Shown: one piece after another, positions 1 through 46,517 of the stretch
Layout: each line of letters starts with the position of its first letter
Position numbering within the stretch: position 1 is the stretch's first letter
Assembly (NCBI GenBank): GCA_002793035.1
Contig: PFPL01000030.1
Coordinates: 1-46,517 of the forward strand
Reading direction: 5' to 3'
Source: Candidatus Magasanikbacteria bacterium CG_4_10_14_0_2_um_filter_33_14
GTDB lineage: Bacteria > Patescibacteriota > Patescibacteriia > Magasanikbacterales > UBA922
Length of the DNA stretch: 46,517 nt
The notes under the pieces: generated by a model
Seen by the model: the letters and a program-made list of their open reading frames with translations, nothing else
What the model was told of the DNA's origin: nothing
Database searches by the model: none
Translations under genes and position numbers: made by a program

Positions 1-181
1 CTACACCCATGATACCACCTGGGAATTCAAGCATCTCTTGAGATTGACAACTTGTCAGACCATTCATACGAGCGATACCGTCCCCCACTTCGATAACAGT
101 ACCAACTTCTTCTACTTCCACAGTTTTTTCAAAAGCAGAAATATGTTTTTTTAGTTCTTCTATTACTTGATTTGTAGACAT
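1..181 (-). CDS. atpA: ATP synthase F1 alpha subunit, N-terminal fragment (runs off window start)
   Basis: Minus-strand translation MSTNQVIEELKKHISAFEKTVEVEEVGTVIEVGDGIARMNGLTSCQSQEMLEFPGGIMGV is a typical AtpA N-terminus; position in atp operon. Confidence 0.9.
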   Translation of the reverse strand, partial: MSTNQVIEELKKHISAFEKTVEVEEVGTVIEVGDGIARMNGLTSCQSQEMLEFPGGIMGV

Positions 182-296
182 ATATTTTTTCTAAATTTCG
201 AGCGAAGCGAGAAATCTGTAGACCCTGCCAGCTCTGTTTTTAATTTAAATGTTTTTTGTAAAAATTATTAATTAATAATTACTAATTATTAATTTT

Positions 297-683
297 TTAA
301 GTAGTTAAACTTTTTTTTAAATTTGATAACTGTGTTTTCACACTAGCATCTAGAATTTTATCTTCAATCTTCACTTTTATACCACCAATCAAATTTTTAT
401 CTATTTTTTCAACTGATTCAGCTTTCTTTGAAAAGGCTTGTTTTATTTTTTCGACAATACCTTTGTCCAATTCACGAGCAGAAGTAATTTCTAGTTCCAC
501 TATCCCCTGTTTTTTCTTAAGTATTGTTTCGAATTCAGCAATAATATTTTTTGTCTGTTTTATCTTATGTTTCTTAGCTAGAAGATCCACAAAATTTTTC
601 AAAACAATATCCAAATCACTAGTACTCAGACCAACAGTCAATTCGTAAAGAGCTTCAGCAAATTGTTTATTAGAAATTTTCAT
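297..683 (-). CDS. atpH: ATP synthase F1 delta subunit
   Basis: C-terminal LIGGIKVKIEDKILDASVKTQLSNLKKSL is typical of the delta/OSCP family; operon position between atpF and atpA. Confidence 0.88.
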   Translation of the reverse strand: MKISNKQFAEALYELTVGLSTSDLDIVLKNFVDLLAKKHKIKQTKNIIAEFETILKKKQGIVELEITSARELDKGIVEKIKQAFSKKAESVEKIDKNLIGGIKVKIEDKILDASVKTQLSNLKKSLTT

Positions 684-690
684 ATATTTA

Positions 691-720
691 TGTCATCCTG
701 AGCGGAGCGAGGGATCTTTC
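691..720. repeat. Dispersed TGTCATCCTGAGC...GGATCTTTC repeat, copy 1
   Basis: TGTCATCCTGAGCGGAGCGAGGGATCTTTC; related copies at 1981-2018 (inverted) and 29598-29637. Confidence 0.7.
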
Positions 721-779
721 CCAGCAACATCTCAGTTTAGATAATTAAACTTACAATTGATTCTAAAAATCGTCTAAAA

Positions 780-1376
780 TTATTTCTTCAAATTTTTCAA
801 ACTATCTTCAATTATTTTTTTATCAATATTACCATCCATTTTTTCATTCAATATTTTTTCTAGAGCAGTCACAATAAGAGTAGCAGATTCTTGTCTGATT
901 TCTTCCATCATTTGAACTTTTTCAGATTGAATGCTTTTCTTAGCTTGAGCGACAATTCCTTCTACTTCAGTCTTAGCTTTTACTTTCATATCTTCACCAA
1001 GTTGTTTGGCTTCAGTATGAGCATGCTCAATTACTTTGTTTGCCTCACCTTTAGCTTCTTTTAGTTTATCTTGATATTCTTTTTCGCTAAGAGCTAAGTT
1101 TGTTTCAATTTCTTTTGCATTATCAATACTTTCATCAATCATTTTTTTACGTTCAGCCAAAGTTTTGGTAAGAGGTTTCAAAACCAAAAACCAAAGGATA
1201 ACTGCCACTACAGTGAAATTGATAAGTTGGAATACAAAAAGTTGCGCGTTTATCCCAAGTGAAGCAGCCAAACCTGCATCAGCAGTGGCACCATGTTCTA
1301 CCACTTCCGCATGTGTCTCTTCCATATTAACTGGAGTGACTACAGGAGTTTCAGTTGTATGTTCTACGTTTGCCAT
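780..1376 (-). CDS. atpF: ATP synthase F0 b subunit
   Basis: Single TM followed by long charged coiled coil; operon position. Confidence 0.88.
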   Translation of the reverse strand: MANVEHTTETPVVTPVNMEETHAEVVEHGATADAGLAASLGINAQLFVFQLINFTVVAVILWFLVLKPLTKTLAERKKMIDESIDNAKEIETNLALSEKEYQDKLKEAKGEANKVIEHAHTEAKQLGEDMKVKAKTEVEGIVAQAKKSIQSEKVQMMEEIRQESATLIVTALEKILNEKMDGNIDKKIIEDSLKNLKK

Positions 1377-1556
1377 ATAATTTTAGTCTAAAGTCTGTAA
1401 AGTCAAAAGTCTGTAAAGTACTTTTGATTTGTAAATTAAATATTTGTGTTTATCCATTTAATATTAGTGTTATTTATTTTGCTCAAACAAATAAACCAGT
1501 GGAACTAAGCTTACCAGTCTTTATAAAGAAAACCAGCAAACTTAGTTTACAGCGAT

Positions 1557-1808
<252 letters not shown>

Positions 1809-1980
1809 TCAGAGCCGTTCGACTTGAGTTGATTTTTTTAGTCGCGGCTGACATTTTAATAAAGTGATCTTTCGATCTTCTGAACTTCAATTTCTTGAAA
1901 TCCATTTAGATTGAACCATCTTTTTTAGAAAATCTTTTAAAGTCTTTTGTCTGACTATTTTTTCTAAATATTTTACTTAA

Positions 1981-2018
1981 GAAAGAACCCTCGTCGTATT
2001 CTCGACTCAGGATGACAT
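1981..2018. repeat. Dispersed TGTCATCCTGAG repeat, inverted copy
   Basis: GAAAGAACCCTCGTCGTATTCTCGACTCAGGATGACA. Confidence 0.6.
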
Positions 2019-2815
2019 TAGTGATGAGCTTCTTCTTCGTCACCATGTGGAGCAGAAGTAGCAACAGTCATATATACCAATGTAAGCATTGCAAATACAG
2101 CCGCTTGAATCACACCTACCAATACTTCAAGTAACATGAAAGGAGTTGGGACAAGAGCTGCGACTAGAGCAGAAATTACTGAAATAAGAACTTCTCCTGC
2201 AAAAATATTACCGAAAAGACGAAGAGAAAGTGAAATAACTTTGGCAACTTCTGAAACTATTTCGATAAGACCAACACCAAATTCAATAATAGCAGTAAGT
2301 ACAGCGATAGGACCTTTTTTGAAACTTTTGAAAACATTTTTTATTTGAACAAATTTTCCTAAGTGTGTAAAAACACCAATAGTAGCAAAAGCATACAAGT
2401 GAGATCCAATCACAGAGACAAGAGCCATCGCAAGAGTAAGATTCAAATCTGTATTAGCTGGACGAAGCAACATGTTGTGACCAACAGTAATACTTCCTGT
2501 ACCAGGCAAAAGACCTAACCAGTTTGATAACAAAATAAAAAAGAAGATAGCTCCGACTATTGGCAAAAACCTAATAGTCTTTTTTCTATCTCCGGTAACT
2601 TGGTCAAAATAGCCAAGCAATGTATCTAAGAAAAATTCACTAGCATTTTGTAATTTTCCTGGTTTCAAACTTATACTTCTTTTTATAAAGATTCCTAAAA
2701 TCAAAAAAATAACAATAGCAATCCAAGCATTTATCATAGTATTAGTAATATTCAAATTACCAATATGAAATATTGCTTCTGGTGCAAGAGTTGGGATGTG
2801 AATTTCTGCGGCCAT
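2018..2815 (-). CDS. atpB: ATP synthase F0 a subunit
   Basis: SLSLRLFGNIFAGE signature and multiple TMs. Confidence 0.95.
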   Translation of the reverse strand: MAAEIHIPTLAPEAIFHIGNLNITNTMINAWIAIVIFLILGIFIKRSISLKPGKLQNASEFFLDTLLGYFDQVTGDRKKTIRFLPIVGAIFFFILLSNWLGLLPGTGSITVGHNMLLRPANTDLNLTLAMALVSVIGSHLYAFATIGVFTHLGKFVQIKNVFKSFKKGPIAVLTAIIEFGVGLIEIVSEVAKVISLSLRLFGNIFAGEVLISVISALVAALVPTPFMLLEVLVGVIQAAVFAMLTLVYMTVATSAPHGDEEEAHH

Positions 2816-2939
2816 AAAATCTTTATATTTAACTAGATCTTACTATTATTCAAAATCTTTTTGCAAAATAGTGATTATTAGTTAATTAGTTTATTGGTTT
2901 ATTAGCTGAATCTGCGGTGTCTGCTGACTAGCTGACAAC

Positions 2940-3236
2940 TCAACTTTCTTTTTCATCTTTTTCTTTTTTATTATTAACAACGTCTTTGTCTAATTTCTTA
3001 TATTCTTCACCATATTGCTTGGCTTTTTTATAAATCATCTTAGTAGATAGAAAAGCCGCAAGTATGAAAGCTCCGACAGTAAACCAAGGAGCATACCCAT
3101 ATTTACCCTCGAGCCACTGACCAATAAGTACAAAAACTATGATTGGTACAGCGATAATAGCCCCAAAATCACCTACAATACGCAAGCCCAACATCATGTA
3201 TTTTTTATCTTTAGGGTCTTGTGATAAGAGAGGCAT
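2940..3236 (-). CDS. AtpI/AtpZ-like small membrane protein (ORF extends to 3281; start likely at MPLLSQ)
   Basis: Two-TM protein upstream of atpB in the atp operon. Confidence 0.7.
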   Translation of the reverse strand: MPLLSQDPKDKKYMMLGLRIVGDFGAIIAVPIIVFVLIGQWLEGKYGYAPWFTVGAFILAAFLSTKMIYKKAKQYGEEYKKLDKDVVNNKKEKDEKES

Positions 3237-3437
3237 ATTTTTGAAAGAGTATATTGACTGAAAAACGGTGCTATTATACAAGTTTTTCCCTAATTAGTCA
3301 ATTGTTTGGCAATATTTATTGTGTATAATATGTACAAACAAAATTTAGCTAAAACTAAAGACGCGAATAGTTTATCACGTAGTTATCCGCTGTCAATCTG
3401 CAAACCCTTGACAAAGCTGTAAAACATGTTCTAAATA

Positions 3438-3464
3438 AAAAACCGTGATATTCACGGTTTTTTT
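3438..3464. terminator. Hairpin terminator AAACCGTGA-TAT-TCACGGTTT with T-rich flank, downstream of tatD on minus
   Basis: Perfect inverted repeat with A/T tracts on both sides. Confidence 0.8.
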
Positions 3465-3475
3465 ATATTTATATA

Positions 3476-4324
3476 CTAAATAATCTTCATTCTATCAAAC
3501 ACTCTCAAACTATTTTCCAAAGCTAACTTCTTCACTTCATCTATACTCAAACCTTTCAACTCAGCAACTTTGTCAGCAACTTCCTCCACCATCCAAGGTT
3601 CACAACGTTTGCCACGATATTTTTGTGGTGCCAAATATGGAGCATCAGTCTCGACAATAAATCTGTCATTTGGAACTTTTTGCACTACTTCCCAAAGGTC
3701 CTCTTGAATCTGTGGGGCTGTTTTTTTGATTGGAAAAGTAATAATCCCCGTAAACCCAAGATTCAAACCAAAATCAAGATACTTACTAGCTACAGACCAA
3801 TCTCCACTAAAACAATGTATTACTCCCCTAATTGGTTTTGGTAATTCTTTTAAAACTTCTATTAGTTGATCATGCGCATCACGGACGTGAATTACAAGTG
3901 GCAGATTGTGCTTCTGCGCAAAATGATATTGCGCCAAAAATATTTCTTTTTGTTTGGCTAGTACTTCTTCTACGGTTTTGTCCTTTGGCACATGATAAAG
4001 CTCGAAACCACACTCACCAACTGCAATCACTTTTGGAGACTTAGCTAATTCGTCAAAATATTCTTCATCAAAACTTTCTTCCCGAGAAACAAAAGATGAT
4101 TCTTCTTCATCAACATAAGTTGGAAATAAGTGAATCGGATGAATCCCGATTGACGCAAAAATATTATCATGACTTTCTGCAAGTTCAACGGCTTTTTTAC
4201 TAGTGTCTTTTTGAGTACCAATAGCATGAAGCCAAATATTTTTTTCAGCACAAATTTTCAGTACATCTTCACGTTCTTCATCAAAACCTTTGAATTGTAT
4301 GTGACAATGAGAGTCAAAAATCAT
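3476..4324 (-). CDS. tatD: TatD family metal-dependent hydrolase
   Basis: MIFDSHCHIQF, HVRDAHDQ, GVIHCFSGD, VETDAPYLAPQKYRGKR motifs. Confidence 0.92.
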   Translation of the reverse strand: MIFDSHCHIQFKGFDEEREDVLKICAEKNIWLHAIGTQKDTSKKAVELAESHDNIFASIGIHPIHLFPTYVDEEESSFVSREESFDEEYFDELAKSPKVIAVGECGFELYHVPKDKTVEEVLAKQKEIFLAQYHFAQKHNLPLVIHVRDAHDQLIEVLKELPKPIRGVIHCFSGDWSVASKYLDFGLNLGFTGIITFPIKKTAPQIQEDLWEVVQKVPNDRFIVETDAPYLAPQKYRGKRCEPWMVEEVADKVAELKGLSIDEVKKLALENSLRVFDRMKII

Positions 4325-4434
4325 AGAATAGTTCCTAAAGTTTATAAAGTTAAAAGTTATAAAGTCCTTAAAAAAATCTTTTATTTATATAAAACTCTTT
4401 ATAACTTTATGAACTTTTTAACTTTCAACTAAAA

Positions 4435-6399
4435 TTAGTTTAATCTTCCACCCCACTCTACAACAGTAAATCCTTTACGTTCTGGAGTTATTAAGTATGG
4501 TTCAGGAATATTATACAAAGGATAATCTAATGCTTGATAATCCATAAAAACACGAATGACAGTATCTGGCTTTGGTTCGACAGTAAGAGGTGCCATATCT
4601 TCAAAAGTAGCTTGAGGTAAGAAAGTCACGAAAACATAAGGTTTCACAGTCAATTTTTCTTCCCAGAATTCCATAAAATCTTGTATTTCTTTTTCATTCA
4701 TACCAAGTTTGGTCAAAATTTCAAACATTCTACTTGGAACATCTTCTTTTGACATGACGAAACCATAACAAGGTCTAGTGTAGTCATATGAATATCCTTC
4801 CCAAAACAAATACGGATATTCTGTTTCATTTTTATAATTGAAAATTTCACTATCCGGTGTAGATCTTACAAACCAACCATCTTTACCATAATCTGGATCA
4901 CTAATTGATAGACCAGCTTTTGGCGCTACTTGTACATGCACATCTGTTTCTTCTTCTGGATAAAGATAAATAACTGGTTTACCACATTCAGCCATTGAAG
5001 AATATTTCACTTTTCTAAAAGCTAACCAATCACCCTGAGGATTCTTCCAGAATACCATAGGCATATCTGAGACGAAATCTTGCCACTTTTGTTCTTCGGT
5101 CATACTGCCAACGTCTTTTCCTTCACTCGCCAAATAACCATTGTATCCCCAATTAAATAATTTTTTGTAATATTCATTGTTCTCAACATTTGTCAAAGTA
5201 TAAATTTTGTCTCCTTTACTAGTAGTACCCACAACTTCCAAATTATCTTCACTAAACCAATCTTTTTGATTTACAGCATTTGGAAAAGTATTTATCTGTT
5301 CACCACAGGCCATCCAAAAATCACCTGCTGGAGCAAATTCATCCTGGTTATCAGAACCTCTCAACCAACTTACATCAAGTTTACTCTGAACACTAAAAAA
5401 ACTTTTCATCGTTTCAACAATAGATTGATCAAAAAAGTAAGGTAAATAATCATACTTAGCAACAGCACCATCTGGCATAGCTACTTCATATTCACTTCCT
5501 ACTTTATGAAGAGAACCCATATCTTTATCTTTGACAAAGACAGGAGCATCCTCTGGTATACTAGAAAATTCATTTTTTTCTACATTCAAAACTCCACCTC
5601 TATTGGAATAAAATCCTAATTCATTGAAAGCTCCTGATTCAGGATCTCGCAAAAAAGAACTAAAAACTAATTTACTATCTTCCCCAGGTATATCCAAAAC
5701 TGACTTAGGTTCTAACTTAGAATACAAATCATCAATTACAAAATTTTGACAGATAGCAGTATATTCACAATTTCCTTGATCTGCAGTAATCACAAAAACA
5801 AAATCTCCAATATTTTCATCATAAAAAGCAAAGTTATCCTCGTAACCTTGTCCCATACCAAAAAACTTTTGTGCCAACAAATACAACGGCCTGCCAGCCA
5901 AAACACTAGGACTCTTGATTTCACCTACTACATAACCATAGACTTTTTTCAAACTATCCAAATCTCTATCTGAATAATCAATTTCATTCCCCTGATCTGT
6001 GATAGGCAAAACAATTCTACTTTCCAATTTCTTAACTAAAACTTTTTGTTCATCATCCAAAACTTTCGCTCCACCATACCAGTCAACAATGATATCTTTA
6101 CTTGATAATGAAGCTGAGTAATCTTTTTTTCCACCTGACTTTTCATCGTATTTTGATAAAATCTCAGCGTTATTTTCTAATATGTTAGAATTATTATTTT
6201 GTTCCAGATTTGTAATATTGCTTGGAATTTTAGAATTATCAGCTTTGAAAAATAATAGAAACATTACAACAAACAAACCTACAAATAAAACAAAAATAGA
6301 AGCTATCAAAAAATACAAAAGACCACGACTCATTGAGACTTGGTTTTTGTGTTCTTCTGGTAACTGTTCTGGTGATCCTTGTGAGATATTTTCATCCAT
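4435..6399 (-). CDS. Hypothetical protein with N-terminal TM segment and large extracytoplasmic domain
   Basis: Long ORF; TM near residues 25-52; no recognised family. Confidence 0.75.
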   Translation of the reverse strand: MDENISQGSPEQLPEEHKNQVSMSRGLLYFLIASIFVLFVGLFVVMFLLFFKADNSKIPSNITNLEQNNNSNILENNAEILSKYDEKSGGKKDYSASLSSKDIIVDWYGGAKVLDDEQKVLVKKLESRIVLPITDQGNEIDYSDRDLDSLKKVYGYVVGEIKSPSVLAGRPLYLLAQKFFGMGQGYEDNFAFYDENIGDFVFVITADQGNCEYTAICQNFVIDDLYSKLEPKSVLDIPGEDSKLVFSSFLRDPESGAFNELGFYSNRGGVLNVEKNEFSSIPEDAPVFVKDKDMGSLHKVGSEYEVAMPDGAVAKYDYLPYFFDQSIVETMKSFFSVQSKLDVSWLRGSDNQDEFAPAGDFWMACGEQINTFPNAVNQKDWFSEDNLEVVGTTSKGDKIYTLTNVENNEYYKKLFNWGYNGYLASEGKDVGSMTEEQKWQDFVSDMPMVFWKNPQGDWLAFRKVKYSSMAECGKPVIYLYPEEETDVHVQVAPKAGLSISDPDYGKDGWFVRSTPDSEIFNYKNETEYPYLFWEGYSYDYTRPCYGFVMSKEDVPSRMFEILTKLGMNEKEIQDFMEFWEEKLTVKPYVFVTFLPQATFEDMAPLTVEPKPDTVIRVFMDYQALDYPLYNIPEPYLITPERKGFTVVEWGGRLN

Positions 6400-6427
6400 A
6401 TAATTATATTATTAAAAAAATTATTTT

Positions 6428-7714
6428 TTATTGAATTACAAAAGAAAACTCATCTATATTATAGTCTTTTATATTGTTTTTTGCAAACAAGTCTTTTACA
6501 AAATTTTGAGCATCAACGTACTCCAATCTCACCGCTTTATCATCTTCAAAAACAAAAGGAAAGACATAAAATTTACTACTGCCATCTTTGTATAATATTC
6601 CACCAATTGCAAAATTTATTTTTTCTTTATCTGACTTCGCAAAATAATCAAAGATATCATTACCTTCAACTACTTCTACTATTTCATCTGGTATTTCATC
6701 TTTCTCTGGCCACAAATAATCAAACCCAAATAAAAATCTATCTTCATTTCCCGCCAAATCGCGACGCAAAGATATTACTTCTTCCTCAGACATATCTGCA
6801 TTCCCCAATAACATAAAACTAGTCAGATTTTTTTCTGTTTTTTCACCCTTGCTAAAATAAGGGGAATAATAACTTGTGGTATTGTCAGCACTACTGTCTC
6901 CTATCATCTTGGCAGAATTGTCATGCTTTTCCAAAACTACTTTTTGAGTTTTATACTTCTCCATAATCTTCAGCAAAATATAGAGACTTGGTACAGAATC
7001 TATCTCCAGCTTATCCAAATTGGCAAAGTCAAAAGATTTTATAACATCGATACTGAGTTCATCATGAAAATTTGCAACATTCAAAGTCTGATAATGTGAA
7101 AAATCAATAGATGAAACAAAGACTGTATCAGAAGGCACAACCTCTAATAAATAATTTACAAAGTTGTCCATTTGTTCTTCATCAATATCTCCTTTAAAAA
7201 TAAATGGTAATACTTGTGCGTCAGGCAAACTCTTTTTTATAAATGGTAATATACCATAAATAGAATGCTCATCGTTTATCACATCTTCTTCAATGTTTAT
7301 TATTCTTTTCGTGGCAAGATTAGCAATCATTCCTCGATTGGTCGTAAGATCTCCATATGGTGTATGCCAATCGTATTCACTAGAGATTATCTTGCTATAA
7401 CCCTTATAAAAATGATTTGGACCAAGTACAACGATGGTTGAAGGATTCTGTTTTTTCAAATTCTCAAAGAAACTAGCATCTAAATAACCAGCTAATAAAT
7501 GGTGTGGCACGATACCACCTTTTATAATTGGTAAATCTTTTTCTAACTTTAAATCTTGATAAAATCTATCAAAAAAATCCTTATTCCAAGGGGCTGTATA
7601 ATGATAAGAGACACTTTCTTCGACAACTTTTACTTCATTTTCAAAATTACTTTGGAGTGAGCATCCAGGCAATAAAAAAACAATCAAAAATAACAAAGTA
7701 AAAGTTTTTTTCAT
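6428..7714 (-). CDS. Memo-family (AmmeMemoRadiSam protein B-like) predicted lipoprotein
   Basis: GGIVPHHLLAGYL, VVLGPNHF, DWHTPYGDL, DEHSIYGILPF, SSIDFSHYQ; signal peptide with lipobox LLPGC when started at MKKTF (7714). Confidence 0.8.
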   Translation of the reverse strand: MKKTFTLLFLIVFLLPGCSLQSNFENEVKVVEESVSYHYTAPWNKDFFDRFYQDLKLEKDLPIIKGGIVPHHLLAGYLDASFFENLKKQNPSTIVVLGPNHFYKGYSKIISSEYDWHTPYGDLTTNRGMIANLATKRIINIEEDVINDEHSIYGILPFIKKSLPDAQVLPFIFKGDIDEEQMDNFVNYLLEVVPSDTVFVSSIDFSHYQTLNVANFHDELSIDVIKSFDFANLDKLEIDSVPSLYILLKIMEKYKTQKVVLEKHDNSAKMIGDSSADNTTSYYSPYFSKGEKTEKNLTSFMLLGNADMSEEEVISLRRDLAGNEDRFLFGFDYLWPEKDEIPDEIVEVVEGNDIFDYFAKSDKEKINFAIGGILYKDGSSKFYVFPFVFEDDKAVRLEYVDAQNFVKDLFAKNNIKDYNIDEFSFVIQ

Positions 7715-7716
7715 AT

Positions 7717-7899
7717 TTAAAATATCCAAGACAAACCTATGACAAAAAATGCTACTACGAGAAGTACTACTAACAAAAAGATAACAATCTTATGTAAAAA
7801 AGACGTAATCTTTTCTACTTTTTGTAAAGTAATCTTAGTTTTTTCTAACTTGTTCAAAAAAGCAAAACTATTTTGTAAAAACTTTTTCATAAATTTCAA
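7717..7899 (-). CDS. Small single-TM hypothetical protein
   Basis: 60 aa ORF with C-terminal TM, directly upstream of the Memo gene. Confidence 0.5.
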   Translation of the reverse strand: MKFMKKFLQNSFAFLNKLEKTKITLQKVEKITSFLHKIVIFLLVVLLVVAFFVIGLSWIF

Positions 7900-7934
7900 A
7901 TTATCTGCGTAAATCTGCGTTTATATCTTACAAA

Positions 7935-8471
7935 TCAGCGTACCACATTCTCTACATAATCAACTGTCGAATGCAAAAGTTGTAAAGCTTGTGGTAGGAG
8001 AGGCAAAAAGATAGAAGCAATACTACTCAAGATTGGTGCCAATACTGAATGAGCCAAACCTGTCATGATTTTTTCAGACAATGGAATTCTCTCTACAAAA
8101 TATACAAAAAGACCAACACTAAGAATTCCTTCAATCAAACCAAGTCCCAATCCAAACAAACGATTGAAAGTTTTTACAAAAGGAATGATAGAAATAATCT
8201 TGAAGATTCTATCAATAAACCAAAATAAAACACCAAGGGCACTAGAAATAACAAAAAAAGCAATAATAAACATGAGTACTTTACTAGTATTTAATTGCCA
8301 ACCTGTAAAAGATGTTAGCCAGTTGGCTAAATCTAGATAATATCTACCAGCCAAATAAACACCCAAAAAAGTACCAATAAGAGAACCAAAAGCTCGTACA
8401 AATCCAGACCAAAATCCATAAATACCAAAACCTCCAATAATAATTAAAAAAATAATATCGGTGAAGTTCAT
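7935..8471 (-). CDS. CvpA-like membrane protein
   Basis: N-terminal NFTDIIFLIIIGGFGIYGFWSGFVRAFGSLIG resembles the CvpA family; 4 TMs. Confidence 0.75.
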   Translation of the reverse strand: MNFTDIIFLIIIGGFGIYGFWSGFVRAFGSLIGTFLGVYLAGRYYLDLANWLTSFTGWQLNTSKVLMFIIAFFVISSALGVLFWFIDRIFKIISIIPFVKTFNRLFGLGLGLIEGILSVGLFVYFVERIPLSEKIMTGLAHSVLAPILSSIASIFLPLLPQALQLLHSTVDYVENVVR

Positions 8472-8524
8472 ATTATATATAATAAAAAATTATGCTTTTA
8501 TTTTACTATAATTTACTAAAAAAG

Positions 8525-8682
8525 TAAAAAACTACCAATATGGTAGTTTCAAAAGATTTGAGCTACGGTGGACGGACAAGCTCAATTTATATCAGGGAGA
8601 GCTCATACTTCCTTGTTAGGTTTCCCCGCCTCCCAGGAAGGAGACACCTACCCTAATTCATTGGCCTGTCCGTCCACCGGAC
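8525..8682 (-). ncRNA. Candidate structured ncRNA A with own promoter and terminator
   Basis: No ORF; 13-bp perfect closing stem 8566-8578/8667-8679; minus promoter TTGACT(8710-8715)-N17-TATATT(8687-8692); minus terminator AAACTACC-ATATT-GGTAGTTTTTTACTTTTT. Confidence 0.65.
8529..8551 (-). terminator. Intrinsic terminator of ncRNA A
   Basis: AAACTACC/GGTAGTTT stem followed by T-rich tract on minus. Confidence 0.7.
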
Positions 8683-8686
8683 ACAT

Positions 8687-8715
8687 AATATAATACATTT
8701 TGTTTATAAAGTCAA
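8687..8715 (-). promoter_or_regulatory. Sigma-70-type promoter for ncRNA A
   Basis: TTGACT - 17 nt - TATATT on minus strand, start ~7 nt before the closing stem. Confidence 0.7.
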
Positions 8716-8731
8716 GAGTCTATTATCAATA

Positions 8732-8764
8732 AAAAAAATGACCTTATAAAAAAGTCATTTTATT
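8732..8764 (-). terminator. Terminator downstream of metG
   Basis: AAATGAC...GTCATTT inverted repeat with A/T tracts. Confidence 0.65.
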
Positions 8765-8804
8765 TTTTGAGTGTGAAGTATAAAGTTTTTAATATTCTGT
8801 CAAA

Positions 8805-10331
8805 TTATTTTTCAAGTCTAGGAAACAATATTTCAGCTTTCTTTATTTCACTTCCTTCTTTTAATTTTCCCCAAATCATCTCTTCTTCTAGAGTTCCTAC
8901 TTCTGTAATTCCTAGTTGGGTCAATATTTTGTTTGCAGTTTCAGGGATAATAGGCAAAATCAATATAGCAATAAGACGCAAACTTTCCACCAAAGTATAA
9001 AGTAGATTTGAGATATCTTCACCATTTTTTGCTTTTTCCCAAGGCTTTTCTACGGAAATAAGAGAATCCAATTTTCCTACAAGTTCATTTATTAATTTTA
9101 CAGTTTCTTCAAAATCAAAATTATCGAAACTATCCAAATATGTTTGCAAAAACTTTAATTCGTGATTTTCTTCTTTATTCCTAGCTGGTATTTTAGAATC
9201 ACTATATTTTTCTATCATTGTCAAAACTCTTGAAGTAAGATTACCAATACCATTTACCAGATGAGCGGTATAAAACTCTTCAAAACGAGAAACAGAAAAA
9301 TCTCCATCTTTGGTTGAGGAAACAGCACCAAGTAAATAATAACGGACAGCATCAGTCCCATATTTTTCTACAACATCTTTTGGATCTATAGTATTGCCGA
9401 GTGACTTACTAATTTTTTCTCCTTCATTTGTCAAATAACCATGAATAAATTCAGATGTAGGTAGTTCCAAACCAGCAGACAAAAGCATAGCAGGCCAATA
9501 AAGAACATGGAATTTACCGATACCTTTGCCAATCACATGAACTACTTCCCTACTATCTTGTCCAACTTGATTCCAATATTTTTGAAATAACTCATTATTT
9601 TCTTCACCATAATTTAGCGCTGTAATATAATTGGACAAAGCATCCACCCATACATACATGATTTGGCTTTCATCACCAGGTACTGGCACTCCCCAATTGT
9701 GAGCACGCTTGACACTACGAGAAATACTAAAGTCTTCCAAGCCACGTTCAATAAAAGCCGACCATTCATTTTTACGAAAGTCTGGGGTAACTTTGATAAT
9801 ATCACTATCCAAAAGTTCTTTTAATTTTTCTTGATAATTTGATAATTTGAAAAACCAATTTTCTTCTTCAACAACTTCTGGTTCAGTCTTATGATCTGGA
9901 CATTTACCATCTTCCAAATCTTCCTCTTTGTAAAAAGCTTCACAACCGACACAATACAGACCTTTGTATTTTCTTTTTTCCAAATCTTCTGATTTGAAAC
10001 TTTGCCAAAGTTTTTTTGCACCTTTGAAATGTCTTTCTTCAGTAGTACGAATAAAATCATCAAATGAAATATTCAAATAATCTTTGAAATTGTAAAAACC
10101 TTTGTAATACTCATCTACGAATTCTTGTACGTCTTTACCTGCTTTTTCTGCTGCCTGCACATTTTTCAAAGAGTTTTCATCTGTACCCGACAAAAAGAAA
10201 ACATCTTTACCCAATAATCTTTGATAACGAGCAACAGCATCGGTTTGAATGTATTCCAAAGCATGACCAATATGTGGTTTACCATTTACATATGGAATAG
10301 CGGTGGAAATGTAATATTTATTTTTGTTCAT
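8805..10331 (-). CDS. metG: Methionine--tRNA ligase
   Basis: ISTAIPYVNGKPHIGHALEYIQTDAVARY, KISKSLGN (KMSKS), HVIGKGIGKFH. Confidence 0.97.
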   Translation of the reverse strand: MNKNKYYISTAIPYVNGKPHIGHALEYIQTDAVARYQRLLGKDVFFLSGTDENSLKNVQAAEKAGKDVQEFVDEYYKGFYNFKDYLNISFDDFIRTTEERHFKGAKKLWQSFKSEDLEKRKYKGLYCVGCEAFYKEEDLEDGKCPDHKTEPEVVEEENWFFKLSNYQEKLKELLDSDIIKVTPDFRKNEWSAFIERGLEDFSISRSVKRAHNWGVPVPGDESQIMYVWVDALSNYITALNYGEENNELFQKYWNQVGQDSREVVHVIGKGIGKFHVLYWPAMLLSAGLELPTSEFIHGYLTNEGEKISKSLGNTIDPKDVVEKYGTDAVRYYLLGAVSSTKDGDFSVSRFEEFYTAHLVNGIGNLTSRVLTMIEKYSDSKIPARNKEENHELKFLQTYLDSFDNFDFEETVKLINELVGKLDSLISVEKPWEKAKNGEDISNLLYTLVESLRLIAILILPIIPETANKILTQLGITEVGTLEEEMIWGKLKEGSEIKKAEILFPRLEK

Positions 10332-11130
10332 AAGTAATATAATTTTTAAAAATATCTATTAATTCATCTAATTTTTCTAAAGTTTGTCTAAAATTTAATT
10401 GTGCTAGTTTATCATCACGTTTAATTGACCAGTGGTTTATATCAAATATAACTAAATTTCCATCTTTTGTAATAGCAATATTATTACTATGAAAATCAGG
10501 CAAAAAAAAGCTAAAAACTTTATCAGAATCTTCCTCCCACATTTTTTCTAATATTGTTTTTAATTCTATAGCATTATTAACTAATTTGTGTTTTTTTTCT
10601 TTCGAAAGTGACAGATGATTATAATTATTTAACTCATTTAAAAAGATATGACCTGGTAATCTTCTTTGAATCTCATACAAAGAAACACTATCATTTTCAT
10701 TTGCACTAGGAATAAAATAAGAATCTAATAAAAATTTTCTACCTGCATCACTAAAATATCTTCTTAAATGATCTTGTCTTTTACTCAAAACAGTTGCTTT
10801 GTCTACTACAGTAACCTTTCCATTTCCATTATAAGACAAAACCCTTTTTTCTTCATCATTTTCAAATAAAAATTTATCAAAAACACTAAAATTACCCGGC
10901 ACCCAACCATCTTCTGTGGATTTTTTATTATATTCTTTTATCACATATTCATCTTTGGAATCTTCGTCCTTGACCAGTTCAGGTATCCTTTCCAAAATCC
11001 ACGGAGGTAAATCAGCCAAAGTTCTAACGGTAGTAACATGACCTTCATTGAAATTACCTTCTCTCACAGGAAAATCATTTGTCAAAAAATTTGGAATACT
11101 AAATAATTCTCTTTTTGCTCCGTCATTCAT
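10318..11130 (-). CDS. Hypothetical protein with phosphotransferase/kinase-like motif
   Basis: FLPDFHSNNIAITKDGNLVIFDINHWS resembles the catalytic loop plus metal-binding Asp of APH/kinase-like folds. Confidence 0.6.
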   Translation of the reverse strand: MNDGAKRELFSIPNFLTNDFPVREGNFNEGHVTTVRTLADLPPWILERIPELVKDEDSKDEYVIKEYNKKSTEDGWVPGNFSVFDKFLFENDEEKRVLSYNGNGKVTVVDKATVLSKRQDHLRRYFSDAGRKFLLDSYFIPSANENDSVSLYEIQRRLPGHIFLNELNNYNHLSLSKEKKHKLVNNAIELKTILEKMWEEDSDKVFSFFLPDFHSNNIAITKDGNLVIFDINHWSIKRDDKLAQLNFRQTLEKLDELIDIFKNYITYEQK

Positions 11131-11140
11131 AATTAAAATT

Positions 11141-11827
11141 TTACTTACTAATAATAATCACAAACTCTCCTTTATCTTTGACCTGCATATCAGCCAAACC
11201 ACCAACAGTACCACGGTAAATAGTTTCAAACTTTTTAGTTAATTCACGACAGATACAAATCTTAGTTTCAGGTTCTAAAAATTCTTGCATACTAGTAATA
11301 GCTTTTAGAATTCTGTGATTTGATTCATAAAAGCAAGTAGTCTGTTCAATATTTTGTAAATTTTGAAAATAAGTCTGTCTACCTTTTTTTTGTGGAGGAA
11401 ATCCCAGGAAAATAAATTTGTCAGTTGGAAATCCAGAAATTGAAAGAGCTGTAACAACAGCAGAGACTCCAGGAATAGGAATTACTTCGTATTTGTTTAT
11501 TGGATTATTAGTTAATTGGTTTATTAGAATATTACCCGGGTCGGAAATTCCAGGAGTGCCAGCATCTGTTACTAAAGCAAGGTTTTTCCCTTCATCTAAT
11601 AAACTAATAATCAAATCAACTTTTTTATCATTACTATGCTGATGATAACTAATAGTCTTGGTACTTATTTCATAATGATTCAAAATCTTTTGAGTAACTC
11701 TAGTATCTTCACACAACACAAAATCTACACTTTTCAATGTTTCCAAAGCACGCAAAGTGATATCTCCTAGATTACCAATAGGCGTTGCCACTATGTATAA
11801 TTTTCCAAAATCAGTTGTCATAATCAT
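11141..11827 (-). CDS. rsmI: 16S rRNA (cytidine(1402)-2'-O)-methyltransferase
   Basis: LYIVATPIGNLGDITLRALETLKSVDFVLCEDTR, SYHQHS, LVTDAGTPGISDPG, PIPGVSAVV. Confidence 0.95.
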   Translation of the reverse strand: MIMTTDFGKLYIVATPIGNLGDITLRALETLKSVDFVLCEDTRVTQKILNHYEISTKTISYHQHSNDKKVDLIISLLDEGKNLALVTDAGTPGISDPGNILINQLTNNPINKYEVIPIPGVSAVVTALSISGFPTDKFIFLGFPPQKKGRQTYFQNLQNIEQTTCFYESNHRILKAITSMQEFLEPETKICICRELTKKFETIYRGTVGGLADMQVKDKGEFVIIISK

Positions 11828-11882
11828 TGTTTCTTAATTATTGCTTCTTATATAATAACAAATTTGGCAAAAAAATCAACTA

Positions 11883-11911
11883 TTGACAAAAGAATAAAAT
11901 TATGCTAAATT
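11883..11911 (+). promoter_or_regulatory. Sigma-70-type promoter for small ORF 11977-12189
   Basis: TTGACA - 17 nt - TAAATT. Confidence 0.6.
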
Positions 11912-11976
11912 AAGCTGTCAAATTTGAGGACTTCTCTCATATTTGATCAAGAAAAACCAGAAAAAGGACAAAAAAC

Positions 11977-12189
11977 GTGAGTTGGAAGGAAACATTACAC
12001 AAATGCACCGAAATTGGTGCGGCAATCGGGATCATAATAGGTCTCTTCCTTGGTCCAAAATACACGGACTTCCTCACAGGCATCATCATAGGTCCTTTCC
12101 TATGTGCTTTTCTAGGGATTGTCTTGGGAGCATTCGCAACTCCGGTTGTGAAGTGCCTTCACTCCCTTTTCAACTATATCATCCAATAG
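11977..12189 (+). CDS. Small hydrophobic Gly-rich membrane protein (GTG start)
   Basis: 70 aa; two hydrophobic Gly-zipper-like segments (GAAIGIIIGLFLGP, GIIIGPFLCAFLGIVLGAF); AAGGA upstream; own promoter and terminator. Confidence 0.55.
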   Translation: MSWKETLHKCTEIGAAIGIIIGLFLGPKYTDFLTGIIIGPFLCAFLGIVLGAFATPVVKCLHSLFNYIIQ

Positions 12190-12247
12190 AGGTAAAAAAC
12201 AAAACGTGGGCGAAAAGAAGATATACTTCTCTAGCCCACACAGATAT

Positions 12248-12278
12248 TATCTTGCAAAAACAAGATTTTTTTTTGTTT
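12248..12278 (+). terminator. Intrinsic terminator ATCTTG-CAAAAA-CAAGAT-TTTTTTT
   Basis: Perfect 6-bp stem plus T tract. Confidence 0.75.
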
Positions 12279-12317
12279 TTATGATATAATTAAATTTTAA
12301 AATAAATAATAAAATAT

Positions 12318-13709
12318 ATGAAAAAAAGTCTCACTTTTCTGACAATTATTAGTCTACTACTGCCAAACATCAGTTTGGCCACAGAATTCAACCCAAATTT
12401 CATCATCACCGATGAAGCAATGCAAAACAAAGATGCTATGAATGCTACAGACATTCAAGTTTTTTTACAAGAAAAAAACAGTTACCTGAGTGACTTTGTT
12501 ACAGAATATATAGACGGAACCAATCGTAAAGCTTCTTATATTATTTATGATTCCGCACAAAAATATAATATCAGTCCAAAATATTTACTTGTAAAACTAC
12601 AAAAAGAACAAAGTCTAGTAACAGAAGATAGTCCAACCCAAAAACAACTTGATTGGGCCACTGGTTTTGCTGTTTGTGATAGTTGTGCGATGGATGATCC
12701 AAAAATCCAAGAATACAAAGGCTTCGTCAACCAAGTAGATAGTGCAGCAGCCGTCATGCGTAGTTATTATAATAAATATGTTTCACAAAGTTGGATAAAA
12801 CGTGCCGGACAATCTTATACAATAGATGGTGAAATAGTGACCCCAGCCAACAATGCAACAGCTTTTCTATATACTTATACTCCTCATTTACATGGCAATG
12901 AAAATTTTTGGACTATCTGGCAAGCTTGGTTCGAACAAAGCTACCCAGATGGCACTTTGGCAAAGACTTCAGATAGCTCAGATATCTACCTAATTCAAGA
13001 TGGTAAAAAAAGAAAAATTGCCAACATGACTTCTCTTGTCACTCGTTTTGATCAAAATCTAATTATCACCATTCCAGCCTCAGAACTTGCCAAACTAGAA
13101 GCAGGAAGTGAAATAAAATTACCAAACTATGCGATAGTCAATGCACCTTCTGGCTATTACTTACTAGATTATGAATATAAACGAAAATTTGATAGTTACG
13201 ACGTAGTCAAAAAAATTGGTTACAATCCTGATGAAGTAATAGATGTTACAGAAAGTGATTTAAATGATTATAGTCTAGGTGAACCTATTAGTCTAAATGA
13301 AGAAAATGTCACAGGTAAACTCTTGAAACTAAAAGTAAATGGTGAAATGTATTATATAAAAGGCAATAAATATTATCCTATAATTGACAAAAATATAGCC
13401 AAAATAAATTTCCCAGATTTGACAATAGAAGATGCTGAAGTGTCTGAATTTAGTACTTTAAATCGTATGGATCCTATTTTACCAAAAGATGGTTCTATCA
13501 TTGGGATAGAAGGTTCACCTTATATATATGTAATGGAAAATGGTAAAAAGAGACATATCGCTGATGAAAAAGCTTTCAATACTTTTGGCTACAATTGGAA
13601 CAATATCATCTGGTTGAATTTCTATTCAGGACTTATCATACCAGATGGCCAGGCCTTGCAATTAATTGAACAACTTGATACTTTAGATATGGCTACTAAA
13701 GTAGAATAA
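12318..13709 (+). CDS. Secreted protein with lysozyme-like N-terminal region and repeated C-terminal motifs
   Basis: Signal peptide; AQKYNISPKYLLVKLQKEQSLV...; repeats LIQDGKKRKIANM / YYIKGNKYYPIIDK / YVMENGKKRHIADEKAF. Confidence 0.7.
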   Translation: MKKSLTFLTIISLLLPNISLATEFNPNFIITDEAMQNKDAMNATDIQVFLQEKNSYLSDFVTEYIDGTNRKASYIIYDSAQKYNISPKYLLVKLQKEQSLVTEDSPTQKQLDWATGFAVCDSCAMDDPKIQEYKGFVNQVDSAAAVMRSYYNKYVSQSWIKRAGQSYTIDGEIVTPANNATAFLYTYTPHLHGNENFWTIWQAWFEQSYPDGTLAKTSDSSDIYLIQDGKKRKIANMTSLVTRFDQNLIITIPASELAKLEAGSEIKLPNYAIVNAPSGYYLLDYEYKRKFDSYDVVKKIGYNPDEVIDVTESDLNDYSLGEPISLNEENVTGKLLKLKVNGEMYYIKGNKYYPIIDKNIAKINFPDLTIEDAEVSEFSTLNRMDPILPKDGSIIGIEGSPYIYVMENGKKRHIADEKAFNTFGYNWNNIIWLNFYSGLIIPDGQALQLIEQLDTLDMATKVE

Positions 13710-13718
13710 TTAAACAAT

Positions 13719-14510
13719 ATGCCCATAGTATTTGCCGGAATTACTCCACATCCACCTATACTAATTGAAAGTATTGGAAAAGGACAAGAAGACAAAATTC
13801 CAAAAACAATCGACGCTCTCTCAAAAATAGAGCAAGATTTGTATATCAGTAAACCTGATGTTTTAGTAATTTTGTCACCTCATAACCAAATCTTTGAAAA
13901 AGTCTTTTCTCTAAATCTTTGTGAAAATTTTACTTCTAATTATGAAAAATTTGGTGATTTTTCTACAGAAGAAAATTGGATAGGAGAAATGATACTGCCT
14001 TATATCATAAAAGAAAAGTCTATTGAAAAAAACCTAAATGTACAACTTATCACCGAAAAAAAACTTGATCATGGAACAACAATTCCTCTACACATGCTCA
14101 CAAAAAATATAAGTAATATAAAAATATTACCGATTGGTGAATCCAAACTGTCACCAAAAGAACAATTGAATTTTGGGAAACTACTCTATGAAGTATTTTC
14201 CGAATCAGAAAAACGCATAGCCATCATAGCTTCTACTGAACTTTCACAGGCTCTAAATAGTGACTCACCAGCAGGTTTTCACAAAGCAGGTCAAGAATTT
14301 GATGACAAAATAATTGAATTATTACAAAACCACAATACTGCTGGAATAGCACAAATAGACTCTGAAATTATAGAGAAGTCAGCTCAATGTGGTTATAATT
14401 CTCTTTTGATACTACTTGGTTGTCTAAAAAACATAAACTATGATTTCAAAAATTTATCTTATGAAACAACACTAGGCATTGGTTATTTAACAGGCGAGTT
14501 TGTTTTTTAA
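13719..14510 (+). CDS. LigB/Memo-superfamily (class III extradiol dioxygenase-like) protein
   Basis: MPIVFAGITPHPPILIESIG, DVLVILSPHNQ, LDHGTTIPLHML, IIASTELSQAL. Confidence 0.75.
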   Translation: MPIVFAGITPHPPILIESIGKGQEDKIPKTIDALSKIEQDLYISKPDVLVILSPHNQIFEKVFSLNLCENFTSNYEKFGDFSTEENWIGEMILPYIIKEKSIEKNLNVQLITEKKLDHGTTIPLHMLTKNISNIKILPIGESKLSPKEQLNFGKLLYEVFSESEKRIAIIASTELSQALNSDSPAGFHKAGQEFDDKIIELLQNHNTAGIAQIDSEIIEKSAQCGYNSLLILLGCLKNINYDFKNLSYETTLGIGYLTGEFVF

Positions 14511-14524
14511 ATAAAATTTTATTT

Positions 14525-16393
14525 GTGATTGCAAAAATAATACCAATAAAGAGATTGCCACGAAATTTTTCTTCTTTTGATTATACTGTAGCGGAAAACA
14601 TTGAAGACTCTCTCAAGGTAGGACAATTAGTCGAAATACCCTTCCGCTCCAAAAATATTTTTGGAGTTGTTTTTAGTATAGAAAAGAATGACAATGAAAA
14701 ATTAAAAGAGCTAAAAACAATAATAAATGAAACACCGATTTTTACGAAAAAACAATTGGAAATGTATATAATTCTTGCAGAAATATATCTAGTCTCCCCT
14801 ACTATATTTCTCAAGATGGCACTGCTACCTTTACAAAAAAGAAAGCTAGGGAAAATGGAACTCAAAAATATAGCAAAAATAGAATCAAAAGAAATCAATA
14901 ATTCTTATTTTTTTTACCAATCAAAACAAGAACATAAAAAACTTTTCAAAGAAATAACTGCCAATACTCTTATTATTGTACCTGAAGTCAGGCACATCGA
15001 AGAATTGAAAAAAATGCTCCCAAAAAAACAACAAGAAAAAGTAGCTACTTGGTACTCTGAAATGAGCGACAAAGAAAAATTTGAAACTTGGCTAAACATA
15101 AAAAATGAAGAAAAAACTATTGTAATAGGTACACGCAATTCTATATTTTTGCCATTCAACAATTTAACTAAAATAATCTTGGATTACGAACATGATGAAA
15201 ATCTCAAAAGCTGGGATAGTACCCCAAAGTTTCATACTAAAGACATTTTGAAATTTTTACAAAAGCTTTATTCTTGTGAAATCTTATTTGCTAGTTTTTC
15301 TCCTAGTTTTGAAAAATACTACGAAATAACAAAATCCAAATTAGACTATCAAGGTGAGCTAAATAAAGAAAAATTATTGTTTCCAGAAAATAAAAAAAAT
15401 CTACCTAGTCTTGTAAACCTATCGAACAATAATTTTATTCAAAACAAATCAGTCTTTTCTTTAGATCTCGAAGACCAAATAAAAAATACAGAAAAAGACA
15501 TTTTTATTTATATAAATAAACGTGGTTTTGCTACGACAACTATTTGTCACAACTGTGGCTATATCGCACGTGATCCTGAAAGTAACATGCCACTTATCTA
15601 TGAAAAAAGCACCAACCAACTTTATTCTCCTTATAGCAAATATAGTCAAAAATTCAATCCCTTTTGTCCAAAATGTAAAAGTGAATTACTAAAAAATTAT
15701 GGATATGGTACAGAATTGATAGAGCAAGAAGTATATAAAATATTGAACACCAAAAATACTCACAAGGTTTTGAAGCTCGACAAAGACAGTGTTCAAGAGT
15801 TGAAACCACAAAATAAACCAAAAATAATCATTGGCACCAACGCAGCTTTCAAAGCTATCAATTGGGAAGAAACAGAACTTATTATTTTCCTGGATATCGA
15901 TAGACAATTGGCCATTCCAGAATATCTTAGTCTAGAAAATGTTTGGCACACTATACAAGAAGTAGAATATTATAGACAAAATTCTAGCCAATTTTATATT
16001 CAGACGGCTAACCCCGAACACACTGTTTTTAAGTCACTAGGAGAAAAAGATAGAATATATAGAACCGATTTGAATAACCGCAAAAACCTAGCTTTATTTC
16101 CTTATCAATATATAGTAAAATATTATTGTGGTACAGATACTAGTTTGAAAAGCAAAGAGATAACTGAACAAACTGTCCGCAATATCAATCAAGCGTTGAC
16201 AAAACTAGAAAAAAGTGCTATAGTACTCGGCCCATACGAGATGCAACCAAAGTACTTTCGTAGGCAATATTGGTGGGGTTTTGCTCTAAAAATATCTGAC
16301 AAAAATCCTTTGTCAGTAATCAGGCAACTAAATCAATATATACCAGGAAATTTCAAAATAGACCCTAATCCCATTTCTTTGCTTTCTCCATAA
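14525..16393 (+). CDS. priA: PriA-like primosomal protein N', ATPase-motif-deficient (GTG start)
   Basis: PriA-like N-terminal domain, LIIVPEV, IVIGTRNSIFLPF, DYEHD, Zn motifs CHNCGY/CPKC; Walker A absent. Confidence 0.75.
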   Translation: MIAKIIPIKRLPRNFSSFDYTVAENIEDSLKVGQLVEIPFRSKNIFGVVFSIEKNDNEKLKELKTIINETPIFTKKQLEMYIILAEIYLVSPTIFLKMALLPLQKRKLGKMELKNIAKIESKEINNSYFFYQSKQEHKKLFKEITANTLIIVPEVRHIEELKKMLPKKQQEKVATWYSEMSDKEKFETWLNIKNEEKTIVIGTRNSIFLPFNNLTKIILDYEHDENLKSWDSTPKFHTKDILKFLQKLYSCEILFASFSPSFEKYYEITKSKLDYQGELNKEKLLFPENKKNLPSLVNLSNNNFIQNKSVFSLDLEDQIKNTEKDIFIYINKRGFATTTICHNCGYIARDPESNMPLIYEKSTNQLYSPYSKYSQKFNPFCPKCKSELLKNYGYGTELIEQEVYKILNTKNTHKVLKLDKDSVQELKPQNKPKIIIGTNAAFKAINWEETELIIFLDIDRQLAIPEYLSLENVWHTIQEVEYYRQNSSQFYIQTANPEHTVFKSLGEKDRIYRTDLNNRKNLALFPYQYIVKYYCGTDTSLKSKEITEQTVRNINQALTKLEKSAIVLGPYEMQPKYFRRQYWWGFALKISDKNPLSVIRQLNQYIPGNFKIDPNPISLLSP

Positions 16394-16507
16394 TTAAACT
16401 TGCTGAAATAATAGTATTATCCTAAATAAATTTAGTAATACTACAAATATTTTTTTCAAAAATTAACCTTAATAAAAAAAGACTTTAAAAACTTTCGACT
16501 ATTTAAT

Positions 16508-17005
16508 ATGACTCTAGATATCATCACAATTCCAAATGAAAACTTGAGAAAAAGATCCATCGAAGTGGACCTAGATTTTGTAAATGATACTAGTAGCCAA
16601 AAACTCTTTGACGATATGATAAAGACTATGTATGAAGATGATGGTATTGGTCTAGCAGCTCCTCAAATCGGCAAAAATATCCGTGTCTGTGTGATTGGTA
16701 AAGATGCCCTAAAACTAGACAAACATAATACTTTACCTGTAGAAGACTTGATTTTAATAAATCCTACTTGGCAAAAAATAAACAAAAAAACTCATATAGA
16801 TTTGGAAGGATGTCTTTCTGTACCAAAAACTTATGGAAAAGTAAAACGCTACAAAAATATTTATGTAGAAGCACTAAATAGAAATGGAGAAAGAATAGAA
16901 TTTGAAGCCAACCATTTTTTTGCTCGTGCAATACAACATGAAGTAGATCATCTTGATGGAATTTTATTTATTGACAAAGCGACTGGAATTTACGAAGTAG
17001 AATAA
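16508..17005 (+). CDS. def: Peptide deformylase
   Basis: GIGLAAPQIG, EGCLSVP, QHEVDHLDGILF. Confidence 0.96.
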   Translation: MTLDIITIPNENLRKRSIEVDLDFVNDTSSQKLFDDMIKTMYEDDGIGLAAPQIGKNIRVCVIGKDALKLDKHNTLPVEDLILINPTWQKINKKTHIDLEGCLSVPKTYGKVKRYKNIYVEALNRNGERIEFEANHFFARAIQHEVDHLDGILFIDKATGIYEVE

Positions 17006-17007
17006 AA

Positions 17008-17034
17008 TAAACACACGCTAAACGTGTTTTTATT
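17008..17034 (+). terminator. Terminator after def
   Basis: ACACG-CTAAA-CGTGT followed by T-rich tract. Confidence 0.6.
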
Positions 17035-17073
17035 GATTTTTATTTATATTTTAGATAAAATAAGATACAATCA

Positions 17074-17102
17074 GGTGGGTAGACAAAAAATGTCTACCCA
17101 AC
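17074..17102. terminator. GGGTAGACA-N5-TGTCTACCC hairpin (3' end of minus-strand ORF 17128-17622)
   Basis: 9-bp perfect inverted repeat. Confidence 0.45.
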
Positions 17103-17127
17103 CCGATACACACCACAGATTTATGTG

Positions 17128-17622
17128 CTAGTTTGAGTAAATATGAGAGATATCTTTCATTTTCAGTCCCGTATTCTCCTGTTTTGTGTCAACGGCCAAG
17201 AAAATTTTGTACTTTCCATTTCTTGCGAGAGAGACGAGCCAAATCCTTGACCAGAGCCACAGATCTTCTACTCTAACCAATCCGTAGAACTTGGTGCGAG
17301 CCAAATTACAGTGGTTAGAAGGCCTAAGTTCCTTCCAGAAATGCATCGGGATGAACTCCCGACTCTCACTACTGAAAGGACCAATCTCAAACACGTCTGT
17401 GTCTACCCCCTCTAGTGAAAATTTTGGAAACTTGGAAATGCAAGACGTCTTAATCAACCTCTTATCTCTTAAGAAAAGAGACGGCCGTAGCAAGAGATGT
17501 CTTGGATGCGCGAGTATAATATTGCGATTCTCGACTACGGCATCCATCCAAGTGTCGTATTGATCTTCCCTCATACCCCCTTCCTCAATGAGGTAGCGCG
17601 TCCCCGTATAAATAAGAGACAA
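17128..17622 (-). CDS. Hypothetical orphan protein in GC-richer island (TTG start)
   Basis: 164 aa ORF; AAGGAG upstream of TTG on minus; composition differs from flanks. Confidence 0.5.
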   Translation of the reverse strand: MSLIYTGTRYLIEEGGMREDQYDTWMDAVVENRNIILAHPRHLLLRPSLFLRDKRLIKTSCISKFPKFSLEGVDTDVFEIGPFSSESREFIPMHFWKELRPSNHCNLARTKFYGLVRVEDLWLWSRIWLVSLARNGKYKIFLAVDTKQENTGLKMKDISHIYSN

Positions 17623-17728
17623 AACAAATCTCCTTCTTTACTCTATGCTATGGCAATTAAGTATCAGACTTACTGTAAGTCATCTACTATCTACCTTTTG
17701 ATAAAAAATCTATCAATATTTACCAATT

Positions 17729-18658
17729 ATGTCAATATCAAAAACAAAAATCATTTTCTTCGGTACTCACAAATTTGCTTCTGTCATTCTACAAAGTCTT
17801 ATCAATGATGAAAGGTTTGAAATAAAAAAAGTAATCACCCAACCAGACAAACCAGTCGGACGTAAACAAATTTTACAAAAATCTCCTGTTAAACTTTTGG
17901 CAGAAGAAAATGCTTTGGATATAGACCAACCAGAAAGTTTAAGAAACTATGAACTAAGAACTATGAACTCTGAACTATTCATAGTCGCTCAATATGGACT
18001 TCTTATCCCAGAAAGTATTTTGAATATTCCAAAATTTGGAACTATCAATACTCACACTTCCCTACTGCCAAAATATCGTGGTGCTTCCCCAATCCAATCG
18101 GCAATTTTTAATGGCGAAACAAAAACAGGTGTAACCATAATGCTCATGGACAAAGGTATGGACTCTGGCCCAATTTTGACCCAAAAAGAAGTCGATATAT
18201 TGCCAGATGATACTTATCTCATGTTGGATACAAAAATGGCGCAAATCGCTTCTGAATTGCTTATAGAGACTGTTCCTAAATATCTTGACGGAGAAATACA
18301 ACCACAAGCTCAAAATGAATCTCAAATAACCCTTTGTAAAAAATTAGATAGAGATGATGGTGAAGTAGATTGGCAAAAAACTACTCAAGAAATCTATAAC
18401 CAATATCGGGCATTTACTCCATGGCCAGGTGTTTGGACTACTTGGAATAACAAACGTCTAAAATTATTAGAAATACGTCCTTCTAACAAAAAAATAAAAG
18501 CAGGCCAAGTCCAAATAGAAAATGACACAATGTATATCGGTACAAAAAATACTTCTATTGAAATAAAAAAATTGCAACTAGAAGGCAAACCAGCCATGAA
18601 TGCTCAAGTATTTATAAATGGCTACAAAAATATAAACGGACAAAATATTGCTAACTAA
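17729..18658 (+). CDS. fmt: Methionyl-tRNA formyltransferase
   Basis: KIIFFGTHKFA, HTSLLPKYRGASPIQSAIFNGETKTGVTIMLMDKGMDSGPIL. Confidence 0.96.
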   Translation: MSISKTKIIFFGTHKFASVILQSLINDERFEIKKVITQPDKPVGRKQILQKSPVKLLAEENALDIDQPESLRNYELRTMNSELFIVAQYGLLIPESILNIPKFGTINTHTSLLPKYRGASPIQSAIFNGETKTGVTIMLMDKGMDSGPILTQKEVDILPDDTYLMLDTKMAQIASELLIETVPKYLDGEIQPQAQNESQITLCKKLDRDDGEVDWQKTTQEIYNQYRAFTPWPGVWTTWNNKRLKLLEIRPSNKKIKAGQVQIENDTMYIGTKNTSIEIKKLQLEGKPAMNAQVFINGYKNINGQNIAN

Positions 18659-18662
18659 AATT

Positions 18663-20126
18663 ATGATAAAAAGACTATTAGATAACTTTTATCTAAAGAC
18701 TACTTTGATAATAGTGGCCCTAGAGGTGGCCTCTTTTTTTACTTTTTTATTTCCCAGTATTCACAATTTGTTATTTATTTTAGTAACTATTTTTACAGCT
18801 TTCCTCATTTACAAAAAAACAGAATATGGAATATACCTTTTTATTACAGAATTAATCATTGGTGGTCAAGGATATTTATTTTCTTATGAATTTGATAATT
18901 TCAAAATTTCTTTTCGTCTAGTAATATTTTTATTATTGTTTAGTATTGGGATGACACGTTTCTTACGAAAAAAAGATTGGAGTATTTCCAAAAACAAAAT
19001 ATCTATTACATTATTAGTTTTATTCACTTTCATTTTTATATCTTTAATCACTTCACTAGCCAAACATAAACCTCTTCAAGATATTTTCCTAGATATAAAT
19101 GGCTACTTGTTTTTTGGACTAGGCATCATCTTTTTGACCACCAAAATTCCAAACTTGAACAATCTAAAAAATAACAAAATTATAAAAATATTATTGACTG
19201 CCAGTAGTTGGTTAGCTATAAAAACAATTTTGTCCTTATCATTATTTTCTTATGGTATTGCCAAAGTTGGAGATTCTCTTATTTATAAATGGCTTCGAGA
19301 TACTCGAGTAGGAGAAATAACACAAATGAACTATCCTTTTTACCGCATATTTTTCCAATCTCATATTTACAATTTGATTAGTATTTTTTTAATACTTACA
19401 GTTGTCTTCTTATATACAAAAAAATACAACAAAAAACAAATTGTTTTCTTTTTATTTTTGTTATTTTTAAATTTTTCAGCCATTTTGATTTCTCAATCAA
19501 GAAGCTTTTGGGTAAGCGGTTTTATTACGTTAGTTTTCTTTTTATTTAGTCTTATATTTATCTTCAAACAAAAATGGCAAAAAATACTTGTTTTCATATT
19601 TTTGATACCAACTATTTTAGTATTAAACAATTTATTCATTTCTTTAGTACTACAAAAAAATTTCAATCTTATCAGCAACAGAATTGTAGAAACAAGTAGT
19701 AACACATCTTCTGTTTCAAGTCGTAGCTCACAAATTACACCATTACTAAAACAAATAAAACAAGCACCAATCTTCGGAAACGGTTTTGCTCAAAAAGTAA
19801 ATTACACAAGTGATGATCCACGTATCAAAAATGAACAAAATCCAGAAGGAAATTATGAAACTTATTCCTTTGAACTAGGTTATCTCGACATTATTTTAAA
19901 AATAGGGATACTCGGATTTTTATCCTACATCTTTTTACTTGTATTTTTGATGTTAAAAAATTTCAAATTACTAAAAGAAAAAGAATGGTTAGTTTTCACT
20001 ATTTTGGGATTGCTTATAATAATCATGACTGATGCCTTTACTCCTTATTTGAATCACCCTCTCGGTATTGGTTTTATACTCATCACTATACTTCTATACC
20101 AAAATAACAAAAAAGAGATTATATAA
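18663..20126 (+). CDS. O-antigen ligase-like polytopic membrane protein (ORF listed from 18648)
   Basis: About 10-12 TMs; SQSRSFWVSGF and large loop, typical of Wzy/WaaL. Confidence 0.7.
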   Translation: MIKRLLDNFYLKTTLIIVALEVASFFTFLFPSIHNLLFILVTIFTAFLIYKKTEYGIYLFITELIIGGQGYLFSYEFDNFKISFRLVIFLLLFSIGMTRFLRKKDWSISKNKISITLLVLFTFIFISLITSLAKHKPLQDIFLDINGYLFFGLGIIFLTTKIPNLNNLKNNKIIKILLTASSWLAIKTILSLSLFSYGIAKVGDSLIYKWLRDTRVGEITQMNYPFYRIFFQSHIYNLISIFLILTVVFLYTKKYNKKQIVFFLFLLFLNFSAILISQSRSFWVSGFITLVFFLFSLIFIFKQKWQKILVFIFLIPTILVLNNLFISLVLQKNFNLISNRIVETSSNTSSVSSRSSQITPLLKQIKQAPIFGNGFAQKVNYTSDDPRIKNEQNPEGNYETYSFELGYLDIILKIGILGFLSYIFLLVFLMLKNFKLLKEKEWLVFTILGLLIIIMTDAFTPYLNHPLGIGFILITILLYQNNKKEII

Positions 20127-20135
20127 TCTCTTTTA
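20109..20135. terminator. Bidirectional terminator between convergent genes
   Basis: AAAAGAGATTATATAATCTCTTTT. Confidence 0.75.
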
Positions 20136-20846
20136 TTCTAAATGATGTTTTTCAATTATTATTTTTTTAGCATTTTCGTACTTCTCTACTTTAGCACTCC
20201 ACCATGGTAAAAATCGCCATGGTTTTTTGTAAGCTAATTTTGGCAACCAATCACTTATTACTCCAGTGGAAATAATTGTAAATAAATATTCATCAATCCA
20301 CTTTCCCTTTTTACCATTTTCCACCATAGCAAGCCACAAGTCCCAATCTTGAAAACGTTTCAACTTTTCATCAAACATTGGGAAATCTTCTCTACGGATA
20401 AGTGAACTAGTATGAATATAATTATTTTTTTGTAATTGAATAGGAGAAAAAACTTGAGCCAACATTTTTTTCTTACCCAAAATAAAACTAGAATAAACAA
20501 AGTTTATATCTTGATTTTTGTCCAAAACTTCAACCATCTTTTCTATCATATCACTTTCAGCTTCAATATCTGCATCCCAAAATATCACATATTCCCCTTT
20601 TGATTCTCTAAATCCTCTATTGCGTGCACTTGGTGCTCCAGCATTTTCTTGACGATAATAAATAATTTTAACATCACTGTTTTTTTCCACATTCCTCATT
20701 CCCCGTTCCACGTTCCCCTCAGATCCATCATCCACCACAATTATTTCAATATTTCCATAACTTTGCAGTGTAGCTGAAACTAGAGACTTTTCAAAAATCT
20801 CAGCACGATTATAAACTGGAATTATAATACTAACTAATTTTGGCAT
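20133..20846 (-). CDS. Family 2 glycosyltransferase (start likely MPKLVSIIIPVYNR at 20846)
   Basis: VSIIIPVYNRAEIF, IIVVDDGS, NAGAPSARNRG, FWDADIE. Confidence 0.92.
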   Translation of the reverse strand: MPKLVSIIIPVYNRAEIFEKSLVSATLQSYGNIEIIVVDDGSEGNVERGMRNVEKNSDVKIIYYRQENAGAPSARNRGFRESKGEYVIFWDADIEAESDMIEKMVEVLDKNQDINFVYSSFILGKKKMLAQVFSPIQLQKNNYIHTSSLIRREDFPMFDEKLKRFQDWDLWLAMVENGKKGKWIDEYLFTIISTGVISDWLPKLAYKKPWRFLPWWSAKVEKYENAKKIIIEKHHLE

Positions 20847-20847
20847 A

Positions 20848-22173
20848 TTACTTTTTTTTCTCAATAAATTCTCTAGCGAATTCTCTATCATCCCAAGGGA
20901 TCATCTTACCACCAGCAATACACATACCCTGTTCACTTCCTTTGCCAGTTATTAAAATCAAATCCCCTTCTCTTGCCATTTCAATGGCTCTACCAATAGC
21001 TTCTTTTCTATCCAAAATTTTGAAAACAGTTTTATCAATTTCTTTACCTTGTTTGACAACTGATTCTGAGACATCATCGATAATTTCTTGAGGGTCATCT
21101 TCATAAGGGTCTTCATCTGTAATAATACAAATATCAGCTCTCTTACCAATCATTTCGCCAAGTTTGAAACGTCTATCTCTATCACGTCCCCCACCAGTAG
21201 AACCAAAAACATGAATTATTCTACCAATAGGTTTTATTAAATCAACCACTTCATAAAGTGATGACATAGCTTTTGGTTCAAAAGCATAGTCAACAATTAC
21301 TTGAAAACCTTTTTCCTTAGCTTCTGGAATAAACTCCACTCTACCTGGAATTGGTTCCAAGTTGGAAACAGCTTTTTGTAATACGTCCCAAGCGATATCA
21401 AATTCTCTAGCAATAGTCAAAGCAGCTGCGATATTACTAATATTATGTTCACCATACAAAGGCGCGTGAAATTCTTTATCATCTATATCAAAATGTAAAC
21501 CATCGTTTTTTACCTCTTGCTTTGAGATATTAGTTCCAAAGCTAATTTTTTTGTCAAAATCAAATTGTAAAAATTCATCTTTATACTCAGAATTTCCATT
21601 TACTATTGCTGTTTTTGAGATAATTTTTTTCGTTCCCCGTTCCCCGTTCCCCGTTCCTTTTTTCCTAGGCAGTTTACTAACATAATTAAATAAGTCCAAC
21701 TTAGCTTGTTTATACGCCTCAAAAGAACCATGCGAATCAATATGTTCTGGATAAAGATTAGTCAAAGCCATCATGTCATAATTGATAAAACTATGACGAT
21801 ATTGAACACGTCCTTCAGAAGTTGTCTCAACAATAGCGACATCACATTTCTTATCTACCATTTCACGTAAATATTTTTGAATTTGCATACGACCTAGCAT
21901 AGTCATCTTTTGATCATTTAGCTTATCAACTCCCGCAATATAAAAATCAATAGTAGAAAGTGAACCAACTTTCAATCCAGCATCTTCCAAAATCTGACGC
22001 AAAATATAGACTGTACTAGATTTACCACTTGTTCCTGTAATTCCAATAACCATCAATTCTTCACTTGGATGTTTATATTTAACAGATCCGTACCAAGCAA
22101 AAAATAGATGACGTAGGTTTAGTAATTTTTTTGGTATTAGTTTTTTAAGTATTTTTTTCATAGTTATCAACAC
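20848..22173 (-). CDS. murE: MurE-like Mur ligase
   Basis: VIGITGTSGKSSTVYIL, ETTSEG, NLYPEHIDSHGSFEAYKQAKLDLF, VDYAFEPKAM, GSTGGGRDRDRRFKLGEMIG, ITDEDPYEDDPQ. Confidence 0.88.
   Translation of the reverse strand: MLITMKKILKKLIPKKLLNLRHLFFAWYGSVKYKHPSEELMVIGITGTSGKSSTVYILRQILEDAGLKVGSLSTIDFYIAGVDKLNDQKMTMLGRMQIQKYLREMVDKKCDVAIVETTSEGRVQYRHSFINYDMMALTNLYPEHIDSHGSFEAYKQAKLDLFNYVSKLPRKKGTGNGERGTKKIISKTAIVNGNSEYKDEFLQFDFDKKISFGTNISKQEVKNDGLHFDIDDKEFHAPLYGEHNISNIAAALTIAREFDIAWDVLQKAVSNLEPIPGRVEFIPEAKEKGFQVIVDYAFEPKAMSSLYEVVDLIKPIGRIIHVFGSTGGGRDRDRRFKLGEMIGKRADICIITDEDPYEDDPQEIIDDVSESVVKQGKEIDKTVFKILDRKEAIGRAIEMAREGDLILITGKGSEQGMCIAGGKMIPWDDREFAREFIEKKK
21631..21657. repeat. Tandem CGTTCCC(C) repeat inside murE
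   Basis: CGTTCCCCGTTCCCCGTTCCCCGTTCC. Confidence 0.9.
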
Positions 22174-22214
22174 TATTATTTTACAGAATATTTTATTGAT
22201 GTTATTGTTTTTAC

Positions 22215-22432
22215 ATACCGTGTGTGTAGAAAGAGAGAGAGACAGTCGCTCACCGGGCCCCGTTTTGGCACCATTTTCTCGCCAAACCGGCGCCTGAAAG
22301 GAGGTGATCTTTCAAGCGACAACGTCTCTGTTAATTCTCAAACTCACCAAAGCCCAAGACACAGAGAGAACTGACACTCCTTCTACACACGCGGTTCTCT
22401 CATCAACACCTAAAAACGGTGTTTTTTTATTC
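22215..22432 (+). ncRNA. Candidate structured ncRNA B containing an extended Shine-Dalgarno sequence
   Basis: Outer stem CGTGTGTAGAA/TTCTACACACG; second stem AGAGAC-a-GTCGCT/AGCGAC-aac-GTCTCT; hairpin around GTTTTGGC/GCCAAAC; AAAGGAGGTGATCT at 22297-22310; plus terminator ACACC-TAAAAAC-GGTGT-T7. Confidence 0.6.
22404..22432 (+). terminator. Intrinsic terminator of ncRNA B
   Basis: AACACC-TAAAAAC-GGTGTT followed by T tract on plus only. Confidence 0.7.
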
Positions 22433-22999
22433 ATTCAAACTAAGCTCATAAACCACTTTTTCAATCTTCTGAGCTGCCATCTTGGCTTGGTCAAACTTAT
22501 TACGCAAATAACTAGTTAAGTTAAACTCAATAAGTTCGCCAGTGATTTCTTGCGCCATATTAGCACATTTCTTGACTTTGTCCATATCTTTCTCAGTAGC
22601 AAACTTGATAGCATAGCGATAGAGCTCGCCTGGTACATCACAAAGACCTCCAACATAGCTTTTGAAAGGAACATCCATATCTGTGATTTTGGTCAATTTT
22701 CCAGTAGTCAAAAATTGATAAAAGAGACTAGCTTCAACATATTCTTCAAGGCCAGCTTTGAAAGCGCCTTCTTCTTGAATTTCTCCATATTTGGAATATT
22801 TCTTTAGTACAGAGGTAAGTAAATTTTTACTATTAGCCAATTTCTCTTCTGCTTCATTCATATTGTCCCTGTGCATGGCAAAAATGGCTCTCTTAGCGTT
22901 GTGTAGTGCATCATCTGACATCTTTATCACTTCTCGTCTTACCTCGGCATACTGAAGCAAATTTTTCTTGATTAAAGTTAAATATTTTTTGTCCAACAT
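22427..22999 (-). CDS. Translin-family RNA/ssDNA-binding protein
   Basis: All-helical 190 aa; EEGAFKAGLEEYVEASLFYQFLTTGKL and GGLCDVPGELYRYAIKFATE pattern of translin homologues. Confidence 0.75.
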   Translation of the reverse strand: MLDKKYLTLIKKNLLQYAEVRREVIKMSDDALHNAKRAIFAMHRDNMNEAEEKLANSKNLLTSVLKKYSKYGEIQEEGAFKAGLEEYVEASLFYQFLTTGKLTKITDMDVPFKSYVGGLCDVPGELYRYAIKFATEKDMDKVKKCANMAQEITGELIEFNLTSYLRNKFDQAKMAAQKIEKVVYELSLNE

Positions 23000-23022
23000 A
23001 ATATTATTTATATAATTAATAA

Positions 23023-25710
23023 TTAAATTTTAACACTACTCTCTTTATCTTTAAATAAAAATATTCCTTTTATGACCTCTATGATTGTAATATTCAATAA
23101 ACCAAAGAGAAACAAAACCAACCAATAGTTCCAACCCAAAGATGTAGTCTGTAAGAGTTTTTGAAAAGGTGGAAAATACACAGCTGAAACAAGTAAAAAC
23201 CAACCAAACAGTACAGCTCCTGTCAAATATTTATTATCTACAAAACTCATTTGCCAAATATGTTTCTTCATGCTACGTACTGAATAAATATAAAGTAAAG
23301 AATCAATCCCCAAACCTACAAACATAATAGTCCTAACCACTTCAATATTTGTACCTATTTGCAAATAATACCAGAATAAAGAGAATAATACCAGGTTAGA
23401 AACAATACCAATTGTCGCTATCATAGTCGTCATTTCCTTGTCTATAATAAAAGCATTCTTAGCACGAGGTTTATCCTTCATAATATCATCAGTTTCTTTA
23501 TCAAAAGCTAAAGCCATATTGGGAAAAGAACCTTCTATCAGATTAACCCAAAGAATTTGGGTTGGCAAGAGTGCTAAAGGTAAACCTAATAAAATACTTC
23601 CACCTATCAATATCATCTCAGTGAAACTGCCAGACAAAAGATACAAAATCACTTTTTTAATATTTTTGTAAATATGGCGACCTTCTTCGACAGCTTCTAC
23701 AATAGTAGAAAAATTGTCATCTGTCAAAACTAAATCAGCAATATCCTTGGAAACATCAGTCCCAGAACCAAGAGCTATCCCTATGTTAGCACCCTTTAAT
23801 GCTGGAGCATCATTGACGCCGTCCCCTGTCATAGCAACGACTTCACCCTTTCTCTGTAACACTTCTACGATTCTAATTTTATGTTTTGGATCAACTCGTG
23901 CAAAAATAAATAAATTGTCAATTCTTCTACTCAATTCTTCATCTGAAATTTTTTCTAATTCTTGTCCCGTAATAATATTTTCTTTTTTAGAAGCTATACC
24001 TAATTCTTTAGCAATGAACTGCGCGGTTTTGGGATTATCTCCTGTAATCATTATCGTCTTGATACCAGCTTCTCGTGCGAGCAAAATAGTTTCTTTGGCT
24101 TCCACACGCAAAGGGTCAGACAAAGCAATCAAACCCAAAAATACAAAATCATTTACATCTTTTTTTCCAATAGTTTTTGTTTTTTTATCTACTTCTTTAT
24201 AAGCCAAAGCCAATACTCTTAGACCTTTTTCTGTCAAAATATTTTCTTGTTTTATAAACCATTCCTTCATTTTCTTATCTAGCTTTTTTATTTTTCCTTT
24301 TTCATAATAAAATTTGGCTTTATCAAAAACACTCTCAAAAGAGCCTTTGATATACAAATCATTGCTTGAAGTATTTTCATGCAAAGTAAGCATGAATTTG
24401 TTTTTACTATCAAAAGGAATCTCAGCCACACGTCTTAATTCATTTTCTAATATTTGTTTATCAAGTCCAAATTTTTTGCCAAAATAAACAAAAGCAGAAT
24501 CTGTGGTATCTCCGACGAAATTCCAGTCTTTTTCTTTAGCTTCTCCATTTTCCAAAAATGAATCATTGCAAAGTACACCTACTTGCAAAATCATTTTTTC
24601 ATCTTGAAAATTTTTGTCAGCAAAATCCAACAATTCTATTTCATCCTGACTCAGTTCATTACTACTTGTAATCAAATTCACCAATCTCATTTTACCTTCA
24701 GTCAAGGTACCTGTTTTATCTGTACAAATGACACTGACCGAACCCAAAGTTTCGGCAGAAATTAATTTCCTGACCAAAGCACGACGTTTCAAGATATGTT
24801 GCATACCAATAGCCAAAATGACTGTAACCGAAATTACCAATCCTTCAGGAATCGCAGCGACAGCCACGGCCACAGCAGTTTCAAACATTTGTAAAAGATC
24901 ATAACTACCTGAATTCCACCAAACACCTAAAGCAAAAATTAAAATAGCTATTACCACAACCACAGCCCCAATAATTTGGCTCATTTTTTTCAACTGATTT
25001 TGTAAAGGGGTTTGAGCTTGAGTAGTATCTTTTACCAAAGTAGCAATCTTACCAATTTCAGTTTCGGCCCCAGTACTAGTCACAATCACCATAGCATTAC
25101 CATTGTTTACAGTAGTAGCACTATAAACCATGTTTGTCCTGTTAGCGAGACTTATATCTCCATCGACTTTTTTATTATTTTTGTCTACCACAGCTGATTC
25201 ACCAGTCAAAGCAGCTTCACTTACTTGTAAATCATTTGATTTTATAATCCGCCCATCAGCTTGAATTTTACTACCAGCATCCAACAACATTATGTCACCA
25301 ACAACGATTTCTTGACTTGGTACCAACATTTTTTGCCCATTACGAACTACTAGACAATTATATTTTACAAAAGAATGCAGACTATTTAGCGCTTCGTCAG
25401 CTTTGTATTCTTGAACATAGCCAATACCAACATTGACAAATACCGTCACAAATATAACTATCATATCTGTATACTCAAGCAAAGCGCCACTAATAACACC
25501 AGCTACAACCAAAATTAAAATCAATGGACTCTTCCACTGATTCATGAATATTTTTGCTTTCGTCATTTTTATCTTAGAATTTGGCAAAATATTACCACCA
25601 TTGGCTTCTAGACGCTTTGTGGTCTCGGTTGAGGATAACCCCACTTCAGACGATTGCAATTTACTAAAAACTTGTGATATACTGTCCTCGTGATATTTTT
25701 CCATAAACAA
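23023..25710 (-). CDS. Cation-transporting P-type ATPase (Ca2+-type)
   Basis: DKTGTLTEG, TGESAVVDK, MTGDGVNDAPALKGANIGIALG, AAIPEGLVISVTVILA. Confidence 0.96.
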   Translation of the reverse strand: MFMEKYHEDSISQVFSKLQSSEVGLSSTETTKRLEANGGNILPNSKIKMTKAKIFMNQWKSPLILILVVAGVISGALLEYTDMIVIFVTVFVNVGIGYVQEYKADEALNSLHSFVKYNCLVVRNGQKMLVPSQEIVVGDIMLLDAGSKIQADGRIIKSNDLQVSEAALTGESAVVDKNNKKVDGDISLANRTNMVYSATTVNNGNAMVIVTSTGAETEIGKIATLVKDTTQAQTPLQNQLKKMSQIIGAVVVVIAILIFALGVWWNSGSYDLLQMFETAVAVAVAAIPEGLVISVTVILAIGMQHILKRRALVRKLISAETLGSVSVICTDKTGTLTEGKMRLVNLITSSNELSQDEIELLDFADKNFQDEKMILQVGVLCNDSFLENGEAKEKDWNFVGDTTDSAFVYFGKKFGLDKQILENELRRVAEIPFDSKNKFMLTLHENTSSNDLYIKGSFESVFDKAKFYYEKGKIKKLDKKMKEWFIKQENILTEKGLRVLALAYKEVDKKTKTIGKKDVNDFVFLGLIALSDPLRVEAKETILLAREAGIKTIMITGDNPKTAQFIAKELGIASKKENIITGQELEKISDEELSRRIDNLFIFARVDPKHKIRIVEVLQRKGEVVAMTGDGVNDAPALKGANIGIALGSGTDVSKDIADLVLTDDNFSTIVEAVEEGRHIYKNIKKVILYLLSGSFTEMILIGGSILLGLPLALLPTQILWVNLIEGSFPNMALAFDKETDDIMKDKPRAKNAFIIDKEMTTMIATIGIVSNLVLFSLFWYYLQIGTNIEVVRTIMFVGLGIDSLLYIYSVRSMKKHIWQMSFVDNKYLTGAVLFGWFLLVSAVYFPPFQKLLQTTSLGWNYWLVLFLFGLLNITIIEVIKGIFLFKDKESSVKI

Positions 25711-25834
25711 TTAAAGTCTTGACTTTTTTATAGAATTATTATATCATATAAAACGTAATTTTTGAACTAAATAATACAATGTAAAATTGACTCCGTATAT
25801 TACGTAGCAAGCGATATTTAAATAGATTGGCTTG

Positions 25835-25865
25835 CCGCGTAATAGCCGAAGGCTATTTTACGCGG
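25835..25865. repeat. Palindromic hairpin overlapping the tRNA-Lys 5' end
   Basis: CCGCGTAA-TAGCC-GAA-GGCTA-TT-TTACGCGG; last two G are tRNA nt 1-2. Confidence 0.8.
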
Positions 25866-25936
25866 TCCGGTAGCTCAGCTGGTAGAGCAGTAGCCTTTTA
25901 AGCTAACGGTCGTGGGTTCGAGCCCCACCCGGATCA
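25864..25936 (+). tRNA. tRNA-Lys (anticodon TTT)
   Basis: Full cloverleaf: GGTCCGG acceptor, D arm GCTCAGCTGGTAGAGC, anticodon loop CTTTTAA, T arm GTGGGTTCGAGCCCCAC. Confidence 0.95.
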
Positions 25937-25940
25937 CAAA

Positions 25941-25975
25941 AAGAAACATCCTTGTCAAAAGGATGTTTTTTTATG
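25941..25975 (+). terminator. Terminator after tRNA-Lys
   Basis: AAACATCCTT-GTCA-AAAGGATGTTTTTTT. Confidence 0.8.
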
Positions 25976-26029
25976 TCTACTAATTGTCTAAATGTGGTTT
26001 TCCATTTCTATTTTACCAAAAAATGACTA

Positions 26030-26056
26030 TTGACAAATAATAGCTCATATTATAAT
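26030..26056 (+). promoter_or_regulatory. Promoter-like TTGACA-N15-TATAAT upstream of 26133 ORF
   Basis: Consensus hexamers, short spacer. Confidence 0.5.
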
Positions 26057-26132
26057 CTTTTTTTATGTAGAAACTAAAAAAGGTGGAGTTCCATTCAACT
26101 TGGTAATTCTGTAGACAGAGAGAGGATCAAAA

Positions 26133-26579
26133 ATGTCCAAAGACAACCAGGACGATGGTGCCTCCTACACCATCGACTTCGAAACAGAGGGTGATGAAGG
26201 TAGAGTAGTCGCCTTTGTGAAGTCGCCCAAGTGCCGAAACAAAGCAGAGGTACTTCGAGAGTTCTATCCTCTGATAGAACAATCGGTCATCACGCTGGAA
26301 GACTTTGTGTCGTTCGCAAGCAAGGTTCGTGCATCGTCTCTGAGCGATGAAGGACTAGCCCCAAAGCTCGACATCTACCATTCCAAGAGTGAAGGTGGGA
26401 TTTCGACCTGGGCAGGCGCGGAGTTCTTCAATTCGTTCGAGATGCTCAAGGCGACACTCCACCGGATGGTGGAGCACTCCATCATAACATCAGAAGAGTC
26501 TTCCGATGCTGAGAAGCAAGCTCGCATCGAGGCTACCCAGATGTACGAGCAGCAGACCTCCGAGGACGACGAGGACTGA
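26133..26579 (+). CDS. Acidic orphan hypothetical protein in GC-rich island
   Basis: 148 aa; GAGAGGA upstream of ATG; GC-rich codon choice unlike the rest of the window. Confidence 0.65.
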   Translation: MSKDNQDDGASYTIDFETEGDEGRVVAFVKSPKCRNKAEVLREFYPLIEQSVITLEDFVSFASKVRASSLSDEGLAPKLDIYHSKSEGGISTWAGAEFFNSFEMLKATLHRMVEHSIITSEESSDAEKQARIEATQMYEQQTSEDDED

Positions 26580-26626
26580 GAGATCCAACAACAAGAACCA
26601 CCATTGTATGGCGGAAAGGAGGTGCA

Positions 26627-26654
26627 GGACGAATGTTTTCAACAACATTCGTCC
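26627..26654. repeat. Perfect 11-bp hairpin GGACGAATGTT/AACATTCGTCC preceded by AAAGGAGGTG
   Basis: Exact inverted repeat read directly. Confidence 0.8.
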
Positions 26655-26663
26655 AGACCAAAA

Positions 26664-26693
26664 AACAACTCATCAGAATGGGTTGTTTTTTTA
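26664..26693 (+). terminator. Intrinsic terminator
   Basis: AACAACTCAT-CAGA-ATGGGTTGTT + T tract. Confidence 0.75.
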
Positions 26694-26771
26694 TACAAAA
26701 CTCAAATCCTCCAAATCCACCCCTAACAACACCTCCAAAAAAGTTTTCCACGTATCCCGTTCCGCTTCACA

Positions 26772-26805
26772 AAAAGAAACATCCTTCGAAAAAGGATGTT
26801 TTTAT
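26772..26805 (+). terminator. Second copy of the AAACATCCTT...AAGGATGTTT terminator
   Basis: 20-nt identity (TCACAAAAAGAAACATCCTT) to the tRNA-Lys terminator. Confidence 0.7.
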
Positions 26806-26872
26806 TTAAACAAAAGCAATCCATATTATGAATTGCTTTTGTGTTTGCCCGAGTCTTCCTGCCTCGGGCGAG

Positions 26873-27658
26873 TCAATATATTTTTGGATATGGTTCGAGA
26901 CGCTTCAGACAGCTCATGACATCTTTGGGACGTCTATTAGAATCTGCCATAAGCAAATCGTCGACGAGTCGACGAATACCCACCGGCAGATCTCTATCCC
27001 ATCTGGGATGTGCTGAAATCTGACGTATAGTAATTAAATCCGTATGGTCTTCAATCCAATGCCAGGGCCTGTTACCCGTTAGTAGCTCATAGAACAGCAA
27101 ACCAGCCGAATAAAGATCAGACCGAGGTGTTGCCCCACTTGCATCCAAACAAAATTCGGGAGAACTGTATTCAGGAGTACCTGCAAACATCTCTCCCTGA
27201 GGAGACAAATTCGGATCGATCAACTTCACCTGGAAGTTGTCGTCTACCTGCTCCACCAAGACATTACTAGGTTTCACATCGAGATGTGCGAGGCCACGCT
27301 TGTGATACTCCCAAAGAGCTTTGAAGACTCCTGTCATGACTTGTGGAACGAAGTACGGAGACTTCTTGTCCCCTCCCTTGTATTGAGACAGTGGCCTACC
27401 AAACTTCTCCATGGCATAATAAATACCACCACCCAACACAGTGACTAAGTGCGGGTGTTCAGGCAGAGAAGCAAGAAGAACAAACTCCTTTTTGAGTATT
27501 TCTTGAAGCTCTTCCTGTGTAGTATACTTATCAGCCTGAGAAATCATCTTGACCACACAGACCTGTCCTGTAGACAAATCCATGGCCTCATACACTTTAC
27601 CAAATCCACCCTCACCAAGAAGGCGGATGAGCTCGTATCTTTCATCGAGCACAAACAT
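26873..27658 (-). CDS. Soluble Ser/Thr protein kinase (Hanks type)
   Basis: LLGEGGFGKVYEAMD, VVKM, GLAHLDVKPSNVLV, KLIDPN, GTPEYSSPEF, SDLYSAGLLFYELLTGNRPW. Confidence 0.9.
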   Translation of the reverse strand: MFVLDERYELIRLLGEGGFGKVYEAMDLSTGQVCVVKMISQADKYTTQEELQEILKKEFVLLASLPEHPHLVTVLGGGIYYAMEKFGRPLSQYKGGDKKSPYFVPQVMTGVFKALWEYHKRGLAHLDVKPSNVLVEQVDDNFQVKLIDPNLSPQGEMFAGTPEYSSPEFCLDASGATPRSDLYSAGLLFYELLTGNRPWHWIEDHTDLITIRQISAHPRWDRDLPVGIRRLVDDLLMADSNRRPKDVMSCLKRLEPYPKIY

Positions 27659-27728
27659 CGACGTCTCCTGATTAGGGTTATTTGACTATGCAAAGACACT
27701 AGCACAAAAAAGTCATTTTGTCAATATA

Positions 27729-27758
27729 AAAACAACTCCAAATTAGAGTTGTTTTTTG
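27729..27758. terminator. Hairpin AACAACTC-CAAATTA-GAGTTGTT with T tract
   Basis: Inverted repeat plus T tract. Confidence 0.7.
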
Positions 27759-27782
27759 TGAGTACTTAAAAATTTTTAATTA

Positions 27783-27817
27783 AAAAAACACACCAATGTT
27801 CAGTCAGTGTGTTTTTT
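27783..27817. terminator. Hairpin ACACAC...GTGTGT with flanking A/T tracts
   Basis: Inverted repeat plus T tract. Confidence 0.65.
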
Positions 27818-27977
27818 ATACCAATGAATTCTGACTTGTCGGGACAAGATACGTAATTTTAAATTATAATACTTAAATATTTTTACCAAGTCCCAACGTT
27901 TAGTGTCAGAAAGAATGAATAAAAAGGTTTTCTTTTAATTTTGTAACAAGTAAGAGCAGTCAGGCTAAACTTACTTG

Positions 27978-28643
27978 TTAATTTTGTGTTTGTGTTGATG
28001 TATTGTTTCTATTACCTCTCATCATTTTACCTTGACGTTGTCCCATTTCTGGTCGTTCTAGACCAAGTTCTTCACGTATAGCTTCAGCACCATCTCTATC
28101 CCCTGATTGCATAAGATTGTGCATTTCTAATAATTTTGAAAAGTTAGCTTCATTTATTTTTGTAAGCATCTCGTCGCCCATTGGGGTTTTAACTACAGCA
28201 TCTTTCCAAGCGCTAAAATCTTTGTTTTCAATCGCTGTTCTTACAGCTTCATTTTGTCCTTTGTTAAAATGACCTCTACCCATAACGCCATTTTGTGGAC
28301 CTACTTGAGGAAGACCTAGTTCGACTCTGATAGCCTCGGCTCCTGTTTTATCACCAGACATGAACAATTTTTGCATTTCGATAAACTTGGAAAAATTACT
28401 TTCGTTAATTACTTCCAAAAGTTTAGCACTTCCAGGATTCTTAGACATCAGATCTTTCCAAGTCTGAAAATCCTTAGTATCAAGAAGCTGTTGCATTTCG
28501 GTATGTCTATCTTGGTTAAAATTTCTTCCAGTCATGCTTGTGTTTTGACCAGAAGGGCCTGCATAGGCATTGGCAGCAGCCGAGCCTATCAGAGCCAGAC
28601 CCAAAGCTGAAATACCAGCGATAGTTAATGTTTTCTTTTTCAT
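27978..28643 (-). CDS. Secreted hypothetical protein with two internal repeats
   Basis: Signal peptide; two copies of ..KDF.xWKD...NFSK..EM..L..SGD..GAEAIR.ELGL. Confidence 0.75.
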   Translation of the reverse strand: MKKKTLTIAGISALGLALIGSAAANAYAGPSGQNTSMTGRNFNQDRHTEMQQLLDTKDFQTWKDLMSKNPGSAKLLEVINESNFSKFIEMQKLFMSGDKTGAEAIRVELGLPQVGPQNGVMGRGHFNKGQNEAVRTAIENKDFSAWKDAVVKTPMGDEMLTKINEANFSKLLEMHNLMQSGDRDGAEAIREELGLERPEMGQRQGKMMRGNRNNTSTQTQN

Positions 28644-28785
28644 ATACTATATTTGATTTAGTCCTAACAAATAAGGACGAGAAGATTTTTACAAACTAGT
28701 GTAAATACTAGTTTGTAACTTCTCTTTTGACATCAACTTATTTAGTTTCGTTGATGATTATAAATTGTGTAGGTGATATCTCCTA

Positions 28786-29589
28786 TCAATTAATAATACG
28801 CAACTGTGGAATGTTTTCTTTCATTTGTGGTCTGTGTATGAGAACACAGTCATCATCACCATCGTCTGACATATCACAATGCTCTAAAGGCTCTGCAAAA
28901 AATGGTTTTATCATTTCAGCCTCTATTTTATCTTCTGAAATAATTTTACCAATTACACGAATACGTTGAGAAAAATTTAAGTTTACAAAAGGAGGAATAC
29001 GGGTATGAGAAATATCTACAAACCAAACTTTTTCTACAGGATCAAGAAGTTGCAATTCGTTATTATTCAAATCTACGAAAATTATCTGACCAGCAACAAA
29101 CCCTTGTTCAGGCCTATTCCACATTTCTTGTCTCTTTTGTACCAAATTACCATAAAAAACTATATTATTGTTGAAAAACAAACCCTCTATCTGACTACCA
29201 GCCCCAAAGAAATAAGCAGCACTACCCAAAAACAATGATATAGAAAAATAAGCCAAGATAATCACTGAAAATCTGCGACGATAAGCAAACTTCATGTGAC
29301 GAAAATTGTAATAAGCCAAGAATATAAATAAAAGAGAAAGCAAAACCCAAAAGTAAGGTATCGCAAGTAATGTAAAGTTTAATTTTGAGAAACCAGCTCT
29401 ACTATACAATTCCCAATCCTCGTTCTTTAGATAAAAAATAAGTACCGAAAAAGCAAGAGAACCAAAGACTACCATGAAAAAAGCCAACACAGCCCAAAAA
29501 TAATTTTTTAAGGCAACCTTAAATCTAGAAGTAGGAATAATATGCTTCTCTTTTATGGTCTGTAATATTTTGTCGCTTATTTCTGTCAT
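28786..29589 (-). CDS. Multi-TM hypothetical protein, possible anti-sigma partner
   Basis: Cytoplasmic N-terminus then ~4 TMs; directly downstream of ECF sigma gene. Confidence 0.6.
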   Translation of the reverse strand: MTEISDKILQTIKEKHIIPTSRFKVALKNYFWAVLAFFMVVFGSLAFSVLIFYLKNEDWELYSRAGFSKLNFTLLAIPYFWVLLSLLFIFLAYYNFRHMKFAYRRRFSVIILAYFSISLFLGSAAYFFGAGSQIEGLFFNNNIVFYGNLVQKRQEMWNRPEQGFVAGQIIFVDLNNNELQLLDPVEKVWFVDISHTRIPPFVNLNFSQRIRVIGKIISEDKIEAEMIKPFFAEPLEHCDMSDDGDDDCVLIHRPQMKENIPQLRIIN

Positions 29590-29597
29590 AGTGTACT

Positions 29598-29637
29598 GTC
29601 ATCCTGAGCCGGCGAAAGCACGGCGTGAGGATCTTTC
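29598..29637. repeat. Dispersed TGTCATCCTGAGC repeat, copy 3
   Basis: GTCATCCTGAGCCGGCGAAAGCACGGCGTGAGGATCTTTC. Confidence 0.65.
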
Positions 29638-29681
29638 TTAAAAATTACTTTTTTATTTAACGAATCTTTAACATACAAATC

Positions 29682-30284
29682 TTACTGCTTTTTCTTCTCT
29701 GCATCTTTTTCTATTTTCTCATGAATATCTCGAAACTTTTTCTTAGCTCTATTGACCAGAGTTCCCACAGTTCCGACTGGCTTTTTCAAAATATCTGATA
29801 TCTCATTATAATCTTTTTCTTCCAAAAATTTCAAGACCAATACTTCCCTATACTTTTTGTCCATTTGTGAAAGTATAACTTTTATTTCATCTTTCAACAA
29901 TTTTTTATCGAAACTATCGTCAGTTGCAATACTATCTACTAGTCTAACCAAATCATTTTCCTCAAAATATTGCACAGGTCTCACCTTCTTTTTTCTAAAT
30001 TCACTAATAGTCTGGTTATGTACTATACGATAAGCCCAGGAAGAAAATTTCAATCTAGTATCAAAACTATTGAGTTTTAGGAACATACTAACAAATGCGT
30101 CTTGCAACACATCTTCAGCGTCCTCTAATTTTACACCGGATATACGAATAATATAAGAAATCAACCTTCTCTCGTATCTTTGGACAAGATAAGAAAAATA
30201 TTCTTGATTATCTAGACTCAAAGATACTAGTTCGTTATCGGTTTTTTCATTTATTGACTCATCTGAGAGCATCATAAGACTCAT
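29682..30284 (-). CDS. ECF-type RNA polymerase sigma factor
   Basis: DAEDVLQDAFVSMFLKLNSFD, KFSSWAYRIVHNQTISEFRKKK, KYREVLVLKFLEEKDYNEISDILKKPVGTVGTLVNRAKKKF. Confidence 0.95.
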   Translation of the reverse strand: MSLMMLSDESINEKTDNELVSLSLDNQEYFSYLVQRYERRLISYIIRISGVKLEDAEDVLQDAFVSMFLKLNSFDTRLKFSSWAYRIVHNQTISEFRKKKVRPVQYFEENDLVRLVDSIATDDSFDKKLLKDEIKVILSQMDKKYREVLVLKFLEEKDYNEISDILKKPVGTVGTLVNRAKKKFRDIHEKIEKDAEKKKQ

Positions 30285-30354
30285 TTGGTTTACTACTATT
30301 ACGTCTATTATGCCTTTTTTCTTTCAAAAACAGTCAAAAGTTCATAAAGTCCTT

Positions 30355-30383
30355 AAAGTCAAAAAGTCTGGACTTTTGACTTT
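30355..30383. repeat. Near-perfect palindrome AAAGTCAAAAAGTC-TG-GACTTTTGACTTT
   Basis: Read directly between divergent genes. Confidence 0.75.
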
Positions 30384-30453
30384 ATAGACATTATAGACTT
30401 TATAAACTATAATGCTTATAAGGCATTACTAATCATATCTAAAAAATACATTT

Positions 30454-31080
30454 ATGTCTATAAAACCTGGCATATATAAACATTACAAAGGCAAAGAATA
30501 TGAAGTTCTAGGAATAGCCAAATATGAATCTACTCTAGAAGATCTAGTACTTTATAAACCACTATATGAACAAAATATGTGCGATTATTGGACCAGACCT
30601 GTCGCTAATTTTTTGGAGGAAGTAGAATGGGAAGGAAAAAAAATGCCACGTTTTAAATTTATCAAAGAAAAAACAGAAAGACCAAAAGTTGGAATTGGTG
30701 TAATTATAATGAGAGATAATAAAGTTCTGGTCGGAAAAAGAATAGGTGCTCATGGAGAAAATACATATGCTTTTCCTGGAGGACATTTGGAATTTGGAGA
30801 AAGCTGGGAAGAATGTGCTAAAAGAGAAACAATAGAAGAAGCCGGTATTGAAATTAATAACATCCGTTTTTTTACAACGACAAATGATATCTTTGAAAAA
30901 GAAGGTAAACACTACAATACTATTTTTGTCTTAGCCGATTATGTTTCTGGTGAACCTGAAATAAAAGAACCTCACAAATGTCTTGGTTGGGATTGGTATG
31001 ATTGGAATAATCTACCTACTCCCCTTTTCAAAACAATTGAAAATTTACTCGAACAAGGATTAAACCCTTTCGAAAAATAA
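30454..31080 (+). CDS. DUF1653-NUDIX fusion protein
   Basis: N-term GIYKHYKGKEYEVLGIAKYESTLEDLVLYKPLYE (DUF1653-like); NUDIX box GGHLEFGESWEECAKRETIEEAGIE. Confidence 0.88.
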   Translation: MSIKPGIYKHYKGKEYEVLGIAKYESTLEDLVLYKPLYEQNMCDYWTRPVANFLEEVEWEGKKMPRFKFIKEKTERPKVGIGVIIMRDNKVLVGKRIGAHGENTYAFPGGHLEFGESWEECAKRETIEEAGIEINNIRFFTTTNDIFEKEGKHYNTIFVLADYVSGEPEIKEPHKCLGWDWYDWNNLPTPLFKTIENLLEQGLNPFEK

Positions 31081-31095
31081 AGTTACTTAAAAAAC

Positions 31096-31130
31096 AAAAA
31101 AACGTTCTCACTTCCGAGAACGTTTTTTAA
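31096..31130. terminator. Bidirectional terminator AAAACGTTCTC-ACTTCC-GAGAACGTTTT
   Basis: 11-bp inverted repeat with A/T tracts. Confidence 0.8.
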
Positions 31131-31173
31131 AATTTACTTAATCTGCCTATTCTGCCTACTCTGCTTACATTGC

Positions 31174-31962
31174 TTAATTCAAGTATTGTTGAATCATTTG
31201 TTCTACTTGAGCAAAAGGATAAGCACCGTTGATAGGAGTCTTAGTTCCATCTGGAGCAATCAAAATTGAGTAAGGAGTACCTTGTCCACCAGCAGCCTGA
31301 CCATCAGCTTCATGAGCTTGTATTACACTAGCAAATTGTTTTGTTTCAAGACAAGTATTGAATTTACTTACATTCAATCCTAGATTTTTAGCAAAAACTG
31401 GCAACAAACTTTGGTCTAAACCATCGTTTGAAGTAGTTTTGTCATATACCATATCTGTGAATTCCCAAAATTTTCCTTGAGCACCTGCACATTCTAGAGC
31501 AAGAGCTTCATTACGAGCTTTTTGGTGTAACCCATCAAGAGGCATATTACGATATATCCATCTTACGTCGTCACTATATTTGTCCATGACTTGTAACATT
31601 GTTTCATGAAATCTTTTACAAAAAGGACACTCTGTATCTGAAAATTCTATAATAGTAATTTCTGCATTTTTATTTCCTCTGATATGATCATTTTTCAAAT
31701 CTACGTCTTTGACTACAATATTTGCAGGAGCACCATTGCCTTGAGCCACAGCAGTATCTGCACCAGCTGTGTTGACAGCCAAATTATTGTTACCATTGTT
31801 ATAAGCGATACCAGCTCCATTGCCACCTTTCAAAAAGATGCCAAGTAAAATAAAAAATCCGACAGTACAAAGAAGCATGACACCACCAACCAAACCAAAT
31901 AAGAATGTTTGTTGAGGATTCATCACTTCGAAAATACTTTTGTTTGTATTTTGTTCTTCCAT
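31174..31962 (-). CDS. Membrane-anchored DsbA-family thiol oxidoreductase
   Basis: IIEFSDTECPFCKRFHETM, GGQGTPYSILIAPDG. Confidence 0.92.
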   Translation of the reverse strand: MEEQNTNKSIFEVMNPQQTFLFGLVGGVMLLCTVGFFILLGIFLKGGNGAGIAYNNGNNNLAVNTAGADTAVAQGNGAPANIVVKDVDLKNDHIRGNKNAEITIIEFSDTECPFCKRFHETMLQVMDKYSDDVRWIYRNMPLDGLHQKARNEALALECAGAQGKFWEFTDMVYDKTTSNDGLDQSLLPVFAKNLGLNVSKFNTCLETKQFASVIQAHEADGQAAGGQGTPYSILIAPDGTKTPINGAYPFAQVEQMIQQYLN

Positions 31963-32186
31963 ATTTTGTATTAGAAGTTAAATAAATGAATAATAAATAA
32001 ATGAAAGTCTATTTTAACATACTACGCAAAATAAGTGAAATATCTTTCAAAGATTTTACTTTAGTACGCAAATAGCAATATATTTAGCCTCAGATAATTT
32101 ATATAAAATGTCATAATAAAAATAACACAATTATAAAATTTTCTGCGTACTTTACATAGTATAGCACGTCATAAATAAATGTACAA

Positions 32187-32230
32187 TTGTGGAAATACTA
32201 CTAGTTTTCCACAAGTTGACTAGTCAACTT
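32187..32230. promoter_or_regulatory. Overlapping inverted repeats upstream of ahpC
   Basis: TTGTGGAAA/TTTCCACAA and palindrome AAGTTGACTAGTCAACTT (32213-32230) containing TTGACT. Confidence 0.5.
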
Positions 32231-32276
32231 ACATATAGTACCATAGCAGTATCAATTATTTTTAATTTATCCAAAT

Positions 32277-32861
32277 ATGGAAGAAAATACATATCGTCCA
32301 AGTTTCATTGGACAAACAGTACCTGACATGGAATTGGAAGCTTTTAGCAACAATGACATCGTCAAAATTAACCCAAGTAAAATGAATGGCAAATGGTCTA
32401 TTCTATTCTTCTACCCGGCAGATTTCACTTTTGTCTGTCCGACAGAGCTAGAAGATATGGCTGAGACTTACGAAACATTCAAATCTCTAAATACCGAGAT
32501 TTTAAGTGTAAGTACAGACACAGTATTTGTACACAAAGCTTGGCATGATCACTCAGAAGCTATCAAGAAGGTAAACTTCCCAATGCTAGCTGACCCAACT
32601 GCTAAGTTTTCAAAAACTCTTGGAATTTATATCGAAGAAGAAGGTTTGGACTTACGTGCGACATTTATCGTCAATCCAGACGGCGTCATCAAGTCTTATG
32701 AAATCAATGACAACAGTATTGGTAGAAACTCAGAAGAATTGGTAAGAAAACTTCAAGCAGCTCAATTCGTAGCTGAACATGGTGACAAAGTATGTCCTGC
32801 CAAATGGAAACCAGGAAAAGACACTTTGAAACCAGGACTTGATTTAGTAGGTAAGATCTAA
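32277..32861 (+). CDS. ahpC: Peroxiredoxin (AhpC/Prx1 type)
   Basis: FFYPADFTFVCPTELEDMAE, DHVCPA-like GDKVCPAKWKPG. Confidence 0.93.
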   Translation: MEENTYRPSFIGQTVPDMELEAFSNNDIVKINPSKMNGKWSILFFYPADFTFVCPTELEDMAETYETFKSLNTEILSVSTDTVFVHKAWHDHSEAIKKVNFPMLADPTAKFSKTLGIYIEEEGLDLRATFIVNPDGVIKSYEINDNSIGRNSEELVRKLQAAQFVAEHGDKVCPAKWKPGKDTLKPGLDLVGKI

Positions 32862-32913
32862 ATTAACTTCATTCCGATCCCGACACGAAGTAAGTCGGGA
32901 GAGTTAAAGAATC

Positions 32914-32933
32914 CCTGCCTGCCGGCAGGCAGG
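32914..32933. repeat. Perfect 20-bp palindrome CCTGCCTGCCGGCAGGCAGG
   Basis: Exact. Confidence 0.9.
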
Positions 32934-33028
32934 TTTCCTAAGAAAAAATTTGTTTATATCAAAAACTATTTATTCAAGAACGTCTGAGATAAGAAAGATT
33001 TCTCACTTCGTTCGAAATGAACTGATCT

Positions 33029-33613
33029 ATGTTCGAACTACCAAATCTCCCTTTTGCCAAAGATTCTATGCCAGATTTTTGTAGTGCAGAGACTTTTGAC
33101 TTTCATCATGGTAAACATCATGCTGGATATGTCAGCAAACTCAACACTGCAATAGAAGGCACAGACTATGCAAACAAAGAACTAGAAGAAGTAATCAAGA
33201 CTTCTCACGCTGAAAATAATCTAGCAATATTTAATAACGCTGCTCAACATTTCAATCACAGTTTTTTCTGGGAAACACTTAGTCCAGAAAAACAAGAAGT
33301 ACCGGCTGACCTTGCTGAAAAACTTACAGCCAAATTTGGTTCTGTCGAAGCTTTCCAAACAGAATTCACAGACAAAGCTACCAAGCTATTTGGCTCAGGC
33401 TGGGCTTGGCTGGTGACTGATGCTTCTGGCAACCTAGAAATCTTACAAATGAGTAATGCTGGTACTCCAGTGACCGAAGGCAAGACTCCCCTACTAACTA
33501 TTGATGTTTGGGAACATGCTTACTACATTGATTTCCGAAATGCTCGTCCAGATTTCATTGCCAAGTTTTGGGATCATGTTAATTGGGGGAAAGTTGGAGA
33601 AAGATTAGAATAA
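33029..33613 (+). CDS. sodB: Fe/Mn superoxide dismutase
   Basis: HHGKHHAGYVSKLN, NNAAQHFNHSFFWE, GSGWAWLV, DVWEHAYYIDFRNARPDFIAKFW. Confidence 0.96.
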   Translation: MFELPNLPFAKDSMPDFCSAETFDFHHGKHHAGYVSKLNTAIEGTDYANKELEEVIKTSHAENNLAIFNNAAQHFNHSFFWETLSPEKQEVPADLAEKLTAKFGSVEAFQTEFTDKATKLFGSGWAWLVTDASGNLEILQMSNAGTPVTEGKTPLLTIDVWEHAYYIDFRNARPDFIAKFWDHVNWGKVGERLE

Positions 33614-33642
33614 AATTTTAGAATTTAGAAATTTTGAATTTT

Positions 33643-33675
33643 AAAACAATCTCTTGTGAAGGGATTGTTTTTTTG
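33643..33675 (+). terminator. Terminator after sodB
   Basis: AAACAATC...GATTGTTT + T tract. Confidence 0.75.
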
Positions 33676-33712
33676 TTATGATTGAGATATAAATTTATCT
33701 AAAATATCTTTT

Positions 33713-33862
33713 ATGGAAAAACCAAATAAAAATGAGTCTAAATATCCTCCAAACTACAACCCAATACAGGCAAATGATAATTCTAGAAGAATAAAAGTTT
33801 TCTTCATAATATTGATTGTCGGAGGCATAATATGGCTTACTAAATATATTTTGGGATATTAG
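33713..33862 (+). CDS. 49-aa single-TM small protein (not in ORF track)
   Basis: ATG...TAG: MEKPNKNESKYPPNYNPIQANDNSRRIKVFFIILIVGGIIWLTKYILGY. Confidence 0.4.
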   Translation: MEKPNKNESKYPPNYNPIQANDNSRRIKVFFIILIVGGIIWLTKYILGY

Positions 33863-33882
33863 AAATTATAAACCAAACAAGA

Positions 33883-34245
33883 ATGTCGAAAAAAACTAAC
33901 TACATAATTTCAAGCATAATATCTTTATTACTGGGAGTTTTATCATTTGGCAACAATCCTTTCATCAGAGGATTTTTGGGAGATATTATTGTCATTATAT
34001 TTATTTATAGTGTAATAAAAATATTTTTTAATATCAAACCAATAAAACTCTCTTTATCTGTTTTGTTATTTGCATACATTATAGAATTCCTACAATATTT
34101 TCATTTTATTGAATTATTAGGACTACAAAAAAATATAATAGCTCAGATTATTTTAGGAAGTACCTTTGATGTTTATGATTTGTTAGCATATACAATTGGT
34201 TTTCTGTTTGTTTATATTTGGGAAATAAAATTGTTTAAAAAATAA
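33883..34245 (+). CDS. DUF2809/VanZ-like membrane protein
   Basis: RGFLGDIIVIIFIYS, YIIEFLQYF, LGSTFDVYDLLAYTIG. Confidence 0.65.
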   Translation: MSKKTNYIISSIISLLLGVLSFGNNPFIRGFLGDIIVIIFIYSVIKIFFNIKPIKLSLSVLLFAYIIEFLQYFHFIELLGLQKNIIAQIILGSTFDVYDLLAYTIGFLFVYIWEIKLFKK

Positions 34246-34286
34246 AAATCTATTTCTTGCTATGAAAATTCTTATATGATACTATT

Positions 34287-34832
34287 ATGGTATCATTTTT
34301 TAATACTTTTATGAAAACTATAAATAAATTAAGAATTATTTATCCAATCTGGACTGTCATAAGTATATTTTCTCTTTTATACGCCCCTACTTTTGCCAAT
34401 GAAACAATATTATTCAAATTTGGTCAATTGGGTCAGATAGTGGTACAAATATTTCAAATAATAGTTGCTTTGTTACTTTATAAACTATTTGAAGATGTAG
34501 ACAAAAAACAAGCATTTCTACTAGCATTGTTTGGTATATTGGGTGTTCCCTTCTCCATGATGGCGGTAATAATGCCAGAAGCTTCACATCTTGCAGCAGT
34601 CTTTTGGGGTCTATGGCTAATTCCAATGGGAACTCTTATCATCAAATCAAAAATGTTCCCAAAATTCATTGGTTATCTATTATATATAGGTTCTCTAGGA
34701 TACTTAGGAAATACAATCTTTTATTTTCTGACTGGTTCAGTCCCATCTTATATAGAATTCTTAACAGTTGGAGAAATGATCTGGGTATTATGGATAACTT
34801 TCATAGGTGTTAAGAAAAAACAAACAATATAA
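34287..34832 (+). CDS. DUF4386-like multi-TM protein
   Basis: Multi-TM; LWLIPMGTLIIKSKMFPKFIGYLLYIGSLGYL pattern. Confidence 0.55.
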   Translation: MVSFFNTFMKTINKLRIIYPIWTVISIFSLLYAPTFANETILFKFGQLGQIVVQIFQIIVALLLYKLFEDVDKKQAFLLALFGILGVPFSMMAVIMPEASHLAAVFWGLWLIPMGTLIIKSKMFPKFIGYLLYIGSLGYLGNTIFYFLTGSVPSYIEFLTVGEMIWVLWITFIGVKKKQTI

Positions 34833-34852
34833 ATAAAAAATTTAAAATACAA

Positions 34853-34882
34853 AAAAACAACCGTCCCCCACGGTTGTTTTAA
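34853..34882. terminator. Bidirectional terminator AAAACAACCGT-CCCCC-ACGGTTGTTTT
   Basis: 11-bp stem. Confidence 0.8.
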
Positions 34883-34911
34883 TATTTTTATGTTTTAATG
34901 CTTTCATGAAC

Positions 34912-46517: not shown

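Follow-up and report, generated by a model that had tools for sequence, protein, structure and literature searches.

A stand-alone small-RNA gene between metG and cvpA in Magasanikbacteria and its possible role in translation initiation

Between metG and cvpA of Candidatus Magasanikbacteria bacterium CG_4_10_14_0_2_um_filter_33_14 lies a short transcription unit, named here RNA A (Table 1). The window, the whole stretch of 46,517 nucleotides that was analysed (contig PFPL01000030.1), carries at this place a promoter, a closing stem that starts with the transcript, a structured interior and an intrinsic terminator. Promoter, 13-bp stem at +1 and terminator all lie exactly where the preliminary description had placed them. 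The perfectly paired closing stem is prolonged inwards by G-U and further pairs. Transcription probably starts close to position 8680, and the putative terminator hairpin behind metG sets RNA A apart from this upstream gene.

Table 1. Features of the metG-cvpA region in window coordinates
Feature	Position	Strand	Basis or remark
metG, methionyl-tRNA synthetase, upstream gene	8805..10331	-	Pfam PF09334; used as synteny anchor
Terminator-like hairpin after metG, AAAATGAC..GTCATTTT and T residues	8730..8760	-	Sequence reading; generic terminator hairpin match
RNA A promoter, sigma-70-type, TTGACT-N17-TATATT	8687..8715	-	TTGACT at 8715-8710, TATATT at 8692-8687; TTGAC- and 17-nt spacer kept in congeners
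RNA A structured core, about 116 nt, from one arm of the closing stem to the other	8564..8680	-	Counterparts by position in G001-G004
Closing stem 5' arm, CGGTGGACGGACA, 13 bp, start about +1	8667..8679	-	
Closing stem 3' arm, TGTCCGTCCACCG, 13 bp	8566..8578	-	
Pyrimidine stretch UCUCCUUCCU with anti-SD-like CUCCUU, buried in predicted fold	8635..8644	-	
RNA A intrinsic terminator, 10-pair stem-loop (stem 8550-8528) and T run	8519..8550	-	
cvpA promoter, TTTACT-N17-TAAAAT	8500..8528	-	Conserved in 5/5 genus members
cvpA, CvpA-family (Colicin V production protein) gene, downstream	7935..8471	-	Pfam PF02674, E 7e-22

RNA A, taken as 156 nt, folds with -72.2 kcal/mol against a mean of -42.7 for dinucleotide-shuffled sequences (z -7.4, 0/200). 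The genome of the window (G000, 1,097,239 bases) was scanned for the combination of promoter, closing stem at +1 and terminator, with the reversed sequence as control. RNA A is the sole match with two promoter mismatches or fewer, whichever stem length between 9 and 13 is required, and the reversed genome gives none, which shows that the pattern is no product of chance. RNA A is a real, stand-alone and hitherto unclassified small-RNA gene. The proposal of an independent non-coding RNA gene closed by a 5'-3' stem is supported by this folding, which is controlled for composition, and by the similarly built RNA genes that all four congeners compared have at this locus (see below).

Three interior pairings had been pointed out as a sign of a pseudoknot or switch. 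All of these crossing pairings are present (TAGGT 8650-8646 with ACCTA 8621-8617, CTTCCT 8640-8635 with AGGAAG 8613-8608, GGGAG 8634-8630 with CTCCC 8599-8595). A pseudoknot or switch finds no support above the chance level, since the 5-mer and 6-mer complementarity within RNA A is near the shuffled level (P 0.058 and 0.41, respectively).

Rfam models gave no match at the RNA A locus, at gathering or at relaxed thresholds. Searches with blastn found no homologue among phages or among 95 relatives, where only short chance matches appeared, for example PVDGKANE-motif codons resembling DUF167 genes and stretches inside other genes. A covariance model built from RNA A alone (R2) matched nothing but RNA A over 86 genomes of the order. 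The literature search returned nothing on non-coding RNAs of Magasanikbacteria or on 6S RNA in the candidate phyla radiation.

Counterparts do emerge by synteny, with metG as anchor. Among named genomes metG finds its best matches in Candidatus Magasanikbacteria, at 82%, 76% and 70% identity, and in a Patescibacteria MAG, at 77%. In each of the four other genus members compared (G001 to G004) the gap between metG and cvpA is occupied by an RNA gene with a TTGACA-N17-(-10) promoter, a 13- to 18-bp closing stem at the opening of the RNA and a terminator. From metG to cvpA the elements succeed one another as in the window: first the promoter of the RNA, then its closing stem at +1 and its terminator, and last the promoter of cvpA. 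In other genera cvpA follows metG directly with no RNA gene between them. Gaps next to translin or metG genes in other genera (L213, L214, L067) hold small stand-alone units with a TTGACA promoter that resemble short protein genes, as if such gaps were regular acceptors of mini-genes.

The RNAs of G001, G002 and G003 can be aligned and share a common structure of 56 pairs, R1, with two closing helices, the first of 14 bp, followed by a P2 hairpin and a P3/P4 arm and arranged as a three-way junction. The tip of the P3/P4 arm is a 7-bp stem bearing the loop CCUCCUU. In this alignment 97.6% of the cells are paired and 15 pairs are changed on both sides, against 4.9 in shuffled alignments and 0-5 in slid versions; the closing stem alone accounts for 4 of the double-changed pairs. 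With only three sequences, two of them nearly identical, this covariation amounts in effect to one deep comparison. The alignment indicates that R1 is a new, covariation-supported family of structured RNAs within one genus. Its covariance model retrieves G001, G002 and G003 only over 86 genomes of the order, and at E<=10 it matches neither RNA A nor the RNA of G004.

Pairwise alignment of RNA A to each congener RNA is no better than with shuffled sequences (P 0.16-0.98), and MAFFT gave no usable alignment of the five locus RNAs, which are too diverged. By metG the nearest relative of the window species is G002, whose RNA is of the R1 type; the RNA of the window species must therefore have been replaced or very rapidly rewritten. 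Proteins flanking the locus are 82-93% identical between species, and nothing else in the region is as poorly conserved as the RNA.

The R1 loop CCUCCUU is the core of the anti-Shine-Dalgarno (anti-SD) sequence found in the 16S rRNA 3' tail, which reads ...GGATCACCTCCTTTC in the genome of the window. This 7-nt loop is invariant in the R1 RNAs, while its stem varies by compensation. The RNA of G004, unrelated in sequence, presents ACCUCCUU in a nearly open loop. Opening the loop costs 0-0.7 kcal/mol in these RNAs, fully open in R1 and nearly so in G004. The probability of finding CCUCCUU by chance is about 0.9% in each of the two unrelated RNAs. RNA A has a single CUCCUU, a 6-mer expected by chance with 1.3% probability, which is buried and costs 6.7 kcal/mol to open. 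Strong 7-mer SD sequences precede 9 of 807 long ORFs in the window genome, starts being chosen by a heuristic, and this rarity would make a CCUCCUU loop selective.

These features are best explained by a regulator of translation, a reading that is moderately supported, being well motivated for the R1 and G004 RNAs and weaker for RNA A. RNA A is an autonomous small-RNA gene, and we propose, tentatively, that its product acts in trans on translation initiation. Its sigma-70 promoter would yield a small RNA of about 116-150 nt plus terminator, and the closing stem, locking the 5' end from the first nucleotides, should shield it from decay. The RNA would then pair through its pyrimidine-rich segment with purine-rich SD sites. 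In the congeners a fast-evolving scaffold displays CCUCCUU in a hairpin loop that could pair with strong SD sites or, alternatively, with a nearby SD-bearing RNA, RNA B. In the window species UCUCCUUCCU is paired internally, so that pairing with SD sites would require refolding or a partner. As RNA A has no detectable homology to the congener RNAs and its CUCCUU is buried, we can only infer an anti-SD function for it.

RNA B was found with a slightly looser version of the scan for promoter, closing stem and terminator, at about 22215-22430 on the plus strand, flanked by genes for a Mur ligase and a translin-family protein. It has these three elements, a fold z of -7.4 and no match in Rfam. Its segment GAAAGGAGGUGAUC is an exact 14-nt complement of the 16S 3' tail of the same genome, and the duplex of RNA B with the 15-nt tail reaches -25.2 kcal/mol, a value equalled by 0/2000 shuffles. 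In the G002 orthologue some letters differ and the complementarity persists (-23.6); the positional counterpart in G004 keeps AAAGGAGGUG (-17.0, P 0.03). The G004 counterpart (L197 10448-10819; L205) is unrelated in sequence, yet it retains AAAGGAGGTG and is closed by a stem of 16 bp. The insert at this position is another one in G001 and G003. A further unit of the window genome (L128, about 4620, minus strand) is 108-112 nt long, closed by an inverted repeat and provided with a weak promoter and a terminator; possibly it represents a third RNA, possibly a small mobile element.

At the level of the motifs, the RNA A loop can pair, within one species, with the site in RNA B, at -14.5 in G004, -11.3 in G002 and -9.9 in the species of the window. 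Whole-molecule duplex energies of the two RNAs in G000 and G002 are no better than those of shuffled sequences, which leaves the motif-level pairing alone. The two RNAs might form an antagonistic pair on the ribosome, in which RNA B blocks or parks the 30S subunit and the tail mimics of the RNA A type relieve RNA B or compete with strong SDs, both RNAs keeping the pairing motif while the remainder is rewritten between species. We consider this joint scheme very unlikely.

An RNA A that serves mainly as scaffold or decoy for a protein, within a ribonucleoprotein and with no SD pairing, would make its resemblance to the anti-SD sequence coincidental. Such a role fits a motif that is short and buried in an RNA unrelated in sequence to those of the congeners. 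It has to face the recurrence of CCUCCUU at this locus, where an open loop presents it in G001-G003 and, in an RNA of independent sequence, in G004, and is in our estimate rather unlikely.

The position of the RNA directly upstream of cvpA in the five genomes, on the same strand and with a terminator at its end, would also suit a cis-acting leader of cvpA, a riboswitch or attenuator with the terminator as expression platform. After this terminator, however, cvpA has a separate promoter, conserved throughout the five genomes, which disfavours a cis role for this gene. No antiterminator is evident, and a closing stem of 13-18 bp that forms first is ill suited to switching. In such leaders the aptamer is normally the best conserved part, contrary to the RNA at this locus, and metG is followed by cvpA in other genera where the RNA is missing. 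A leader function is thus distinctly improbable.

The resemblance to 6S RNA noted in the preliminary description is not supported either. On this reading RNA A would be a 6S RNA that has diverged strongly, forming a rod closed at +1 and binding RNA polymerase by mimicking a promoter. The succession of sigma-70 promoter, stem at +1, rod and terminator indeed recurs in the real 6S RNAs found in other genera of the family (L062, L091), and the genus has a vacancy for a 6S RNA because none was found elsewhere in it. Model RF00013, however, gives no score at E 10 at the RNA A locus or anywhere in G000-G004; recognisable 6S RNAs do occur in other genera of the family. Clear 6S loci in G024 and G015, two genomes from this family, score 35.9 and 24.2 bits and have promoter, closing stem and typical core. 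The predicted fold of RNA A has only a 2x4-nt internal loop instead of the large central bubble of 6S RNA, and its sequence has no core of the GUGGGC...CACCCACC type found in the 6S RNAs of the family. The R1 counterparts are three-way junctions, not bubbled rods. We strongly doubt that RNA A is a 6S RNA. In other genera, L062 1501-1650 and L091 1501-1649, both on the minus strand, are genuine 6S RNAs with a terminator that score under Rfam's cut-off.

That the locus holds no RNA gene but an intergenic inverted repeat, of chance or mobile origin, is highly improbable: the stem by itself is a 13-bp inverted repeat and no sequence homologue was found, but promoter, stem and terminator are in register, unique in the genome and matched by counterparts of the same layout with covariation. 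A bacterial signal recognition particle (SRP) RNA, the other likeness raised at the outset, is excluded, as the closed 5'-3' helix, on an RNA of suitable length, is its sole common trait with RNA A, in which domain IV is missing (the preliminary description had not recognised its signature either) and whose locus is matched by neither SRP nor 6S covariance models at relaxed thresholds. RF00169 finds nothing in 39 genomes of the order (control set positive), nor does RF01854 in the genome of the window; the SRP54 M domain (PF02978) is found in 0/20 genomes and in 14/14 controls. The window genome has no GKTTT P loop of the Ffh/FtsY type, all matches being DnaX-like or PilB/GspE-like proteins. 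As sampled in these 39 and 20 genomes, the Magasanikbacteria order of the window seems to lack the SRP pathway.

The regulatory RNAs of Patescibacteria are almost uncharted, and this locus yields the R1 family in one of their genera. It illustrates that an RNA at a fixed locus can alter beyond recognition between species whose neighbouring proteins remain 82-93% identical. RNA A and RNA B together point to RNA control through the SD/anti-SD interaction, in organisms apparently devoid of SRP and, in this genus, of a recognisable 6S RNA.

RNA A belongs to no known RNA family. Small RNAs with C-rich or pyrimidine-rich loops that pair with SD regions are found in staphylococci (Rsa type) and, as a matter of general comparison, differ from RNA A in sequence, structure and lineage. 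The closest parallel is with the alpha-r14 or cuckoo RNAs of Rhizobiales, in which the hairpin loops hold an ultraconserved CCUCCUCCC, the stems beneath them have diverged, and mRNAs are silenced through SD pairing (PMC10746234). One of these RNAs, NfeR1, is Hfq-independent (PMC10746234). RNA A is not a member of the alpha-r14/cuckoo family, with which it shares no homology and which belongs to a different phylum. Cuckoo RNAs consist of three serial hairpins, each with CCUCCUCCC in an open loop, whereas in the congener RNAs a single motif caps a three-way junction that is closed at +1, and RNA A has one buried CUCCUU. Common to the two systems is a stand-alone, terminated small RNA in which the anti-SD motif, CCUCCUCCC in one case and CCUCCUU of the congeners in the other, is fixed in loops while the stems are free to change; in the cuckoo RNAs this organization silences mRNAs by pairing with their SD sequences, a precedent for the role proposed here.

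Follow-up and report, generated by a model that had tools for sequence, protein, structure and literature searches.

Why would a bacterium that makes so little use of Shine-Dalgarno (SD) sequences carry a structured intergenic RNA that displays a nearly maximal one? The question is raised by one locus in a window of 46,517 nt (the whole stretch of DNA analysed), which is contig C19 of a 1.1-Mb Candidatus Magasanikbacteria assembly (G000). A first-pass annotation, made from the letters alone, had described there a folded RNA, termed B, and proposed that it could bind 30S subunits. The locus is arranged as follows:

20848-22173, minus strand: Mur-ligase-domain gene, on one side of B
22180-22208, plus strand: promoter-like site TTTACA-17 nt-TATTGT, with TG before the -10 element; start predicted at about 22214-22216
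22214-22425, plus strand: structured non-coding RNA B, about 210 nt (fold z -7.4; 74% identical homologue at the same site; eight double-sided changes that stay paired)
22405-22423, plus strand: intrinsic terminator AACACCTAAAAACGGTGTT with a T run after it; the homologue has one compensatory pair
22427-22999, minus strand: Translin-family gene, on the other side of B

At the level of consensus signals, B has the layout of a stand-alone small RNA gene, with a promoter of its own, an intrinsic terminator and no ORF. The plus-strand terminator that the first-pass annotation reported is present in both known homologues, and the convincing promoter that it did not find has a candidate in the site listed above, with a similar TG-preceded counterpart (TTGTTA-16-TATATT) at the equivalent place in the homologue; the promoter scan around B returned two sites against 0.8 expected in shuffles, which is weak evidence alone. 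As had been claimed, no ATG, GTG or TTG stands at SD spacing behind the 16S-complementary motif, and this is true of the homologue as well. No ORF follows the motif in B, no gene lies downstream on the plus strand, and the sole plus-strand ORF of at least 60 aa that overlaps the motif begins within it and reads through the terminator.

The first-pass annotation had allowed for B being a known RNA, but Rfam 15 returned no family for it at the gathering threshold or at E ≤ 10, the sole match being a chance miRNA (E 2.5). Two specific candidates were set aside: RNase P RNA (RF00010), which this genome encodes elsewhere (154.9 bits), and tmRNA (RF00023, with its tRNA-like domain and tag ORF), which neither ARAGORN nor Rfam reported for B. 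In the assembly as a whole, neither ARAGORN nor Rfam at its cut-off detected a tmRNA, possibly owing to a missing assembly piece or a divergent tmRNA. Searches with DNA and with covariance models, covering relatives, the family and the class (up to 384 genomes), recovered a single homologue, 74% identical and at the same site, in the nearest B-carrying relative, Candidatus Magasanikbacteria CG10_big_fil_rev_8_21_14_0_10_36_16 (G002), and a contig pattern search matched only that genome. B is single-copy in each genome and absent, by DNA search and model, from three of five genus members and from every other genome searched; plasmids and phages gave no match, nor did viral contigs for one conserved 19-mer, and the literature searched on this phylum held no non-coding RNA work matching B. 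Overall, B is very probably an independently transcribed, structured non-coding RNA of about 210 nt that is new, and on these searches it is restricted to the Ca. Magasanikbacteria lineage, where it is seen in two species.

The predicted fold of B has a minimum free energy (MFE) of -79.1 kcal/mol (z -7.4), equalled in none of 200 shuffles. Its elements, together with the 16S-complementary motif, are:

22217-22231, plus strand: outer stem P1, 5' arm ACCGTGTGTGTAGAA, partner 22381-22395; one compensatory pair
22245-22249, plus strand: inner stem P3, 5' arm GTCGC, partner GCGAC 22316-22320; invariant in both sequences
22255-22295, plus strand: inner arm helix GGGC 22255-22258 / GCCT 22292-22295; two compensatory pairs
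22255-22295, plus strand: inner arm helix TTGGC 22265-22269 / GCCAA 22281-22285; two compensatory pairs
22296-22309, plus strand: GAAAGGAGGTGATC, perfectly complementary over 14 nt to the 3' tail of 16S rRNA; duplex energy -23.5 kcal/mol, with about 7.5 needed for opening
22303-22307, plus strand: GGTGA inside the motif; proposed pseudoknot partner TCACC 22344-22348
22329-22376, plus strand: hairpin P4, base TGTTA 22329-22333 / TGACA 22372-22376; one compensatory and one single-sided change
22364-22401, plus strand: possible tail pseudoknot GAGAGAAC 22364-22371 / GTTCTCTC 22394-22401; eight perfect pairs
22381-22395, plus strand: outer stem P1, 3' arm TTCTACACACGCGGT, partner 22217-22231

A 54-pair structure that includes the two proposed pseudoknots is fully formed by both B and its homologue. 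Because the helices were selected for pairing in both sequences, and there are only two, this complete pairing is partly built in, and the real structural evidence is that 8 of the 54 pairs are altered on both sides yet still paired, against 0 when partners were slid. Secondary structure with compensatory changes is thus conserved between the two sequences, whose comparison shows the predicted closed fold (outer stem, inner arm, P4 hairpin and terminator) to be maintained by such changes. Much of the architecture drawn in the first-pass annotation holds, including a folded RNA of about 200 nt, the outer stem, with its double-sided change, and the invariant inner stem, while its local TGAAAG/CTTTCA hairpin does not, being unconserved and absent from the MFE form. 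The TCACC/GGTGA sequestration that it had considered possible gains from a compensatory change, since GGUGA/UCACC in B becomes GGUGG/CCACC in the homologue (an A-U pair turned into G-C); a second possible internal partner for GGTGA, TCGCC, shows the same covariation, so that the TCACC partner is not unique. The pairs of the tail pseudoknot are invariant in both sequences, hence without covariation, and reach p ~0.001 in flank shuffles.

The motif had been presented as a 14-nt perfect anti-16S sequence. The sequence is there and its complementarity to the organism's own 16S tail is perfect across 14 nt, but the perfect 14-mer is 22296-22309, and T22310 only wobbles with G. That tail was located on contig C64 (locus L033), near the contig end, as ...GTGGATGGATCACCTCCTTTC; a full-length 16S model run over the whole genome reported no 16S, missing this 3' end. 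GAAAGGAGGTGATC complements GATCACCTCCTTTC, the 3' end of the genome's own 16S gene, in 14 Watson-Crick pairs, which is the complementarity looked for in a 30S or anti-SD decoy. On both strands of the 1.07 Mb, GAAAGGAGGTGATC occurs twice, in B and antisense to 16S, where base composition predicts 0.0035 occurrences, a post hoc figure given that anything striking had been sought. In 46 genomes of the family, matches to the 13-mer AAAGGAGGTGATC almost always fall in the 16S gene, with two others: B, and what is apparently a genuine ribosome-binding site upstream of an ATG in G030. Most of the motif is base-paired in the predicted fold, and opening it for 16S binding would cost 5-7.5 kcal/mol; the net energy would still be favourable (-16 and -12).

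In the homologue, whose 16S tail is identical, the motif reads GAAGGAAGGTGGTC, and exact GAAAGGAGGTGATC is not conserved: the longest exact run common to homologue and motif is 5. Even so, 13 of 14 positions of GAAGGAAGGTGGTC can pair with the 16S tail, including two wobbles and with one A·C mismatch, for a duplex of -16.7 kcal/mol, an energy not attained by any of 717 regions upstream of genes in this genome. The best duplex over the whole homologous RNA is -19.4 kcal/mol (p 0.0005, about 1 in 2000 shuffles). It had been asked whether AAAGGAGGTGATC is the most conserved segment of B. It is not: identity between B and the homologue is 79% in the motif (11/14) and 88% in the outer stem and tail, although the motif exceeds its immediate flanks (52%, 25/48, and 17%, 1/6); the P4 loop is 70% conserved. 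Random motif variants with three substitutions keep an equally strong duplex in 10-26% of cases, depending on transition weighting.

SD use in this genome is near background, an SD-like word preceding 3.3% of 705 ORFs against 3.1% in a control stretch, a census that is approximate, being based on ORFs of at least 150 aa with the first ATG taken as the start. The anti-SD tail of 16S is intact despite this. With so little SD use, a translation-wide decoy would have few competitors and few clients. Near-maximal SDs (e.g. GAAAGGAGGTGATACACATG) do occur across the family before pilin-like membrane proteins of ~150 aa (L156 at about 17285 on contig C52 of G000; L200, L182, L207, L214, L223 and L234), an exception in an SD-poor lineage. 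At L233 and L235, on the minus strand, AAAGGAGGTGA is followed by an ATG and, within one to a few codons, a stop (ATG TGA; ATG AAG TAT AGT AGC TAA); these are possible minimal ORFs or ribosome-capturing leaders. Within the window, GAAAGGAGGTGCAG (26614-26627, plus strand) carries 11 consecutive nucleotides complementary to 16S; it lies shortly after the ORF at 26133-26579 and ahead of two hairpins.

The gap between the translin and Mur-ligase genes varies in content across the family: it is occupied by B in two species, by an ORF in G001 and G003, by other structured elements in G004, G029 and G062 and by small ORFs elsewhere, and in many genomes the two genes are directly adjacent. The element of G004, a third species of the same genus, has a promoter-like site and strong folding, without a recognisable terminator, and carries AAAGGAGGTGG, the sole AAAGGAGGTGR of that assembly; its pairing with the 16S tail stands out by duplex energy (p 0.011) and by run length (p 0.0025). 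It was rejected as a B homologue by alignment, the score not exceeding shuffles. In G029 (L049, from 1159) and G062 (L051, minus strand), two species of another genus, the site is occupied by a distinct, GC-rich structured element of ~240 nt with a TTGACA promoter, a long outer stem and a terminator, and in two other genera by DUF3800-II RNAs (RF02961; L050 2642-2718 and L068 2638-2711). The window itself contains two further structured stretches. One, at 8529-8681 on the minus strand, is probably the ncRNA A of the first-pass annotation; it has a 16-bp outer stem (CCGGTGGACGGACAGGC/GCTTGTCCGTCCACCG), TTGACT...TATATT upstream and a terminator downstream, and its body has no homologue in 59 relatives. 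The other, at 41905-42398, is a GC-rich folded intergenic stretch of 494 bases in AT-rich surroundings with no Rfam match. Used as controls, ncRNA A and the G062 element showed no excess 16S pairing, and the G029 element was marginal. A single class uniting A, B and the elements of G004, G029 and G062 through a tail helix around the 3' arm of the outer stem was rejected: the helix is significant only for B and G002, more weakly for G004, and is not significant in A or, by exact runs, in G029 or G062. Nor was a general class of SD-presenting RNAs upheld, as the non-16S AAAGGAGGTGR matches examined across the family were mostly real ribosome-binding sites or lay within coding sequence.

Among known systems, B resembles stand-alone bacterial small RNAs in being an independent, structured and terminated intergenic unit (~210 nt), and differs from them in having no Rfam family, a stretch directed at 16S rRNA and not at mRNA, and a range of two species only. 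FourU- and ROSE-type RNA thermometers are masked SD elements. In B, likewise, the GGAGG core would be masked by YCACC and by a weak local hairpin in which it pairs with CUUUC, but there is no downstream gene, the local hairpin is unconserved and no Rfam thermometer matches. Extended SDs of mRNAs, such as those of S. aureus (PMC13009471), are likewise complementary to the 3' tail of 16S to a near-maximal extent, whereas B has no start codon or ORF and is a closed, terminated, structured RNA in an almost SD-free genome. The hibernation factors HPF and RMF (e.g. PMC8406268) are proteins, unlike B, which would likewise act on idle 30S or 70S particles if our best explanation holds. At the level of titles and abstracts, the literature searched described no RNA decoy of the anti-SD.

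The explanation that we weakly favour, while placing it a little below an even chance, is that B is a 16S-tail-binding RNA whose SD-like strand would be gated by an internal pseudoknot. This strand would be held by the P4 loop (GGUGA/UCACC) and, once released, would pair with the unoccupied 3' tail of 16S. On this view B would be a 30S- or pre-16S-binding RNA, competing for the anti-SD or touching 16S 3'-end maturation, and would not serve translation start. Since most genes lack an SD, 16S tails would be largely free, leaving only a few strong-SD mRNAs, e.g. that of the pilin-like gene, for B to compete with. The decoy or 30S-binding proposal of the first-pass annotation is therefore retained in part: it has a real non-coding RNA, complementarity to the genome's own 16S and a homologous motif with 13 of 14 pairable positions on its side, and against it a motif partly engaged in covarying internal pairing and a genome that hardly uses SDs. 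These same two points feed an alternative that we rate just short of evenly probable, in which B is a real RNA but its 16S complementarity is incidental, GAAAGGAGGUGAUC simply forming one side of helices within the RNA (GGUGA/UCACC and GGAGG/CUUUC), and its action in trans would depend on a different region, e.g. the conserved P4 loop (AAACYCACC...AAGCCCAA), or on a bound protein. The covariation to GGUGG/CCACC gives an internal structural reason for conserving motif bases, and the mostly paired state of the motif, the loss of its exact form in the homologue and the conservation of the P4 loop point the same way; the rarity of a perfect 14-nt match and the strong 16S duplexes of both the homologue and the unalignable G004 element argue for binding instead. 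On the sequences of two homologues, a functional motif and an incidentally complementary one are about equally probable.

Three other explanations appear less probable. The varied contents of the gap at one site would suit an insertion hotspot, with B as one exchangeable, possibly selfish cassette among structured RNAs with their own promoters, small ORFs and GxxExxY-like genes, and with a motif that has no host role; we consider this improbable, as neither terminal repeats nor mobile genes nor additional copies were seen, phages and plasmids gave no match, nor did viral contigs for one conserved 19-mer, and the fold is under pairing constraint. That the motif serves a short or non-canonical ORF, such as a leader peptide or attenuator, recalls the very short ORFs behind AAAGGAGGTGA at L233 and L235, but is very unlikely in view of the lack of a start codon at SD spacing in both homologues, the course of the one overlapping ORF and the lack of a plus-strand gene after B. 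The minus strand also folds well and reads AAGATCACCTCCTTTCA, so it could in principle be a 16S-tail mimic that binds SD-containing mRNAs; this we regard as the least credible of all, because T-run terminator and TG-preceded promoter lie on the plus strand in both homologues, the minus strand has no T run and few SD mRNAs would be available as targets.

Even without anti-SD binding, B would be an undescribed non-coding RNA with a conserved fold and no Rfam family. The wider possibility, doubtful at present, is that it represents a dedicated bacterial RNA that binds the 16S anti-SD tail, whether as decoy, as reservoir or as maturation guide, within a lineage whose anti-SD is intact but which has almost abandoned SD-led initiation. 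If B does bind the anti-SD, it would provide an RNA-based means of occupying 30S subunits, and would bear on why this lineage retains a perfect anti-SD tail though most of its genes lack an SD.
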